A program made the translations under genes and the position numbers. This document shows, piece by piece, positions 1-64,000 of a stretch of DNA of 64,000 nucleotides. The notes under the pieces were generated by a model, which saw only the letters and a list, made by a program, of their open reading frames with translations, was not told the DNA's origin and did no database searches. This DNA comes from Stieleria magnilauensis (lineage in GTDB: Bacteria > Planctomycetota > Planctomycetia > Pirellulales > Pirellulaceae): NCBI GenBank assembly GCA_007753675.1, contig CP036432.1, forward strand, positions 3,384,394-3,448,393, given 5' to 3'. Position 1 is the stretch's first letter; every line of letters begins with the position of its first letter.

Positions 1-1736
1 GCACCGACCCACGACAGGGGCGGATCGGACAGGCCGTCAAAGGTAAATTTCCAGGGCAACGGGGGCACGATCCGCACGCGGGCCGTCCCGGTGGCCTCGC
101 CCAACTGGGCGACGACCTGGACCCCGGTGTGAGCCGCGTCCGTCGCGGCGGTCAACTTGTTGCCGTCGATCGACGCCGCGCCGCCTTCGACTCGGAATGT
201 CACGCCGCTGGGTGTTTCCAATTTTTGTCCGATCGCGTTGAACACGTTGACCTTGTACTCGATCGACTCGCCGGGCTGGATCAAGGCTTCGACCGGAACG
301 ATCTGGACCTGAGCGATCTGCGTGTCCTCGGCAACAGGGCGTTCTTCCCCATAGGCGTCGCTCATCGATTGGTCGGACTGCTTGGCCGCCTCATTGCTGA
401 TGCAATACAGGTTCCGCGTGCTTTGGAAGTACAAGCGTCCGTCGGCGACGATCGGCGAGGCGACAAAGGATTCGCTGCGCAGTCGTCCGTCATTGATCAC
501 TTCGAACCCGTCGGCGATCGGCTTGACGATCGACCAACGACCATTTTCGGTCGTCACATAGATTTTACCGTCGGCGTACAACAGTGCCGATTTCTGGCGG
601 CTGTCGGCAAACCGTTCTTGTTCGACAATCGGTTCTCCCGTTTCGGCATCGAAGACCCACATCTTGCAGCGGTCATCGACCAGGTACAAACGCCCGTCGA
701 CGAGCACGGGTTCACTGAATCCCGCGACGACTTCGTACTGCTTCCACAGCTCACTGGCTTGGGTTTGATCGCCGGTGCCGGAAATTTTGACCGCCGCGAC
801 GGCGCCCATCACGTTGGCCCATTCGCCGACGTTCTCTTCATTGTGGCTGCAGAACACCTTGTCACCGACAACCAGGGGAGCGGCAAACAGGCCGCGGCGC
901 GACAATTCGTAGTTCCAGAGTTGCTTTCCGGTTCGCGGCTGAATGCCCCAGACCTGGCCGTCGCCAAAACCCATGATCAACTGTCGTTGACCGTCGATGG
1001 TTGTGATCGTCGGCGCAGAGTAAGACGTATCGTAGGGCAGATCACGCGTTCCGCTGAACCAAACGAATTCGCCCGTCAGCTTGTCCAGTGCCAGGATCCG
1101 GTGGTTGGGTTTGGCGTAGTCGCCCCAGTTGATGATGATCCCGCTAATGATCACCAAATCTTCGTGAACGATGGGAAAATTCGTCCGGCCGCCGTAGGTG
1201 CTGAGCATTCCGAATTGCTCGTGCAACGGGACCTGCCAAAGCGTCTCGCCCGTTTCCCCGTCCATGCACTGAAAGACGTCACAAGCGCCCAGAACATACA
1301 CGTTGCCCGATTCGGGATCGGCGACGACGCTGGTCCACCCGATCCGTTCTGCGGGGACATCGGACAGCCAGACGTTGTAGCTGTTTTCCCAAATCGTCTC
1401 GCCGGTCTTGGCATCGAGACAAACGACTTTCTCACCCTCACGCTCGGTGTCGGGTAGATGCCGCTGGATCGTGTAAAGCCGTCCCCCCATCACCACCGGG
1501 GTACAGAAACTGCCAATGTCTTCGCGTTTCCAAAGCAGATTGCTGCCGTCGCCTCCCTTGGAATCCCAGTCGTCGGGCAAACCGCTGACGTCGGCGGTCC
1601 CGTCCATGTTGGGGCCGCGCCAATAGGGCCAATCGGCCGCCGATGCGGCCACCCCGAGCCACAACATCGGGAGCATCAACAGGAAGGGGAACGCCGCATG
1701 GAGTCGACGTTGGAAGTCAAAAGTTGGTCGCGTCAT
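1..1736 (-). CDS. secreted PQQ-like beta-propeller protein, C-terminus beyond the window
   Basis: On the minus strand an open frame runs without a stop from the ATG at 1736 to the window edge (578 codons seen). It starts with basic residues and a hydrophobic run ending in AASAA, a Sec signal peptide, followed directly by WPYWRGP, the usual opening of planctomycetal PQQ-type propeller proteins. Blade-like segments recur (RLYTIQ, NVYVLG, TLWQVP, RLYLVD, IYVTTE). Near residue 470 the propeller gives way to a beta-rich part (VEALIQPGESIEYKV) that may be an Ig-like domain. It should act outside the cytoplasm. Such propellers often bind no PQQ, so no reaction is assigned. An in-frame ATG at 1787 exists but would bury the signal peptide. 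Confidence 0.85.
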   Translation of the reverse strand, partial: MTRPTFDFQRRLHAAFPFLLMLPMLWLGVAASAADWPYWRGPNMDGTADVSGLPDDWDSKGGDGSNLLWKREDIGSFCTPVVMGGRLYTIQRHLPDTEREGEKVVCLDAKTGETIWENSYNVWLSDVPAERIGWTSVVADPESGNVYVLGACDVFQCMDGETGETLWQVPLHEQFGMLSTYGGRTNFPIVHEDLVIISGIIINWGDYAKPNHRILALDKLTGEFVWFSGTRDLPYDTSYSAPTITTIDGQRQLIMGFGDGQVWGIQPRTGKQLWNYELSRRGLFAAPLVVGDKVFCSHNEENVGEWANVMGAVAAVKISGTGDQTQASELWKQYEVVAGFSEPVLVDGRLYLVDDRCKMWVFDAETGEPIVEQERFADSRQKSALLYADGKIYVTTENGRWSIVKPIADGFEVINDGRLRSESFVASPIVADGRLYFQSTRNLYCISNEAAKQSDQSMSDAYGEERPVAEDTQIAQVQIVPVEALIQPGESIEYKVNVFNAIGQKLETPSGVTFRVEGGAASIDGNKLTAATDAAHTGVQVVAQLGEATGTARVRIVPPLPWKFTFDGLSDPPLSWVG

Positions 1737-1840
1737 GGGAAGGCAAACAGGCAGGAAGGAAGATTGGGCAACGGACGAAGTGGGCATGGTCGCTATCTTA
1801 ACTGGACTGGCCGAGGTTCATGAGCCCTGTTCATGAGCCC

Positions 1841-2197
1841 TCAGTCGAAGTGTTCGTCGGCAGGGTCAAAATTGGGTAAGCAAACGATCACCACCTGCAT
1901 GCATCCGACCGCACGGTGTCGAGTGCCGGGGGGGATCAAAACCGAAGTCTTAGGACGTACAGGGTGCAATCGGCCGTCCAGCTCGATCGCGGCGTCATCG
2001 TCACACTCCAATACGACGTAAACCTCGGTGTGTTCGGTATGGTAGTGCGTCCGGGCGGATCGATCGATATTCGTCAAATGTACCGTACCGGGGAACTCGT
2101 CCCGGTCGTGAAACGCTCGACGCGCGATGCCACAGGGGCACTCGACCCCTGGCAGGGCGGTCAGATCGACAACGGCGGGGCCTCGATCAGGCATCTG
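1841..2197 (-). CDS. small cupin-domain protein
   Basis: A 118-residue single-domain cupin. The metal-binding motif 1 is visible as HYHTEHTEVYVVLE (H-x-H-x4-E), and motif 2 contributes the histidine in PPGTRHRAV. Both fall on the expected beta strands, so a metal-binding beta-barrel is likely. The frame stays open upstream to 2323, but those residues are Arg/Trp-rich and lie before the fold, so the Met at 2197 (MPDRGPAVVDL) is the better start. The substrate is unknown; small lone cupins include sugar isomerases, dioxygenases and ligand-binding proteins. No operon partner is seen: the neighbour at 1736 is on the same strand about 100 bases downstream. Confidence 0.7.
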   Translation of the reverse strand, partial: QMPDRGPAVVDLTALPGVECPCGIARRAFHDRDEFPGTVHLTNIDRSARTHYHTEHTEVYVVLECDDDAAIELDGRLHPVRPKTSVLIPPGTRHRAVGCMQVVIVCLPNFDPADEHFD

Positions 2198-2903
2198 GAC
2201 AGGTCTCCAACGCTCGAGAGTGGCAAATCTGTACGGATCCCTCCGCAAACGTCTGCCAATCCACGGCACACAGTACTGCAATGCACGGAACACGACGTGC
2301 CCCGTCAGTACAGCCGTTGCCATGCCCGCGATGCGGGCCGGCCCCCTGGTGGGCGACCCTGAAACGCCTCACGTGATCCGTGTCGCGATAGTTTATACCG
2401 TCCAGTCCGTTTGTTCCACGTGACCAACCCGGGTATCAGTTACCCCCCCCACATCGAGAGGAAATTACCTAGCCGTCAAAGCTTCGCAAGCTGGTGAAAA
2501 TAGAGTGGAACAGTAATCTCTGACCGTAACCGGTCCGATACGGTTAGTGATCCCAGCTGACAAATCGCCCCGACCGGGACGAGCCGTCAGCGAACGATCG
2601 ACCCAGAATTCCTCGTTGCACAGGACGCAACGGGGGATTTGAAAAGCGATTTTGCGTGCGGATTCGAATTGTCGATCAATTGGCAAGACGTTGTTCCACC
2701 ACGACGAATTGCCATCGAGCTGAACGAAGTCGGCGGGCTGTGTAACCCACACCGCGGTCCGTCCGTGCTCGAAGGGTGTATCAATCGGATGCGATCGCCG
2801 GCAACTTCGTCCAGCGAACGCACCCGAGTGGCAGTCGAATTCGACCAACATGACCCGCTTTTCAAATCGACCCGCGTAACAAACTAAGGGAGACGTGGCT
2901 CCG
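2198..2903. other. 706-base stretch without a recognisable gene
   Basis: This lies between the start of the cupin gene (minus) and the Cys-rich gene (plus), so it should hold the promoters of both divergent genes. No open frame here has plausible codon use or a recognisable protein, and I see no convincing -35/-10 pair, tRNA or stable hairpin. Confidence 0.4.
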
Positions 2904-3767
2904 ATGATACGGACACTGATGATGATGGCCCTCGTTCTTGGCACCACGACGTGTTGCCAGACACAAGGGATGGACTTGCTCCAAAAATTGATGAAGGGCT
3001 GCTCTAGCTCTTCTTGTTGTGACACCGGCTGTGCCGCTGCACCGTGTGGCTGTGAAGCACAACCCGCTTGTGGCTGCGAAGCCCCTTGTGGATGTGCCGA
3101 ACCCGCTTGCGGTTGCGAAGCACCCGCGTGTGGCTGTGCCGCTGAACCGGCTTGTGGCTGCGAAGTCGCTGGCCCGGCTTGTGGCTGCGAAGTCGCTGGC
3201 CCGGCTTGCTGCGAAACCGCTCCGGCTTGTGGCTGCGAAGTCGCTGCTCCTTGCTGTGACACCGCCCCGGCGTGTGGCTGCAGCAAGAAAAAGGGCGGAC
3301 TGCTGGCCCACCTGTTCGCTTGCAAGAAAAGCTCGTGCTGTGAACCGGCTTGTGGTTGCGAAACCGCTTGCTGCGAAACCGCTCCGGCTTGCGGCTGCGA
3401 AGTCGCTGCTCCTTGCTGCGAAACCGCTCCGGCATGTGGCTGCGAAGTCGCTGCCCCCTGCGGTTGCGACAGCGGCTGCGACTCGGCTTGCGGCTGCGGC
3501 TCCAAGAGCGGAGGCCTGTTGAAGAAACTCTTCGGCAACCTTCGCAAAAGCTCCTGCGGATGTGACAGCTGCTGCGACGCCCCGGCGTGCGACAGCGGTT
3601 GCGGATGCGGAGCAACCTACAGCGCCCCGATGGCTCCCGCACCGGCTCCGGCCGCTGCTCCCGCCACCGACGCAGCTCCCATGCCTCCCGCTCCGATCGT
3701 TGATCCGAGTGCGAGCATCTCACAAAAGCGTCGCGTCATTCAAGCCAGTGCCCGCTACGTCCGCTGA
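2904..3767 (+). CDS. secreted cysteine-rich repeat protein
   Basis: A 287-residue protein with a short hydrophobic signal peptide (MIRTLMMMALVLGTTT), then about 50 cysteines, close to one residue in five. They come in repeated short units (ACGCE, APCCET, CGCEV) rich in Ala, Pro and Glu. Two nearly matching basic/hydrophobic inserts (KKKGGLLAHLF and SKSGGLLKKLFGNL) break the array, and a Pro/Ala-rich tail closes the protein. Such a protein would be exported and could be disulfide cross-linked or bind metal; no enzymatic residues are seen. An in-frame GTG at 2895 lies too close to the Shine-Dalgarno sequence (AAGGGAG, 2886-2892), so the ATG at 2904 is chosen. A strong terminator follows. It may be an envelope structural protein, but this is inference from composition and signal peptide. 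Confidence 0.75.
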   Translation: MIRTLMMMALVLGTTTCCQTQGMDLLQKLMKGCSSSSCCDTGCAAAPCGCEAQPACGCEAPCGCAEPACGCEAPACGCAAEPACGCEVAGPACGCEVAGPACCETAPACGCEVAAPCCDTAPACGCSKKKGGLLAHLFACKKSSCCEPACGCETACCETAPACGCEVAAPCCETAPACGCEVAAPCGCDSGCDSACGCGSKSGGLLKKLFGNLRKSSCGCDSCCDAPACDSGCGCGATYSAPMAPAPAPAAAPATDAAPMPPAPIVDPSASISQKRRVIQASARYVR

Positions 3768-3830
3768 TAAAGCGAAACGTAGCAACCGGGTGATAAACCC
3801 GGCTGCTGGACTCTAGACGTGAACCGCGAA

Positions 3831-3867
3831 AGCGGCTCGGCAGTTCGCTGCCGAGCCGCTTTTTTTT
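3831..3867 (+). terminator. rho-independent terminator of the Cys-rich gene
   Basis: A perfect 12-bp stem (AGCGGCTCGGCA / TGCCGAGCCGCT) with a 6-base loop is followed by an unbroken run of T, 64 bases after the Cys-rich stop codon. It separates this gene from mrp. Confidence 0.9.
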
Positions 3868-3868
3868 C

Positions 3869-3896
3869 GTTTCAGGTTTCAGGTTTCAGGTTTCAG
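3869..3896 (+). repeat. four tandem copies of GTTTCAG
   Basis: Four head-to-tail copies of the 7-mer GTTTCAG directly follow the terminator. About 85 bases further, just before the mrp start, a related run of GGAACCTGGAACCC-type units occupies 3978-4003. Both are simple-sequence tracts in the leader of mrp; no function is known to me. Confidence 0.8.
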
Positions 3897-4010
3897 ATTT
3901 TCTTAGCTGGGTCCCACTTCTTTGACAAATCGTTACCCTGTACCCGACTGACCATCCAACTTGGCGTTGCCAACTTGGAACCTGGAACCCGGAACCTGGA
4001 ACTCGATAAC

Positions 4011-5105
4011 ATGTCCGAACTCTCCGAATCCTCCGTCCGCCAGCTTCTCGATGGGCACCCCGACCCCGAAACCGGACGCCCGATGGGCTCGATGGGACAA
4101 GTCGTCTCGGTCAGTCTGGACGGCCAGCATGCCAACATCCAACTCGGCCTCACCTCACACTCGCGTCCGATCCAAGACGATGTTCGCGACGCCGTGGAGG
4201 CAAAATTAGCCGCTGCCTTTCCCGGCATCCAAGTCGACCTGGAGTTCAAGACGCACGCCCGACCGGCCACCCGTGTCGGCCAAACGGCACTCCGCGCCAA
4301 AAGCGTGATCGCGGTCGGCAGCGGCAAGGGCGGCGTCGGCAAAAGCACCGTGGCGGCCTCAATCGCGCTGACGCTGCGGCGACTGGGCAGCCGAGTCGGT
4401 TTGATGGACGCCGATGTCTACGGCCCCAGCATTCCACACTTGCTCGGACTCTCCGGCCGCCCCGGTTTCAGCGAATCCAAGCGGATCGATCCGATCATGC
4501 TCGACGACAGCCCCGACCTGTCTCCGATGCCCGTGATGTCGATGGGATTTCTGGTGGACCCCAAAGAAGCCGTGATCTGGCGCGGCCCCATGCTGCACGG
4601 CTCGATCAACCAGTTCTTGGGCATGACCGAATGGGGTGAACTGGATTACCTGATCATCGACATGCCACCGGGAACCGGCGACGTCGCCTTGACGCTCTCG
4701 CAAGCCATTCCGCTGGCCGGTAGCGTCGTCGTTTGCACACCCCAAGAGGTCGCGCTGCTCGATGCCGTCAAAGCGATCGCAATGTTCCGAAAGGTCAACA
4801 TTCCGATCCTGGGTATGGTCGAAAACATGAGCGGCTTCCTGTGCCCCGATTGCGGCAAGACCTACGACATCTTTGGAGCCGGTGGAGCACGTGAGAAGGC
4901 CGAAGAGATGGACGTCCCCTTCCTCGGCGGCCTTCCGCTGGACATCAAACTGCGTGTCGCCGGGGACGAAGGCCGGCTGGCTGCGGTCCTCGCCGACGAC
5001 GAAGCCGCTCGAGCCCCGCTGGAACGCGTCAGCCAAGCGATGGTCCGCACCCTGGCCGCCCGCAATGCCGCCGCACCGCCCAAACCGACCCTGCCGACAC
5101 TCTGA
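4011..5105 (+). CDS. mrp: Mrp/ApbC-family iron-sulfur cluster carrier ATPase
   Basis: A 364-residue P-loop ATPase. Residues 1-85 form the MIP18/DUF59-like N-terminal domain found in many bacterial Mrp proteins. The deviant Walker A GKGGVGKS is at 105-112, a Walker-type DADVYGPS follows at about 133-140, and the MPPGTGD segment at 218-224. The cluster-binding CxxC is Cys278/Cys281 (CPDC). Members of the family bind a [4Fe-4S] cluster at a dimer interface and hand it to apo-proteins in the cytosol. The start at 4011 gives the normal family length; the upstream open frame runs over the repeat tracts. It seems to be transcribed alone. Confidence 0.93.
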   Translation: MSELSESSVRQLLDGHPDPETGRPMGSMGQVVSVSLDGQHANIQLGLTSHSRPIQDDVRDAVEAKLAAAFPGIQVDLEFKTHARPATRVGQTALRAKSVIAVGSGKGGVGKSTVAASIALTLRRLGSRVGLMDADVYGPSIPHLLGLSGRPGFSESKRIDPIMLDDSPDLSPMPVMSMGFLVDPKEAVIWRGPMLHGSINQFLGMTEWGELDYLIIDMPPGTGDVALTLSQAIPLAGSVVVCTPQEVALLDAVKAIAMFRKVNIPILGMVENMSGFLCPDCGKTYDIFGAGGAREKAEEMDVPFLGGLPLDIKLRVAGDEGRLAAVLADDEAARAPLERVSQAMVRTLAARNAAAPPKPTLPTL

Positions 5106-5283
5106 ACGAGTGCAACAGACGGTGAAAACATCGCCGAACGCGGGAAATCAGTGCTTCACAGCGATCCCCCGCAGGGTGGGCCTCGATTCGCCCGCCGCAA
5201 CTCCGTTTTCGGGTCGCAACCAACACGCTTGACCGCCTGTCAATTGAATCCACCATTTGGCATCCGCCGGTTGGCACCGGCCA

Positions 5284-5317
5284 TAAAAAAACCGCTCAGG
5301 GGTGACCCGAGCGGTTT
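5284..5317 (-). terminator. terminator of the KKKA-repeat gene
   Basis: On the minus strand AACCGCTC pairs with GAGCGGTT around a short loop and is followed by a run of T, 45 bases after the stop codon of the Lys/Ala-repeat gene. Confidence 0.8.
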
Positions 5318-5361
5318 GGTGGATGGATGGGGCCGATTGAGAATCGGCGAAGAGAAGCAGC

Positions 5362-5562
5362 TTACTTGCGCTTCTTGGCAGCCTTCTTCTTGGTTGCCTT
5401 CTTCTTGGTCGCCTTTTTCTTGGTTGCCTTCTTCTTGGCAGCCTTCTTCTTCACGGCCTTCTTCTTCACGGCCTTCTTCTTAGCAGCCTTCTTTTTGGTT
5501 GCCTTCTTCTTGGTTGCCTTCTTCTTGGCAGCCTTCTTCTTGGTTGCTTTCTTTTTAGCCAC
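5362..5562 (-). CDS. histone-H1-like Lys/Ala pentapeptide-repeat protein
   Basis: A 66-residue protein made almost only of pentapeptides of the form (A/T/V)KKKA, about 13 in a row, ending KKRK. This is the pattern of bacterial H1-like proteins (similar to Chlamydia Hc-type and other Lys/Ala-repeat tails), which bind DNA or RNA through charge. The start is taken as the GTG at 5562 because GGAGG lies seven bases upstream; the frame is open further upstream but without this ribosome site. There is no globular domain. The reverse strand reads AFFLV repeats, a mirror artefact. Repeat copy number may vary between strains because the DNA is itself a 15-base tandem repeat. Confidence 0.8.
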   Translation of the reverse strand: MAKKKATKKKAAKKKATKKKATKKKAAKKKAVKKKAVKKKAAKKKATKKKATKKKATKKKAAKKRK

Positions 5563-6257
5563 GTTTTTCCTCCGCGGAATTGGAAACGATGGCGAGTCAT
5601 TGTGACTTGCGTGGGAACGTTCCCCGACAAGCCACCGGCCACGGCTCACCATGCGTTAGTAAGTGACAGACAAACATTGAAGCCAGTTATCCAACGGACC
5701 AATCAATGCTGTCTGACGTAAACCTGCGGTATTTGTACGCGCTGCGTCAAATTCCGCAACATGTTTTCGGAAAAATTATGCTTGCAAGACACTTCGTTCC
5801 TGCTACCCCAACGCTGTTCATTGCGACCGAAGCAACGCTCGCAACGATCACGTTGAACCTTCGATGACAAGCGACGTGTCGGCGCATCGTTGCACCGATC
5901 GCGCCACGACCTCGTTGTGAGCGCGTTGACGCAAATATTGATACAGCAATGCGTTGTGCGCATTCGATGGAAACGCGAACGGACACAACAACGATGCGCT
6001 TCGTTGTCTTGATGTCGCGCGCAGCACTTGACATTCGATGACTTCATGCATGCTCGACAACACCATGCGCAGTGGTTGGAAGCGACATCAAACGCATGCA
6101 AAAGTTTTTGAGAAAAATTTTGCAACGAACCACTTGATCGAACTGTCTTAGCGCACTTTGTTGTCCATCTCGCGCGACTTTGTTGCACTGATGCGCGTGA
6201 TCGTTGGTTGCATCGCGCTACGTTTGATTGCACCGCGCTGCCGTTCGTTGCACCGCG
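5563..6257. other. 695 bases without a gene, odd word composition
   Basis: Between the KKKA gene and the M50 protease gene. From about 5700 to 6250 the sequence is dominated by recurring short words (TTGCACC, GCGC, CAACG, CATTCGATG, GTTGCA) and has an A/T-rich island (AAAAGTTTTTGAGAAAAATTTT, split at about 6099-6120). Frames are open on the minus strand but translate into Cys/Arg/His-rich strings with no domain and no gene-like third-position bias. I cannot say whether it is a structural RNA, a DNA-binding region or a decayed gene. Confidence 0.4.
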
Positions 6258-7064
6258 TTAGCGCCATCCGTTGTTCATCGGATTCAACATCTGGTAACTG
6301 CTGAAACCGAACATCAAGAAGAAGATGCCCATCATCGGTTGGCCATGGTTGAACGCATAGAACGCCAACAAGCCACTGCAGATCACACTGACCCATAGCG
6401 ATTGCGCGACTGTGCCACCATTGATCACAATCAGACTGCGCGCGATGCGTCCTCCATCGAGTGGCCAGACCGGAACAAGGTTCAACAACGCCCACAAGAC
6501 ACTCGGCAAGATGTAAAACGTCACCAGCGCCAGCATGCCTCGGCTGTCCATCACCGGGCCTTCGGTGACCCACGGAAGCGTCGCCAGAAACGATGGCATC
6601 CAACGGAACGCCGACACTTCGAAACCTGCCAACTTGACCGCCAGGATCACAACCAGTGCGGATAACAACTGAAACGCCGGCCCGGCTGCCGAAATGATCA
6701 ACTGTTCCTTCTCGCCGATCCGCGCAATCGATCGACCCGGCGTGTACGTGCTCGTCGGAATCGCCAGTCCGCCGAAGTGATACAGCACGATCGAGGACTG
6801 AATGCCGTAATGACGGAACGCCAAGGCATGCCCCAGCTCGTGAATCAAGATCGAAACGAGCAAACACAGCGCCCAAGCGATCATCAATGGCCCGACGCCG
6901 AGCGCTTCACTGGAAAAAGAACGGCACAGCGCGTAACCAAACACGACCGCACCCAACCAAAACGTCACCGCGATCCGGACCGGGAACCCCAGTAACGTGA
7001 AGCGGATGTCGTAAGCGGTCTCGGGGGGCTCGGATAACAGCATCGGGTATGCCTGTATGGACAA
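6258..7064 (-). CDS. M50-family intramembrane metalloprotease
   Basis: A 268-residue polytopic protein with the site-2-protease zinc motif HELGH at residues 75-79 in a membrane helix and the second motif PLDGG near residue 207, whose Asp is the third zinc ligand. Four to six hydrophobic segments are visible (about 30-48, 60-80, 118-137, 175-200, 218-250). There is no PDZ or CBS domain, so it belongs to the short, minimal type of peptidase M50 rather than RseP. Such enzymes cut membrane-anchored regulators; the substrate here is unknown. It is transcribed divergently from the DUF1592 gene. A second Met at residue 8 is a possible start. Confidence 0.85.
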   Translation of the reverse strand: MSIQAYPMLLSEPPETAYDIRFTLLGFPVRIAVTFWLGAVVFGYALCRSFSSEALGVGPLMIAWALCLLVSILIHELGHALAFRHYGIQSSIVLYHFGGLAIPTSTYTPGRSIARIGEKEQLIISAAGPAFQLLSALVVILAVKLAGFEVSAFRWMPSFLATLPWVTEGPVMDSRGMLALVTFYILPSVLWALLNLVPVWPLDGGRIARSLIVINGGTVAQSLWVSVICSGLLAFYAFNHGQPMMGIFFLMFGFSSYQMLNPMNNGWR

Positions 7065-7234
7065 TTTCTAGAGACGGTGCGGACAAATTCGAAAGACATT
7101 CGGCGTGGTCTGATTCGTCGGGCGGACCACAACCTTGCCCAGAATACCGCGTTGCGTCCCTTCTTCACAGTTCAGCAGCGGTCGATCCAAGCCTTCGCAC
7201 TCCAAAACGCATCGTGAACCCCTGGCCTCGCAGC

Positions 7235-7240
7235 TATAAT
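7235..7240 (+). promoter_or_regulatory. possible -10 element (TATAAT)
   Basis: An exact TATAAT lies about 100 bases before the DUF1592-type gene in the 276-base divergent region. The -35 position shows only a weak match, so this is a candidate only. Confidence 0.3.
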
Positions 7241-7340
7241 AGGAACTGCGGCGGTAACGACCCCTCCCGCCTTTCACACGGGTCGTGACACCTGCGATTC
7301 GCTGGATCGCCGCCCCCCGCCGCGCTCGATCCCACCTCCA

Positions 7341-9920
7341 ATGACTCACCGAGTGATGAATCAAGCCTTCATGCCCTTCCATCACAGGCGTCGATGCCGC
7401 GCAAGCCACCTGCGCAGCACGTTCACAACCACATGGACCGCCGCGCGACATCATGCGTTGCCGATGATCGTGCTGTTTGCCGTGCTCACGACGACACTGC
7501 TGCTGCAACCATCCGCTGCAGCCGCCGAAGCGACCGACTCCAACGACACGCAACAACTCAATCACCGCAAGGACGACGTGATGTCGTTCTTGCAGCAGAA
7601 TTGTCTCGACTGCCACGACGGCAGTGAAGGTGAAGGCGGATTTGATTTGAACCGTCTAAAGTGGGCCGATCTGGCACACTCCGGTGAACCCCAGAATAGC
7701 GAATCCCCAAACAGCGAACCCCAAAACATCGCCACTTGGGTCCGCGTCTTTGACCGCGTTGCAGACGGCGAAATGCCGCCGGAGGAATACGGCGAAGTCG
7801 AAGCGGAGCCCAAAGCACGTTTTCTCAACTCGGCCGCTGAGTCGATCGACCAAGCCATCACGTCGCGTCATCAATCACTCGGCCGCGTGCTCTCCAGACG
7901 ACTGACCAACCATCAACTGGAACGAACGCTCGGTGACTTGTTTGCGATCGCCGCCCCGCTTTCGAAATTAATGCCCGATGAACAACGCACCGATGGGTTT
8001 CGCAACATCGCCGATGCCCAGTCGATGTCCCACTATCATCTCGAAGACCACCTGCGCGTCGTCGATGCGGCCTTGGACCTGGCCTTTGATCGACTTCGCC
8101 CCAACCAGTCCGACGTCGTCATCGACCTGCCCGCCTCACGAATCGCGAACAAGCGCAAGGGGCAACGCAATCGCGATCCCGAGTTGCGCGACGGCGCGGC
8201 GGTGATCTGGTCCTGCGGGCTCTCGTTCTACGGACGGATCTCCCGCACCGAAGTGGACCATTCCGGTTGGTATCGCATCACACTGGATGCTTCTTCATTG
8301 AAGATGCCCGACGATCGCGGCCTGTGGTGTTCGGTCCGAAGTGGCAAATGTGTTTCCAGCGCGCCACTGATGCATTGGGTCGGCGCATTCGAAGCGACTG
8401 AGACTCCGCACACGTTTACCTTCACCACATGGATCGAAGCCGATCACATGCTTGAGATCCGCCCGGCCGACAGCACGCTCAAGAAAGCTCGCTTCAACGG
8501 CGGGCAAGTCGGATTCGGCGAAGGGGAACCGCAAGACGTTCCCGGTGTCGCGATGCACTCGCTCAAGATCGAACGAATTTATCCCGGCGGAGACCAGGCG
8601 GCCGTCCGGCAAGCTTTGTTCGGCAATCTGGACGTGCGTTACGATGCGAAATCGAAACGGTTCCAATTGCACAGCGATTCACCGGCAGAAGACCTGAAAA
8701 AGCGGTTGCATGACTTTGCCACCGCAGCCTTCCGCGGCCCGGTCACGACGGAGATGCTGGAACCGTACGCCCGCCTGATCGAACAACGCGTCGCGGACGA
8801 CAACGATCCGATCGAAGTGCTTCGTCAAACGTATCGAGCCTTGCTGTGTTCGCCTCGCTTCATCTATTTCACCGAAACACCCGGACGTCTGGACGACCGC
8901 GCCGTCGCCAATCGACTCAGCTACATGCTGACCGGCAGAGCGCCCGACTCCAAACTGCGTGCGGCCGCCGACGCGGGGCGGTTGTCCGAACCGGCGGAGA
9001 TCGTTGCGCAGACGCGTCGCCTGCTTCAAGGCGAAACGCTGCAGCACTTCGTCAACGATTTCTCCGACCAATGGCTGGACCTCACCGACATCGACTTCAC
9101 CGAACCGGATCGTCGAATGCACAAGGATTTCGACTTGGTGGTCCAAAATGCGATGCTCGGTGAGACCCGTCGCTATCTGCAGACATTGATTGTCGAAAAC
9201 CAACCGGCGCGGATGCTGGTTGAATCCGATTTCACGTGGTTGAACAATCGTCTGGCCCGCTACTATGACATCGAAGCCGACATCGCCCCCTCGCAATGGA
9301 AACGCGTCTCGATCGCGGACCATCCGTTTCGCGGCGGGTTGATGACGCACGGATCGATCCTGAAGGTGACGGCCAATGGATCCAACACCTCGCCGGTCGT
9401 CCGCGGCGTTTGGATCTGCGATCGATTACTCGGCGTTCCCATCCCCGATCCGCCGGCCAATGTGCCCGCCATCGAACCTGACGTCCGCGGTGCCACGACG
9501 GTTCGCCAGATCCTTGAAAAACACCGTTCGCAAACCGAGTGTGCATCGTGCCATGCGAAAATCGATCCTCCCGGATTCGCGCTGGAACACTTTGACGCCG
9601 CCGGCAAGTGGCGTGATCATTACCTCACGCGTCGCGGCGGCTCCTATAAAAAAGGTCCCAAAGTCGACTCGGCGTACCGGCTTGCCGACGGTCGAGAATT
9701 CGATTCCTTCGTCGCCTTCCGAGAACTCGCCGCCAGCGATGACCATCTCGTCGCCCGAAACTTTGCCGCTCAACTGCTCGTCTATGCGACCGGACACGAA
9801 ATCACGTTCGCCGACCGCAAGACCCTGGACAACATCGTCGCTCAAACCAAACCCGATGGCTATCGATTGCGATCGCTGATCGAAGCCGTCGTGACCAGCA
9901 ATACCTTTCTCACCAAGTGA
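7341..9920 (+). CDS. planctomycete PSD1/DUF1592-type cytochrome c protein
   Basis: An 859-residue secreted protein. A hydrophobic segment at about residues 41-62 ends in AAAAEA, a late signal peptide. The first haem motif CLDCH is at residues 88-92 (planctomycete cytochrome C domain). The middle holds the DUF1587 and DUF1592-like regions, and DUF1588 carries a second CxxCH ([19 protein letters not shown]). A DUF1585-like C-terminus ([20 protein letters not shown]) ends it. This domain order is common in planctomycetes and the gene is almost always paired with a DUF1552 gene, as here, four bases downstream. The biochemical role is not established; the haems imply extracytoplasmic electron transfer. 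Confidence 0.9.
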
Positions 9921-9924
9921 ACCG

Positions 9925-11247
9925 ATGACGAACAAACAAAATCACGCCGGGCGTAACGCCCCCGTCCGTTTTCATTCGCCGAAGAGTCGCCTGGCCCGCC
10001 GTACCCTGCTCCGCGGCAGCGGCGTCGCGATGTCACTGCCTTGGCTCTCAGCGATGGAAGCCTCCGCCGGCGCAAAATCCGATCCCCCCGCCCATCGCTT
10101 CGTCTCGGTCACGATCGGCTTGGGCTTGCTCGGCGAAAACCTGTTCCCCGAACAAGCCGGTCGCACGTATGCGCCGTCCCGCTATCTGAACCCACTGGCT
10201 GACATCCGTGATCAATTCACGGTCGTCTCCGGCAGCAGCCATCCGGGCGTTTCCAACGGACACCGCGCCGAAGCGAGCATCTTGACCGCCACGCCGATCG
10301 GCAACAGTGGCAGCGCCAAGAACACCATCTCGGTAGACCAATACCTGGCCAAACATCTCGGCGGCGCCACGCGTTATCCGTCGTTGGTCCTCAGCACCAG
10401 CGGCACCCAGAGCCCTTCGTACACCGACACCGGGGCGATGATCCCTTCGCTGAGTTCGCCGGCGGAACTGTTTGCGACGCTGTTCATCGACCAGTCGCAA
10501 CAAGAACGATTGCGGCAAGCCGATCGGATTCGCAGCGGACGCAGCATCATGGACGTGGTCAACGAAGATGCGAAACGATTGCAACGTGATCTGGGGGCCG
10601 GCGACCGCAACCGATTGGATTCCTACTTCTCCAGCGTACGCGAGTTGGAACAACGGATGGCCGCCAACGAACGATGGGCGAAGATGCCCAAGCCGGTCGT
10701 CGATGCCAAGCCGCCGACCCCACCGGACGCCAACGATTTGGTCGGCTGCCAGGCGATGATGCTGAGCTTGATGAAACTGGCCCTGCAAACCGACTCGACA
10801 CGATTCATCACGTTGAATCTTCCCGGTGGCAACGCCAAGCTGCCGATCGAAGGCGTCGACGAAGGCTATCACACGCTCAGCCATCACGGTCGCGACGCGG
10901 ACAAGCTGGCCCAATTGGCGTTGATCGAAGAACAGATCGTCGGCGCCTATGGCGACTTTCTTCGCAGCTTGGCGAGCTTTGAAGAAACCGATGGCAACTT
11001 GCTCGACCAGACCTCCGTCCTGATGACCAGCAATCTCGGCAACGCGTCCAGTCACGACAACCGAAACCTGCCGGTTCTGGTTGGGGGTGGCGGCTTCCGC
11101 CACGGACAACATCTCGCCTTTGACCGCGCCAGCAACTATCCTCTAGCGAACCTGTTCGTTTCGGTACTGCAACAAAGCGGACTGCCGACGGACGAATTTG
11201 CCAGCGGGAAATCGACGATGAAGGGGCTTGAACCGACACGGGCTTAG
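9925..11247 (+). CDS. DUF1552 protein with Tat-type signal
   Basis: A 440-residue protein that starts four bases after the preceding stop, so the two genes form an operon. The N-terminus has [18 protein letters not shown], a twin-arginine motif followed by a hydrophobic stretch, which fits Tat export of a folded protein. The rest matches the DUF1552 family by its landmarks ([19 protein letters not shown] near the start, [33 protein letters not shown] near the end). The HGQH segment resembles the end of the DUF1501/sulfatase-like fold, but metal ligands are not certain. It presumably works with the haem protein encoded upstream. Confidence 0.88.
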
Positions 11248-11275
11248 CCCACACCGCGAAGTTAGCGTGAGAGTC

Positions 11276-12331
11276 ATGGCCAACGTTTTAGTCACCGGGG
11301 CCACCGGTTTCATCGGAACTCAGTTGGTCCGACAGCTGACGCAACGAGGCGACCAGGTGACGTGTCTGGTTCGATCGAGTTCCGATCTTAGGCCACTGCA
11401 GCCTTTGAACCCACGCTTCATCGTCGGCGACTTCTCCGACCCACGATCCCTTGAGAACGCCGTCTGCGATTGCGAGATCGTTTTCAATCTGGCCGGCACG
11501 ACGAAAGCGCTTCGCAAGCCAGACTTCGAGCAAGCCAACGTGTTGGGCCCCAAGCACCTGGCCGCTTGTTGTGCCGCCCTCGATGCTCCCCCGACCTTCG
11601 TCCACGTTTCCTCGTTGGCCGCCGCCGGCCCCTGTTCTGGATCGACGCCACGCACCGAAGCTGACCCGCCGGCACCGGTCTCCGACTACGGCAAAAGCAA
11701 ACTCGGCGGCGAATCCGCCGTGCGTGAGTTCGCCGAGTCACTGCCGATTTCCATTGTCCGCCCGCCGATCGTCCTCGGCCCCGGAGACCGCGACGGATTT
11801 GAGATGTTCAACGGCATCGCGAAATGGAACCTGCATCTGGTCCCCAGCTTCGCCGACCATGTCTTCTCCGTCGTCCACGTCGATGACCTCTGCCATGCGC
11901 TGATGAATGTCGCCGTCCGCGGCAAACGACTTTGTGGCGACGCGGGCTGTCACCAAGGCATCTACTTCGCCGCCGCCGATGAGACGCCCACCTATGCCGA
12001 ACTGGGACGGCTGATCGGTCGATCATTGGGAAAGAAACACGTTTACATCGTGCGTGGTCCGTCGGCAGCGATTTGGGTCATCGCCGCCGTCAACGAACTC
12101 GTCTCGCGGCTACGCGGTCGGCCGCACATCCTCAGCATCGACAAGGCCAGGGAGGCGACGGCGGGATCGTGGGCCTGTAACGCCGATCGGCTGCGCCGCG
12201 AGACCGGTTTTCGCCCCGCCAAGACGCTTCAAGAGAGGATCGACGACACCACACGGTGGTACATCGACAACGGTTGGATCAAGCCACGGTCGGCACCCGA
12301 CAAGGTGACTCCCAAGGGGCACGTCGATTGA
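11276..12331 (+). CDS. NAD-dependent epimerase/dehydratase (extended SDR)
   Basis: A 351-residue extended short-chain dehydrogenase. The Rossmann motif GATGFIG is at residues 8-14, and the catalytic YGKSK (Y-x3-K) at about 142-146 follows the serine-rich HVSSLAA. The C-terminal half (ETPTYAELGRLIGRSLGKK) is typical of the sugar-nucleotide epimerase and 3-beta-hydroxysteroid-dehydrogenase-like branch. The start is taken as the ATG at 11276, just before the Rossmann strand. The exact substrate cannot be told from sequence. It lies 28 bases after the DUF1552 gene and may be co-transcribed. Confidence 0.85.
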   Translation: MANVLVTGATGFIGTQLVRQLTQRGDQVTCLVRSSSDLRPLQPLNPRFIVGDFSDPRSLENAVCDCEIVFNLAGTTKALRKPDFEQANVLGPKHLAACCAALDAPPTFVHVSSLAAAGPCSGSTPRTEADPPAPVSDYGKSKLGGESAVREFAESLPISIVRPPIVLGPGDRDGFEMFNGIAKWNLHLVPSFADHVFSVVHVDDLCHALMNVAVRGKRLCGDAGCHQGIYFAAADETPTYAELGRLIGRSLGKKHVYIVRGPSAAIWVIAAVNELVSRLRGRPHILSIDKAREATAGSWACNADRLRRETGFRPAKTLQERIDDTTRWYIDNGWIKPRSAPDKVTPKGHVD

Positions 12332-12388
12332 CGCGGTCCGCCGTCGCGCAGGTCATGCCGGCACGCTACTCATTGCCATTGCGGAAAA

Positions 12389-12481
12389 GGGGTAAGAAGA
12401 TTTTGGAGGTAAGAAAATGATGAGAAGCGCCCGTAAATCGATTTAGCCAAAATCTTCCTACCTCCAAAATCTTCCTACCCC
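12389..12481. repeat. palindromic intergenic repeat with 27-base arms
   Basis: The arm at 12389-12415 (GGGGTAAGAAGATTTTGGAG...) pairs with 12455-12481 at 25 of 27 positions around a 39-base spacer. The right side also holds a second, shorter CCAAAATCTTCCTACC copy. It sits between the SDR gene and the old 3' end of copA and could fold into a long hairpin in RNA from either strand. No coding sequence is present. Confidence 0.8.
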
Positions 12482-12482
12482 T

Positions 12483-12551
12483 TCACTCATCCACCTTCAC
12501 CCGTCTCAGCCGCAACGCATTACTCACGATCACCAAATCCGAACCGACCAT
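12483..12551 (-). pseudogene. copA: severed C-terminal tail of copA
   Basis: Read on the minus strand these 69 bases encode MVGSDLVIVSNALRLRRVK plus VDE and a stop. This is how copper P1B-ATPases end: the last membrane helix with its Met/Ser segment and the cytosolic NALRLRR tail. Its ATG is the same codon at which the main copA frame breaks off at 14546-14548. Removing the inserted element with one AT copy restores one continuous reading frame. The tail now has no start of its own. Confidence 0.88.
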
Positions 12552-14546
12552 GCGGCCTGTCGGTTTAGTGTATCCACAAAACGAGGGGAGGTGGCTTAGT
12601 AGGCATCGTCACGATGTTTGCTATTCTTGGCGGATCGTCGTCGCGATTCACTTCTCACGCAGGGAGGCTTGCCCAGTGAGCCAGAGACAACCCAAGACCA
12701 GCTATTGGCAGGAAGCTCCTACACCACGCGGGCAACTGGTCCTCATTCCCACCGCCCTGGAGGAACTCATCCCTCAGGATCATCCCGTTCGCTTGGTCGA
12801 CGAGATTCTCGATCAGATGGACTGGACTGATTGGGAGGCGGCCTACAACGGCGGATTCGGTCAGCCGCCGATCCATCCCAGCGTAATGGCAAAGATCCTG
12901 CTGTTTGCCATGATTCGGCGAATCCGATCCAGCCGGAACATTGAATACGAACTCAAGCATTCGATCGATTTTATCTGGCTTAGCAGCGGTCGCCGCATCG
13001 ATCACAGCACGATCAGCGACTTCCGCCGAAACAATAGTGATGCAGTCAAAGGCATCTTCAAACAAATGGTCAAGCTGGCGATCAACCTGGGGATCGCCAA
13101 TCTCTCGGAACTGTGCATCGACGGCACACGCATCCTGGCTGACGCCAACAAATACAAGACTTGGACGGCCAAACGATTAGCCAAAGCACTCGAAGAACTT
13201 GACGCGCAAATTGATGAGGCCCTGGAAACCTTCGAAGTCAACGACGCATGCGACGAAGATCTCATCGGCCAGGACGTTTCGGCGGACCGCCTCCCCGCCG
13301 CCGTCGCCAACTTGAAGTCACGCCGCTCACAACTGGCCGCTCATCTGGAGACGGTCAATGCGATGGACGAAGTCCGCAGGAAAAATGGGACGAAGGGCCC
13401 CGCCCAGTTACCCAAGACTGACACGGACAGTCGCATTCTTCCCAATAAGGAGGGTGGTTACGCAGCCAACTTTACTCCGATGGCGACGACCGAAACGCAG
13501 AGCGGCCTGATCGTTGCGGCGGACGTCTTGATCGGCAACGTCGAACACCACGAATTTGCCACCATCGTCGACTGTGTGGCCAACGACTTTGGAATTGACA
13601 TTAAGCGAGTCATGGCTGACTCGGCTTACACGACGGGCAAAAACCTCACTGCGGCTGAGGAAAAACAGATCGAACTGATTGGCCCGCTTGCCGAAACCAA
13701 TCGCGAGAACAACCCTGCCGAGCGTTCGGATTTGACTGAGCCCGTTGCCGCCGATCAGATTGATCAGTTGCCGGTTAATCCACAAACCAAACGATTTGAC
13801 AAAGCAGCGTTTGTGTACGACGAAGCGAACGACTGCTATTACTGCCCGGCAGGCAAAGTGCTTTCACATCGGACGACCGAGAACACGACGCATGGCGACG
13901 GCTCTCCGGTGCAGCGAAAGGTTTACACCTGTTTTGAATGCGAGGGCTGCACGCTGGCTGGGCGTTGTCGCAAGAACGTGAAGCCAAAAGACGAGGCAAG
14001 CAGCAGCGAGGCATCGTCCCAGGAGTCCAGCGAAGCGACCTCGTCGGACAAGCGAGCGGGCAAGCGACGTGGTCGCAAGCCTGGCCCGCCACGTGGTCGC
14101 GAGACGATGCATGATGAGCATGAAGGAGCGCGACGTCGGCAGCGTGCGCGAATGGAAACGCCTGCAGCCAAAGAGGCTTACTCTCGTCGTCAGCATTTCG
14201 GTGAAACGCCTTTCGCCGTGATCAAGAGCACGCTTGATATGCGGCGATTCCTGCTTCGAGGTATCGCAGGTGTGAATCAAGAATGGCGCTGGGCGGCGAC
14301 CGGATTCAATCTGAAGAAAATCATGAGTTACTTGGCGAAGCTGCGCGCCGCCGCGGCGACACAATCGCTCGGAACAGCAAACTAGGGGAGATAGGGGGCA
14401 TTTCGAACGAAATCCGCCACAAGCGAACGCCACGATCCCGTCAACACGCTTACCAACGACTCTGGATGCCCCGCATAGCACCATAAAAGCCTCGTCCGGA
14501 ACCAAAATCGAATCAACCGTCCCCAGGAACTAAATCGACAGGCCGC
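12552..14546 (+). mobile_element. IS1182-like insertion sequence inside copA
   Basis: A 1995-bp element bounded by inverted repeats GCGGCCTGTCGRTTTAGT (17 of 18 identical at the two ends). It is flanked by AT on both sides (12550-12551 and 14547-14548), which may be a 2-bp target duplication. It contains one transposase gene and about 120 and 160 non-coding bases at its ends. The flanking DNA joins back into copA in frame. Near-perfect ends and an intact transposase suggest a recent insertion. Confidence 0.88.
12676..14385 (+). CDS. IS1182-family DDE transposase
   Basis: A 569-residue transposase. The N-terminal DUF772-like part (HPVRLVDEILDQMDW ... HPSVMAKILLFAMIRRIRSSRNIE) binds ends, followed by the catalytic core with Asp in CIDGTRILADANK and VMADSAYTTGK, and a C-terminal region (GETPFAVIKSTLDMRRFLLRG) that should hold the Glu. 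Between the second Asp and the Glu is a Cys-containing insert (CYYCPAGK, CFECEGCTLAGRC) typical of IS1182 and relatives. The start is the GTG at 12676 because AGGGAGG lies eight bases upstream; an open extension reaches back into the left inverted repeat. The frame is intact, so the element could still move. Confidence 0.9.
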   Translation: MSQRQPKTSYWQEAPTPRGQLVLIPTALEELIPQDHPVRLVDEILDQMDWTDWEAAYNGGFGQPPIHPSVMAKILLFAMIRRIRSSRNIEYELKHSIDFIWLSSGRRIDHSTISDFRRNNSDAVKGIFKQMVKLAINLGIANLSELCIDGTRILADANKYKTWTAKRLAKALEELDAQIDEALETFEVNDACDEDLIGQDVSADRLPAAVANLKSRRSQLAAHLETVNAMDEVRRKNGTKGPAQLPKTDTDSRILPNKEGGYAANFTPMATTETQSGLIVAADVLIGNVEHHEFATIVDCVANDFGIDIKRVMADSAYTTGKNLTAAEEKQIELIGPLAETNRENNPAERSDLTEPVAADQIDQLPVNPQTKRFDKAAFVYDEANDCYYCPAGKVLSHRTTENTTHGDGSPVQRKVYTCFECEGCTLAGRCRKNVKPKDEASSSEASSQESSEATSSDKRAGKRRGRKPGPPRGRETMHDEHEGARRRQRARMETPAAKEAYSRRQHFGETPFAVIKSTLDMRRFLLRGIAGVNQEWRWAATGFNLKKIMSYLAKLRAAAATQSLGTAN

Positions 14547-16786
14547 ATGGCGAGTGCCGCAGTGATCGGATGCAACTCTCTGAGCCACATCGGCGCCGAC
14601 TCAACCCCGGCCAGCACCCCCGCGGCGATTGGAATCAGCGCCACGTTGTAGGCGAACGCCCAGAACAGGTTTTGTTTGATGTTGCGCATCGTCAGCACCG
14701 ACAACTTGACCGCCCGCGCGACGCCTTTTAATTCCCCGCCCAACAACGTGACGTCCGCCGCTTCGATTGCGACGTCCGTGCCGGTGCCGATCGCGATCCC
14801 TACATCCGCCTGCGCCAGCGCCGGGGCATCGTTGATTCCGTCGCCCACCATCGCGGTGAATTCGCCCCGCGACTGCAACTCGCGAATCCGCTCTGTTTTC
14901 TCACCCGGCAACACCTCTGCCATCACGTCGTCGATCCCGACCTGGCGGGCGACCGCGGCGGCGGTATGTTGATTGTCACCGGTCAGCATGGAAACCACGA
15001 TGCCTTGATCATGCAGCCGCGCAATCGCTTCCGCCGACTCCGGTTTGATCGTGTCCGCCACGGCAATCAAACCGACCACTTCGTCTTCGCAAGCGATCCA
15101 CATCACCGTTTTGGCTTGGCGTTGCAATTCCGCCGCGCGAGTCTGCAAGGCGGGATCGATGGACGAATCCTGTTCGATGAAACGCTGATTGCCGACCCGC
15201 ACGCGTTGACCCTTCCTAACGGCCGTCACACCCTGTCCAGAGCTGGACTGCACATCGTCGGGAATCGTGGTGTCCACGCCCAAGCGATCGGCTTCGGCCA
15301 AGATCGCGGTGGCGATCGGGTGCTGGCTGCCGCGTTCGACACTGCCGGCCATCGCGATCAATCGTTCGTCACTGAGTCCGCCGACGGCGATCGTGTCGGT
15401 GACCACTTGCTCGCCCCGGGTGATCGTTCCTGTTTTGTCGAGTACCACGTGCTTGATCGCACCGACCCGCTGGATCGCTTCGCTGGACTTGAACAGGATG
15501 CCGTTCTCCGCCCCGCGTCCCATGCCCACCGTCACCGCCAGCGGTGTCGCCAGCCCCATCGCACAGGGACAGGAAATGATCAACACCGAAATCATTCGCA
15601 AGATCGCCCCGACGGTGTCGCCGATGACGAAGAACCAGACGCAAAACGTGACCATCGCGACCGCGATCACGATCGGAACAAAAATCCCGGAAATCTGATC
15701 AGCCAGCTTCTGGATCGGCGCCTTGGTCGCCTGAGCCTCGGCCACCTGTTTGACGATTCGCGCCAGCGCCGATTCCGCGCCCAAGTGCCGCGCCTCGATC
15801 GTCAACATACCATCACCGTTGATCGTCGCGCCGATCACACCGCTGCCGATCGGTTTGTGGACCGGCATGCTCTCACCGGTGATCATGCTCTCATCAACCA
15901 CGCTCTCGCCTGCGATCACCGCGCCGTCGACGGGAATCTGTTCGCCCGGCCGCACGATCACATGATCTCCCACAATCACGTCCTGGATCGGCAAGTCGAC
16001 TTCCGCGCCGTCGCGGAGGACACGCGCGTTTTTCGCTTGCAGATTCAATAACGACGTGATCGCACCATTGGTCCGCGTCTTGGCACGACTCTCGATCCAG
16101 TGGCCGACCATCACCAGAGAAATGATCGTGGCGGAGGTTTCGAAATAGACATGTTGCCCCAGTATCTCGCTACCGGCAGACAACAACAGCATCACCGCCA
16201 CACTGAAGAAGTAGGCGACCGAGGTGCTCATCGTCACCAACACGTCCATGTTGGCGAATCGGCTGCGCAGCGATCGATAGGCCCCCAAATAGAACTCGCG
16301 GCCGACGAAAAACTGGACCGGCGTGGCCAGGGCGAACATCAAGTAGTTCACCCAACCGGCATGCGCCCACGGCCCCCAGAGGCCAAAATCACGGCCCATG
16401 CTGAGCACGAACAACGGCAGCGTCAATGCGACACCGATCCACATGACCAGCGTGTCGTGCTGCTCTTGCCGACGGTCTTCTTCGGCGGTGTCGCGGTCGC
16501 CCGTTTCCACCTGAAAACCGGTCTGACGAATCACCTCGGCCAATTGCGACTCGTCGGTCCGCGCCGGATCGTAGCTAACGACGACGTTCCCCCCGGCGAA
16601 ATTAACCACCGCCGAAACCACGTCCGGTTGCCGCAACAACGACCGCTCGATCGATTGGGCGCACCCGGCGCAGGTCATGCCCGACACATTGAATTCGGCC
16701 CGTCGGGCCGGCTCGGCAGTTTCCAGACCGGCCACCGACTCAGATTCAATTTCAGTTTCCCCCAGTCTATCCATCACTTTTTCCAA
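14513..16786 (-). CDS. copA: copper-exporting P1B-type ATPase, 3' end replaced by an IS
   Basis: 757 residues. It has an N-terminal heavy-metal domain with GMTCAGC (Cys39/Cys42), eight expected membrane helices, the transmembrane CPC ([11 protein letters not shown]), the phosphorylation site DKTGTIT, the HP motif (SQHPIA), [26 protein letters not shown] and the helix-7 YN pair (FAYNVALIP). It pumps Cu(I) out of the cytosol. The native end is lost: after ITAALAM the frame enters the inverted repeat of the IS and stops after [10 protein letters not shown], replacing about 21 residues that include the Met/Ser segment of the last helix. Activity may be reduced or lost. It lies downstream of the cbb3 assembly genes on the same strand, fitting copper handling. 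Confidence 0.9.
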
Positions 16787-17198
16787 AACATCCGGTTTAG
16801 CAATCCCACCAAGAGGATCGGCGTAACGCTGTCAACGCTAGACGTAGTATTCGGGGCGATCAAGAGTCGTCACAGTCGCCGTCGCGACATTCTAGCACGG
16901 TACCGTGCCCAGAATCTGATGGGAATCGGCCCCAACGGCGAAGTGGACGGGGGCCACTTGACCGCCCTCCTCGGCACCCCCTGTTACTGAATGGTGTCAC
17001 CCACCGAACGTCTACGCTCGCTTGCTAGAACGCACGCTCCGACCGGAAGCACCGGCAGGTGAAATGAACCCACCGATGGCAGCGCGAACCCACGGATCGT
17101 CCTGCCGATTGCCATCCGTGGGTTCGCGCTGCCATCCGTGGGCAACTTTTCCGATTGCTGCATTCAGACAATGAGATGAATCGCCCAGAGTCGGTGGG
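16787..17198. other. 412-base region upstream of copA
   Basis: It contains the copA promoter region and a perfect 22-bp inverted repeat (17076-17135), and ends at the left IS110 element. No gene is recognisable. I saw no clear CueR- or CopY-type operator. Confidence 0.4.
17076..17135. repeat. perfect 22-bp inverted repeat
   Basis: 17076-17097 (ATGGCAGCGCGAACCCACGG plus AT) is the exact reverse complement of 17114-17135, with a 16-base loop. A partial third copy of the arm (GCCATCCGTGG) follows within the right arm. It would form a very stable hairpin on either strand. There is no T-run, so it is not a standard terminator. Confidence 0.9.
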
Positions 17199-17199
17199 T

Positions 17200-17453
17200 A
17201 GTGTCTTGGAAACGGCGGCTCGACTTCGCTGTCCACGATTGAATTCGTTTTCAAGCTGGGCTTACGCGTGAGCCATGATTCGAAAAGTGCCTGCCGGTTA
17301 GCTGCCGGCAGGCACGCGGACTCGGTAGATCGTTGTGGGTAGACACCCGATGTCGTGTGCCATCTAGATCGCCGGTCCGTTTCGTTCTCAGCCCGAACAG
17401 CCGAGGGAGCCACCGACAAGTGTGAGCTCGCACTACTATCCAGGGACCAAACG
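17200..17453 (+). ncRNA. candidate bridge-RNA region of the left IS110 element
   Basis: IS110-family recombinases use a bridge RNA made from non-coding DNA at one end of the element. This 254-base leader has a perfect 11-bp hairpin at 17287-17315 (GTGCCTGCCGG / CCGGCAGGCAC). In the IS1111 branch the RNA comes instead from the 3' end, so 18417-18741 is an alternative. No direct sequence match of RNA loops to the target was established. Confidence 0.3.
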
Positions 17454-18416
17454 ATGACGACAGTTTACAAAAGATTCATTGGGGTTGACGTCGCAAGCCG
17501 CAAACTTGATCTCTTCGATTCGGTGGCAAAAGTACATCAAACGATCGATAACACACCGGAAGCAATCAACGCATGGATCAAACTTCTCCGCCGCAAGCGT
17601 GCCAAGACAATCGTGGTGATGGAAGCCACCGGAGGCTACGAAAGCAATCTGGTGGACGCTTTGCACGAAGCCGATACGGATTGTTGCGTGTGCAACCCCG
17701 CGCAGGTGCGATCGTTCGCCAAAGGGATCGGACTGATCGAAAAGAACGATCCGATCGACGCCAGAATGATCGCCCGGTTTGGTGAGGTCGTCACGCCAAA
17801 GTTGCGTGAGAAACCTTCTCCCGAAGAACGCAAGCTCAAGGCGCTGGTGCATCGACGTGATCAAATTCTCTCGCAACAGTCGGCCGAACGGAACCGCCTT
17901 GCCCAAGCCCGCGACGAGGAAGTGCGTGAAGTCATCCAGGAAGCGTTGGACTTCTATAAACGGCAAATCGTGGGGATTGAGAAGAAAATTGCCGCGCTGA
18001 TCGATGCCAGCCAACCCCTGTCAGAGCGAGCAGCGCTACTCGCTTCGTGCCCCGGTGTCGGCACCGCAACGGTCGCGATGTTTCTGGCCGAGCTCCCCGA
18101 ACTAGGCTCGCTCAACCGCGGCCAAATTGCCAAGCTCGTTGGCGTCGCGCCGATCGTCCGTGATAGCGGCCAAAAGGAAGGCAAACGCAGCACGTTTGCC
18201 GGTCGCTCCCTGGTCCGCAAAGTGCTTTACATGGCCGCTTTGGTTGCCACGCGACACAATTCGATCATGAAAGCGTTCTACCAACGCCTGCTGGCCAAAG
18301 GCAAGCCGCCGAAGGTGGCGATCGTGGCGGTGATGCGAAAGCTCTTGGTAACGCTGAATGTCATGGTGCGCGAAGGAACGCCTTGGCGTGAATCCACTCT
18401 CGCGCCTGCGGGGTAG
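17454..18416 (+). CDS. IS110-family transposase (DEDD recombinase), left copy
   Basis: 320 residues. The N-terminal RuvC-like domain shows the DEDD set: Asp12 (GVDVASRKLDL), Glu57 (MEATGGYE) and Asp99/Asp102 (KNDPIDARM). The C-terminal Tnp20 domain carries the helix-hairpin segment CPGVGTATVA and the nucleophile-bearing motif GVAPIVRDSGQKEGKR, with Ser238 as the likely catalytic serine. The ATG at 17454 is right before the conserved start; the frame is open about 100 bases further upstream without support. It differs from the right copy by at least one residue (Val173 here, Ala173 there). Confidence 0.93.
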   Translation: MTTVYKRFIGVDVASRKLDLFDSVAKVHQTIDNTPEAINAWIKLLRRKRAKTIVVMEATGGYESNLVDALHEADTDCCVCNPAQVRSFAKGIGLIEKNDPIDARMIARFGEVVTPKLREKPSPEERKLKALVHRRDQILSQQSAERNRLAQARDEEVREVIQEALDFYKRQIVGIEKKIAALIDASQPLSERAALLASCPGVGTATVAMFLAELPELGSLNRGQIAKLVGVAPIVRDSGQKEGKRSTFAGRSLVRKVLYMAALVATRHNSIMKAFYQRLLAKGKPPKVAIVAVMRKLLVTLNVMVREGTPWRESTLAPAG

Positions 18417-18534
18417 GCCTCTGGGGCAACACTGGCATCGGTCCGACATGGCAAAGTCCCACATGCATACGTGTCGCATCGGAAGTCACTCACCCCCTTC
18501 ATACAACAAGACGTTTGGTGAGCCCCTTTCGCGT

Positions 18535-18581
18535 CGCCGTCACATTGGCCTGCGCAAGCAGATGAGGCCGATGTGACGGCG
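18535..18581. repeat. large hairpin in the 3' non-coding end of IS110
   Basis: CGCCGTCACATTGGCCT pairs with AGGCCGATGTGACGGCG (16 of 17) around a 13-base loop. The same hairpin is in the right copy at about 19795-19841. It may be part of a bridge RNA or mark the element's right end. Confidence 0.7.
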
Positions 18582-18762
18582 ATGCGGAATGGGGCGGCCC
18601 ATTTCGTTGAGTCCCGAACGAGCGTCAGCCCCCCTCAGTACCACCCTGAGCTGAATCTCACCAACCAGAGCCAAAGATGCAAAACCAAGAAAACTTCCGG
18701 GCGAGCCATCACTCGCCATTGACAGAAACTAAGACAGCCGATGGCACTAAATCACGCTCTAA

Positions 18763-18790
18763 GAGTCGGTGGGTGGCACTAATTCACGCT
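18763..18790. repeat. intact REP-like unit next to the left IS110
   Basis: It contains GTCGGTGGGTGGCACTAATT and continues CACGC. It is nearly the same as the unit split by the left IS110 (GTCGGTGGGT ... TGGCACTAAATCACGC), so it shows what the target looked like before insertion. Confidence 0.6.
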
Positions 18791-18954
18791 AGATCACGCC
18801 TCAGGACCGAAGCCATTGTGCGGCTGAAAGAACGGAGCACCTCAGAATCGTTATCATCATTCGGTATTGGACGCACAGCCGATGCTGTCGTCACCGACCC
18901 ACAAACAGTGCGTCTGTCCACAAAGGCCGTCGAATCTGGTCAGGAGGCAATCCT

Positions 18955-19602
18955 TTGCGATATAAAATCCGAACCCTCCTCGTCATCACCGCCTGCTTCG
19001 CGGTGCTTGCGTTGTGGGCCAGGAATCACTTCACCAGTCCCTACGGGGACAAGGCTCCGGCGTCATTGCTTTCGCCGATTCGAACAAAAATCACGGTTCA
19101 TCCAAACGGAATCGTTCAAACGAGACGAATCACCTATTCGCTATTTGATTACGGCATTTCTGAATTTGGCAACATTCGCCTAGCCGTTGCGAACAAGCCA
19201 TTTTCCGGTAAGTCATCAGGCACGTTGTTGCTTTCATCAAACCCGGCGCTCGCAAATTCGATCACCAGTGATTCCTACAGCGCAACCGGCGTGGGCAACC
19301 GCCGATTCGAGCACGAAATCACCGCCGATGGTTCTTCGTGTCGATTTGGCGGCCTATCGTTCGAGATCGTGGATTGTGAATTGCGTTTGCTAAATGACAC
19401 CTTTCCTGTCGATGAATCGCCCACACTGATCGTTGTCAACGCGAAGGGCGAGATCGAAGCTGTAGTTGAGATCCCAGTGCAAGCCGCCACAGGCGTTGGA
19501 TCTGAAATGGTCGGTTCTGAGCCGTTCGCGGACCCATCGAGCAATAGAAAAGAAAAATCCAGTGACGCCGACGATCCATTTGCCGCCAGCCCGTTTGACT
19601 AG
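18955..19602 (+). CDS. membrane-anchored hypothetical protein between the two IS110 copies
   Basis: 215 residues starting at TTG; AGGAGG lies seven bases upstream, which decides the start. One N-terminal hydrophobic segment (about residues 6-22) after RYKIRTLL anchors or exports it; this N-terminal style is frequent in small planctomycete proteins of unknown function. The rest is probably beta-rich with no cysteine pairs or catalytic motif I recognise, and ends in a polar tail (SDADDPFAASPFD). It is the only gene in the 883-base segment enclosed by the two IS110 elements. No function can be given. Confidence 0.6.
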   Translation: MRYKIRTLLVITACFAVLALWARNHFTSPYGDKAPASLLSPIRTKITVHPNGIVQTRRITYSLFDYGISEFGNIRLAVANKPFSGKSSGTLLLSSNPALANSITSDSYSATGVGNRRFEHEITADGSSCRFGGLSFEIVDCELRLLNDTFPVDESPTLIVVNAKGEIEAVVEIPVQAATGVGSEMVGSEPFADPSSNRKEKSSDADDPFAASPFD

Positions 19603-19634
19603 CCGCAAACCAACTCGGGCGATGGATGGTGCCA

Positions 19635-21177
19635 TCGGCTGTCTTAGTTTCTGTCAATGGCGAGTGATGGCTCGCCCGGAAGTTTTCTTGGTTTTGCATC
19701 TTTGGCTCTGGTTGGTGAGATTCAGCTCAGGGTGGTACTGAGGGGGGCTGACGCTCGTTCGGGACTCAACGAAATGGGCCGCCCCATTCCGCATCGCCGT
19801 CACATCGGCCTCATCTGCTTGCGCAGGCCAATGTGACGGCGACGCGAAAGGGGCTTACCAAACGTCTTGTTGTATGAAGGGGGGGGGTGACTTCCGATGC
19901 GACACGTATGCATGTGGGACTTTGCCATGTCGGACCGATGCCAGTGTTGCCCCAGAGGCCTACCCCGCAGGCGCGAGAGTGGATTCACGCCAAGGCGTTC
20001 CTTCGCGCACCATGACATTCAGCGTTACCAAGAGCTTTCGCATCACCGCCACGATCGCCACCTTCGGCGGCTTGCCTTTGGCCAGCAGGCGTTGGTAGAA
20101 CGCTTTCATGATCGAATTGTGTCGCGTGGCAACCAAAGCGGCCATGTAAAGCACTTTGCGGACCAGGGAGCGACCGGCAAACGTGCTGCGTTTGCCTTCC
20201 TTTTGGCCGCTATCACGGACGATCGGCGCGACGCCAACGAGCTTGGCAATTTGGCCGCGGTTGAGCGAGCCTAGTTCGGGGAGCTCGGCCAGAAACATCG
20301 CGACCGTTGCGGTGCCGACACCGGGGCACGAAGCGAGTAGCGCTGCTCGCTCTGACAGGGGTTGGCTGGCATCGATCAACGCGGCAATTTTCTTCTCAAT
20401 CCCCGCGATTTGCCGTTTATAGAAGTCCAACGCTTCCTGGATGACTTCACGCACTTCCTCGTCGCGGGCTTGGGCAAGGCGGTTCCGTTCGGCCGACTGT
20501 TGCGAGAGAATTTGATCACGTCGATGCACCAGCGCCTTGAGCTTGCGTTCTTCGGGAGAAGGTTTCTCACGCAACTTTGGCGTGACGACCTCACCAAACC
20601 GGGCGATCATTCTGGCGTCGATCGGATCGTTCTTTTCGATCAGTCCGATCCCTTTGGCGAACGATCGCACCTGCGCGGGGTTGCACACGCAACAATCCGT
20701 ATCGGCTTCGTGCAAAGCGTCCACCAGATTGCTTTCGTAGCCTCCGGTGGCTTCCATCACCACGATTGTCTTGGCACGCTTGCGGCGGAGAAGTTTGATC
20801 CATGCGTTGATTGCTTCCGGTGTGTTATCGATCGTTTGATGTACTTTTGCAACCGAATCGAAGAGATCAAGTTTGCGGCTTGCGACGTCAACCCCAATGA
20901 ATCTTTTGTAAACTGTCGTCATCGTTTGGTCCCTGGATAGTAGTGCGAGCTCACACTTGTCGGTGGCTCCCTCGGCTGTTCGGGCTGAGAACGAAACGGA
21001 CCGGCGATCTAGATGGCACACGACATCGGGTGTCTACCCACAACGATCTACCGAGTCCGCGTGCCTGCCGGCAGCTAACCGGCAGGCACTTTTCGAATCA
21101 TGGCTCACGCGTAAGCCCAGCTTGAAAACGAATTCAATCGTGGACAGCGAAGTCGAGCCGCCGTTTCCAAGACACTA
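19635..21177 (-). mobile_element. IS110-family element, right copy (inverted)
   Basis: Mirror copy of the left element, with only a handful of differences noticed (for example one GTG/GTT change, one Val/Ala codon and changes around a C-run in the 3' end). Read on the minus strand its junctions are GTGATTGGGT then element, and element then TGGCACCATCC. Joined without the element this gives TGGGTGGCACC, the same target word as the left copy. It lies two bases beyond the ccoS stop codon and leaves that gene intact. Confidence 0.88.
19960..20922 (-). CDS. IS110-family transposase (DEDD recombinase), right copy
   Basis: 320 residues, same domains and catalytic residues as the left copy (Asp12, Glu57, Asp99/Asp102, Ser238), with Ala173 instead of Val173. 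Intact and presumably functional. It is transcribed toward the left copy, so the two transposase genes converge on the enclosed hypothetical gene. Confidence 0.93.
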   Translation of the reverse strand: MTTVYKRFIGVDVASRKLDLFDSVAKVHQTIDNTPEAINAWIKLLRRKRAKTIVVMEATGGYESNLVDALHEADTDCCVCNPAQVRSFAKGIGLIEKNDPIDARMIARFGEVVTPKLREKPSPEERKLKALVHRRDQILSQQSAERNRLAQARDEEVREVIQEALDFYKRQIAGIEKKIAALIDASQPLSERAALLASCPGVGTATVAMFLAELPELGSLNRGQIAKLVGVAPIVRDSGQKEGKRSTFAGRSLVRKVLYMAALVATRHNSIMKAFYQRLLAKGKPPKVAIVAVMRKLLVTLNVMVREGTPWRESTLAPAG

Positions 21178-21182
21178 CCCAA

Positions 21183-21410
21183 TCACGAATTCTCGGTCTT
21201 TGGCATTGTCCCTGCGCTGGCTTCGCCGAGCGTTCTTGGCGGATTCGGCTCTTGGACGTCTTCATCCACCCGATGCTCATCCACCAGGATTCGCACCGAC
21301 GGCGAATCTAAATCGTCGTACTGACCGTCCCGGATGCAATACAGGCACGCGAGCAGTCCGCCGCCACCTAGCAGTAGCGCGATCGGCAAAGCGATGTACA
21401 ACACACTCAT
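21183..21410 (-). CDS. ccoS: cbb3 oxidase maturation protein CcoS
   Basis: 75 residues. The N-terminus MSVLYIALPIALLLGGGGLL is the typical CcoS single membrane helix, followed by the conserved short segment CLYCIRDGQYDDLDSPSVRIL with its GQYDD(L/M) core. CcoS is needed to insert cofactors into the cbb3 oxidase at the membrane. It is the last gene of the minus-strand cco operon. The end of the reading frame abuts the REP-like site occupied by the right IS110 element; the stop at 21183 is outside the element. Confidence 0.9.
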   Translation of the reverse strand: MSVLYIALPIALLLGGGGLLACLYCIRDGQYDDLDSPSVRILVDEHRVDEDVQEPNPPRTLGEASAGTMPKTENS

Positions 21411-21451
21411 CTAGCGAAACACCCGAATAGCAGGGACAGAAGCAGCAAGGA

Positions 21452-21538
21452 ATTCAGCAACCATTGGTGTTTAGCCTTTAGGCGATTCCCGGTCGCTGCT
21501 ACGCAGCGACAGTGGGCGGCTAAAGCCTGCACACCAAC
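21452..21538. repeat. dispersed palindromic repeat, copy 1 (ccoI-ccoS gap)
   Basis: Ends TTGGTGTTTAGCCTTTAGGC and GCGGCTAAAGCCTGCACACC are near inverted, with a central CGGTCGCTG/CAGCGAC hairpin. An 87-base close relative lies at 24134-24220 in the same orientation. It is followed by two short direct copies of ACACCAACACGTCTGC. Confidence 0.8.
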
Positions 21539-21597
21539 ACGTCTGCACACCAACACGTCTGCACGCGCCACGCCGACACACCGCTCTTACCACACAC

Positions 21598-24102
21598 TCA
21601 CGATGCATCGTCAGCAAACGTCGGCCAGGCGAGCGTCAGTGACAACACGGATACCGAACTGATCGGCATCAACACCGCCGCGACCAGCGGACTGATGAAT
21701 CCGAAAATGGCCAACACGACGGCGATCACATTGTAGGCCAATGAAACCGCGAACGTCGTCCGAATCAAATGGTTGGTGCGACGGGACGCATCGATCAAGT
21801 CCGCCACACTTTCCAGCGTGCCCGACGCGACGAACACCGGTGCGGCCTGCAGACTCACTTCGGCCCCGCCGCGGACCGCGATTCCGACGTCCGCCGCCGC
21901 CAACGCCGCCGCGTCGTTGGCGCCATCACCGATCATCACCACCGGGCCCGCGCCCGCCTCCGTCACGCGTTTCAATTTGTCTTCGGGCGATAGTCCCCCA
22001 AACGCGTTCTGCGGATCGATCCCGACTCGGCGCGACACTTTGTCGACCAGCTCACAATGGTCACCCGACAGAATCCCGACGTCCCAGCCGGCCCGCCGAA
22101 TTCGGTCGATCGTGGACTTGGCGTCTTGCTTGACCGGATCGGCAATCGCCAGCACCGCAACCGCACAGCCATCGACCGCGACGATCACCGGCGTGGTCTG
22201 GTTCTGCAAACAGCGCTCGATGTGCTCGGTGACTTCGCTCGAAAGCAGCACGCCCTGCCGGCGCAAAAACGACTCATTGCCGACAGCGACCCGTTGTCCC
22301 TGACAGCAGCCTGATAAACCGCCGGCGCCCAACTGAACCTCCTCCACGCCAGTCGCCGGAATCAGATCCAGCCGATCCGACTCGCGCAAGATCGCATCGG
22401 CAATCGGGTGACAGCACTCGCGTTCGATCGCCGCAGCCATCCGCAAACCGTCGGTCGCCCCATAAACCAGTTCCGCGCGGGGACGTCCTTCGGTCAAGGT
22501 CCCCGTTTTGTCGAACCAGACCCTCCCGCGACTGCTGAGCTGTTGCAACACATCGCCGTCGCGAATCAGGATCTTTCGTTTTGCCGCCCGACCAAGGGAC
22601 ACCGCGATCGCCAGCGGTGTCGCTAGCGCCAGCGCACACGGGCAGGCCACAATCAACAACGACGTCGCGTTGGCCGTCGCGACATCGATCCCGTGAGAAA
22701 TCCAAGCAACAAAAGCAACCGCCGCCAGTAGCGTCACGACGACCACAAACACGCCGCCGATTCGATCGGCCAATTGAACGATCGGCGTCCGCTGGGCCAT
22801 CGCCGCTTCCACCGACTCCATCACCCGCCCGATGCGACTGTCCGCCCCGATGGCTTCGACGCGAACGGTGATCGGTCGCGAAAGATTGACGGTGCCCGCG
22901 GTCACACCGTCACCATTCTTGGCTTCGACCGGAACACTTTCGCCGGTCAACAACGATCGGTCCAGCATCGATTCGCCGGCGATGATGCGACCATCCACCG
23001 GAAGACTTTCCGAAACGTTGACCCGGATCACCTGCCCCGCCTTGAGCGAATTGACCATCACCCACCGGTCCGGACCGTCGGACGAATCTTCATCGACCAG
23101 GCGGGCATGTTGCGGCGTGATGCGAAGCAACAGATCGACGGCGCTGGCCGCACGATGCTGCTGCCGAAACTGAATCCAGCGGCCGATCAACAACAAGAAC
23201 ACCAGCATCGCCAGCGAATCAAAATACACATGACCGCTGCCGCTGACCGCGTTGACCAGCCCGACGATCGTGCCGACGGCCAGCCCGAGCGCGACGGGAA
23301 GATCCATGTGCGGCGTCCAATTCCGCAGCGCCGCCAACGCGCTGACGAAAAACGTTCGCCCGGGAAACGCCACCGTGGCGATCCCCAGCGCCGCCGCCGC
23401 CAACCGCAAAAACAAACGGTGCTCGCCGGCCACGCCCGATGCGTCTCCGGCATACAACGCGATCGCGATCCACATCGCGTTGGCCGCACAGAATCCGGCC
23501 ACGGCGATCTGCATCAACAGCCGACGGTTCTCCTGACGAAATCGGTCCACCGGCTCGGTCGTCAGCGGCGACAGGGTGTACCCCAACTTGCCGATCAGGT
23601 GTGCGATCTCGCTGAGCTTGATTTGTTGCGGCTCAAACATAATTTGAACCGTATGCCGATTCAGCCTGACCCGCGCCAATGTCCAGCCACGCGTCCGCCC
23701 GGCCACGTTCTCTATCAGCCACGCGCACGCCGCACAGTGCAACCCGCTGACCGACAACTCAGTCGACATGCTGCCATCGGCCGCTCGACGTGGAGCCGAC
23801 GCGCCCAGATACTGGTCGTCGTCAAATGCATCATAGCGCGACGCGTCAGCCTTGGAAAACACGCCGGTCGATCCGCCCGTTCGATCCCGAATCGCGTAGT
23901 AGTCATCCAATCCCCAGCCATGGATCAGCTCGTATGCCTGTCGACAACCGCCGCAACAGAACACCCGAGTCGGATCGTCGACGGTGCTGCAAACAGTCGG
24001 CAACCCACAATGCACACAGGGAATCTCACAGCGCTGTGGCTGGGAATCGGATGCGGGCTGCGGTGTTGCTGCAGTCGATGACATGGCTAGTGCTTCGTCC
24101 AA
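21598..24102 (-). CDS. ccoI: cbb3-type oxidase copper-loading P-type ATPase CcoI/FixI
   Basis: 834 residues. It begins with a cysteine-rich metal-binding region (CVHCGLPTVC ... VFCCGGCRQAYELI), the ATPase-associated domain typical of CcoI, then a heavy-metal domain with GLHCAACAWLIENVAGRT. The ATPase core has CPCALALATPLAIAV in the membrane, DKTGTLTEGRP for phosphorylation, CCHPIADAILRE as the HP motif and MIGDGANDAAALAAADVGIAV. It moves Cu(I) across the membrane to supply the CuB centre of the cbb3 oxidase, unlike CopA which detoxifies. It follows the SafE-like gene after a 135-base gap that holds a palindromic repeat. Confidence 0.93.
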   Translation of the reverse strand: MDEALAMSSTAATPQPASDSQPQRCEIPCVHCGLPTVCSTVDDPTRVFCCGGCRQAYELIHGWGLDDYYAIRDRTGGSTGVFSKADASRYDAFDDDQYLGASAPRRAADGSMSTELSVSGLHCAACAWLIENVAGRTRGWTLARVRLNRHTVQIMFEPQQIKLSEIAHLIGKLGYTLSPLTTEPVDRFRQENRRLLMQIAVAGFCAANAMWIAIALYAGDASGVAGEHRLFLRLAAAALGIATVAFPGRTFFVSALAALRNWTPHMDLPVALGLAVGTIVGLVNAVSGSGHVYFDSLAMLVFLLLIGRWIQFRQQHRAASAVDLLLRITPQHARLVDEDSSDGPDRWVMVNSLKAGQVIRVNVSESLPVDGRIIAGESMLDRSLLTGESVPVEAKNGDGVTAGTVNLSRPITVRVEAIGADSRIGRVMESVEAAMAQRTPIVQLADRIGGVFVVVVTLLAAVAFVAWISHGIDVATANATSLLIVACPCALALATPLAIAVSLGRAAKRKILIRDGDVLQQLSSRGRVWFDKTGTLTEGRPRAELVYGATDGLRMAAAIERECCHPIADAILRESDRLDLIPATGVEEVQLGAGGLSGCCQGQRVAVGNESFLRRQGVLLSSEVTEHIERCLQNQTTPVIVAVDGCAVAVLAIADPVKQDAKSTIDRIRRAGWDVGILSGDHCELVDKVSRRVGIDPQNAFGGLSPEDKLKRVTEAGAGPVVMIGDGANDAAALAAADVGIAVRGGAEVSLQAAPVFVASGTLESVADLIDASRRTNHLIRTTFAVSLAYNVIAVVLAIFGFISPLVAAVLMPISSVSVLSLTLAWPTFADDAS

Positions 24103-24133
24103 ACTCGGTATTGGGGTAGGACTGCGAAAGGGG

Positions 24134-24220
24134 ATTCAGCAATCGTTGGTGCCTAGCCTTTAGGCGATTCCCGGTCGCTGCGTCGCAGCGACCGGACGCG
24201 GCTAAAGCCTATACACCAAC
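24134..24220. repeat. dispersed palindromic repeat, copy 2 (SafE-ccoI gap)
   Basis: Near copy of 21452-21538 in the same orientation, with the same ends (TTGGTGCCTAGCCTTTAGGC and GCGGCTAAAGCCTATACACC) and central hairpin. The two copies flank ccoI. Confidence 0.8.
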
Positions 24221-24237
24221 GCTAATGCTCGTGCCAT

Positions 24238-25041
24238 TCAATCCTGCCCAGGCTGTGAGTCCTTCACCTGGCAGCACGGCAGCACTTTCTCGCCCGCTTG
24301 ATCGACCTGATCAATCGTCGTCCCGGACGATTTGAGTTCCTGCAACGATTCCAACCCGCTGAATCCGCGTCCCGATGCCGTGAAGCAACCCGCAAAGATC
24401 AGCATCAGCGCGGCCAATGCGGGGATCAGGCGGGCAAAGCGAAGCGACAACACCCGCAACCCGGCGACCAACGCGACCAGCGCCGGGACACTGCCGAGCC
24501 AAAAGGCGGCCATCACGATCGCGCCACGCACCGGGCTGCCCGTCCCCGCCGCGATCAACGCAAACAGATACAACCAGCCGCACGGCAGCAACGTCGTTAA
24601 CAACCCCGTCGCAAATCCCCGCCCGGCAACCGGCAAGCGAAAAATGTACGGGCGCAGCTTGACGAGCACCTTGCCCACCGCCGACGGAGCCACCGCAGTG
24701 TTCTTGGATCGGCCCGCCCACAGACTCCACAGCTTCCACAGCCCCATCGAAATCATTATCGCGCCGACCACCCTGGCCGCCGCGACTTGAATGCCCAACG
24801 TGGCACCGCCAATGTCGATCACACTGCCGATCAATCCGGCAACGCATCCGGCCAACGTGTACGTCGCCAAACGTCCCAGATGGTACAGCGTCGTCGATGC
24901 CACCAATGTGCCGCGACTGACCTGGTCACCGCCACCGCTGGCCCAGATCGCCAGCGGGCCGCACATGCCGACGCAGTGCATGCTGCCCAACACACTGGCG
25001 GTCACCACCGCCGTCACAAGAACGAAAATCGTGTCCATCAC
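24238..25041 (-). CDS. SafE/TauE-like (DsbD-type) membrane protein of the cco operon
   Basis: 267 residues with six or seven predicted membrane helices. The first helix carries SMHCVGMCGPLAIWASGG, the signature of the urease-accessory/DsbD-like transmembrane family often found next to cbb3 genes. A second conserved patch is LLPCGWLYLFALIAAGTGS. The cysteines suggest thiol or copper handling during oxidase assembly, but that is inference. The C-terminus ends in a short soluble tail with CCQVK. It overlaps fixH by four bases, so it is translated in the same operon. Confidence 0.82.
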   Translation of the reverse strand: MMDTIFVLVTAVVTASVLGSMHCVGMCGPLAIWASGGGDQVSRGTLVASTTLYHLGRLATYTLAGCVAGLIGSVIDIGGATLGIQVAAARVVGAIMISMGLWKLWSLWAGRSKNTAVAPSAVGKVLVKLRPYIFRLPVAGRGFATGLLTTLLPCGWLYLFALIAAGTGSPVRGAIVMAAFWLGSVPALVALVAGLRVLSLRFARLIPALAALMLIFAGCFTASGRGFSGLESLQELKSSGTTIDQVDQAGEKVLPCCQVKDSQPGQD

Positions 25042-25562
25042 TCGCCTTTGATGTGGAACGTCAAGGATTGTGCAGCCGGTTCCGAACCGCCATCAATCTT
25101 GATTTCCAATTGCCAAATGCCGGCCTCCGCCGCCGGCGCTAACGCCAAGTACTTCCCCTCGCCGACGGACTGAAGCGAGATTGGGCGGACGTCGCCGGCT
25201 CTGGCATGGTGGTACAACTGGCCGCTGACCACCAAACCGTCCAGCGGCTGCCCGTCACGATCGACGAGCTTCAACTCCAGTGCCCGCATGCCGCGGCCGT
25301 CGGCCACATCGGAGGCTTCAAAGCTGACCTGCCAACCCAGTCGATCGGCGGCCTCTAACGTTCGCCGCGTCGCGTCCCAGTTCAACGCGCGGTTGTGGTA
25401 ATCGGGCACCACGGCAGCCGAAGGATCGCCGATGGCCAGATGCATCACCAACCCCATGATCGTGCTCTGGATGACAAACAGAAACACCACCAAGGCGATC
25501 CAAAACCGCTTGGCGCGGCGTTCCGCCGATTCGTTCGATTCGATTGCCGTCGCCGTTGCCAT
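25038..25562 (-). CDS. fixH: FixH/CcoH-family oxidase assembly protein
   Basis: 174 residues: a short cytosolic start, one membrane helix (about residues 20-42, FWIALVVFLFVIQSTIMG), then the conserved stretch PDYHNRALNWDATRR and a beta-rich periplasmic domain. FixH/CcoH acts in cbb3 assembly together with the CcoI copper pump. Its start overlaps the ccoG stop by one base (TAATG), and the SafE-like gene overlaps its end. Confidence 0.88.
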   Translation of the reverse strand: MATATAIESNESAERRAKRFWIALVVFLFVIQSTIMGLVMHLAIGDPSAAVVPDYHNRALNWDATRRTLEAADRLGWQVSFEASDVADGRGMRALELKLVDRDGQPLDGLVVSGQLYHHARAGDVRPISLQSVGEGKYLALAPAAEAGIWQLEIKIDGGSEPAAQSLTFHIKGE

Positions 25563-26965
25563 TATCGGGGTCCCAACAGTGAAAATTCTACTTCGCGAAC
25601 GTTGTCGCTCTGATCCGAGATCGTCGCCGCCACCACCTTGCGGCCGCTGCCACGCGTCATCGAACCCTTAAAGGTAACGTGAACCGGAACCAACACCGAT
25701 TCGCCAGGCTCCAGGCTCATCTTTGCTTCGTCCAACACTTCGATCGTCACGTTTTGTTCCGCGTCGGCGATCAACGAGTAATCCTGGGGCTCGGACGTGC
25801 GATTGACCAAGCGAATCCGAAACTCGTTGGACGCGGTGCCGTCGGCGTAAACCGTAAACGGGGCGCCGCCGGGACGAATGATCCGCACGTCGAATCCCGA
25901 CTTGGTGGAAATCGCGAACACCAGCCCACTCATCAACAGCAACAGAATCACCGGATAGACGATCGTTCGGGCGCGAAACATCTTCTTCGCCTTGCCCGCG
26001 ATCGAATCTTGAGAACCGTAGCGGATCAGCCCTTTCGGTGACCCGACCTTTTCCATCACGTCGTCACAAGCATCGATGCACTGGGTGCAATTGACGCACT
26101 CCATTTGCAACCCGTCGCGGATATCAATGCCCGTCGGACAGACCACGACGCACTGATTGCAATCCACACAATCCCCCGCGCCGTCGCCGGGCAGGTGCTT
26201 GCCCCGTTTGCGGGGCTCGCCGCGGACGGGATCGTAGGCGACGATCAACGATTGCTCGTCCAACATGACCGACTGGAATCGGCCATAGGGGCATGCGATC
26301 AGACAGAGTTGTTCGCGGAAGAACATAAAATCAAACAGCATCAGGCCCAGCGTCGCCGCCATGACCGCAAACGCGATCGGGTGTTGGATCGGTGAACTCG
26401 TCACCCACTCGGTGAGCTGATCGGTGCGGACGAAGTAGGCCAAGAACGTGTGGGCGAGAAAACCGCACAACAACACGTACACGCCGAATCGGGCGATCTG
26501 CAACGCAGCGCCGACAGACCGTTTCGCCTTGCCGCCCTTGCCGACGGTCCCTTCAAACAACCGATCAATCGGGCGGAACAGGAACTCCATGTAAACCGTC
26601 TGGGGACAGGCCCAGCCACACCAGGCGCGGCCGGCGACCGCCGTGACCAAGACGATGGAGACGAACACCGTCAGCATCAACAACGCCAACAACAGCGTGT
26701 CGGTCGGCAAAAACGTCCGCCCCAGGATCGTGAACTCGCGAGCGGCGATGTCCAGCAAGATGACGGGATTGCCGCCGATTCGCAGGTGCGGGACCACGAC
26801 GAACACCACCATCAACAAATACGCAACCACGCGGCGACGCTGCCACCACGACCCGGTCGACAATCGCGGACGGAGCCAGCGCCGACTTCCATCTCGCTCC
26901 ATCGTGCTGAGCACGTGTTGGGGAGACTCCAGGAGTGCGTCGTTGTCCGGTCCGGTCTTGGTCAT
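25562..26965 (-). CDS. ccoG: cbb3 accessory iron-sulfur membrane protein CcoG
   Basis: 467 residues. Polytopic N-terminal half with CGWACPQTVYMEFLFRPIDR and CLIACPYGRFQSVM, then a two-cluster ferredoxin region (CVDCNQCVVVCPTGIDIRDG and CVNCTQCIDACDDVM), one more membrane helix, and a periplasmic Ig-like C-terminal domain. This is the usual CcoG/RdxA/FixG layout. The protein is thought to reduce Cu(II) to Cu(I) for oxidase assembly. The ATG at 26965 is chosen because the open frame upstream is low-complexity Arg/Lys sequence overlapping ccoP. Confidence 0.93.
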   Translation of the reverse strand: MTKTGPDNDALLESPQHVLSTMERDGSRRWLRPRLSTGSWWQRRRVVAYLLMVVFVVVPHLRIGGNPVILLDIAAREFTILGRTFLPTDTLLLALLMLTVFVSIVLVTAVAGRAWCGWACPQTVYMEFLFRPIDRLFEGTVGKGGKAKRSVGAALQIARFGVYVLLCGFLAHTFLAYFVRTDQLTEWVTSSPIQHPIAFAVMAATLGLMLFDFMFFREQLCLIACPYGRFQSVMLDEQSLIVAYDPVRGEPRKRGKHLPGDGAGDCVDCNQCVVVCPTGIDIRDGLQMECVNCTQCIDACDDVMEKVGSPKGLIRYGSQDSIAGKAKKMFRARTIVYPVILLLLMSGLVFAISTKSGFDVRIIRPGGAPFTVYADGTASNEFRIRLVNRTSEPQDYSLIADAEQNVTIEVLDEAKMSLEPGESVLVPVHVTFKGSMTRGSGRKVVAATISDQSDNVREVEFSLLGPR

Positions 26966-26987
26966 TTCTGTTCTGTTCGAAATCCTC

Positions 26988-27617
26988 CTAAGACTTCGCC
27001 TCTTCGTCAGCGGCCGGTTCTTCGTCGCCGGCCGGTTCTTCGTCGACCGCGGGTTCCGGCCATGGCGGGATCTCGCGTCCTTCGGCCGGCCGACCGCCTT
27101 CCACGTTTTGCCCCCGCAGTGTGGCGACGTACGCCGACACCAACACGATTTCATTGATGTGCAATCGATTGGACCACTTCGGCATCGCACCGTTGCCTGC
27201 ACCGTTGTTGATGACTTTGCCGATGTCCGCCAACACCGCGACGTTCTTGTACGCCTCGTCCGTCAAGTTCGGGCCGACTTTGCCTTCACCCTCGCGGCCG
27301 TGACAGGACACGCAGTTGGCACGAAACACCGACTCGCCGACCTTGACCCAGCTGTCTTTGGCCATGAATTTCGCGATCGTCGGACCATCCAACTTCAAGT
27401 CACCGATCTCGGCAAATTGCAACCGCGTGTTCTCCGCCAATGCGACTCCGTATTGATCTTCGATCGATCGGCCTTTGGCGCCGTTGTGGTAATACACCCA
27501 ATAGAACGGGCTGAAAACGATCGACGCGATAAACAACCACTTCCACCAACCCGGCAACGGATTGTCATACTCTTCGATGCCGTCGTAGGCGTGGTCAGTC
27601 TTTGGTGCTTCACTCAC
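26988..27617 (-). CDS. ccoP: cbb3 oxidase monohaem subunit CcoP
   Basis: 209 residues starting at GTG. The N-terminus DGIEEYDNPLPGWWKWLF is the conserved CcoP entry into its single membrane helix. There is only one haem c motif (CVSCH, followed by GREGEGKVGPNLTD and a methionine ligand in GAMPKW). Classical CcoP has two haem domains, so this is a short, one-haem form. The tail is acidic (repeats of DEEPA). The start codon lies inside the end of ccoQ (8-base overlap), implying coupled translation. Confidence 0.92.
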   Translation of the reverse strand: MSEAPKTDHAYDGIEEYDNPLPGWWKWLFIASIVFSPFYWVYYHNGAKGRSIEDQYGVALAENTRLQFAEIGDLKLDGPTIAKFMAKDSWVKVGESVFRANCVSCHGREGEGKVGPNLTDEAYKNVAVLADIGKVINNGAGNGAMPKWSNRLHINEIVLVSAYVATLRGQNVEGGRPAEGREIPPWPEPAVDEEPAGDEEPAADEEAKS

Positions 27618-27789
27618 TGCGCGGGTCCTCGATTCGATCGCTTAATGGAATGGCGGCAAACTTTTCCGTGGCGTTCTTGCTGAGCCGAAACGCACCGAAA
27701 AAGATCAGGAAAAAGGTGCCTACAAAAAGTGCCAACGCAACCTCGGCACAGGCGGAATAGTCGATGAAGGAAACTAAGTCTTTGATCAT
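27610..27789 (-). CDS. ccoQ: small cbb3 subunit CcoQ
   Basis: 59 residues (MIKDLVSFIDYSACAEVALA, then a membrane helix ALFVGTFFLIFFGAF and a polar tail ending DPRSE). Position between ccoNO and ccoP, size and one-helix layout identify it as CcoQ, which stabilises the complex; sequence conservation in this family is low. Start 24 bases after the ccoNO stop; the end overlaps ccoP. A frame in the same place read one base off is a shadow. Confidence 0.82.
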   Translation of the reverse strand: MIKDLVSFIDYSACAEVALALFVGTFFLIFFGAFRLSKNATEKFAAIPLSDRIEDPRSE

Positions 27790-27812
27790 GGTTCAATCAC
27801 ACGAAAGGTCGT

Positions 27813-30212
27813 TCACTCGGTCTCGGGGGCTGGGTCGGACTCGGCTTCCGCCGCAGCCGCTTCGGCAGCCGGCTCGGTCGCCGCTTCGGCAGTTTCCGTC
27901 GATTCAACTGCTGCCGCGGCCGCCGCGTCAGCGGCAGCTTCCTCCGCGGTGGGTTCTGGGGTCGCGAACAAATCGACCCCGACCCGTTGCAGATAAGCGA
28001 TCAACGCAACCGCCTGTTTGTCCATCGTCATCGGCGGTCCGCCCTGGGCGACGATGTCCGCGGCGACCTTCTCGGCCTGCTTGTAAGCGATCTCGGCCGT
28101 GTTGCTGAGTTCTTCGTCCGAATACGGGGCGCCCAATTGCCACGCCGCTTTGACGTGCGGTGCGATGGCGTCGTAATTCATTTCGTCGGTCAACAGATGC
28201 TCGTAGCTGGGCATCACCGAACCGGGCGAGACGTATTCCGGATTCTCGAAGTGCCGCCAGTGCCAGAAACTACTTTGACGACCGCCCTCACGCGCCAGAT
28301 CGGGACCGATTCGTCGGCTGCCCCACTGGAACGGACGGTCATAGATGAATTCGCCGGGCTTGCTGTATTCGCCATAACGTTTGGTTTCGGCAACGATCGG
28401 ACGAATCATCTGAGAGTGACAGTTGTAACAGCCCTCGGACACAAAGATGTGACGCCCGGCCAGTTCCAGCGGCGTGTACGGTTTGACCGTCGCGATCGTC
28501 GGAACGTTCGATCGAATCAAGAACGTCGGGACCAATTCGAACAAGGTCGCAATCACCACGGCCAACGTCGTCAGAATCGTGAACTTGACCGGCAACCGCT
28601 CCCAACGGCGGTGCCAACCCATCTTGGCCCAAACACTCAACGCCTTCGCCGAGTCCAACATCGGAACGTCATCCATGTCGCCCTTCGGCTTCGGGTCGTC
28701 TTGATAGTCGTCCGTCAACCGAGGTGCCGAGTAGACCGGCACGTCATAGCTGTCCGGCCGACCGAACCAGGTGAACAACGCGTTGATGCACAGCATCACC
28801 ACGCCAGCGACATACAACGCTCCGCCGAGCACCCGCACCCACCACAGTGGAACGATCGACTGAACCGTTTCGATGAAGTCGGGGTACTGCAGGTTGCCGG
28901 TTTCATCCATCGCACGCCACATCAGGCCTTGCATCAGCCCGGCGGCATAAATCGGAACGATGTACAGCAGAATCCCCAGCGTGCCGGTCCAGAAGTGCAG
29001 ACTGACCAGCTTGTCACTCCAGATCTTGGTCTGGAAAATCCGCGGCAACAGCCAGTACAGCATGCCGAAGGCCATGAAGCCGTTCCAGCCGAGTGCTCCG
29101 GAGTGAACGTGTGCGATCGTCCAATCGGTGTAGTGGCTGAGCGAGTTGACCGACTTGATCGACAACATCGGGCCTTCGAAGGTCGACATGCCGTAAAAGG
29201 TCACGCCGACGACAAAGAATTTCAACACCGGATCGGCGGCGACCTTGTGCCAGGCCCCGCGAAGCGTCAACAAACCGTTGATCATCCCGCCCCAACTGGG
29301 CATCCACAGCATCAAACTGAACAACATCCCCAGCGTGCTGGCCCACTCCGGCAATGCCGTGTAGTGCAGGTGGTGGGGACCGGCCCAGATGTAGATGAAC
29401 ACCAGCGACCAGAAGTGAATGATGCTCAAGCGGTAACTGAAAACCGGTCGATCGGCCGCCTTGGGCAGAAAGTAATACATCAGTCCCAAAAACGGCGTCG
29501 TCAGAAAGAACGCCACCGCATTGTGGCCATACCACCACTGCATGAACGCGTCCTGAACACCGGCGTAAACGCTGTAGCCCTTGAACAGCCCGGCCGGCAC
29601 CACCAAGTTGTTGAACACGTGCAACACCGCGACGGTGACGATCGTCGCAATGTAAAACCACAACGCGACATACATGTGACGCTCGCGGCGGTTGATCAGC
29701 GTCATCATGAAGTTGCCGCCAAAGATCAACAGCCAAACCACGGCGATCAGGATGTCGATCGGCCACTCCAATTCGGCGTATTCCTTGGACTGCGTGATCC
29801 CCAACGGCAGCGTCACCGCGGCCGCCACGATGATCAATTGCCAACCCCAAAAGTGCAGTCGGCTCAGCGTGTCGCTCCACATCCGAGCCTTGCACAACCG
29901 CTGGGTGCTGTAATAGACGGCCGCGAAGATCGCGTTCCCGGCAAATGCGAAGATCGCCGCGTTGGTGTGCAATGGCCGCAATCGCCCAAAGGAAAACCAG
30001 GGAAGCCCGCCGGTCAACGTCGGCATCACCAACAATAAGGCGACGACCAAGCCGACCAACGTGGCGACCAGCGCCCAAACGATGGTGGCCGTCGCAAACA
30101 GCCGCACAATTCCGTCGTCATAGCTAAATGACTCCAGTACTGTCGTGCGTTGTGTCGTGGTCCCATCTGTTGCATCGGGTTGCTCCGATTGATTCGCGAC
30201 ATGCGTGTCCAT
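27813..30212 (-). CDS. ccoNO: fused cbb3 oxidase subunits I and II (CcoN-CcoO)
   Basis: 799 residues. Residues from about 25 to 500 are CcoN: twelve or more membrane helices with the haem and CuB ligands in LHTNAAIFAF, GHNAVAFFLTTP, GPHHLHYTALPEW and HVHSGALGWNG. From about 545 the CcoO part starts with one membrane helix (AVVIATLFELVPTFLI) and holds one haem c (EGCYNCHSQMIRP) and the conserved WGSRRIGPDLAREGG and PGSVMPSYEHL. The C-terminus is an Ala/Glu tail. It is the catalytic core of a high-affinity O2 reductase. The I/II fusion is known in planctomycetes and some other phyla. It is the first gene of the operon. Confidence 0.95.
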   Translation of the reverse strand: MDTHVANQSEQPDATDGTTTQRTTVLESFSYDDGIVRLFATATIVWALVATLVGLVVALLLVMPTLTGGLPWFSFGRLRPLHTNAAIFAFAGNAIFAAVYYSTQRLCKARMWSDTLSRLHFWGWQLIIVAAAVTLPLGITQSKEYAELEWPIDILIAVVWLLIFGGNFMMTLINRRERHMYVALWFYIATIVTVAVLHVFNNLVVPAGLFKGYSVYAGVQDAFMQWWYGHNAVAFFLTTPFLGLMYYFLPKAADRPVFSYRLSIIHFWSLVFIYIWAGPHHLHYTALPEWASTLGMLFSLMLWMPSWGGMINGLLTLRGAWHKVAADPVLKFFVVGVTFYGMSTFEGPMLSIKSVNSLSHYTDWTIAHVHSGALGWNGFMAFGMLYWLLPRIFQTKIWSDKLVSLHFWTGTLGILLYIVPIYAAGLMQGLMWRAMDETGNLQYPDFIETVQSIVPLWWVRVLGGALYVAGVVMLCINALFTWFGRPDSYDVPVYSAPRLTDDYQDDPKPKGDMDDVPMLDSAKALSVWAKMGWHRRWERLPVKFTILTTLAVVIATLFELVPTFLIRSNVPTIATVKPYTPLELAGRHIFVSEGCYNCHSQMIRPIVAETKRYGEYSKPGEFIYDRPFQWGSRRIGPDLAREGGRQSSFWHWRHFENPEYVSPGSVMPSYEHLLTDEMNYDAIAPHVKAAWQLGAPYSDEELSNTAEIAYKQAEKVAADIVAQGGPPMTMDKQAVALIAYLQRVGVDLFATPEPTAEEAAADAAAAAAVESTETAEAATEPAAEAAAAEAESDPAPETE

Positions 30213-30642
30213 CAGCGGCGTTCATTCTTGGTCTGTAAGTTCCGGGCGATCAAAACGGCTATGACCGCGACAAGCCCGCTGTTTAACAAATTTGGTGCCG
30301 AAGGCGGAGTGTTAAATCCAAATCTGGACCCTACAGCGGCGAAACGCCGCGAAACGCACACCAGGCGTGACGGTTTGCCGCATCCAAAAATCCGTTTTTC
30401 GTGCCCAGTCGCACAGCTGGGTGATCGAGCGCGCCCGATCGCACAGGCGAAGCCCGCCATTCCCTCCGCCCCCGGACGGTCGATTGCCCCGGTCGCCACG
30501 CCGGCCATGCAATTCGGGTCTTTCCCACCACGTCCTTCCCAAATCGGCGCCCGATCACACCGCGATCGGCACCGCGTTTGCATTACAGCTGATTCGAGAT
30601 CGAGGCCGAACTTGTAAGCCCCGCAACCGAAGGGAAAGGAAA
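30213..30642. other. 430-base divergent promoter region of the cco operon
   Basis: It lies between ccoNO (minus) and the hypothetical gene at 30643 (plus). No gene is recognised. I looked for an FNR/ANR box (TTGAT-N4-ATCAA) and found no good match, so oxygen control of the operon cannot be read from the sequence. Confidence 0.4.
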
Positions 30643-31224
30643 ATGATCGAACGGGACAATCTTCACCGACGTGGACAGGCTCTGGAAGACCAATACTTTC
30701 AGCGCGTCGACCAAGAACTTCTAAAGAAACTGCGTGAAAAGAGCGAACGCGCCGAACGTTTGGCGGAACTAACCAAGGCCACCGGGGTGCGTGACGAACA
30801 AGTGGCCAACCACCTGATCGAAGCCGGCTTCGACGCCTCCAACATCGCCGCGATGACGCTGACACCGATCGTGTTCGTCGCCTGGGCGAGCGGATCGGTC
30901 ACGCCGGAAGAACGCAAAGGCGTGATGAGCGCCGCGTTGCGACGCGGCGTCAGCTCCAATCCGCTCGCCTTCCGACTGCTCGAACAGTGGCTGCAACGAC
31001 GGCCACCGCGCGAAATGTGGCATCTGTGGAAGGAATACGCCGCAGCGGTGCATCAAGACTTGCCGGCCGAAACCGCGAACAAACTTCGCGCCCGGTTGCT
31101 CGAGCAAGCCAAGGAAGTCGCCATGGCCTCCGGTGGCGTCCTGGGCGTCGAGAAGATCTGCCCCGCCGAACAACGGGTGCTGGACGAGATCGAATCGACC
31201 CTGCCCGTTCGCGATGAAGACTGA
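30643..31224 (+). CDS. helical hypothetical protein
   Basis: 193 residues with a good ribosome site (AAGGGAAAGGA) before the ATG; the upstream open frame is not supported. The protein is mostly alpha-helical and charged, with a coiled-coil-like start (QALEDQYFQRVDQELLKKLREKS is the region at residues 11-33). The centre LTPIVFVAWASGSVTPEERKG is reminiscent of TerB-like helical bundles, but without metal ligands I can place. No signal peptide or membrane helix. It stands alone between the cco operon and a cytochrome gene. Function unknown. Confidence 0.7.
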   Translation: MIERDNLHRRGQALEDQYFQRVDQELLKKLREKSERAERLAELTKATGVRDEQVANHLIEAGFDASNIAAMTLTPIVFVAWASGSVTPEERKGVMSAALRRGVSSNPLAFRLLEQWLQRRPPREMWHLWKEYAAAVHQDLPAETANKLRARLLEQAKEVAMASGGVLGVEKICPAEQRVLDEIESTLPVRDED

Positions 31225-31254
31225 AATTGACCGACCTCGATTCACTCCCGACTG

Positions 31255-31719
31255 ATGGATACACCGATGCGCCGCGCCACCTTCCTCATGTTCGCTCTCA
31301 TCGCCGCCGTTGCGATGCCGTCGTTTCACTCCCCTACCGCCGTCGCCCAAGATCCCGCCGGAGGCGACCGCTTGGGCCCGGACAACGTCGCCCCGCTGAT
31401 GCGGCGTAAACTCGATCGCGCCAAAAACATCCTGGAAGGGCTGACGCTGGAACAATTCGACAAAATCGCCAGCAACGCCCGCTCCCTTCGTCTGTTGAGC
31501 ATGGAGGCCGGATGGAACGTGGTTCAAACCGAAGAATACCGCAAGCAGAGTGACGACTTTCGCCGAGCCTGCACGGCGATCGAAAAAGCAGCCGACGCCA
31601 AAGACATCCATCGCGCCGCACTGGCCTATGTCTCCCTGACGGTCCGCTGCGTCGATTGCCACAGCTACATGCGCGAAAACAAAATCAAACTCGCCGGATT
31701 CGATCTGCGAAATCACTGA
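31255..31719 (+). CDS. secreted monohaem cytochrome c'-like protein (1)
   Basis: 154 residues. A Sec signal peptide ends near AVAQ (residue 32), then a helical domain with one CxxCH near the C-terminus (RCVDCHSYM, residue 135 on). A haem motif at the end of a four-helix-size domain is the cytochrome c' / c556 arrangement. It resembles the protein encoded at 33288-33773 (MxRKLxxAKxIL ... LSLxxCVxCH), so the two are paralogues. Possible roles are electron transfer or NO/O2 binding. A second ATG at 31267 would shorten the signal peptide by four residues. Confidence 0.8.
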   Translation: MDTPMRRATFLMFALIAAVAMPSFHSPTAVAQDPAGGDRLGPDNVAPLMRRKLDRAKNILEGLTLEQFDKIASNARSLRLLSMEAGWNVVQTEEYRKQSDDFRRACTAIEKAADAKDIHRAALAYVSLTVRCVDCHSYMRENKIKLAGFDLRNH

Positions 31720-31737
31720 TCCCGATCCGCCCTCCGC

Positions 31738-31848
31738 CGCACCTTGGTTTTCGGGTAGGCGGTCGTAAACGAGGCGACGAGTCCTCCGTAGTCGGCATAT
31801 TGGCAGAGGACTCGTCGCCTCGTCCACTACCCGAAAATTGAGCTGCGA
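31738..31848. repeat. dispersed palindromic repeat with 16-bp stem, copy 1
   Basis: A perfect stem CGAGGCGACGAGTCCT / AGGACTCGTCGCCTCG (31770-31785 and 31807-31822) is framed by TTTTCGGGTAGG and CTACCCGAAAA. A copy in the opposite orientation lies at 37150-37255. It occupies most of the gap between the cytochrome gene and the CBS gene. Confidence 0.85.
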
Positions 31849-32002
31849 TAGACCATTAGGGAGTCGAACGGTGATCGGCCGTTTGATATCAGCCGGTTCG
31901 CGCCAGCGTCTGGGCCTCTTCGTTTGTCTTGACTCAGCGATATAAGGCCTAAACCCAGAGAAACGACGCTTCACGGCAAGCAGGATGCTCACCCCACGCT
32001 GG

Positions 32003-32458
32003 TTAACAGAACGCCGCGGCGACATCCCAGGACGAAAGGAACCCGACCAGTTTACCGTCCTCTTCCACGACCAGATGATGACGCGAACAGCTCGATAATC
32101 GCTTGGCCGCGTCGCACAGCGGCGTGTCCGGCGCAACCTTCTCCACTGACACGCTCATGATCTCCCGAATCGGTTGCTGATCCAGCTTCCGATGCGCCAG
32201 ATCCACCGCCCACAAACAATCTTCATAGTGCGGATAGCCACTCCGCAGCGCCGCGTTGGTCTCGCGAATCAGCCGCACCAAGTCGGTCGCCGTGACAATT
32301 CCCACACACTGGTCCTGGTCGACGATCGGCAAGGCGTGAACATGATTGTCTTCCATGATCTCCAGCACTTTGCCGATCGGGGTCTCTGACGCCACCGACT
32401 TCACGCTGCCCGACATCACGTCGGCCACGCGCAACTCGTGTGTGGATTTTGAAATCAT
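32003..32458 (-). CDS. two-CBS-domain protein
   Basis: 151 residues forming one CBS pair. Domain 1: VADVMSGSVKSVASETPIGKV to GIVTATDLVRLI; domain 2: IREIMSVSVEKVAPDTPLCDA to GFLSSWDVAAAF. Each ends with the G-(I/F)-(V/L)-(T/S)-x-x-D motif that often binds adenosyl nucleotides. The ATG at 32458 follows GGGAGAG. No effector domain is attached, so it may regulate a partner by sensing ATP/AMP or a similar ligand. Such stand-alone CBS pairs often accompany respiration and stress genes. Confidence 0.85.
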   Translation of the reverse strand: MISKSTHELRVADVMSGSVKSVASETPIGKVLEIMEDNHVHALPIVDQDQCVGIVTATDLVRLIRETNAALRSGYPHYEDCLWAVDLAHRKLDQQPIREIMSVSVEKVAPDTPLCDAAKRLSSCSRHHLVVEEDGKLVGFLSSWDVAAAFC

Positions 32459-32622
32459 CGTCTGGCTCTCCCAACACTCGAATTGACGTTTAATAATGAC
32501 ACGTGGCAGAAAATCACGCGGCAAGCTTCGGACCGATGGGCAATCCGTCCTCATCTTGCCAAGACTCGAATCGGTCTTCGAAAACGAGACCGTTGCGTCT
32601 GCCGATCATACCATCCCCTGCG

Positions 32623-33081
32623 TCACGCTCCCCCGGGGATCAACATGCTGACACGATCGGCTTCGCTGCGTTCGTGCTGGTCCATCGTTTCGAAAAAGAC
32701 ATCGACTTCATCCATCGCGTCGGTCCATGTCTTGAACGGAGGGTCCAATTGCTTGAGTCGGACATGCAATTCGTCCAACCGGCCCAGTAACAGCCGATGA
32801 TCCGCAGCCGTCTGTCGTTTGAACGCGCTGACTTCGGGGGATGCGGCCGGATACAGCTCTTCCAACTTCGCCAACATTTCGTCTTCGCGGTCAAAATGCT
32901 GCAACAAACACTCACGCAAGGGCTGCAACCGCGACGCGGTCTCACCGAAATGGGGAACCCCCAGTTGATTGACTTCCGACATCCAATCGCGGATTTCATC
33001 CACACACTCGGCCAGCTTGCGGTCTTCCGCCTTCCAGTCCTCGAAGAGCTGGCAGAGTTCTGACGTCCTCTTGGTGCCCAT
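32623..33081 (-). CDS. hemerythrin-like (HHE) protein
   Basis: 152 residues of a four-helix bundle. Candidate di-iron ligands appear in the right order: His in GVPHFGETA, His and Glu in LLQHFDREDEML, His in AADHRLLLG, and the C-terminal TMDQHERSEADRV. The match is to the broad HHE family, not to classical O2-carrying hemerythrin, so it may bind O2, NO or iron. Start at 33081, with GGGAGA upstream. Together with the cytochrome c'-like genes it suggests a small oxygen/NO-related locus beside the cbb3 oxidase. Confidence 0.75.
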   Translation of the reverse strand: MGTKRTSELCQLFEDWKAEDRKLAECVDEIRDWMSEVNQLGVPHFGETASRLQPLRECLLQHFDREDEMLAKLEELYPAASPEVSAFKRQTAADHRLLLGRLDELHVRLKQLDPPFKTWTDAMDEVDVFFETMDQHERSEADRVSMLIPGGA

Positions 33082-33287
33082 TGGAATCTCCCACGTTGTT
33101 GGGTGCTCGCACGCTCGGAATGAAACCCGAGAAAGCACGTCAGGAGGGCTGCAAAATCGGTGCCGAACTCCGCGATGTGGCGTCCAAGTGCGGGTGAATT
33201 TACGTCGCCAGATCGAGTGTGCGAATGCGTCACACTCGGCAACGCCCCTTTCAATCGATCCGCGTCCAAATCGCCGTTTTCCAAATT

Positions 33288-33773
33288 CTACTCGTCCAAA
33301 TCGCCGATGTTGGGCGTTTCGGTGTCCTCCGAGTCACCGTTTCGCAGCGACTGGTGGCATTCGACACAGCTGACGGTCAATTGGTTGAACGCCAGCGTCG
33401 CCCCTTCGATGTTTTTCCTTTCGGCCTGACGCTCAATTTCCGCACTGACCCGGCTGAACGTATTGACATGCACGCGGTAACTGGGATGCCGACGACGGAC
33501 AAATCCCTCGACACGATTGAGCAATTTCAAGCGACCGGCGTTGTATTTCACATCCTCAAAGTCTCCCATCGCCAACCCTCGCAGGATCGCCTGGGAATGC
33601 TTCAGCTTCTTCTCCATCCAGACACTCATCGTCGTCGACTCGGTCTCTGTCTCGGCATCGCCCTGCTCAACTGCCGCTCCGTCCCCCGGCGTCTTCGCTG
33701 GATCCTGGGGTCCGGCCCCCCAACTGAACGACGGTATCAATGCGAACAGGAGTACAATGGTCAATCGTGTCAT
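33288..33773 (-). CDS. secreted monohaem cytochrome c'-like protein (2)
   Basis: 161 residues: a signal peptide (MTRLTIVLLFALIPSFSWG), an acidic low-complexity linker (about residues 22-48), then a helical domain with one haem motif near its C-terminus (SCVECHQSL) and a short acidic tail. It is paralogous to the protein at 31255-31719. The ATG at 33773 gives a normal signal peptide; a TTG seven codons earlier is less likely. Confidence 0.8.
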   Translation of the reverse strand: MTRLTIVLLFALIPSFSWGAGPQDPAKTPGDGAAVEQGDAETETESTTMSVWMEKKLKHSQAILRGLAMGDFEDVKYNAGRLKLLNRVEGFVRRRHPSYRVHVNTFSRVSAEIERQAERKNIEGATLAFNQLTVSCVECHQSLRNGDSEDTETPNIGDLDE

Positions 33774-34071
33774 CGTCAAATCCCTTTGGCTCAAGTTTTA
33801 CACAGGGTTCGAATGCCAGCGCCGACGAACCGTTTTCCCATGATTTCATGCGAGCAATCTCCGTGCCGTCAGCAACGGTCGGCGCCGAGTCGATGGGGGC
33901 CGCCCCGTCGATTCGCTGGGCTTTCCCGTTGGGCTTTCGCAATTTCGAAATGCCCCGAGGTTGCGATGTCGAACGGTTGTCACCCTGCAATAGTAGCGGT
34001 GGCGCTGCGACAATGCGTCTCGGGTGTGCGTCCACGCACAAGTGTCCGATTGGATTGGCCTAGCCAACAGG

Positions 34072-37000
34072 ATGGCGATTGAGTATCCCGAAATGATGAT
34101 CCGCAACGCAACCCTCATGCCTCCACTTCTGTTCGCTGCGCTTCTGGTCGGCGCGTTGCTGATCGGTGCGACCACCGCGTCGCCTCTTCAGGCCCAGCAG
34201 ACGCTGCAGCCCCAGCAAACCGCTCCGGCACCAGCCCAGCCGGCTCCCATTCAACCTGCTCCCGTTCAGCCCGCGCCTGCCAAACCGGCGGCCGTCCAAC
34301 CCGCTGCGGCCCAACCGGTTGAAAGCCCCTATCGTTATTGGACCACCAACTGGTCGCTCAAGGACATCGCCGTCGGTGACTTGGCCAACAAGCTGCGCAC
34401 GATCGGCCTGGGGCTGCCGATCAAAGTCGACGGTCTGGCGACGGTGGAGTTCGAAGTCGGCGTTCCGCTCAATGCACTCCGCACCGGCAAGGCCTATCGT
34501 TTGGAAGGATCGCTTTCGATCCGCGATCTGGTCGCCGACCAGATCCGTTTCGAAGTGTTTCGCGCCGAGGTGACGTATGCCGACGGCCGTTTGGATCTGG
34601 ACACGCTACGTGCCGTCGAGCAACTCGATGCCAGCGGAAATGCGCTGCCCACCGCCGGTTCGATTGCCGGCTCCGCTTCGGCTGAACTGTTGCCGCGGGG
34701 CAGCTTTAGCGCCGATGTCAAAACCACCAACCTCCGCATCGGCCCGATCGCGACGTTGATCTCGCGGTTGGGGTTCGCCGAGACCGACGGGGTCCCCCAA
34801 GGCTCGGTCACCGCAAACGTTTCGGTGCGGGGACAAGTCGACCAGCTCAATCAACCGGAAACGTTGAGCGTCAGTGGCGACCTGTCTGCTGAGAACCTGC
34901 GACGTGATTCCTCGATCCGATTTAGCTTGTCAGCCAAGCAATTCAGTTGGCAGAACGGACAGCTGGATCTGCCCAGCCTGCGGATCGAATCGAGCGATCG
35001 CCCCGAACTGTTCCTCGATGCCGACGCCAAGCTGCGGTTCGAGCGTTCCACGCATTTCGAATCGAATCTGACCGCCAACGACCTTCCCATGGAAGACTTG
35101 TTTGGACTGTTCATCTCGGATGCGGAATCGATCGTGCAGGGCAAACTCGATGCCCGAGGCCGTCTGGTCGGCACGATCGGCCCGGCCACAACGATCGATG
35201 AGCTGGATGTTGAATTGGCCCTCGCGTCGCCCTCGGTATCACTCGGCGGCGTGCAACTCGGCATCTTGGAACATGACATCCGTCTCACACGCAATCACAT
35301 CAACCTCGCTCCCCGAACCCTGCCCGACTCTGCAACCGATGATCCAAGCCTTCGCCCCAATTTGATCATCCGGTCGCTTGATGCGGACTTCGAAACCACG
35401 CCCGAGTTTGCCCGCTTCAGTCGGCTCAACGGAAGTCTGTTCGGAGGCACGATCTCCGGGGAGGGACAAATTGCCCGAAACGATCAACTCGATCACTCCT
35501 TGGACCTACGCTGGGAAAACATCAATCCCGAAATCGCGATTCCGATCAAGGCACTGGCACGGCGTCCCAAACTCTCCCTGGAGACCTCAGGACAAGTGCA
35601 GTGGAGTGTCCCGGCCGCAAAGGTTCTGCAACCGAGTGAACACCAGGGAACGATGGCGATCAACATCGCCGCATTGAAGCTTGGCGAAGAAACACTCGGC
35701 TCCGCGGACGTGCGTCTGTCGGTCCAACGCGATACGCTCGATTTAAACGTCGAAGGGACGCTGTTGGGCGGAACGATTAATGTTCGCAGTGATGCACCCT
35801 TGGACGCCACAACCCGTTGGAACCAAATCCCGTCAAAATTGCGGTTCACTGATTTCAAAGTCGAAAAACTCTCGCTGCGAAACCTTCTGTTACTGACCAC
35901 GTTGCAGCGTCCTCGATTTGACGGACGTGTCGATGCGACGGTGACGCCGACGTCTCTTGTCGGTGACCCCGCGGCGAATCTCCTGATCCACTTGGATGGC
36001 GTGACCGCCGACGGCGTCCTGATCGCCCGCTCGCTGCGACTTAATCTCACAGTCACCAACGATTCCATCGTCATTCGGTCGGCCCGCGGCACCTACGGAG
36101 GTGGCCAGTTGGATGCGAAAGGCGAATGGGCGATCGGTCCGGGCGTGAAGTTGATCACTGCGAGACTGACTCGGGCAAGGGGCAACAGAATTTTGTTGCC
36201 CATTCACCCCCAGGGCGACCAATGGGTCGGTGGAATCGTGTCCGGACGCGCAACGGTGACGGGCAACGGCGACAATTTCATTGACTCGGTGCGTCTGTCC
36301 GGTTCGGTGCAGGTCGAAAAAGGATTGACATTCGGTATTCCGGTCGGCGACGCGCATAGCCCGATGGTGGTGACGTTTGACACGGGCCTGGGAAACTGGC
36401 AAGCAAAATTTCCGCTCGTGCAATCCACCTTGGCCAGGGGACGGCTCACCGGAGGTTTGTCGCTCCGTTCGGCCGGAGCGGGGCAGAAGGGCACCCACCT
36501 GGACAGCGACTGGCGGATCAACCATGTCGACTTTGAATCGTTGCTGCGTACCTACGTCGGAACACGAACGATCGGCCGGGGTGACGTCACCGGCACGTTG
36601 CACTTGGACGGCAACTACATTCGAGACGCTCGGGATTTGAATGGTCAGTTTCGTTTGCAACTCGGTGGGACCGATGCCACCGCCGTGCCTGGATTGGCGT
36701 CGGCGGGGTCCCTGCTGGGAGCCACGTCGTTGATCGGGACTCGGTTCGAGCAAGGCGAGGCCGTGGGCCGCATCCGAAAAGGGATCATCCTGCTGGAATC
36801 CGTTCTGATGACATCCGATCGCGTCCATGTGGCCGCCCAGGGAAGTGCCGGCTTGCTCGATCGTCGACTTCACGTCAACACGATCATTTCGACCGGCAAC
36901 TTTCAAGCACAAAACCTACTGTTGTCGCGAATCAACACCCCCACCTTTACCGACTTTCTGCCACTCCGATCGGTGAATCGACTCTTGAGCGATCGAACGT

Positions 37001-37140
37001 TTGTCCTCGAAATCTCCGGCCCGACCCGAGATCCCATCATTCGGCTGATGTCGGGGGAAACACTCCGCGCAAACGTCCAAAGGTTTGCCCGCCAGCAAGC
37101 CTTCAGCATCATTGCCGCCGACGCACTCTTGACTGACTAG
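34072..37140 (+). CDS. large AsmA-like secreted/envelope protein
   Basis: About 1022 residues. One hydrophobic N-terminal segment (LLFAALLVGALLIGATTA) is followed by a Pro/Ala/Gln linker (about residues 44-85) and a long beta-rich body. Repeats such as 'sleGtllGGtinvrsdapld', 'GRLTGGLSLRS' and the end region EGQIARNDQLDHSLDLRW are the pattern of AsmA/TamB-like proteins, in which a rolling beta-helix spans between membranes and moves lipids. The C-terminal part GLASAGSLLGATSLIGTRF and VRIRKGIILLESVLM matches the usual AsmA_2/DUF3971 end. Assignment is by pattern. An earlier in-frame start at 34024 is possible; Met at 34096 also. Confidence 0.65.
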   Translation: MAIEYPEMMIRNATLMPPLLFAALLVGALLIGATTASPLQAQQTLQPQQTAPAPAQPAPIQPAPVQPAPAKPAAVQPAAAQPVESPYRYWTTNWSLKDIAVGDLANKLRTIGLGLPIKVDGLATVEFEVGVPLNALRTGKAYRLEGSLSIRDLVADQIRFEVFRAEVTYADGRLDLDTLRAVEQLDASGNALPTAGSIAGSASAELLPRGSFSADVKTTNLRIGPIATLISRLGFAETDGVPQGSVTANVSVRGQVDQLNQPETLSVSGDLSAENLRRDSSIRFSLSAKQFSWQNGQLDLPSLRIESSDRPELFLDADAKLRFERSTHFESNLTANDLPMEDLFGLFISDAESIVQGKLDARGRLVGTIGPATTIDELDVELALASPSVSLGGVQLGILEHDIRLTRNHINLAPRTLPDSATDDPSLRPNLIIRSLDADFETTPEFARFSRLNGSLFGGTISGEGQIARNDQLDHSLDLRWENINPEIAIPIKALARRPKLSLETSGQVQWSVPAAKVLQPSEHQGTMAINIAALKLGEETLGSADVRLSVQRDTLDLNVEGTLLGGTINVRSDAPLDATTRWNQIPSKLRFTDFKVEKLSLRNLLLLTTLQRPRFDGRVDATVTPTSLVGDPAANLLIHLDGVTADGVLIARSLRLNLTVTNDSIVIRSARGTYGGGQLDAKGEWAIGPGVKLITARLTRARGNRILLPIHPQGDQWVGGIVSGRATVTGNGDNFIDSVRLSGSVQVEKGLTFGIPVGDAHSPMVVTFDTGLGNWQAKFPLVQSTLARGRLTGGLSLRSAGAGQKGTHLDSDWRINHVDFESLLRTYVGTRTIGRGDVTGTLHLDGNYIRDARDLNGQFRLQLGGTDATAVPGLASAGSLLGATSLIGTRFEQGEAVGRIRKGIILLESVLMTSDRVHVAAQGSAGLLDRRLHVNTIISTGNFQAQNLLLSRINTPTFTDFLPLRSVNRLLSDRTFVLEISGPTRDPIIRLMSGETLRANVQRFARQQAFSIIAADALLTD

Positions 37141-37149
37141 TGGTCCGTC

Positions 37150-37255
37150 CAGCTCAATTTTCGGGTAGTGGACGAGGCGACGAGTCCTCCGTAATCGGCA
37201 TATCGGCAAGGACTCGTCGCCTCGTCCACGACCGCCGACCCGAAAACCAAGGTGC
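37150..37255. repeat. dispersed palindromic repeat with 16-bp stem, copy 2
   Basis: The same element as at 31738-31848, inverted: CAGCTCAATTTTCGGGTAG at the left, CCGACCCGAAAACCAAGG at the right, with the GAGGCGACGAGTCCT hairpin between. It lies right after the AsmA-like stop codon, where its hairpin could help end transcription. Confidence 0.85.
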
Positions 37256-37392
37256 AGTCAGAGCACTCGTGCTTCGCTACCGTTGAGCAACGGTGGCAAA
37301 CGAAGCCGTGGAAACCGTAACGATTGGGTAAAGCGAATCGGTCGGCACACATCTTCAATCAAAGTGGGGCCGATCATGCCGATCATGACGGT

Positions 37393-38412
37393 ATGACTAC
37401 GCCACACCACAAATCGCTTGTTGGGATTCATCTGATTCTGCTCCCGCTGCTGGCCGGCTGCAGCGCGTTGGGGTTCGCGCCCTATCCGGTCGCGCACGTC
37501 ATGACCGATGATACCCAGGCCGTTTTGGCCCAGACCCCCAGCAATCTGGATGTCCCGCGTGAGCTCTCCAAGGAAGTCCAGGTCGCCCACTATCTGCAGC
37601 CCGGCGATGAATTATTGATCGAGACGACGGACGGGGATTCGACAGTCCGACTGCCTGCCGACCAACGGATCCTCGCCGACGGCAGCGTCGACTTGGGGGC
37701 ATACGGCCGCGTCGTGGTGGCAAGCAAGACGCTCGAGCAAGCCGAAGCCTTGATCCAACGTGCCATATTTGACCTCAGCGGGGAATCCACAGCCGTCAAC
37801 GTTCGATTGATCGCGCCCATCCACCGCTACTACGTGATCGGGGAGGTCAATTCTCCAGGGGCGTACTCATTGACCGGCCACGAAACCGTTTTGGATGCCA
37901 TCATGGAAGCCGGTGGATTGACCGCACGCGCGTCCGCCTGCGATTTGCTGCTGGCGCGGCCGACCGAACCATCCGCCTGCCGGGTCACGCTCCCGGTCTG
38001 TTATCGTTCGATCACACAGCTGGGCGATTCGACCACGAACTACCATTTGAAGCCCGGCGATCGGATCTTCGTGTCCCGGCAATCCCTGTGCGAGGAACTC
38101 ACCGGACCACTCCTGGGCAGTAGGACCTGCGATCGCTGTTGCAAGCGACAAGTGGCCTGTTGTGACCCCCGTGTCGCCCCGATCGACTTGCCCAATTTCA
38201 TCACGTCGATGTTTGAAACGATCGTTCCTGTGGATCCGCCCGATGCTGACTCCAATGGCTCCAACGCGACAGACTCCAACGCACCCGACACGTACACACC
38301 AGAGCTGACGCCGCAAAATCCTGCACCGCCCCCGCAACGCCCTGCAGACGGTCCGCGGCCCACACCGGGCCGACTCGATGGCGAACTCGATTTCGGCATG
38401 CAACTGCGTTGA
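37393..38412 (+). CDS. Wza-type polysaccharide export lipoprotein
   Basis: 339 residues. A lipoprotein signal peptide (LILLPLLAGCS, lipid Cys about residue 24) precedes the Poly_export domain (YLQPGDELLIETTDGD ... LADGSVDLGAYGRVVV) and an SLBB domain (YYVIGEVNSPGAYSLTGHETVLDAIMEAGGL). A Pro-rich low-complexity C-terminus follows a Cys-rich patch (CDRCCKRQVACCD). Wza-like proteins form the outer-membrane channel for capsule or exopolysaccharide. The ATG at 37393 fits the signal peptide; an upstream frame from 37324 adds a polar stretch. Its biosynthesis partners are not adjacent but a polysaccharide cluster lies at 57-63 kb. Confidence 0.85.
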   Translation: MTTPHHKSLVGIHLILLPLLAGCSALGFAPYPVAHVMTDDTQAVLAQTPSNLDVPRELSKEVQVAHYLQPGDELLIETTDGDSTVRLPADQRILADGSVDLGAYGRVVVASKTLEQAEALIQRAIFDLSGESTAVNVRLIAPIHRYYVIGEVNSPGAYSLTGHETVLDAIMEAGGLTARASACDLLLARPTEPSACRVTLPVCYRSITQLGDSTTNYHLKPGDRIFVSRQSLCEELTGPLLGSRTCDRCCKRQVACCDPRVAPIDLPNFITSMFETIVPVDPPDADSNGSNATDSNAPDTYTPELTPQNPAPPPQRPADGPRPTPGRLDGELDFGMQLR

Positions 38413-39100
38413 TGACTCAACCGCGCCGTTTTTCAATCACGTTGGCAGATTGCTGACGGCCCCGGGCTTCGATCAACCGTCGGTCGACTCCAGCCGAAGA
38501 ATCCGCCACCGGGCAGCCATCCCCAACGGTGATGGCTTTCCGCGATGCCTCTGATTCTGACGAGCTTGCCGATTCTCGGTGCCGTCAAACGACTATCGAG
38601 TTTCACGCACGCTGCGGCCGCTCGACGCTGCTGCGGAACTCGGCAATTCGTTCGAAACTCGCCCATTATTTAGACTATTTAACAGCTCAACGGGGACCGT
38701 AAACAGCAACCCGTGAACCGTCGAGATGACGATCTGGGGAGATGGCTGGCCGTTAGACGCCGCTTGTGGGATGATCGTGCTCATTTGTGATCTCGCTTCC
38801 GATTGAGAGTAGAATCCGATAATGGCTTATCGGCAATCGCCACGCAACATTCATTCCATTCTTGAGATCAACTGCGGAAATCCCCAAAACAGGCTCCGAC
38901 GCGGCCGGCCGGGTGAATCAATGCGGGCGCCGACACAGCGGGAATCCCCCCAGCTTCTCTTGCACTGAACGGACGATCCCGATGAAATGTGCGAATGTGT
39001 CAATGCTCCGTTCCCCTGCGACCACCTGCACAGTGTCAAACGCTGCGCCAACCCCAGCACAGCGCCGATGCCCACACCCATTCCTCTCGATGCAACGTTG
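38413..39100. other. 688 bases with at most one small gene
   Basis: Between the export lipoprotein and the RimB-like gene. Apart from a 63-codon frame on the minus strand (38593-38784) nothing gene-like is seen, and there is no strong hairpin or repeat. Confidence 0.35.
38593..38784 (-). CDS. possible small protein
   Basis: 63 codons (MSTIIPQAASNGQPSPQIVI, then a hydrophobic part VHGLLFTVPVELLNSL and a polar tail). The codon use is compatible with a gene, but the ribosome site is weak and no homologue is recognised. It could be spurious. Confidence 0.3.
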   Translation of the reverse strand: MSTIIPQAASNGQPSPQIVISTVHGLLFTVPVELLNSLNNGRVSNELPSSAAASSGRSVRETR

Positions 39101-39562
39101 ATGACCGACAAAACCAGCCTGCCGATCATTGGTTGGCGTGAATGGATTGCTCTGCCCGATTTGGGCATCAAGTTTATCAAAGCCAAAATCGATACCGGGG
39201 CACGCTCCTCGTCGCTGCACGCGTTCGACATCGAAGTGTTTGAAAAAGACGACGAGCAATGGGCGCGATTCAAAGTGAACCCGGTGCAGCGAAACGAAAC
39301 CTGGGAGATCGAATCGACCGCCCCGGTGATCGACATGCGTGCGATCCGCAGTTCGAGCGGCCAATCCGAAGTCCGCCCGGTGGTGAAAACGACGGTGCGG
39401 TTGATGGGCCAACAATTCGACATCGAGTTGACGTTGGCCGATCGTAACCAGATGGGGTTTCGCATGCTGCTCGGCCGCGAAGCCTTTCGTCGACGCTTTT
39501 TGATCGACCCGGGAAAGTCCTACCGCGGAGGCATCCCGAAAAAGCGAAAACGCCAACCCTGA
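39101..39562 (+). CDS. RimB-like retropepsin-type protease (ATP-dependent zinc protease family)
   Basis: 153 residues. The active-site motif AKIDTGARSSSLHAF has the Asp-Thr-Gly of a retropepsin-like aspartic fold; the second half has GQQFDIELTLADRNQMGFRMLLGREAF. This is the family annotated as ATP-dependent zinc protease or RimB, whose genes often sit beside rimK. RimB-type proteins cleave poly-glutamate tails or modulate RimK in other bacteria. A Met at 39068 is an alternative start. It lies 148 bases before rimK on the same strand. Confidence 0.85.
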   Translation: MTDKTSLPIIGWREWIALPDLGIKFIKAKIDTGARSSSLHAFDIEVFEKDDEQWARFKVNPVQRNETWEIESTAPVIDMRAIRSSSGQSEVRPVVKTTVRLMGQQFDIELTLADRNQMGFRMLLGREAFRRRFLIDPGKSYRGGIPKKRKRQP

Positions 39563-39710
39563 TTGACCGCCTGGTACTTTCACTCAGCCTCTTTTAACAC
39601 AGCCTCTTTCAATACAGCGTCCCGTCACTCGGCAAGCTCTCCGATTTTCATGCCGCCCGGCTAGACCTGTCGTCGGCCCCTCAAACACTCACTCCACCCG
39701 CACTGGTTTC

Positions 39711-40958
39711 ATGAAACTCGGAATCCTTTCCTGCAGTCCGCGAGCTTACAGCACGCGTCGGTTACGCGAGGCGGCGGATCAACGTGGCCACCAGGTCAAG
39801 GTGCTCGATACATTGAAATTCGCGATCGACTTGGAACGCGGCGCACCAGATCTGTATTTTCGCCGCAAACACCTCAGCGATTATGATGCAATCCTGCCCC
39901 GAATCGGAGCGTCGATCACCTACTACGGGACCGCGGTCGTTCGACAGTTCGAACAGATGAACGTGTTTTCGGCCAACAGTTCCTCCGGCATCGCCAATTC
40001 GCGCGACAAGCTCCGCAGTCTGCAGATCCTCAGCCGGCACCAAATTGGAATTCCCCGCACCACCTTTGTGCGCGACAAACGCGACGTATTCCCGGCCATC
40101 GAGCGGGTCGGGGGCGCGCCGGTGATCATCAAGTTGCTCGAGGGAACGCAAGGGATCGGCGTGTTGCTGGCCGAGACGATTCAATCGGCCGAAACCATCG
40201 TCGAGCTATTGCAGAGCCAAAACCAAAACGTGCTGATTCAAAAGTTTGTCGCCGAAAGCAAGGGCCGCGACATTCGGGCGTTTGTCGTCGGCGATCAAGT
40301 GATTGCGGCGATGCGGCGGGTCGCCCAGGGACACGAATTTCGCAGCAACGTTCATCGCGGCGGCATGACCGAAGCGATTGAATTGGACGAGGAGTATCGC
40401 AACACGGCGTTGCGGGCCACCCAAATCATGGGGCTGCGCGTCGCCGGAGTCGACATGTTGGAAGGCCGCGACGGTCCCCAGATCATGGAAATCAATTCTT
40501 CGCCGGGACTCGAGGGCATCGAACGCTGCACCCAATTGGACATCGCCGGCGCGATCGTCGACCACATCGCGTCGCACGTCGATTTCCCCGAAATCGATCT
40601 GCGGCAACGGTTGACGGTCAGCCGCGGGTACGGCGTGACCGAAATCAGTATCCCCGAGGGGGCTGACATGATCGGTTCGACGATCGCCAGCAGCGGGTTG
40701 ATGGACAATCATGTCAACGTGCTGACGCTGTATCGCGATGCCGCGGTGATCCCCAACCCCCGCGGCGATCGTGAACTGCAAGCCGGCGATCGTCTGCTCT
40801 GTTTCGGTAAACTTGAAACCCTTCGTCATCTGGTGCCCAAGAAGACCCGTCGACGCCGCTGCCCGACGGTGAAAGAATTGCCGGAATTGCCGGTCGCCAA
40901 CCAGGTTCACGACCACCACGACGATGCCGTCGTCGAAACGATGCGGGAAGCGATCTGA
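39711..40958 (+). CDS. RimK-type ATP-grasp ligase fused to a TrkA-C (RCK_C) domain
   Basis: 415 residues. Residues 1-295 align in pattern with RimK: RimK_N start MKLGILSCSPRAYSTRRLRE, then PRIGASITYYG, ARDKLRS-like SRDKLRSLQIL, the ATP-grasp VIIKLLEGTQGIGV, the RSNVHRGG loop and the Mg ligands MEINSSPGLEGIE. RimK adds glutamate to ribosomal protein S6 C-termini. About residues 305-375 form an added regulatory TrkA-C domain (GVTEISIPEGADMIGSTIAS ... ELQAGDRLLCFG), which normally gates K+ transport proteins. A basic tail follows. E. coli RimK is about 300 residues, so this is an unusual fusion. The next gene is a cation antiporter with TrkA-N. Confidence 0.9.
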   Translation: MKLGILSCSPRAYSTRRLREAADQRGHQVKVLDTLKFAIDLERGAPDLYFRRKHLSDYDAILPRIGASITYYGTAVVRQFEQMNVFSANSSSGIANSRDKLRSLQILSRHQIGIPRTTFVRDKRDVFPAIERVGGAPVIIKLLEGTQGIGVLLAETIQSAETIVELLQSQNQNVLIQKFVAESKGRDIRAFVVGDQVIAAMRRVAQGHEFRSNVHRGGMTEAIELDEEYRNTALRATQIMGLRVAGVDMLEGRDGPQIMEINSSPGLEGIERCTQLDIAGAIVDHIASHVDFPEIDLRQRLTVSRGYGVTEISIPEGADMIGSTIASSGLMDNHVNVLTLYRDAAVIPNPRGDRELQAGDRLLCFGKLETLRHLVPKKTRRRRCPTVKELPELPVANQVHDHHDDAVVETMREAI

Positions 40959-41028
40959 ATGATCCAACCGAGCCATTGATCCGGCGCCCCACACACGACC
41001 CCACTGACTGCTGATGGAATGATGGCCG

Positions 41029-42876
41029 ATGGATTTCCTGTTCTACCTCGCGTTGATTCCTGCCCTGGCGGTCGCCGCCCAGTGGCTCGCCTGGCGCACC
41101 AACCTGCCCGGCATCCTGCTGCTGTTGTTGATCGGGGTCGCCGTCGGCGGGTTGTCCCGCCCGGATGATTTGTTGGCCGATTTGGTCGACGGTGATCCAA
41201 CCATTACCGGACCGCGAATCCTCTTTCCGCTGGTCTCGCTGGCCGTCGCCGTGATCATGCTCGAAGGCGGTTTGTCGCTCAAACTCAGCGAACTCCGCGA
41301 GGCGGGGTCACCCGCATTTCGCCTTTGCACGCTCGGTGCCGCGGTGACCGCGATCGCCGCCACGATCGCAGCCCATTTCTGTTTCGACTTCACCTGGCGG
41401 CTGAGCGCCCTTCTCGGTGCGATCCTGGTCGTCACCGGCCCGACGGTGATCGGACCACTGCTGCACCAAGTCAAACCGAGCCGTCGTGTCGCCAACACGC
41501 TGAAATGGGAAGGCATCGTGATCGACCCGATCGGAGCCGTGTTGGCCGTTCTGGTGTTCGAAATCTTACTGCTTCACCCGGGCAAAGCCGACTTGGGGCA
41601 CGGCGTGATGCTGTTGGGATGGACCGTCCTGGTCGGAGCCGTGTTGGGCGCACTGGGCGGCTGGGTGCTCACCCATGGCATTCGCCGCTACCTGATTCCC
41701 GATCACCTTCACGGCGTCGTGTCGCTGACGACCGCCCTGTTGCTGTTCGCCGTCAGCGACCACTTCGCTCATGAGTCCGGACTGATCACCGTCACCGTGC
41801 TGGGAATCTGGTTGACCAATCAGCATGAGTTTGACATCGAACACATCATCGAATTCCAAGAGAACCTGCGGACGTTGCTGATCGGTTGTTTGTTCATCGT
41901 GCTCGGTTCGCGGGTCGACATCAGCGCGGTCGGACAGGTCGGCTGGGCGGGCTTGCTTTTCGTCGCCCTGCTGATCGTTCTGGTCCGTCCGCTGAGTGTC
42001 TTTGTGTCCTTGCTCGGCAGTGGTCTCAATTTTCGCGAGCAGACGTTTATCGCGATGCTCGCCCCGCGGGGGATCGTTGCCGCCGCGGTCAGCAGCATCT
42101 TTGCACTGCGGATCGAGCAAACGGCCGAAATCAGTTTGTCCGGCGCCGATCAACTGGCGACCATCACGTTCCTGGTCATCATCAGCACCGTGGCCTTCTA
42201 TGGCCTGTTGGCGTCACCCATCGCCCAGGCGCTCGGGCTGTCCGACCCCAACCGGAACGGCGTGCTGATTGCGGGCGCCGATGACTGGGTGATTCGGTTT
42301 GCATTGGAATTGAAAAAAGCGGGTTGTCCCGTCGTCATGATCGATACCAACTATCGCAAAGTCACCAAGGCCAAGCTGGAGGGGCTGGAAGCGATCTGTG
42401 CCAACATCATGAACGAACACGCCCGTGACGAGCTTTCGCTTTCCGGGATCGGACACATGATGGCCATGACGCCCAACGACGAAGTCAACAGCCTGGCCGT
42501 CCGCGAGTGCCGATCGATTTTCGGACGGGCCAAGACGTACCAGCTGACATTCAAATCAGACAACCGACGCGGCATGACGCGGCACCTGATGGGACGCGAA
42601 CTCTTCGACGCCACCCTCACCCACTCCAAAATCAGCCAACTGGTCGCGCAAGGATTCGAATTCAAGACCACGGCAATCAGCGACGAATTCACCTTCCAGG
42701 ACTTTCAGAACCTGTATGCTGAGCAACACGTCCTGGCAATCATCACCGACAAGACGCCGCAGAACAACGAGAGAATGTCGCTGACGCTGGTCACCGCCGA
42801 TGAAGCCGCCGAGCCCAAACCGGGAGACGCCGTGCTCGCATTGGTCAATCCGCTGCAATCAGACCCGGCGTCCTGA
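41029..42876 (+). CDS. CPA-type cation/proton antiporter with TrkA-N domain
   Basis: 615 residues. Residues 1-400 form about twelve membrane helices of the NhaP/KefC-like Na+(K+)/H+ exchanger fold, with the ion-site helix VIDPIGAVLAVLVFE and LAPRGIVAAAVSSIFAL. A cytosolic TrkA-N (RCK_N) Rossmann domain follows at about 410-520 (GVLIAGADDWVIRFALELKKAGCPVVMIDTN is its start), then a poorly conserved C-terminal part (AISDEFTFQDFQNLYAEQHV) that may be a degenerate RCK_C. The substrate ion (K+ or Na+) is not certain. It starts 70 bases after the RimK-TrkA-C gene, so the two are probably in one operon. Confidence 0.88.
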   Translation: MDFLFYLALIPALAVAAQWLAWRTNLPGILLLLLIGVAVGGLSRPDDLLADLVDGDPTITGPRILFPLVSLAVAVIMLEGGLSLKLSELREAGSPAFRLCTLGAAVTAIAATIAAHFCFDFTWRLSALLGAILVVTGPTVIGPLLHQVKPSRRVANTLKWEGIVIDPIGAVLAVLVFEILLLHPGKADLGHGVMLLGWTVLVGAVLGALGGWVLTHGIRRYLIPDHLHGVVSLTTALLLFAVSDHFAHESGLITVTVLGIWLTNQHEFDIEHIIEFQENLRTLLIGCLFIVLGSRVDISAVGQVGWAGLLFVALLIVLVRPLSVFVSLLGSGLNFREQTFIAMLAPRGIVAAAVSSIFALRIEQTAEISLSGADQLATITFLVIISTVAFYGLLASPIAQALGLSDPNRNGVLIAGADDWVIRFALELKKAGCPVVMIDTNYRKVTKAKLEGLEAICANIMNEHARDELSLSGIGHMMAMTPNDEVNSLAVRECRSIFGRAKTYQLTFKSDNRRGMTRHLMGRELFDATLTHSKISQLVAQGFEFKTTAISDEFTFQDFQNLYAEQHVLAIITDKTPQNNERMSLTLVTADEAAEPKPGDAVLALVNPLQSDPAS

Positions 42877-42956
42877 TCGTCGCCATGATCCCAAACGCGA
42901 AAGCCGATACCGTCGACACCGCTTCTCATTCGCTCGGAAAGAATTGCCAATCAGTC

Positions 42957-43078
42957 GGCAAGTGTTTCGCCCGCCCCTCGATGACAACCATTGAATCGGG
43001 GGCGATGACGTAAAAAAAACGCGGGACGCAAAGTTCTCCGATGTTGCCCCTTGATGGGTCAAACCCGGAGATTTTTTT
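42957..43078 (+). promoter_or_regulatory. structured cheA leader, candidate c-di-GMP-I-like riboswitch
   Basis: In order: GGCAA (42957-42961), a strong hairpin CGCCCCTCGAT / ATCGGGGGCG (42972-43004), the word GGGACGCAAAG (43023-43033) that is characteristic of the GEMM/c-di-GMP-I aptamer, then a hairpin whose 3' arm CGGAG (43066-43070) pairs with CTCCG (43036-43040). That GGAG is the Shine-Dalgarno sequence of cheA, eight bases before its GTG, so folding would hide it. A run of seven T follows. The 3' half does not match the GEMM consensus well, so the class is uncertain; the hidden ribosome site is directly visible. Confidence 0.4.
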
Positions 43079-45538
43079 GTGGACGGTTTCGAAGACATCA
43101 TCAAGGAATTCCTCGTCGAGAGTTACGAGAATCTCGACAAGCTTGACGATGATCTGCTCGCCCTGGAAGACGCGCCGGACGATCAGCAACGGCTGGCCAG
43201 CGTGTTCCGCACCGTTCACACCATCAAGGGAACCTGCGGATTCCTCGCACTGCCCAAGTTGGAACGCGTCACCCACGTCGGTGAAAATCTGTTGGTCCCG
43301 CTCCGCGACGGCGAACTGACGCTCACCCGCCCGATCGCCGACACCCTGCTGGAAATGGTTGACGCGATTCGCGCGATGCTGCGGCAAGTCGAATCCGGCC
43401 AAGGCGAGGGCGATGACGATTACGAGCCACTCGTCGCCCGCCTGGAAGCCGCGCGGACGCAACCGACAGCGACGACGGTCGATCCGCCGACGGCGCCCCT
43501 TGAGGGTGGACCGACAGCGACGGGTGCAGGGCCGACAGCGGCGTATGCGCCCCAGTCGGCCGCACCGATCGTCAGCGAACCGATCGTGTCGATCGCGGAT
43601 CAACCCCCATCCGAAAACTCGGCGACGACCTCACAAGCCAGTGACACGGTTGCGGCAGACGCTGCGTCCGGAACAGACTGCGACAACGCCGCCGAATCCC
43701 CCCTCCATCACCCGGCAGCACCCGAACCGGCAACACCCAAACCGGCAGCACCTCGCGACGCGGCGCCCGAACAAGCGAACTCCGAGCGCGCCCGTTCCGA
43801 CTGGAAAGACGCTTCCGGCGTGACGAAAACCGAAGCGTCACTGGTCGATGCCTCGGTACGTTTGGATGTCGAACTGTTGGACAAATTGGTCAATCTGGTC
43901 GGTGAACTGGTGCTCGCCCGAAATCAGATCGTTCAATTCAGTCGGTCCACCGACGACGCTCCCATGCACGCCGCGGCCCAGCGGCTCAACCAGATCACCA
44001 GCGAACTGCAAGAAGGCGTCATGAAGACGCGGATGCAGCCGATCCGCAACGCATGGGGAAAACTGCCTCGCTTGGTTCGCGACCTCGCCGCTTCCCACGG
44101 CAAGCAGATTGATATCCGCATGGAAGGCGAAGAGACGGAGGTCGACAAGACGGTTTTGGAAGCGATCAAGGATCCGTTGACCCATATCGTTCGCAACGTG
44201 GTCGATCACGGCATCGAACTGCCCGAGCGCCGCATCGCCTGCGGAAAACCACCGCGGGGCGTCTTACATCTCAATGCCTTTCATGAAGGCGGCCAGATGA
44301 TCATCGAGATCAGCGATGATGGGGGCGGCATCGATACCAACATCGTTCGCGCCAAAGCCATCGAACGGGGAATGATTTCAAGTCGGCGGGCGTCCACGCT
44401 CAGCGAAAGTGACATCACCCATTTGATTTTTTTGCCGGGGTTCTCCACCGCCGCTTCGGTCACGAACGTTTCCGGCCGCGGAGTCGGGATGGATGTCGTC
44501 AAGACAAACATCGAATGCATCGGCGGAAGCTTGGAGATTCAAAGCACGCTCGGCTTGGGAACGACGTTGCGAATCAAGATCCCGCTGACGTTGGCCATCA
44601 TCCCCGTGCTGCTGGTCACGACCGAGGGAGATCGTTACGCGATTCCGCAAGCCAGTCTGCTCGAATTGGTTCACATCGACAGCCTGCGCGCGCACCAGGA
44701 AATTGAATTCATCCACGATACTCCCTTGTTCCGGCTTCGCGAACAACTGTTGCCGTTGATCTACTTGGATGAACAACTGGGGCTTCACCCGCCGCGGCGG
44801 CGGGGCGATCCGCCGTCCGACCTAAATATCGTCGTGCTCTATGCCGATGGTCACCAATTTGGTTTGGTCGTCGATGAGATCACCGACACTCAGGAGATCG
44901 TCATCAAGCCGCTCGGCTCGCATTTCAAAGAGATTCCCGTCTATGCCGGGGCAACCATCATGGGTGATGGAAAAATCTGTTTGATCTTGGATCTGATCGG
45001 CTTGGCCCAGAACGGCGGCATCACCGGAGGACAGGCCGAACGCAACACGCCGATTGCACAGCCTCCATGGCACTCGAATGAATCGTCCAGCGAATCGCTG
45101 TTGATCGTCGATTTGGGGGACGAATCACGCGTCGCGATCCCGTTGTCGTCGGTCGCACGCCTGGAGAAATTCGTGTCATCGGACATTGAACGACTGGGCG
45201 ACTTCCATGTCGTTCAATACCGCGGTCAAACCATTCCGCTGTTCTCCATCGACGGGTCGCTGGAGTGTCAACTCGTTGATTTTTCATCCCAGCACCTGGG
45301 CTTAGAGGCTCCGTTGCACACGGTTGTCTTCCGTGACGGCGACCGTGTCGCGGGGATCGTCGTGAAAAAAATCTTGGACATCCTGCACGACCAACCGGTC
45401 CACGCCGAACCCGAAGGCGGTCAGGCAGGCGCCGCGAGGCATCTGGTGATCCAGCAACGCGTCACCCGCATCATTGACTTGGAGACGTTTCTGCGATCGT
45501 CCTTGCGGCGTTGGGCCGACGCCTGGTCCGCCGCCTAG
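43079..45538 (+). CDS. cheA: chemotaxis histidine kinase CheA with two CheW-like domains
   Basis: 819 residues from a GTG start. P1/HPt at 1-110 with the phospho-acceptor His47 (TVHTIKG). A Pro/Ala/Thr-rich linker covers about 125-255 with no clear P2 domain. P3 dimerisation (VELLDKLVNLVGELVLARNQ) leads into the P4 ATPase (DPLTHIVRNVVDHGIE, ISDDGGGID, GRGVGMDVVKTNI). The C-terminus has two CheW/P5-like domains in tandem, the first IPVLLVTTEGDRYAIPQASL onward, the second from ESLLIVDLGDESRVAIPLSS. It phosphorylates CheY and CheB in response to receptor arrays. It is the first gene of the chemosensory cluster. Confidence 0.94.
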   Translation: MDGFEDIIKEFLVESYENLDKLDDDLLALEDAPDDQQRLASVFRTVHTIKGTCGFLALPKLERVTHVGENLLVPLRDGELTLTRPIADTLLEMVDAIRAMLRQVESGQGEGDDDYEPLVARLEAARTQPTATTVDPPTAPLEGGPTATGAGPTAAYAPQSAAPIVSEPIVSIADQPPSENSATTSQASDTVAADAASGTDCDNAAESPLHHPAAPEPATPKPAAPRDAAPEQANSERARSDWKDASGVTKTEASLVDASVRLDVELLDKLVNLVGELVLARNQIVQFSRSTDDAPMHAAAQRLNQITSELQEGVMKTRMQPIRNAWGKLPRLVRDLAASHGKQIDIRMEGEETEVDKTVLEAIKDPLTHIVRNVVDHGIELPERRIACGKPPRGVLHLNAFHEGGQMIIEISDDGGGIDTNIVRAKAIERGMISSRRASTLSESDITHLIFLPGFSTAASVTNVSGRGVGMDVVKTNIECIGGSLEIQSTLGLGTTLRIKIPLTLAIIPVLLVTTEGDRYAIPQASLLELVHIDSLRAHQEIEFIHDTPLFRLREQLLPLIYLDEQLGLHPPRRRGDPPSDLNIVVLYADGHQFGLVVDEITDTQEIVIKPLGSHFKEIPVYAGATIMGDGKICLILDLIGLAQNGGITGGQAERNTPIAQPPWHSNESSSESLLIVDLGDESRVAIPLSSVARLEKFVSSDIERLGDFHVVQYRGQTIPLFSIDGSLECQLVDFSSQHLGLEAPLHTVVFRDGDRVAGIVVKKILDILHDQPVHAEPEGGQAGAARHLVIQQRVTRIIDLETFLRSSLRRWADAWSAA

Positions 45539-45565
45539 CACAACAAACACCTTCGATCACGCCAT

Positions 45566-46030
45566 TTGAAAAACATCATGTACACCACCACGCTCACCCG
45601 GCCGGAATCCTATTGCACCTTTTTGGTCGATGGGCTGTTGTATGGCATCGAAGTCCAGAAGGTCCAGGAAGTCATACGAGCTCAGCCGACCACACGCGTC
45701 CCGTTGGCCCCTCAAGTCGTGCGTGGCCTGATGAATCTGCGCGGCCACATTGTCAGCATGTTGAGCCTACGCAAGGCACTGGGATTGCCGGCCCGTTCCA
45801 GCGACAGCCATGAGATGAGTGTCATCATTCGTTCCAGCGAAGGCCCGGTCGGTTTACTGGTTGATGAAATCGGTGACGTGATGCGGGTTGATCAGGCGGA
45901 CTGCGAATCGGTGCCCGGCACGCTGCACCGCCGGCAGCGTCCGTTCTTGCGATGTGCCTACAAACTGGAACAACGATTGTTGCTGATCCTCGATGCCGAT
46001 CGCGTCGCCACCGCCACCGCCACTGATTGA
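45566..46030 (+). CDS. cheW: CheW coupling protein
   Basis: 154 residues forming a single CheW domain: [21 protein letters not shown], the receptor-facing [23 protein letters not shown], and [15 protein letters not shown]. It links the receptor tip to CheA in the array. Starts 27 bases after cheA and precedes the receptor gene. Confidence 0.95.
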
Positions 46031-46094
46031 CGTTGACGTCATCACCACCTGCCCAAGCTACCGTTCAATCTTCACGCCGGAAAGGAATAGTTTC

Positions 46095-47669
46095 GTGTCC
46101 TTCAATCGCCTCACCGTTCGCTCCAAAATCTTCATCCTTGTCGGTGCCTGTGCACTCTCCTTTGTCGGTTACGGATTGTGGTCTTGGAATACGTTGTCGG
46201 TGGCCAAAGTCCATGGCCCCTATTACAACAGAATCATTCAGGGGAAGGATTTGATTTCGGACACGGTTCCGCCTTCCAACAACCTCATCGAATCCTATCT
46301 GCTGTCGCTCGAAATGGCCCACGAGGTGGAAGAGGGTGTCGGTGCGGAACAGATTCAGCAACTGGTTCAACGCGGCATCGAATTGAAGCAGAAATTCGAA
46401 ACCAGTCATCGTTTCTGGGAACAGGAACTCGCCGAAGGACCGATGAAGAAGCTGAAAACGGTGGAGTGCTACGAAACGGCCAAGCAATTCTTTCGGGTCC
46501 GGGATCAGGACTTCGTGCCGGCTTGTTTGCGGGGGGATGTCAAATCGGCCAAATTGCTTTCTCGAGGCCCGATGCGGAAGCAGTACGAACAACATCGCGA
46601 CGCGGTCAATGCGGTCGCTTCGATGGCGACCCGTCGCAATGCGGCCGACGAAGCGGCTGTCCAAGCCCTAGTCGATGCGCGAATGCTGTGGTCGCTCGCC
46701 GGCGCCGCAGGCATTCTGTTGGGGATCGCCGGTTTTGGCATTTATGTCGCCCGCGAAACCATCCTGCCGCTGCGTCGCTCAGCGACCAACCTTCGTTACC
46801 TTTCAACCCACGACCTGACCGATGTCAGCCGGCGGCTGCGGCGGGATGCAGAGAACACCAGCGATCAAGCCACCATGGCCAGCGGGGCGGCCGAAGAGGT
46901 CAGCGCTAATGCGCATGCCTTGGCGACCGCCGTCGAGCAGTTCGAAGAAAGCATCAAAGAAATCGCCGCCAACGCGGCCAATGCCGCCTCGGTCGCCCGC
47001 AATGCCGTTTGCGCCACCGAACAAACCAACCAGACCATCACCCGTCTGGGCGAAAGCAGTGCGGAAATTGGCAACGTCATCAAGGTCATCAACTCGATCG
47101 CCCAACAAACCAACCTGTTGGCCCTCAATGCGACCATCGAAGCGGCCCGGGCCGGTGAGGCCGGCAAAGGCTTTGCCGTCGTCGCCAACGAAGTCAAGGA
47201 GCTTGCCAAAGAAACTAGTCGGGCGACCAAACACATCATCGGACGCATCGAAGCGATCCAAGCCGACACGCAAGAAGCGGTTAATGCGATCGGGTTGGTC
47301 AGCGAGATCATTCGCGAGATCGATGAAAGCCAGAACGTGATCGCCGGCGCCGTCGAAGAGCAAACGGCGATGACCTCGGAAATCTCGCGCAACATATCCG
47401 ACGTCGCAACCGGCAGCTATGAAATCGTCAAAAGCATCACGATGGTCGCCGAGACGGCGCAAAGCACAACCTCCGGCAGTGATGAAACCCTCGTGACCGC
47501 CGCCAGCATCGAACGGTTGGCCGCCGATTTGATGCTGCTGGTCGGGCAATCCGGTGAAGCGTCCGGACGCGAAACCTCAGAGCAAGACAGCGCATCAAAC
47601 CGAGGCGCCTCCGGTGGCAAGTATCGCTTGCCGGCCGCCAAAGAAGACGCGTTCCTGGAATCGCTCTAA
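46095..47669 (+). CDS. methyl-accepting chemotaxis protein
   Basis: 524 residues from a GTG with AAAGGA upstream. Two membrane helices (about residues 12-30 and 192-214) enclose a helical periplasmic sensor of about 160 residues, probably of the four-helix-bundle type. The cytosolic signalling domain has the hairpin tip [20 protein letters not shown] followed by [22 protein letters not shown]. The likely methylation region flanks it. No C-terminal CheR-tether pentapeptide is seen (it ends DAFLESL). The ligand is unknown. Confidence 0.93.
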
Positions 47670-47720
47670 TTCAGCCCCCCTCCCACAGCCCAAACAACCA
47701 ACAGCCGCCCCCTCCCAACT

Positions 47721-47733
47721 GGTGCCATCCACC
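47721..47733 (-). repeat. REP-like word near the 3' side of the RAYT gene
   Basis: On the minus strand it reads GGTGGATGGCACC, one base off the word GGTGGGTGGCACC found at 49150-49162 on the other side of the RAYT gene. The two copies are inverted with respect to each other. Confidence 0.55.
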
Positions 47734-47917
47734 TCCTGTGACCGCGACGACTGCAACAGCGATCGTAACAGTCCTTCAGTGCTATTGGAAAGCGAATCGC
47801 AGCGGGTCTTTACTGTAGTGTCGCTGGATGTCGATGCTAATTGCAACGAGGCCACGATACGATCGTGGACTATTGAATGCGCAATTGCAGACCGAAGGAA
47901 CTCGGATCAGGCTTTGG

Positions 47918-49081
47918 TTATGCAGCGAAGCACTCGGCGACTTGCCGGTGCCCTTTGGCCCATTTGCGACCGCTCGACTCGGCGAACTGTGTCATGCCGC
48001 TCGGTGATCCCGCACAGCAGCTATTGCCGAAGTAACGTTGAAAGTTCCAGACCAGATCACGCCACATCGACAAGTCGATCCCTAACCGAGAAACCAGTCC
48101 CTGCAGACTCGGGGGGACCTTGCGTCCCGCTCCCTCTTCGCTTTGCTTCGCCGTCCAACGGAGCAGTTTGGTGTAGTCTGTCAGGCTGATCCCCAAGAAC
48201 CCTTTGTCGCTCGCCCGCACACCCTCGCGGTTCAACTCCGCATCGCTCGAAAGTGTCGAACGATTCAGGGTCAACGGCGCCAGCCAACCGTCGCGACGAA
48301 TGCGTTTGCCGGTCGGGTTCCTGCGTTTCGCTCGCTTCTTGTTACGCAGTTCATCGACCGGCGTGTTGCGACGCTCTTCGCCAGCCTGTTTTGTGGTGAT
48401 CGGAACCAGGTCAAAGGCGGCTGAGTCGATCTGCTGGCCTTGCTCTGCCTTGATCCGATCGTAGCCCGACGTGTGCACCGACTGGTCGGGCGATTCCGCC
48501 AGCGCGGCACGAACCGGATTGAGGTCCACGTACATTGCACACGCCAACAATCCCGCCTCGTCGGTAATGCGTTGCAGCTTGAATCGGCCTTCCCAGAATC
48601 GACCGGTGCACTCGTCTTGCCGGTTAGCCATCCGCGCAATCGGCTCACTCAGGGAACGCATGAACCAGGAGATATCCGACAACCGACGCCGTACTTCGGC
48701 AAGACGCTCCCGATCGGAGACCAGCATTTGTACATCGTTTTCGGTCGGCTCGCCCAAGTGCTCTTCGATTCGACGTCCGGGGAAGACTTTCAGCCACCGG
48801 ATGGCGACCTCTTGATCGGTCCAAGCGGCGACGACGTCGGGCCGATTGCGGAGGATCAGATGCAGGTGATTGGACATCACCGCATAGGAGAGCACATCGA
48901 CACCGAACACGGACGCCAGGGCTTCCATCCGCCGCCGAATCCACTCGCGTCTGAAGCCATAATCCTTCCCCGTCGCCCGGTCGACGCCCGCCAAGAACGC
49001 GCGCCGGACACACCGCTGAACGGCATGGACAATCGACACTTCATCACCCGCAACCTGCTCTGAACGCAACGGACGTCCCAT
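47918..49081 (-). CDS. REP-associated tyrosine transposase (RAYT, Y1 transposase-like)
   Basis: 387 residues. The Y1_Tnp domain has the metal-binding HLH motif (MSNHLHLILRN, His72/His74) and a catalytic Tyr184 in CAMYVDLNPVRAALAES, the usual RAYT arrangement. The C-terminal half is basic (KKRAKRRNPTGKRIRRDGW) and of unknown fold. RAYTs are single-copy domesticated relatives of IS200/IS605 transposases that process REP sequences. It sits on the minus strand between mcp and the HDOD gene, breaking up an otherwise all-plus chemosensory cluster, with REP-like words on both sides. Confidence 0.88.
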   Translation of the reverse strand: MGRPLRSEQVAGDEVSIVHAVQRCVRRAFLAGVDRATGKDYGFRREWIRRRMEALASVFGVDVLSYAVMSNHLHLILRNRPDVVAAWTDQEVAIRWLKVFPGRRIEEHLGEPTENDVQMLVSDRERLAEVRRRLSDISWFMRSLSEPIARMANRQDECTGRFWEGRFKLQRITDEAGLLACAMYVDLNPVRAALAESPDQSVHTSGYDRIKAEQGQQIDSAAFDLVPITTKQAGEERRNTPVDELRNKKRAKRRNPTGKRIRRDGWLAPLTLNRSTLSSDAELNREGVRASDKGFLGISLTDYTKLLRWTAKQSEEGAGRKVPPSLQGLVSRLGIDLSMWRDLVWNFQRYFGNSCCAGSPSGMTQFAESSGRKWAKGHRQVAECFAA

Positions 49082-49149
49082 GGCACCTTCCTCCCCAAAA
49101 GCAATGGTGGCCCGATTCTACCCCGGTGGAGAAATAGAGTCAAATAAAT

Positions 49150-49162
49150 GGTGGGTGGCACC
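49150..49162 (+). repeat. REP-like word near the 5' side of the RAYT gene
   Basis: GGTGGGTGGCACC in the imperfect palindrome AATGGTGGGTGGCACCATTT. It contains TGGGTGGCAC, the same word that both IS110 copies split at 17.2/18.7 kb and 19.6/21.2 kb. Confidence 0.65.
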
Positions 49163-49309
49163 ATTTGGGTGAGGGGTGGGGCGACGGCGGCGGTCCGATG
49201 TCCGTGTTCCCCTACGTTCGAGAAAATTAACAGTTCCTGCCGACCCCGTCGCGCAACGGCACCGACAATTGCCCGACTCCCCTACGTAATCATTACAGTG
49301 GTATCTCTG

Positions 49310-50203
49310 ATGACCGTCCAAACCTGCTCACCACCCGAAAAGCTCAAACAAGCCCTTCTCAAGCGTTCGGACGAATTGGCCATGCTGCCGGCGGTCGCCA
49401 CCGAAGCCTTGGAGTTGGCACAAGACCCCGACTGCGTGACCGCCGAATTCGCCGGAGTCATCGAGCGTGATGTCAAACTGGCCACCGAAATCCTGTCGCT
49501 GTCCAACAGCGTGTATTTCGCTGCCAGTTCCCCCGTCGTCAGTCTTCGCCAGGCGGTCGTTCGACTCGGATTGCGGCAATGCCGGAACCTGATCCTGACC
49601 TCCAGCGCGGCGAGCTTGATGAAAAGCATGCCGCTTGAACAGGAGTGGGTCCGCGAAGTCATTTGGCAACACAGTTTTCGCACCGCTAAGGTGGCCACCC
49701 ACATCAATAAACAGCTGCGGCTCGGTTTCGAGGGTGAAGAGTTCACCGCGGGCCTGCTGCACGATTTCGGCCGCCTGCTGTTGGCGGTCGCCGCCCCCGA
49801 GTCCTTTGCCAAAGCCGACCCGTTGGCGTTTGTCGAAGACGGGCAGTGCTTGACGGCCGAAAACGAAATCCTGGGGATCGACCACTGCGCGTTCGGCGCC
49901 TGGTTCGCCACGCACAACGGGCTCCCCCGCGCCCTGGTGGCCTCCATCGAACTACATCACCTGCCAGAAACCCATCACCCCGACGGCAAGCTGATTTCGC
50001 TGGTCGCCGCGGCCGACCACATCGCCAATCACTTCCAACGGTACGAAGAAGCCACCGACTATGACGTCGGACTCAACCGCGGGGCTCATGTGATCGCCAA
50101 GAACGGGCATCCGCAGCTCTTGAACAACGACAACGGGATCGTCGAAACGATTTTCGGCGAAGTCCTGCAAGACAACCAGCGCGATCCCAGCGATCTTTCC
50201 TAA
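49310..50203 (+). CDS. HDOD-domain signalling protein
   Basis: 297 residues dominated by an HDOD domain: LKRSDELAMLPAVATEALEL, IERDVKLATEILSLSNSVYF, LRQAVVRLGLRQCRNLI, and GLLHDFGRLLLA. HDOD proteins are HD-related but usually non-enzymatic; the HD pair here is LLHDFG. They often act in c-di-GMP and chemotaxis signalling. The start is the ATG at 49310; upstream the frame is open but without support. It lies 20 bases before cheB. Confidence 0.88.
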   Translation: MTVQTCSPPEKLKQALLKRSDELAMLPAVATEALELAQDPDCVTAEFAGVIERDVKLATEILSLSNSVYFAASSPVVSLRQAVVRLGLRQCRNLILTSSAASLMKSMPLEQEWVREVIWQHSFRTAKVATHINKQLRLGFEGEEFTAGLLHDFGRLLLAVAAPESFAKADPLAFVEDGQCLTAENEILGIDHCAFGAWFATHNGLPRALVASIELHHLPETHHPDGKLISLVAAADHIANHFQRYEEATDYDVGLNRGAHVIAKNGHPQLLNNDNGIVETIFGEVLQDNQRDPSDLS

Positions 50204-50222
50204 CGTCGAAGGAAGCTTGACT

Positions 50223-51323
50223 ATGAACAATGAGATTCGCGTCATGGTGTGTGACGATTCAGCGATCATGCGCCGGTTGATCCGAACCGCGCTGGAGCTG
50301 GAACCGTCGATGACAGTGGTTTGCGAAGCCAAGCACGGACGCGACGCCATCGATCAGCTCGACCAGACCCGTCCCGACATTGTGGTGATGGACATCGAAA
50401 TGCCGGTCATGGACGGCGTCGAGGCGGTTCGAGAGATTCGTAAACTGGGCCGCACACTGCCGGTCATCATGTTCAGTTCGCTGACCAGCCGTGGCGCCGA
50501 AGCGTCGCTGGATGCCATCGCCGCCGGGGCAACCGATTTCGCCACCAAACCGACCGGTGCCGGACACATTCAAAAAGCCTTGGATTCGCTGCGGCGAGAC
50601 CTGATCCCCAAGCTGATGCAATGGACCGCCGGCAAGCGGGCCGATTCGATGGCGGCGACCTCTGCTGCCGAACCGACCGCGACCTTCCCGACCAGGGATG
50701 CCGAGGGATCGAATCGCAGCGTCGCCGCGATCGCCATCGGCGTTTCCACCGGTGGCCCCCAGGCCTTGTCCAAACTGTTGTCGGGACTTCCCCACGACTT
50801 CCCCACACCGATTCTGATCGTCCAGCACATGCCACCGGTGTTTACCGGACTGCTCGCCGAACGGCTCTCCTCACAAACCGGCCACTGTGTTCGCGAAGCA
50901 GCCGACGGCGATCGGCTCACGCCGGGAACCGTCCTGATCGCCCCGGGCGACCATCACATGGTCGCATCACGTGAGCGTGACGGGGTCCACGTGCGATTGA
51001 ATCAGGAGCCCCCGGAAAACGCCTGCCGTCCTTCGGTCAATCCGCTGTTCTGTTCGCTGGCCAACTGTTTCGGTGATCAGTCCTTGGGAATTGTCTTGAC
51101 CGGCATGGGACAGGACGGAACGCGGGGCGCCAAATCACTCAAAGCCTGCGGAGCCCGCGTTTACGTCCAAGACCAGGAAAGCAGTATCGTGTGGGGCATG
51201 CCCGGCCAAGTGGCCAATGCCGGACTTGCCGATCGCGTTTTGCCGCTTGATCAAATCGCCTCACAAATCCTTCGCGTCGTCGGCTCCGGCATGCGCGAAC
51301 CCCTGACCGCCTCTACCAGTTGA
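50223..51323 (+). CDS. cheB: chemotaxis methylesterase CheB
   Basis: 366 residues. The receiver domain has Asp11/Asp12 and the phospho-acceptor Asp57 (VVMDIEMPVMDG). After a linker, the methylesterase domain carries the Ser-His-Asp triad: Ser in IGVSTGGPQAL, His in IVQHMPP and Asp in GMGQDGTRG. It removes methyl groups from receptors for adaptation. The ATG at 50223 has GGAAG upstream. It ends where cheR begins. Confidence 0.95.
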   Translation: MNNEIRVMVCDDSAIMRRLIRTALELEPSMTVVCEAKHGRDAIDQLDQTRPDIVVMDIEMPVMDGVEAVREIRKLGRTLPVIMFSSLTSRGAEASLDAIAAGATDFATKPTGAGHIQKALDSLRRDLIPKLMQWTAGKRADSMAATSAAEPTATFPTRDAEGSNRSVAAIAIGVSTGGPQALSKLLSGLPHDFPTPILIVQHMPPVFTGLLAERLSSQTGHCVREAADGDRLTPGTVLIAPGDHHMVASRERDGVHVRLNQEPPENACRPSVNPLFCSLANCFGDQSLGIVLTGMGQDGTRGAKSLKACGARVYVQDQESSIVWGMPGQVANAGLADRVLPLDQIASQILRVVGSGMREPLTASTS

Positions 51324-51352
51324 TCACCGCAACGCAGCCGGTCTCCTTTGCA

Positions 51353-52177
51353 ATGACACTCGCAACCGCCGACTTCGCCTTCCTTCGCACGCTGGTCGCC
51401 GACCATTCGGGCCAACGGTTGGCGCCGCGACACGTCGGCATGCTCGAACAACGGCTCGCGCCGATTGCCGGCACTGCCGGTCTGAAGGACGTCTCGTCCT
51501 TGGTCCGACATCTGCGTCGCAGTGACGATTCGGCGCTCTCCTCCCAGGTGGTCGAAGCGGTCGCCGTTAACGAAACCAGCTTCTTTCGTGACGCCTCGGT
51601 GTTTGAATCACTCGCCAAAGGAGTGCTACCGCAAATCGTCGCCAACAACCGCAATCGAAAGCAACTGCGAATCTGGTGCGCCGCGTGTTCCAGCGGACAA
51701 GAACCGTATTCCATCGCAATGTTGCTGGAGGACCACTTTCGCCACTTGCACGACTGGGACATTCGCATCACTGCATCGGACTTGTGCGAGAAAATGATCA
51801 AACGCGCGCGGCTGGGAACGTTCAGCGCCCTGGAAATTGCCCGTGGATTACCGACCGCCCAACTCCTCCGCCACTTCGATCGTCGCGGTGCAGCCTGGCA
51901 GGCTAAGCCTGAGCTGCGCGAGAGGATCGAATTCCATCGCATCAATCTGGCGCGGCCCTGGCCCTACCTCGGGCAATTCGACATCGTTCTGGCCCGCAAC
52001 GTGTTGCTTTACTTCGATCAGCCGACCAAGCAAAACATTCTGAAACGACTTCGCGGTGCCATGCGTCCCGATGGATACCTTGTCATCGGAGCCGCTGAGA
52101 CTCTGATCGGACTGTGCGTTCCCTATCAAAGGAAAGAAATTGATGACATCGTTTATTATCGCCCCGCGGCCATCTGA
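51353..52177 (+). CDS. cheR: chemotaxis receptor methyltransferase CheR
   Basis: 274 residues from the ATG at 51353. An N-terminal helical CheR_N domain is followed by the SAM-binding core: VNETSFFRD, LRIWCAACSSGQEPYSIAMLL, ITASDL, FDIVLARNVLLYFD. It methylates glutamates on the receptors. A TTG at 51320 overlapping the cheB stop would add eleven residues and is an alternative start. It overlaps the next gene by 35 bases. Confidence 0.93.
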   Translation: MTLATADFAFLRTLVADHSGQRLAPRHVGMLEQRLAPIAGTAGLKDVSSLVRHLRRSDDSALSSQVVEAVAVNETSFFRDASVFESLAKGVLPQIVANNRNRKQLRIWCAACSSGQEPYSIAMLLEDHFRHLHDWDIRITASDLCEKMIKRARLGTFSALEIARGLPTAQLLRHFDRRGAAWQAKPELRERIEFHRINLARPWPYLGQFDIVLARNVLLYFDQPTKQNILKRLRGAMRPDGYLVIGAAETLIGLCVPYQRKEIDDIVYYRPAAI

Positions 52178-52619
52178 GCCCAGCGGTCGCGACAGGATCA
52201 GTCACCAGAGTCTCGCGCAGATGGTCCAGGACGTCTTGACGACCATGCTCGAACTGCCGCACCAATCCTTCGACGGTTCGCCCGAACCCATCGCCCCCAA
52301 TCAGCTCATGGCTGCGGTTCGAATTTCTGGCTCCTGGCAAGCAACTCTGCAGATTTACGCCTGCGAGAAACTGGCCCGCCGCATCGCCTGTGCTATGTTT
52401 GCTCAAGCCGCCGACGTCCTGGACGATGAAGACGTTTTGGATGCGTTCGGCGAAGTCGTCAATGTTATCGGTGGGAACGTGAAAGGAATGATCGACCAGG
52501 ATTGCACCCTCTCGCTGCCCTGTGTCGGAACCGCCCAACCGGATCCGACACCCACCAGTCTGACGATCATGTACGACGTTTGTGGAAACCTGCTCACCGT
52601 CGAACTGATCCAAGCATGA
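52143..52619 (+). CDS. cheX: CheX/CheC-family phosphatase
   Basis: 158 residues. The CheC/CheX/FliY catalytic signature E-x2-N is seen in DAFGEVVNVIGGNVKGM, within the expected helix. CheX removes phosphate from CheY~P. The ATG at 52143 has AAAGGAAAG upstream and lies within the end of cheR. Immediately next is the cheY-like gene it would act on. Confidence 0.82.
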   Translation: MTSFIIAPRPSEPSGRDRISHQSLAQMVQDVLTTMLELPHQSFDGSPEPIAPNQLMAAVRISGSWQATLQIYACEKLARRIACAMFAQAADVLDDEDVLDAFGEVVNVIGGNVKGMIDQDCTLSLPCVGTAQPDPTPTSLTIMYDVCGNLLTVELIQA

Positions 52620-52662
52620 GCTCCTCTCCCGCTACTGGCCAATCGTTTCAAGGAGAACGAAA

Positions 52663-53025
52663 ATGAAAATCCTGATCGTTGACGACAGCAGAGCAATGCG
52701 AATGATTGTCTGCCGCACACTGAAACAAACCGACTTCAGTGGATTCACCGTGATCGAGGCGGAAAACGGAATCGACGCGCTGAACAAGATCGCCACTGAA
52801 TCGCCCGATCTGGTGCTGTCCGACTGGAACATGCCTGAGATGAAAGGCATCGATCTGCTCAAACGCGTGCGTGATTCGGGCAACCACGTCCGCTTCGGTT
52901 TTATCACTTCCGAAAGCAGTCTGGAAACCAAAGAACTGGCCCACGAGGCGGGTGCCGATTTCCTCGTCACCAAACCCTTCACACCGGGTTCGATGCAAGC
53001 GGCGCTCGATCCGATCCTCACCTAG
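52663..53025 (+). CDS. cheY: CheY-like single-domain response regulator
   Basis: 120 residues. The receiver signature is complete: Asp7/Asp8 (IVDDSRAMR), phospho-acceptor Asp54 (LSDWNMPEMKG), Thr82 (FITSESS) and Lys104 (LVTKPF). AAGGAG lies upstream. It is the diffusible output of the array, acting on flagella or another target. Confidence 0.95.
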   Translation: MKILIVDDSRAMRMIVCRTLKQTDFSGFTVIEAENGIDALNKIATESPDLVLSDWNMPEMKGIDLLKRVRDSGNHVRFGFITSESSLETKELAHEAGADFLVTKPFTPGSMQAALDPILT

Positions 53026-53082
53026 CGTGTCCATGCGGTCCAAACTCACGATGCTCCCGACTTACCGTTAGTGCCCCATTTT

Positions 53083-53556
53083 ATGTCTATCGCCAGCCCT
53101 GCCATCCCTGCCGACGAAATCGGCAAATTCATGAACCACCTGTTCGGGTTGAAGGTATCGGCTACCACGATCAAACCGGAAGACCACGTTCATTCGCCGG
53201 CTGCTGTCGCGATTTATACCGACGGAGACGGCTCGGTTCGCGGTCAGATCGCCTGTGACCTCCGCTGCGTCGCCATCCTGGGCGCCGCCTTGACCCAAAT
53301 CCCGATGGGAGCCGTGGCCGACAGCCTGGAAAGCGGCGAACTGTCGGCCAACCTGAGAGCCAATGCCTACGAAGTCTTCAACATCTCGGTGAACCTCTTC
53401 TCCTATCGGCCCAGTCGCCGCGTCGTGCTGAGCGAAGTTCGCTTCGAACAGAACGCCGCCCTGGCCGAGTCGCAATCCTCCTGGAAACGTGACGCCTTTC
53501 AAATCCACATCGAGCGTTACGGCGGCGGACATCTGCAGCTTATCCACCGCGCCTGA
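53083..53556 (+). CDS. second CheX/CheC-like protein
   Basis: 157 residues. The segment ANAYEVFNISVNLFS has the E-x2-N spacing of CheC/CheX, and the preceding GQIACDLRCVAILGAALTQIP fits the family's first half, but overall similarity is weak. It follows cheY by 57 bases on the same strand. It may be a divergent or non-catalytic phosphatase. The ATG at 53083 is preferred over a GTG at 53071. Its 3' end overlaps the convergent methyltransferase gene by 17 bases. Confidence 0.6.
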   Translation: MSIASPAIPADEIGKFMNHLFGLKVSATTIKPEDHVHSPAAVAIYTDGDGSVRGQIACDLRCVAILGAALTQIPMGAVADSLESGELSANLRANAYEVFNISVNLFSYRPSRRVVLSEVRFEQNAALAESQSSWKRDAFQIHIERYGGGHLQLIHRA

Positions 53557-54934
53557 CACTCGATCCGCTCTTTCGCGCGACCCAGCACAGGCCGCTCACC
53601 TCTTTGCCGGCCTCTTTGCGCAACACGGACTCCTTGACGCTGATCTCTGAAAACCCGCATCGCTCCAAGGTTTCCCGAACGTAATCGACTCGATGCGAAT
53701 AGCGTCCCGATGGATTGAGATGGTACCCCACCGAACCGCCCGATGCGTCCCATTTCTCGAGCGTAAAGACCAGCGGGGCGCCCTCACCACGCAGCGACTG
53801 ATGAGCCGCCAGACAAACGGCCGCCAGATCACCAAAGTAGATCAAGGTGTCCATCGACGCGATCAATTCAAACTCGTCGGGATGCTCGTTCAAATAGGCC
53901 ACCAGCTCCGAACACTCCAGCGAGTCGTAGCCGCGATCGCCGGCCCGCTGGAGCATCCCCGCAGATAGATCCACGCCCACCAGTCGTGAAGCAAACGGCC
54001 GCAACAGGTCGCCCATCAAACCGGTGCCGCAACCGGCATCCAAGATCGACAAGCTGCCGTCGGCGGACAACCCGAGTTCCGCAATCATTGACCGAAGCAA
54101 TCGCGGTGCGGCGTAATCGAGCGACTTTAACTGTTCGTCAAACGTTTCGGCAAACTGATCAAACACCTCCCGGACGTAATCGTCCGAGGCCCGCGCCGGC
54201 AACGCTTCGACTTCAAGGGACTCGGATTCCTGTGCAGACAACAGGTGACGGACGATCGAGTTATCGGGATCCCGCTGCAACCAATCGCGAAGTGCCGCGG
54301 CGACGCCCGCCTGGTCATCGAGCCTCCGGTACGCCGTCACCAACTTTCGCCGAGCCGACTGATGATCAGGGTCCAGCTTCAATACAATCGACAACGCGTC
54401 GACGGCTTCGTGCCACGATTCAACTGCCATTTGCAAGTCGCCCAACTGAAACGCCAGGTGCACGTCGTCGGGCCATCGCTTGACCGCCGCCTGGCACTCG
54501 GTCAACGCGGCATCGAGTTGTCCAGATTCCTCCAGCACCAGAATCAGGTTTCGCGCAAACGTCACTTCATCAGGGTTCTGATCTCGCAGCCGCGTCAGAA
54601 CCTCGATGGCTTCCCCGTATCGCTTGGCTGCATAAAACGACTTGGACAAATCGTTTTGAATCGCCGTCGCTTGGGCCGCGTTTTTCTCAGCATCGCATCG
54701 CTTGGCCGCCGCCCGCAGCGTGTCGATCGCGGAATCGAACCGCTCCAACTGCGTCAACGCCACTCCATCGACATGCATCGCCAGCACCGACAGCGGACCG
54801 TGTCGCCGATGTTTTTCACAGGCCGCTACGACCTCGCTGAACTGACCTTGCTGGGCAAGTGCGATCAGTTCTTGTTCGAATTGGGCGGCATTGGGGCGTC
54901 GCTTTCGCCGACGCGCCGGTCGTCGAGTCGCCAT
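53540..54934 (-). CDS. TPR-repeat SAM-dependent methyltransferase
   Basis: 464 residues. After a basic start (RRPARRRKRRPN), about five TPR-like units cover residues 20-225. A class I methyltransferase domain follows, with SILDAGCGTGLMGDLLRPF and the acidic VGVDLSAGMLQRA. Such TPR-methyltransferase fusions act on proteins or polysaccharide-related substrates; the target here is unknown. It converges on the chemosensory operon. Confidence 0.85.
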   Translation of the reverse strand: MATRRPARRRKRRPNAAQFEQELIALAQQGQFSEVVAACEKHRRHGPLSVLAMHVDGVALTQLERFDSAIDTLRAAAKRCDAEKNAAQATAIQNDLSKSFYAAKRYGEAIEVLTRLRDQNPDEVTFARNLILVLEESGQLDAALTECQAAVKRWPDDVHLAFQLGDLQMAVESWHEAVDALSIVLKLDPDHQSARRKLVTAYRRLDDQAGVAAALRDWLQRDPDNSIVRHLLSAQESESLEVEALPARASDDYVREVFDQFAETFDEQLKSLDYAAPRLLRSMIAELGLSADGSLSILDAGCGTGLMGDLLRPFASRLVGVDLSAGMLQRAGDRGYDSLECSELVAYLNEHPDEFELIASMDTLIYFGDLAAVCLAAHQSLRGEGAPLVFTLEKWDASGGSVGYHLNPSGRYSHRVDYVRETLERCGFSEISVKESVLRKEAGKEVSGLCWVARKSGSSVRRGG

Positions 54935-55046
54935 CGAAAGATAATCCTCTCAACATCATCATGCGCCAGACCACCCTTTCACTCTACGTGAAGGATTGCC
55001 GCAGCGTAACCTACCGGCGGTCGGCGGTGACCTTGGAAACTGAAGA

Positions 55047-57377
55047 TTAACGCCACTGGGCCATCGATTCATCCAGCAACTCAAGCGGCGTTGAATCCAG
55101 CCCCGTGTGTATCGATCCCGAATCGCCCGCTTCGGCAGTCCGCTCAGCCGTCGGTCGGCGGGATGAATCGACCACCGAGTCCGTCGCCCCGACCGAACCG
55201 AGCCTCGTGACTTCGACCTTGGCCGCAAGCCCCCAACCGGAGCCTTGCAAAACCGGGTCGGCATGAACCTGATCGAGCGACGCGTGCACAGGATTAGAAA
55301 ACAACGATCCGGCTGAGGCGAGCGGTGCCGGCGGGGGCGGAGGCATGGTCCGTCCATTCCAGTCACCCGACAGCGGCACCCAGCCCGCATTGCCGCCGGG
55401 GCCAAACGCAAACGAGTGATCGGCAGCACCGGGCGTGAACGAATCCTTCAACTGAAAGAACGAGGTGTCGCCCCGGTACAGCCCGATCGTATCGACGCCG
55501 TCGCCGTCCCAGTCGCCGACCAACGGAATCCGACCGCCGCCGCCGGGACCGAATTGCACGTAGTGATCCGAAGCTCCCGGAGTGAACGAATCCTTCAAGT
55601 GGAAGAGGGAGATATCGGGTTGGTACAAGCCGACCGTGTCGATTCCGTCACCGTTCCAATCTCCCGCCAGTGGCGTCCAACCGGCGTTTCCACCAGGCCC
55701 AAACGCGAAGTAATGATCCGACGCCCCCGGTGTAAACGAATCCTTCAAGTGGAACAGCGAAATATCCGGCTGGTACAGGCCGATGGTGTCGACGCCGTCC
55801 CCGTCCCAGTCGCCCGCCAACGGAATCCAACCGGCGTTGCCGCCCGGGCCGAACGCGAAGTACTGATCCGAGGCCCCGCCCGTGAACGTATCTTTCAGAT
55901 GGAACAGCGAGATATCGCCTTGGTAAAAACCGACCGTGTCGATGCCATCACCATTCCAATCCCCGCTCAATGGATTCCAGCCCAAGTTGCCACTCGGGCC
56001 AAACCCGAAATAAATATCCGATGGCCCCGACGTGAACGATTCCTTCAAGTGGAACAACGAAATGTCGCCTTGATACAGCCCGATGGTGTTTTGCGTGACC
56101 TGGTCGCCGAGAATCCTGCCCCTGGCAACCGCCGGCGTCCCGATCAGGTAAGGCCGGCCGGTCATTTCCAGTTCCCTGGACGTGTCTCGGCTGAACTGAC
56201 CGACCGATAGCATCGTGTGTCCGGAGAACGCAAAGCTGTCGTTCCCGTCAAAGGCGTAACCGAACACGTTGTCAAAGTCTTCGTTGGAGTCCTGGGCCGG
56301 TTCCGGCCAGTTTTCGATCACACCACCGGTACCGGGCGTCTTGATTTCGATCAACGAATCATACGGGTCAAACGCTCCGAATTGATCGTACCCCGATGCC
56401 GACAAGGCCAATTGCCCTCCGGACAGGTAATCCAAGTCACCGCTGGCCACAAAACGAAACGGCATCAGTTGAGACTGAAGCGTGCCATCGATATCAAACA
56501 CGGTGGTGACATTCATCATCACCACTTCGTCGTTGACCAGTTCCAAATCGATCCGCTGCAAATCCAAGAAAGCGTCTCCGACGGCAAACAGGTCCCCCGT
56601 TTCACTTCCAAAATCACCGTCCCGCGCGTCGATAAGCGTATTGGCACCACTGATGCCGTGCTGCCCGAGCGACGTGACCGGAATCAGTCCCGCGCTCGCA
56701 TCGGCCAAACGGACTTCGTAAAGACGCTCGAACGAGATTGCGAACAGTCGGCCGTCTTCGGTGAACGCGATGTCCGTGATTGTGTCGGCGGTGTTGATGC
56801 TGCCGAGCACCTCAACGACCCCCGTTTCGATATCGACCGTCCCCAGTCGATTCTCATCATCTGCGATAAAGTACTCGGTGTCTTGATGACTCGCCAACAA
56901 CGCCGCCCCACTGTAGACCGGGCCGAACTCGTCCGCTTCGACCAGAGTCACCACCACGCTTTCGTGGGGTTCGCTGATCGAGTCGGTTCGCGCGGTGATG
57001 ATCAGATCGACCGTTGACTCACCCGGAAAAAACGTGGCAGTGCCGACGACGTCACCGCTGACGGGAGCATCGTCGGGCAGCCAAATCGTATCGCGGTCCC
57101 GTTCCCGCGCCGTGTAGTCCACGTCGTACGTTGCGTCTCCGGACAGTTCAAACGGGACCGCCAAGAATCCAGCGGTCTCGTCCCGATTGAACGTGTAAAC
57201 GATCCGCTGCAGCGGTGCCTCGGGAACGGCGACCGGCGTCTGGACCGTCACCGAAACCGTCGCCACCAGCAACCGTCGCTGCTCCAGCGATTCATGGCGC
57301 AAGCGTCGCACTGGGCCGCTCGTCTTTGGCCGACCATCACTGCATCCGGCCGATCTCCGCCCACCTCGTAACCACAT
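55047..57377 (-). CDS. LEPR-XLL-type secreted protein with FG-GAP-like repeats
   Basis: 776 residues. The N-terminus RRLRHESLEQRRLLVA resembles the planctomycete LEPR-XLL export signal. A Calx-beta-like domain (about 60-140) and a propeller-like region (about 150-400) follow. At about 415-670 lie five or six tandem units of about 51 residues containing SLFHLKDSFTPGASD, FGPGGNAGW and GDWNGDGIDTVGLYQ, with D-x-D-G-D calcium-type loops. The ATG at 57377 has GGAAAG upstream. It is probably a surface or matrix protein, possibly adhesive. It neighbours polysaccharide genes. Confidence 0.8.
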   Translation of the reverse strand: MWLRGGRRSAGCSDGRPKTSGPVRRLRHESLEQRRLLVATVSVTVQTPVAVPEAPLQRIVYTFNRDETAGFLAVPFELSGDATYDVDYTARERDRDTIWLPDDAPVSGDVVGTATFFPGESTVDLIITARTDSISEPHESVVVTLVEADEFGPVYSGAALLASHQDTEYFIADDENRLGTVDIETGVVEVLGSINTADTITDIAFTEDGRLFAISFERLYEVRLADASAGLIPVTSLGQHGISGANTLIDARDGDFGSETGDLFAVGDAFLDLQRIDLELVNDEVVMMNVTTVFDIDGTLQSQLMPFRFVASGDLDYLSGGQLALSASGYDQFGAFDPYDSLIEIKTPGTGGVIENWPEPAQDSNEDFDNVFGYAFDGNDSFAFSGHTMLSVGQFSRDTSRELEMTGRPYLIGTPAVARGRILGDQVTQNTIGLYQGDISLFHLKESFTSGPSDIYFGFGPSGNLGWNPLSGDWNGDGIDTVGFYQGDISLFHLKDTFTGGASDQYFAFGPGGNAGWIPLAGDWDGDGVDTIGLYQPDISLFHLKDSFTPGASDHYFAFGPGGNAGWTPLAGDWNGDGIDTVGLYQPDISLFHLKDSFTPGASDHYVQFGPGGGGRIPLVGDWDGDGVDTIGLYRGDTSFFQLKDSFTPGAADHSFAFGPGGNAGWVPLSGDWNGRTMPPPPPAPLASAGSLFSNPVHASLDQVHADPVLQGSGWGLAAKVEVTRLGSVGATDSVVDSSRRPTAERTAEAGDSGSIHTGLDSTPLELLDESMAQWR

Positions 57378-57651
57378 GATCTTTCTTTCCACGAATCGAT
57401 TGATGGCCGCGGGACTCCGCGTCGCTTTTCAACGCGTCATTTTACTCACAATCCCGCCCTTCGGGTGGACCACGTTTGAATAGCAGTCAACGATCCCGAG
57501 GTTGTTCCAATGCAATCGGCGGGTTGCCTTCGATTTCGGCCGGCCCAGCGCAGCGCCGAACGATTCGGCGGCGCCGACGACGACCTCACCGCGTGGACTT
57601 AGATGCAGAAGGTCAGAGAAAGTTTCCCGCCGTCGGACGCTTTATCCAGAA

Positions 57652-58578
57652 TCAGGCTTCTGAACCCAGGCTGGCAACGGCGAGCGGAGCAGCGTCGTGG
57701 CTGGACCGTCCCGCAACGTCGGCCACCTTGACGCCCGTTTCGGCAAACTCGTAGCCGCGTCCGAAACCGACTTTGCGACGATCGATCGTGACCCAGTTCT
57801 TCAATCGAATGAACTCGGGATCGGCATGAAACCGTTGGATGTGAAACGGATCGCTGCCCGGGAAATTGTACGCGCCATAGGCCGAACAGACGCCCGACAA
57901 GCCCTGGTCTTTGGCCAGATGGACGGCCGCCGCGCTCAAATTAGATTTCTGACCGTAGGGAAACGCGAAGTAGCGAATCGGCTGCTCCACCAACTCGCCA
58001 AGCTCCGCCGTGGCGGTCACGATTTCATCGACCATCGTCTCGGGATCCTCGATCGCCCCGACGTCACAATGATTGCGGGTGTGCGCCCCGATTTCGATCC
58101 CCGACGCCGCCATCTGGCGAAGCTGCTCGGGCGTATTGACCTGCAACGGCTGACCTTCGGCAACATCGTGCGGAAACGGGCGATCGTGAAGCACAAAATC
58201 CAATGCGACGAAATACGTCATCGGAATCTCGTGCTCGATCAAAAATGGAATCGCCTGCTGGCAATTTTCCGCGTACCCGTCGTCAAACGTCACCGCGACA
58301 GCCACCCGATCGTTGCGACCGGATCGCATCCGTGTTTGAATTTCCTCCAGCGAGACCACGTCGACATGTTGCTTCAACCAAAGCATCTGACGCTGGAATT
58401 CACGATTGCCGATCGACCAACCATTCGGATGCGTGTCGGCGACGCGATGATAGAACAGCACGCACAACGGTGCTTGCCCTTCCGCTTCGAGTCGGTTGCG
58501 ATAACGCATCCGCATCGGCAAGCTGCTGTAATAATAGGCGTGCAGTGCGAGTTCACGAATCTTCATCGTCACGGACAT
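57652..58578 (-). CDS. polysaccharide deacetylase (NodB/CE4 family)
   Basis: 308 residues. The NodB motifs are present: TFDDGYAEN (motif 1, catalytic and metal Asp) and HTRNH (motif 2, H-x3-H zinc ligands), with RYFAFPYG as motif 3. CE4 enzymes remove N- or O-acetyl groups from polysaccharides. No signal peptide is obvious; the N-terminus is LALHAYYYSSL. It lies 61 bases after the CelD-like gene on the same strand, so they may be co-expressed. Confidence 0.9.
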   Translation of the reverse strand: MSVTMKIRELALHAYYYSSLPMRMRYRNRLEAEGQAPLCVLFYHRVADTHPNGWSIGNREFQRQMLWLKQHVDVVSLEEIQTRMRSGRNDRVAVAVTFDDGYAENCQQAIPFLIEHEIPMTYFVALDFVLHDRPFPHDVAEGQPLQVNTPEQLRQMAASGIEIGAHTRNHCDVGAIEDPETMVDEIVTATAELGELVEQPIRYFAFPYGQKSNLSAAAVHLAKDQGLSGVCSAYGAYNFPGSDPFHIQRFHADPEFIRLKNWVTIDRRKVGFGRGYEFAETGVKVADVAGRSSHDAAPLAVASLGSEA

Positions 58579-58639
58579 CGTGGTGCTTGGACTCTCTATG
58601 CGTGTTAAGGGTGGATCAAGGAACCTCGTGCCGAAGACA

Positions 58640-59776
58640 CTAGGACTGCGGTTGACCGATCCCGAGTCCCGACTTGACCAGGTTCTTAAAGGTCACGCCG
58701 ACCTTGACGACTTGTTGACGCAATTGAGCCGATCGCCTGGGGCTGCAGACTCGAATCTCCTGAGCCGGCATCAACTCAGCCCGCCAACGCAATTTGTACG
58801 GTTCATCTCCACGCATCATGTCAAACGTCGTTCGCCCCGTCTCAATCGATTGACGGATCGCGTGGCAAAACATGCTCAACCCCGGACGTAACGCTTCGGC
58901 GTCCGGGTCCATGCCTGATTGGTAAAAGTACCAACGGTCGTTGTCTACGATCGCGAAATGGGCCGCCACCGGAACACCATCATTGGTCGCAATGATCAAT
59001 TCCAGTAACCCGGCATCGAGTAGTTGGGATGCCGCATCACGCAGGAACACGTCAAAGGGCGGATGGTCGAAACAGCCCGTCGTACCGGACGCGTGCCGAC
59101 GTCGTTGATGAAGCGCGACGAAGTGATCCCACACCGCTTCGAGCTGTTGCTGGTTCTCCACCCGATCCACGCGAACCGTTCCCGTATCGATATTCTTCAG
59201 CGACTGGCGAACCTCGCGACGGCCGCTCTTGGATCGCATGCGGACGTATTCGTCCCAGGTGGCGGGCAGATCGATCGCGTAGCACCCCAACCCGTCGGCA
59301 AGTTCAACATCTAGTTTTTCCCGTTGCATCGCCTCGACCAACGTGTTCATCGTCCGATCCGATCGATCGACTCCGATCAACTCGATCGCATCCCAGAGCA
59401 GACATTGTTCGCCGGCATTCTCGGTCGGATCCGCCGAGTGGGCCAACCAACGAGCGACCGCGGAACAGGCGTCGTCGATGTCACCATCGGCGACCAGCAG
59501 CGACAAGTGATCGGTACACGCTTTTCCAGAGCCCAGAAACTGGATCGTCTTACCGGTTCCGACGCGACTCTGCAAACACCATGGCGCAAAGGCGATGATT
59601 TCGTCTTGCCGTTTGATTTTCAATACACACAAACGGTAATCGCCTTGGTAGGCACGCCACCAACTGCCCAACCACTCCCATCGTTGTAGCGGGTTGCGGG
59701 CGAGCTCGTTCCAGCGAGCCAAGTCGTCCGCGGAAAGTTGTTCGACGTTTGTGATCAATTCAACCGATGACATCAT
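58640..59776 (-). CDS. CelD/BcsL-type (GNAT fold) acyltransferase
   Basis: 378 residues of the FemAB/CelD-like acetyltransferase family often found in exopolysaccharide clusters. Landmarks: NPLQRWEWLGSWW near the start, a central GRREVRQSLKN, PPFDVFLRDAASQLLDAG, and DMMRGDEPYKLRWRAE near the end. The start at 59776 (two Met codons in a row) begins the family-like region; the open frame further upstream is not supported. It probably acetylates or transfers groups to a polysaccharide. It is divergent from the flippase gene. Confidence 0.82.
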   Translation of the reverse strand: MMSSVELITNVEQLSADDLARWNELARNPLQRWEWLGSWWRAYQGDYRLCVLKIKRQDEIIAFAPWCLQSRVGTGKTIQFLGSGKACTDHLSLLVADGDIDDACSAVARWLAHSADPTENAGEQCLLWDAIELIGVDRSDRTMNTLVEAMQREKLDVELADGLGCYAIDLPATWDEYVRMRSKSGRREVRQSLKNIDTGTVRVDRVENQQQLEAVWDHFVALHQRRRHASGTTGCFDHPPFDVFLRDAASQLLDAGLLELIIATNDGVPVAAHFAIVDNDRWYFYQSGMDPDAEALRPGLSMFCHAIRQSIETGRTTFDMMRGDEPYKLRWRAELMPAQEIRVCSPRRSAQLRQQVVKVGVTFKNLVKSGLGIGQPQS

Positions 59777-60253
59777 GCTTCGTTCCGGCCAGGGATTCGG
59801 GTGTTTCCGAAAGCGTACGTGGATCGGTCCACGCAAAGAACTGTGGGTTGAAGCATCGGCAAGGCAAACCGATGGAGGCAACTTGCCGAGGGAACTCGAA
59901 TCACATCCGCCGGTTGCACCGTCTGTGTCGGCGGCCATTAGGGTCGACCCGCGTGTGAACTCCATCGGCCGACGGACACGAACCCACGGGCAGTCGCGCT
60001 GCCGCCCCTGCGGCCCCACCCTGAAACCAGTTCGCGAATCGATCAATCCGCGCAACCGACCCCATCGAAACAAACCGAACGTGCCATTGCGCCAAAAACA
60101 GCTCGCGGTCCGGATCACCGCAAGCCGCTTTGTTGGCAACGTAAGGTTAGCCAACGGTGGTCGTTCGTCGCGGGATTCGCGGTTCGGGACACAAGGACGG
60201 CTGTCACCAACCCACGATCGCAACGACATTCGACGTTTACGCTTTTGCCGTCC
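59777..60253. other. 477-base divergent region between acyltransferase and flippase genes
   Basis: Should hold promoters for both transcripts. Frames open here look like shadows of GC-rich DNA. No clear promoter, hairpin or repeat was recognised. Confidence 0.35.
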
Positions 60254-61780
60254 ATGAGCCAAGCCACCTTTTCTCAACCGCGTCCGAAGTCGGCCAAGAA
60301 GATCGTCGCCGATTCGTTCTCCCAAAGTGTTGTCCTGATCAGCCTGCTGATGATCGTGCAGCGCGGCATCGGCTTTGTCCGCAGCTTTTATGTTTGCGGC
60401 ACGCTGTCGGCAGCCGAAGTCGGCCGTTGGGATTTGGCGTTCAGCTTTTTGATGCTGGTCGCTCCGCTGGCGGTGTTCGGTATCCCCGGCTCCTTCGGAC
60501 GCTATGTCGCCCGGTTCGAAAACAAGGGCCAGCAATCGCGTTTCCTTCGCCAGACCCTGTTGGCCTGTCTCGCGCTGACGCTGTTGGCGTCCGTCTCGAT
60601 CTGGTGGTTCCGAGAAACCGTCGCGCGATACTTTTTCGGCAGCGCCGACGATGCACCGTTGGTCTCGCTGTTGGCGATCGGGCTACCCGTCGTCGTGTTC
60701 TTTAATTTCGCCACCAGTTGGTTCTCAGGGAAACGTCTCAATCGATTCGTCTTTCGCATCCAGTTCGCACAAACCCTGTTCTTCGCCCTGCTGTGCGTCG
60801 TCCTGTTTCAACTGACTTCGGTCAGTGCGTTTTCGGTCATCGTCGCCTACCTGGTTTCCTGTTTCGTCGGCACCACACTTGCCGCCAGCTACACCTTGAT
60901 CGACGGACGATCCGATTCGGAGCACGGGGACGATCACGAAACGACCGACCCAGCCGATCCGATTTGGCGAAAGATCCTTCCCTTTGCCGTCTGGGTTTGG
61001 ATCAGCAATGCGTTAATCAATCTGTTTTCGGTCTGTGACCGATTGCTGTTGGTCAACTTTTATCCCGATCAACAGGTCGACATTCAATTCCTGGTCGGCC
61101 AGTACCACACCGCATGTATCTTTCCCTTGTTGCTGATGACCATCGGCGCGATGGCGGGATCGACCGGGATGCCCTATTTGAGCAAGGACTGGGAATCGGG
61201 TGACCGACAAGCGGTCGCCGATCGGATGAATCTGATGCTCAAAGCGATCGGTTTGTTCTGCGTCACCGCATCGGTCGGCATTCTGCTGCTCGCCCCGCTG
61301 TTGTTCGGTCAAATTTGGAAAGACAAATTTGCGATGGGCGAGTCGTTGTTGCCGATGACGCTTTGTTATTGTTCATTGGCGGCGATGACGATGGTTGCCC
61401 AAAAGTACTTCTGGTGCCTGGAAAAGACCTGGATCAGCAGTTGCTTTTTGCTGCTCGGGTTGGTCTGCAATTTCCTGGTCGGTCTGGCACTGATCGGCGA
61501 ATTCGGCATCGACGGTGTCGTCGCCTCCACGTTGATTTCGCACGCGATCGTCTTGGCCGGTGTGCTGCTGATCAGCAAGTATCACAAGCTCCGAATCGAT
61601 TTCGGCGTGTTTGTGGTTTCCATCGCATTGTTTGCGCTCTGCTTCGGCAAATGGATCGCCCTGCTGTGCCTGATCCCCTTGCTGCTGAGCGTTTGGTTCA
61701 CCCCTCTTCTCTTCAGCGATGCGTTTCGTCGCAACGCGATCGCGAAACTTCGCTCCACTCTTGCTGGGAATACTCCATGA
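60254..61780 (+). CDS. polysaccharide flippase (Wzx/MVF-type)
   Basis: 508 residues with twelve or more hydrophobic helices and the usual start of the oligosaccharide flippase family (SQSVVLISLLMIVQRGIGFV then RSFYVCGTLSAAEVGRWDLAF). It moves lipid-linked sugars across the membrane. A short soluble loop is at about 215-230. It overlaps the ATP-grasp gene by four bases (ATGA). An upstream TTG at 60245 is a less likely start. Confidence 0.88.
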   Translation: MSQATFSQPRPKSAKKIVADSFSQSVVLISLLMIVQRGIGFVRSFYVCGTLSAAEVGRWDLAFSFLMLVAPLAVFGIPGSFGRYVARFENKGQQSRFLRQTLLACLALTLLASVSIWWFRETVARYFFGSADDAPLVSLLAIGLPVVVFFNFATSWFSGKRLNRFVFRIQFAQTLFFALLCVVLFQLTSVSAFSVIVAYLVSCFVGTTLAASYTLIDGRSDSEHGDDHETTDPADPIWRKILPFAVWVWISNALINLFSVCDRLLLVNFYPDQQVDIQFLVGQYHTACIFPLLLMTIGAMAGSTGMPYLSKDWESGDRQAVADRMNLMLKAIGLFCVTASVGILLLAPLLFGQIWKDKFAMGESLLPMTLCYCSLAAMTMVAQKYFWCLEKTWISSCFLLLGLVCNFLVGLALIGEFGIDGVVASTLISHAIVLAGVLLISKYHKLRIDFGVFVVSIALFALCFGKWIALLCLIPLLLSVWFTPLLFSDAFRRNAIAKLRSTLAGNTP

Positions 61781-63057
61781 GTTTGGCAGAATTAATCGAC
61801 CAACCAGAGTTTGGCCATCACGAAGCCCTCCGACATCAGACGCGCCGCGTGTTGCTGCTGGGCAATGACGACCGCGTCCTGCTGGCCGTCGCGCGGGGAT
61901 TGGGACGCAACGGCATCTCGGTCGACGTCGCCTGGAGCGATCCGGATTCACCGGCACTGAAATCCCAATATGTTCACGCGTTTCACTCCGTCGTCCCCTA
62001 CTCGCCCCACGACGATCAATGGCTCGATGGCTTGCATCGATTGGTCAAGCAATATGACTACGATCTGGTCATCCCTTGCAACGATTATGCTGTTGTGCCG
62101 CTGCAGCTTGAACGCGAGAAACTGGATCCCGACACCCATTGGTACCTGATCAACGACGACGCCTTTCAGGTCGCATTTGACAAAGCCAAAACAAGCCGCG
62201 TCGCATCGGAACTGGGAATCAACGTGCCGCGTGAATGTGAAATCACCGACGCCGACGTTCAAACCGGTTTCTCGAACCGGGAATTCAGCCTGCACGACCG
62301 TCGCTCGCTGCGATTTCCGGTTTACGTCAAACCACGCTCCTCGATCACCGCATCGGACGTGACAAACAAACGTGCCGCGCAGCGGGTCGATTCGCCCGAC
62401 GCGTTGGCTGAATACCTGATTCATGAGTTCCCCGACGACGGCGTGCTCATCCAGGAAAGTTTTTCGGGAGTCGGAATCGGCGTCGAAATCCTGGCCCACC
62501 AAGGGCAGGTTCTGATGCAAATCCAGCATCAACGGCTACGCGAAACGATCGACGGAGGCAGCACGTACCGAGAAACGATCGACGAAATACCCGAGTTGAC
62601 CGAAGCGACACGAAAACTGGTCCAGCATCTGAACTACACCGGGGTCGGGATGTTCGAATTTCGCTACAACCGCGAAACCGGTGACTGGGTGTTCCTGGAA
62701 ATCAACGCGCGGTTCTGGGGCTCGTTGCCGCTGGCGATCGCGGCCAAAGCGAATTTCCCGTTTGCCTTGTATGAATTGTTGGTCAAAGGCCAAACAGACT
62801 TTCACACCAACCACACGATTGGCGTCCGTTGCCGAAATCTGATCAACGATCTGCGTGCCTTCCGGCATCAGAAGGCAGAGGAATTTGAGCTGGAAAACTT
62901 GTTGTTCGGTAAGGACTATCTCGATTTCTATGCCCCCGATGATTGGCGTCCCCAGCTCGCCACGCTCGTGAATTTCGCCCGATCGGTACTGGGAAAATTC
63001 ACGCGGCACTTCAAAGCTTCGATCGGTAGGAATCAACGCGTTAACGCGATAAACTAG
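61777..63057 (+). CDS. ATP-grasp enzyme (carbamoyl-phosphate-synthase-like family)
   Basis: 426 residues. An N-terminal Rossmann-like part (RVLLLGNDDRVLLAVARGLG) is followed by the ATP-grasp core: VPRECEIT, the Lys in FPVYVKPRS, LIQESFSGVGIGVEIL, and the metal ligands GDWVFLEINARFWGSLPL. Members of this group ligate amino acids or other carboxylates; in exopolysaccharide clusters the product is usually not known. Translation is coupled to the flippase by ATGA. The last 90 residues are basic. Confidence 0.87.
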   Translation: MSLAELIDQPEFGHHEALRHQTRRVLLLGNDDRVLLAVARGLGRNGISVDVAWSDPDSPALKSQYVHAFHSVVPYSPHDDQWLDGLHRLVKQYDYDLVIPCNDYAVVPLQLEREKLDPDTHWYLINDDAFQVAFDKAKTSRVASELGINVPRECEITDADVQTGFSNREFSLHDRRSLRFPVYVKPRSSITASDVTNKRAAQRVDSPDALAEYLIHEFPDDGVLIQESFSGVGIGVEILAHQGQVLMQIQHQRLRETIDGGSTYRETIDEIPELTEATRKLVQHLNYTGVGMFEFRYNRETGDWVFLEINARFWGSLPLAIAAKANFPFALYELLVKGQTDFHTNHTIGVRCRNLINDLRAFRHQKAEEFELENLLFGKDYLDFYAPDDWRPQLATLVNFARSVLGKFTRHFKASIGRNQRVNAIN

Positions 63058-63104
63058 GCCGGCCCGACCGATCGATTCCGCCCTGTTCCAGCGTGCTGAG
63101 CCTG

Positions 63105-63884
63105 ATGCCGACCCCCAAACCACTCACCGACGAAGAACGCGCCACCTACCAATGGCAGATGTGGGTCCCCGACTTCGGCGAATCGGGGCAGGAAAAACTG
63201 AAGGACGCATCGGTGATGATCTCGCGGGTCGGCGGCGTTGGCAGTGTGGTAGCGTACGAGCTTGCCGCGGCGGGAGTCGGAAAAATGGTGCTCGCGCACG
63301 CCGGCAACGTGAAGCCGAGCGACCTGAATCGCCAACTGTTGATGACACACGATTGGATCGGCAAGCCGCGGATCGAGTCCATTCGACGCCGGTTGTTGGA
63401 CTTGAATCCTCGGCTGGAAATCGTGGCCGTGGGAGAAAACGTCAGCCAGTCCAACGCCGCCGAATTGGTCGCCCAATGCGACATCGTCGTCGACTGTGCG
63501 CCGCTGTTTCCCGAACGATTCGCGATGAACGAACAAGCGGTGTTGCAAAACAAACCGATGGTCGAATGTGCGATGTACGAACTGGAAGCACATCTGACCA
63601 CGCTGATCCCGGGCCGGTCGCCCTGTCTACGCTGCCTGTTCCCCCAAGAGCCGCCGACCTGGACCCGCCAATTCCCCGTCTTCGGCGCCGTCTCCGGCAC
63701 CGTCGCCTGCATGGCAGCGATGGAAACGATCAAAACAATCGCCGGAATCGGCGACCCGCTCGCCGGCCGTTTGCTTAAAATGGATTTACGGGACATGAGC
63801 TTCCACCGGCTCAACGTGACTCGTCGTCCCGATTGCCCCACCTGTGGCCACCTGCCACCGGATCCCTCCACGGATGCCGCATGA
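63105..63884 (+). CDS. ThiF/MoeB/HesA-family E1-like adenylyltransferase
   Basis: 259 residues. Rossmann nucleotide site SRVGGVGSVVAYELAAAGVG, the conserved DLNRQLL, and two Cys pairs for zinc (CLRCLF and CPTCGH). E1-like enzymes adenylate the C-terminal Gly of MoaD/ThiS-type carriers. The candidate acceptor gene starts at 63881, overlapping this stop (ATGA). An upstream GTG at 63093 is possible. The pathway (molybdopterin, thiamine or another sulfur transfer) cannot be decided here. Confidence 0.9.
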   Translation: MPTPKPLTDEERATYQWQMWVPDFGESGQEKLKDASVMISRVGGVGSVVAYELAAAGVGKMVLAHAGNVKPSDLNRQLLMTHDWIGKPRIESIRRRLLDLNPRLEIVAVGENVSQSNAAELVAQCDIVVDCAPLFPERFAMNEQAVLQNKPMVECAMYELEAHLTTLIPGRSPCLRCLFPQEPPTWTRQFPVFGAVSGTVACMAAMETIKTIAGIGDPLAGRLLKMDLRDMSFHRLNVTRRPDCPTCGHLPPDPSTDAA

Positions 63885-64000
63885 AAGTCATCATACCTAC
63901 CGCGCTGCGAAAACATACCGACGGGCAGAATCATCTCTCCGTCACCGCCACGACGGTCGAAGACGCCTTGAAGCAAGTCGTCACGGCGCACCCGGAGCTG
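63881..64000 (+). CDS. MoaD/ThiS-like sulfur-carrier protein, truncated by the window edge
   Basis: The first 40 codons (MKVIIPTALRKHTDG onward, then SVTATTVEDALKQVVTAHPEL) look like the start of a MoaD/ThiS-type ubiquitin fold: a first beta hairpin, then the V-x-D/E-A-L helix. The C-terminal Gly-Gly is beyond the edge. The 4-base overlap with the E1-like gene supports the pairing. Confidence 0.72.
   Translation, partial: MKVIIPTALRKHTDGQNHLSVTATTVEDALKQVVTAHPEL

Follow-up and report, generated by a model that had tools for sequence, protein, structure and literature searches.

A conserved RimK-RCK_C fusion clade within a RimB-RimK-AstE gene module and its association with ion-transport genes

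The window, a stretch of 64,000 nucleotides of the Stieleria magnilauensis genome (contig CP036432.1, positions 3,384,394 to 3,448,393), was found to carry three plus-strand genes in a row, as an earlier note made from the sequence had described: RimB, a RimK with an extra TrkA-C domain, and an antiporter with TrkA-N. The features are as follows.

39101..39562, plus strand: RimB-type retropepsin-like peptidase of 153 aa, counted from the ATG at 39101 (PF05618, E 1.4e-37)
39711..40958, plus strand: RimK::TrkA_C/RCK_C fusion, whole gene (Pfam)
39711..40610, plus strand: RimK ATP-grasp alpha-L-glutamate ligase part, residues 1-300 (PF18030 at 1-94, PF08443 at 98-286)
40635..40832, plus strand: TrkA_C/RCK_C domain fused to RimK, residues 309-374 (PF02080, E 4.9e-9)
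41029..42876, plus strand: K+(Na+)/H+ antiporter with RCK_N (TrkA_N, residues 412-504) and a C-terminal tail (Pfam)

The open frame of the RimB gene starts at 38987, upstream of the ATG. Its product was the sole PF05618 match in a profile search of its own genome, and the NCBIfam RimB model was its best match (E 9.9e-37), with a score that lay below the cut-off of that model (126 versus 200 bits) and above the score of the same protein as RloA3 (81.8 bits); membership of the PF05618 family was clear. The protein combines the active-site aspartate motif with a rimK-adjacent gene, as expected for RimB, and the D, G and A of its D-T-G-A motif were each conserved in 95% or more of 61 homologues.

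The ligase part of the second gene matched PF08443 (E 1.3e-59) as well as Rimk_N (PF18030), passed the RimK family alpha-L-glutamate ligase model TIGR00768 (261.9 bits; cut-off 143.4) and narrowly missed PRK10446, the NCBIfam equivalog for the 30S S6--L-glutamate ligase (327.7 versus 331 bits). Its best PDB sequence matches were 7qyr and 7qys, both Pseudomonas RimK. Residues K100, K141, D248, E260 and N262, which we take to be the catalytic residues of RimK, were invariant in an alignment of 65 fusions. The additional C-terminal domain, previously placed at residues 305-375, was recovered by profile search at 309-374, scoring 36.4 bits where the cut-off is 27. As TrkA_C was found at E 0.001 in all 65 fusion proteins scanned, the window's included, and as a profile of the fused domain (21 sequences) matched the RCK_C domains of MthK (E 1.9e-4) and KtrA (E 0.0023), the fusion was judged to be no chance match. 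The alignment used for folding and for the Pfam scan consisted of the window protein and 64 of the 74 full-length fusions; loci L078 and L079, with broken RimK frames, were left out, and the predicted model of the fusion was weak (mean pLDDT 62.5).

The RimK-RCK_C fusion forms a conserved clade that stands apart from the unfused RimKs sampled. Its members were 68-93% identical to the window protein, compared with 42-54% for unfused RimKs, and the two groups separated at a single branch with support of 100/100 in a tree of 74 plus 34 rows whose bootstrap had not settled (correlation 0.969). The locus set comprised 80 of 169 confirmed fusion loci, reduced to 71 by near identity. Unfused members of the clade would escape this set because its fusions were found via the fused domain; searches with the whole protein gave none among the matches listed. 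Fusions occurred in nine phyla, three with isolates and six represented by metagenome-assembled genomes only. Among titles and the opening parts of abstracts, with most full texts and the subscription journals outside this scope, no report of a RimK-RCK_C fusion or of a RimK-AstE pairing was found.

The established role of RimK is the modification of S6, and its poly-glutamate activity is puzzling. One alternative is that the fusion carries out ordinary glutamylation of ribosomal protein S6, the RCK_C domain being a dimerisation or regulatory add-on and the ion genes discussed below mere bystanders. The near miss to the S6-ligase model is consistent with this, as is the action of Pseudomonas RimK and RimB on RpsF, reported in the available part of the source (PMC11957791), and S6 ended in Glu in 9 of 27 fusion genomes in which it was readable. 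However, a Glu-Glu end was seen in only five of these 27, three S6 proteins had no tail (two from Spirochaetales and one from Anaerolineae), and the S6 of the window's own genome, for which a C-terminal Glu tail had been suggested as a check, ends instead in a Ser-Asp repeat with Ser as the last residue. As S6 tails vary in this way, S6 is unlikely to be a universal substrate. The separation of the fusions from the unfused RimKs, together with the presence of both kinds in genome G238, also argues against this explanation, which is considered rather unlikely.

The third gene encodes a CPA-type antiporter, as had been described, with Na_H_Exchanger at residues 14-399 followed by TrkA_N. The earlier note had suggested that the fused TrkA-C may be the missing half of this antiporter's RCK pair. 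In such an arrangement the fused domain would work with the antiporter's TrkA-N, and the ligase and RimB would gate the transporter directly. This would agree with the adjacency of the two genes in eight of 60 related genomes (own genome included) and with the Pfam scan, which detected no TrkA_C in any of the 29 antiporter C-terminal regions scanned, the window's among them. It would also predict an ion antiporter as neighbour, as seen at the window's own locus, where AstE is absent. The distribution of the genes does not follow, however. All eight cases of adjacency belong to one genus; among the 60 relatives the antiporter was present in 40 and the fusion in 20, with both in 19, so that 21 of the 40 antiporter genomes have no fusion. 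In 11 genomes both genes were present but apart, genome G012 had the fusion and no antiporter match, and an antiporter lay near only one of 50 non-redundant fusion loci (3 kb flanks). The expected co-occurrence of the fusion with RCK_N antiporters was thus not borne out.

Furthermore, the C-terminal tail of the antiporter is present also in genomes without the fusion, and may be a diverged RCK_C of its own. This assignment is of low confidence: residues 404-615 were modelled with low confidence (mean pLDDT 57.0), the tail forming a beta-alpha-beta-beta-beta unit. Foldseek alignments of this model with chains of TrkA, KtrA and GsuK spanned 225-242 columns and reached E 1.9e-5 at best, but the TM-scores were about 0.3 and the rmsd was 12-14 A. 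The RCK rows of VIA-align mainly covered the RCK_N half, and the tail and the fused RCK_C matched weakly when their profiles were compared. Direct gating of the antiporter is accordingly regarded as very improbable. At two other loci (L044 and L056) AstE occupies the slot of the window's antiporter and is followed by the same CheA gene, and the antiporter beside the fusion looks like a local newcomer and not a built-in partner. The exchange may have been more complex than a single event, since the AstE-bearing L056 groups with the antiporter-bearing L061 in the tree (support 98/72). Of the earlier reading as a whole, the fusion proved real and conserved, RimB is a regular neighbour and some fusion loci lie near ion-transport genes, while the split RCK pair did not hold.

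The real unit is wider than the trio in the window and is a RimB-RimK-AstE module. Within 3 kb flanks, RimB accompanied the fusion in 44 of 50 non-redundant loci and a hydrolase of the AstE/AspA family did so in 37. Unfused gammaproteobacterial RimK loci mostly showed the same triad: in the 28 of 83 matches inspected, RimB was present in 25, AstE in 23, CorA in six and MscS in one (flanks of up to 1.5 kb). An AstE-type hydrolase partner is seen beside fused and unfused RimK alike. Glutamate chains or amides are the predicted substrates of RimB and of this hydrolase. The matches of the hydrolase to the DoeB and aspartoacylase models lay far below the cut-offs, however, and its substrates may be other than glutamate chains.

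A further alternative is a small-peptide cycle like that of brain N-acetylaspartylglutamate, in which RimK would add glutamate to an N-acyl amino acid, the peptidase would split the product and the AstE/AspA relative would remove the acyl group. Mammalian relatives of RimK make peptides of this kind, and DoeB, the N-acetyl-diaminobutyrate deacetylase that the AstE proteins at fusion loci match below cut-off, acts in ectoine breakdown. Aspartoacylase, according to the source excerpt available, splits N-acetylaspartate. Against such a cycle, a single GNAT cluster was observed, in five of 100 loci, and RimB is reported, in the accessible part of the study, to cut polyglutamate (PMC11957791); the cycle is held to be decidedly unlikely.

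The ion link of the fusion is to CorA, MgtE and MscS-type genes instead of the antiporter. These genes lie near the module in a minority of loci, yet far above chance: at least one was within 3 kb of the fusion in 13 of 50 non-redundant loci, and none of the three in the other 37. Within 6 kb, CorA was found at eight, MgtE at eight and MscS at nine of 39 loci; for CorA about 0.13 were expected (40 copies in 163 Mb), a value that uses the densities of 29 hand-picked genomes, although the 39-locus figure itself is free of hand-picking. In those 29 genomes CorA was near the fusion in 11, a share that may be biased upwards because the genomes were picked after the neighbour maps had been seen. Summed counts of CorA, MgtE, MscS and CNNM fell with distance (17, 8, 7 and 5 per 2.5 kb shell, 37 loci). 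The neighbour counts drop matches that overlap a better one, and the CorA of locus L101 was thus missed and found by a separate scan. These cases are not independent of one another, because gene order is shared between related genomes. In the window's own genome, the second fusion locus reads MscS, MscS, CorA, MgtE, AstE, RimK::RCK_C.

Starting from the observed architecture, clade, gene neighbours and link to ion genes, we propose, at about even chances, that the genes in the window are one version of a widespread RimB-RimK-AstE module which would make and break poly-alpha-glutamate under the control of a ligand and would serve ionic or osmotic adaptation. A K+-channel sensor domain on a RimK clade, a hydrolase partner and repeated linkage to genes for Mg2+ and mechanosensitive channels point to such a role. 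The fused RCK_C most probably has a small ligand or an ion as its binding partner and would thereby set the activity or assembly of the ligase, as its counterparts in K+ channels and transporters suggest. By analogy with the Pseudomonas proteins, of which RimB boosts poly-alpha-glutamate synthesis by RimK and cleaves polyglutamate in the portion of the report available (PMC11957791), RimK would build chains of alpha-linked glutamate, either unattached or bound to an acceptor, and RimB would stimulate RimK and cut such chains. The AstE/AspA-family hydrolase would complete the breakdown or free a capped end. Among the relatives searched, the antiporter is a neighbour in one genus, at the site where other members have AstE. 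In marine Photobacterium at low salinity, rimK rose 52-fold and MgtE 5-fold; this is another organism's RimK, and its induction is tied by the authors, in the text available, to protein synthesis (PMC10308900).

One elaboration of the proposed module, an "osmotic capacitor", seems quite improbable as a whole. When salt or external ions fall, a ligand or ion on RCK_C would switch RimK::RCK_C to store the cell's free glutamate (the chief partner of K+) as poly-alpha-glutamate, leaving fewer osmotic particles and retaining carbon and nitrogen. On the polyanion, K+ would give way to Mg2+ taken up through CorA or MgtE, the rest would leave through MscS channels and antiporters, and upon a rise in salt RimB and the AstE-type hydrolase would return the polymer to glutamate. 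As to the ligand, a diadenylate cyclase domain was present in 22 of 29 genomes with a fusion, counting the window's own genome, and none was found in the other seven, four of them isolates; c-di-AMP is therefore unlikely to be a universal ligand.

Several known systems resemble the module in part. The RCK_C/TrkA_C of MthK and KtrA is, by profile, the same domain as that of the fusion. An RCK_C domain is also part of the regulator BusR. In contrast to these, the fusion bears its RCK_C on a peptide ligase and without RCK_N. The solved chains of Pseudomonas RimK (309-314 residues) match window residues 1-288 only, and this RimK therefore has no RCK_C. In the available parts of the sources, RimABK of Pseudomonas, like the window, encodes an ATP-grasp ligase and a retropepsin-like RimB together (PMC11957791, PMC10092738, PMC7343187); its partners are RimA and c-di-GMP, whereas AstE and ion genes are found at fusion loci. 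RloABC of Pseudomonas aeruginosa likewise pairs a retropepsin with an ATP-grasp protein and, in the text accessible, has a role in hypo-osmotic tolerance, which we count as a likeness; it differs in its secreted RloA, which is encoded in one operon with the membrane protein RloB (PMC12239564). In the RimBK hybrid of Desulfotalea psychrophila, as described in the excerpt available, RimB and RimK are tied together as one protein (PMC11957791), whereas RimB is encoded by a separate gene in the window.

In the window, the genes for RimB, for a RimK ligase to whose C-terminus TrkA_C (RCK_C) is fused, and for a TrkA_N-bearing antiporter were confirmed to lie consecutively on the plus strand, separated by spacers of 148 bp (RimB-RimK) and 70 bp (RimK-antiporter). 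The TrkA_C domain was recovered at residues 309-374 of the ligase with an E value of 4.9e-9, exceeding the Pfam cut-off, and the observation in the earlier note was itself right. RimB read from start 39101 is 153 aa long, called homologues being mostly ~150-180 aa.

The accompanying proposal, that the fused TrkA-C and the antiporter form a split RCK pair, was not supported. The antiporter was found in 40 of 60 relatives, of which 21 lacked the fusion; the two occurred together in 19 genomes, adjacent in eight, all of one genus, and apart in 11. One genome (G012) carried the fusion with an antiporter match absent, and the antiporter was near the fusion in a single one of 50 non-redundant loci (3 kb on both sides). 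The tail of the antiporter may be a diverged RCK_C, as suggested by a poor model, other comparisons pointing neither way.

The better finding is the fusion clade and its neighbours. The fusion is real and widespread. TrkA_C was present in 65 of 65 proteins scanned, and an alignment of 65 proteins showed them to be 68-93% identical to the window ligase. When named genomes were scanned with only the fused domain as query, 169 places were confirmed; the best 80 of these fell in Planctomycetota, Thermodesulfobacteriota, Pseudomonadota, Chloroflexota, Gemmatimonadota, Spirochaetota, Rhodothermota and Deferribacterota, with one of them labelled Myxococcota. Isolates represented the first three phyla, and metagenome-assembled genomes (MAGs) all others. 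A tree was built from 74 fusions together with 34 unfused RimKs (28 gammaproteobacterial, six planctomycete), and the two groups parted at a single branch with support of 100/100. Full-length fusions occurred in 20 of the 60 relatives, own genome included (~70-100% identity), and an unfused RimK only in five (~46-53%). In one gammaproteobacterial class, 83 of 185 genomes carried RimK, two of them as the fusion (75-77% identity), the unfused RimKs of the class showing 42-54%. The C-terminus of many unfused RimKs (L193-L220, L046-L051) is a short basic stretch, for example T-R-G-K-G, where the fusions run on into RCK_C. The fusion frames are broken in two MAG contigs (L078, L079), which may reflect assembly errors.

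With family names taken from one member per family, RimB was near the fusion in 44 and an AstE/AspA-family hydrolase (AstE) in 37 of the 50 non-redundant loci (3 kb on both sides), most frequently in the order RimB, RimK::RCK_C, AstE on the same strand. As unfused gammaproteobacterial RimK loci also carry RimB (25 of 28) and AstE (23), with CorA in six and MscS in one (flanks up to 1.5 kb), RimB-RimK-AstE is a wider triad of which the RCK_C fusion is one branch. DoeB and aspartoacylase models matched two AstE proteins with scores far under the cut-offs, and one AstE protein compared with PDB sequences matched AstE/AspA and DoeB structures. Residues H68, E71 and H153 (L032 numbering) were each conserved in at least 95% of 60 AstE proteins, a pattern shared with zinc hydrolases of the AstE/AspA family.

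The own genome (10.77 Mb, single contig) is that of a planctomycete, its nearest named matches being Rhodopirellula and Stieleria strains. It holds a second fusion, beside which an AstE gene was found and near which RimB was not; the sole PF05618 match in the genome was the window RimB.

Second locus of the own genome (L032, L221)
G000:C1:9572000-9605000, two MscS-type channels, CorA, MgtE, AstE, RimK::RCK_C

These genes come in that order over some 22 kb. PP2C phosphatase-like and Ser/Thr kinase-like genes were also seen there by eye.

Ion-transport genes were likewise linked to the fusion elsewhere: CorA, MgtE or MscS lay near it in 13 of the 50 non-redundant loci (3 kb on both sides), and counts of CorA, MgtE, MscS and CNNM together dropped with distance (17, 8, 7 and 5 per 2.5 kb shell; 37 loci). 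Within 6 kb, 39 non-redundant loci held CorA 8, MgtE 8 and MscS 9 times. As 29 fusion genomes totalling 163.27 Mb gave 40 CorA and 197 MscS-type matches, the expected numbers for the 39 loci are ~0.13 for CorA and ~0.6 for MscS. CorA lay within 10 kb in 11 of these 29 genomes (10 of 24 named loci plus the own second locus) against 0.17 expected at one locus per genome, the genomes having been hand-picked after the neighbour maps were seen. Shared descent, for instance among the gammaproteobacteria, leaves fewer independent CorA/MgtE/MscS cases. MscS counts may be low, since the tblastn scan missed a YbdG-type MscS-like gene, recognized by eye ~2.3 kb from the fusion of a gammaproteobacterium (G238, L222 12690-14045).

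Within the window's genus, two loci (L044, L056) have the order RimB, RimK::RCK_C, AstE, CheA, and the window and L052-L055 the order RimB, RimK::RCK_C, antiporter, CheA; L061 also has the antiporter, where its contig stops. The antiporter thus appears to have taken over the place of AstE. This exchange may be no single simple event, because the tree joins L056 (AstE) with L061 (antiporter) with support of 98/72. CheA comes after the module whichever of the two is present; in the window, CheA-like kinase, CheW-like and methyl-accepting receptor-like genes were read by eye from ORFs at 43079-47669, downstream of the antiporter.

The own S6 ends in a Ser-Asp repeat. Among 27 readable S6 proteins from the 29 fusion genomes, nine ended in Glu, five of these in Glu-Glu, and the tail was absent in three; as the tails vary, S6 is, judged by tail sequence only, unlikely to be a universal substrate. 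A diadenylate cyclase domain was found in 22 of the 29 genomes (three matches in the own genome), which makes c-di-AMP unlikely as a universal ligand.

K05844 is presumably rimK. In the literature, K05844 and K03284 are commoner in brackish than in marine genomes, K03284 being CorA on the strength of a CorA reference cited there (PMC10219603); Photobacterium damselae at 1% NaCl raises rimK 52-fold, which its authors link to protein synthesis, and MgtE 5.35-fold (PMC10308900); Pseudomonas RimB boosts poly-alpha-glutamate synthesis by RimK and cleaves polyglutamate (PMC11957791); and Rlo retropepsins with their ATP-grasp partner influence hypo-osmotic tolerance in P. aeruginosa (PMC12239564). 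These data, none of them demonstrably on the fused clade, are consistent with RimK modules serving a function when salinity is low. A transglutaminase-like gene adjoins the fusion in three loci (L108, with PF01841, L129 and L038), reminiscent of the rlo operon, which encodes an inactive transglutaminase.
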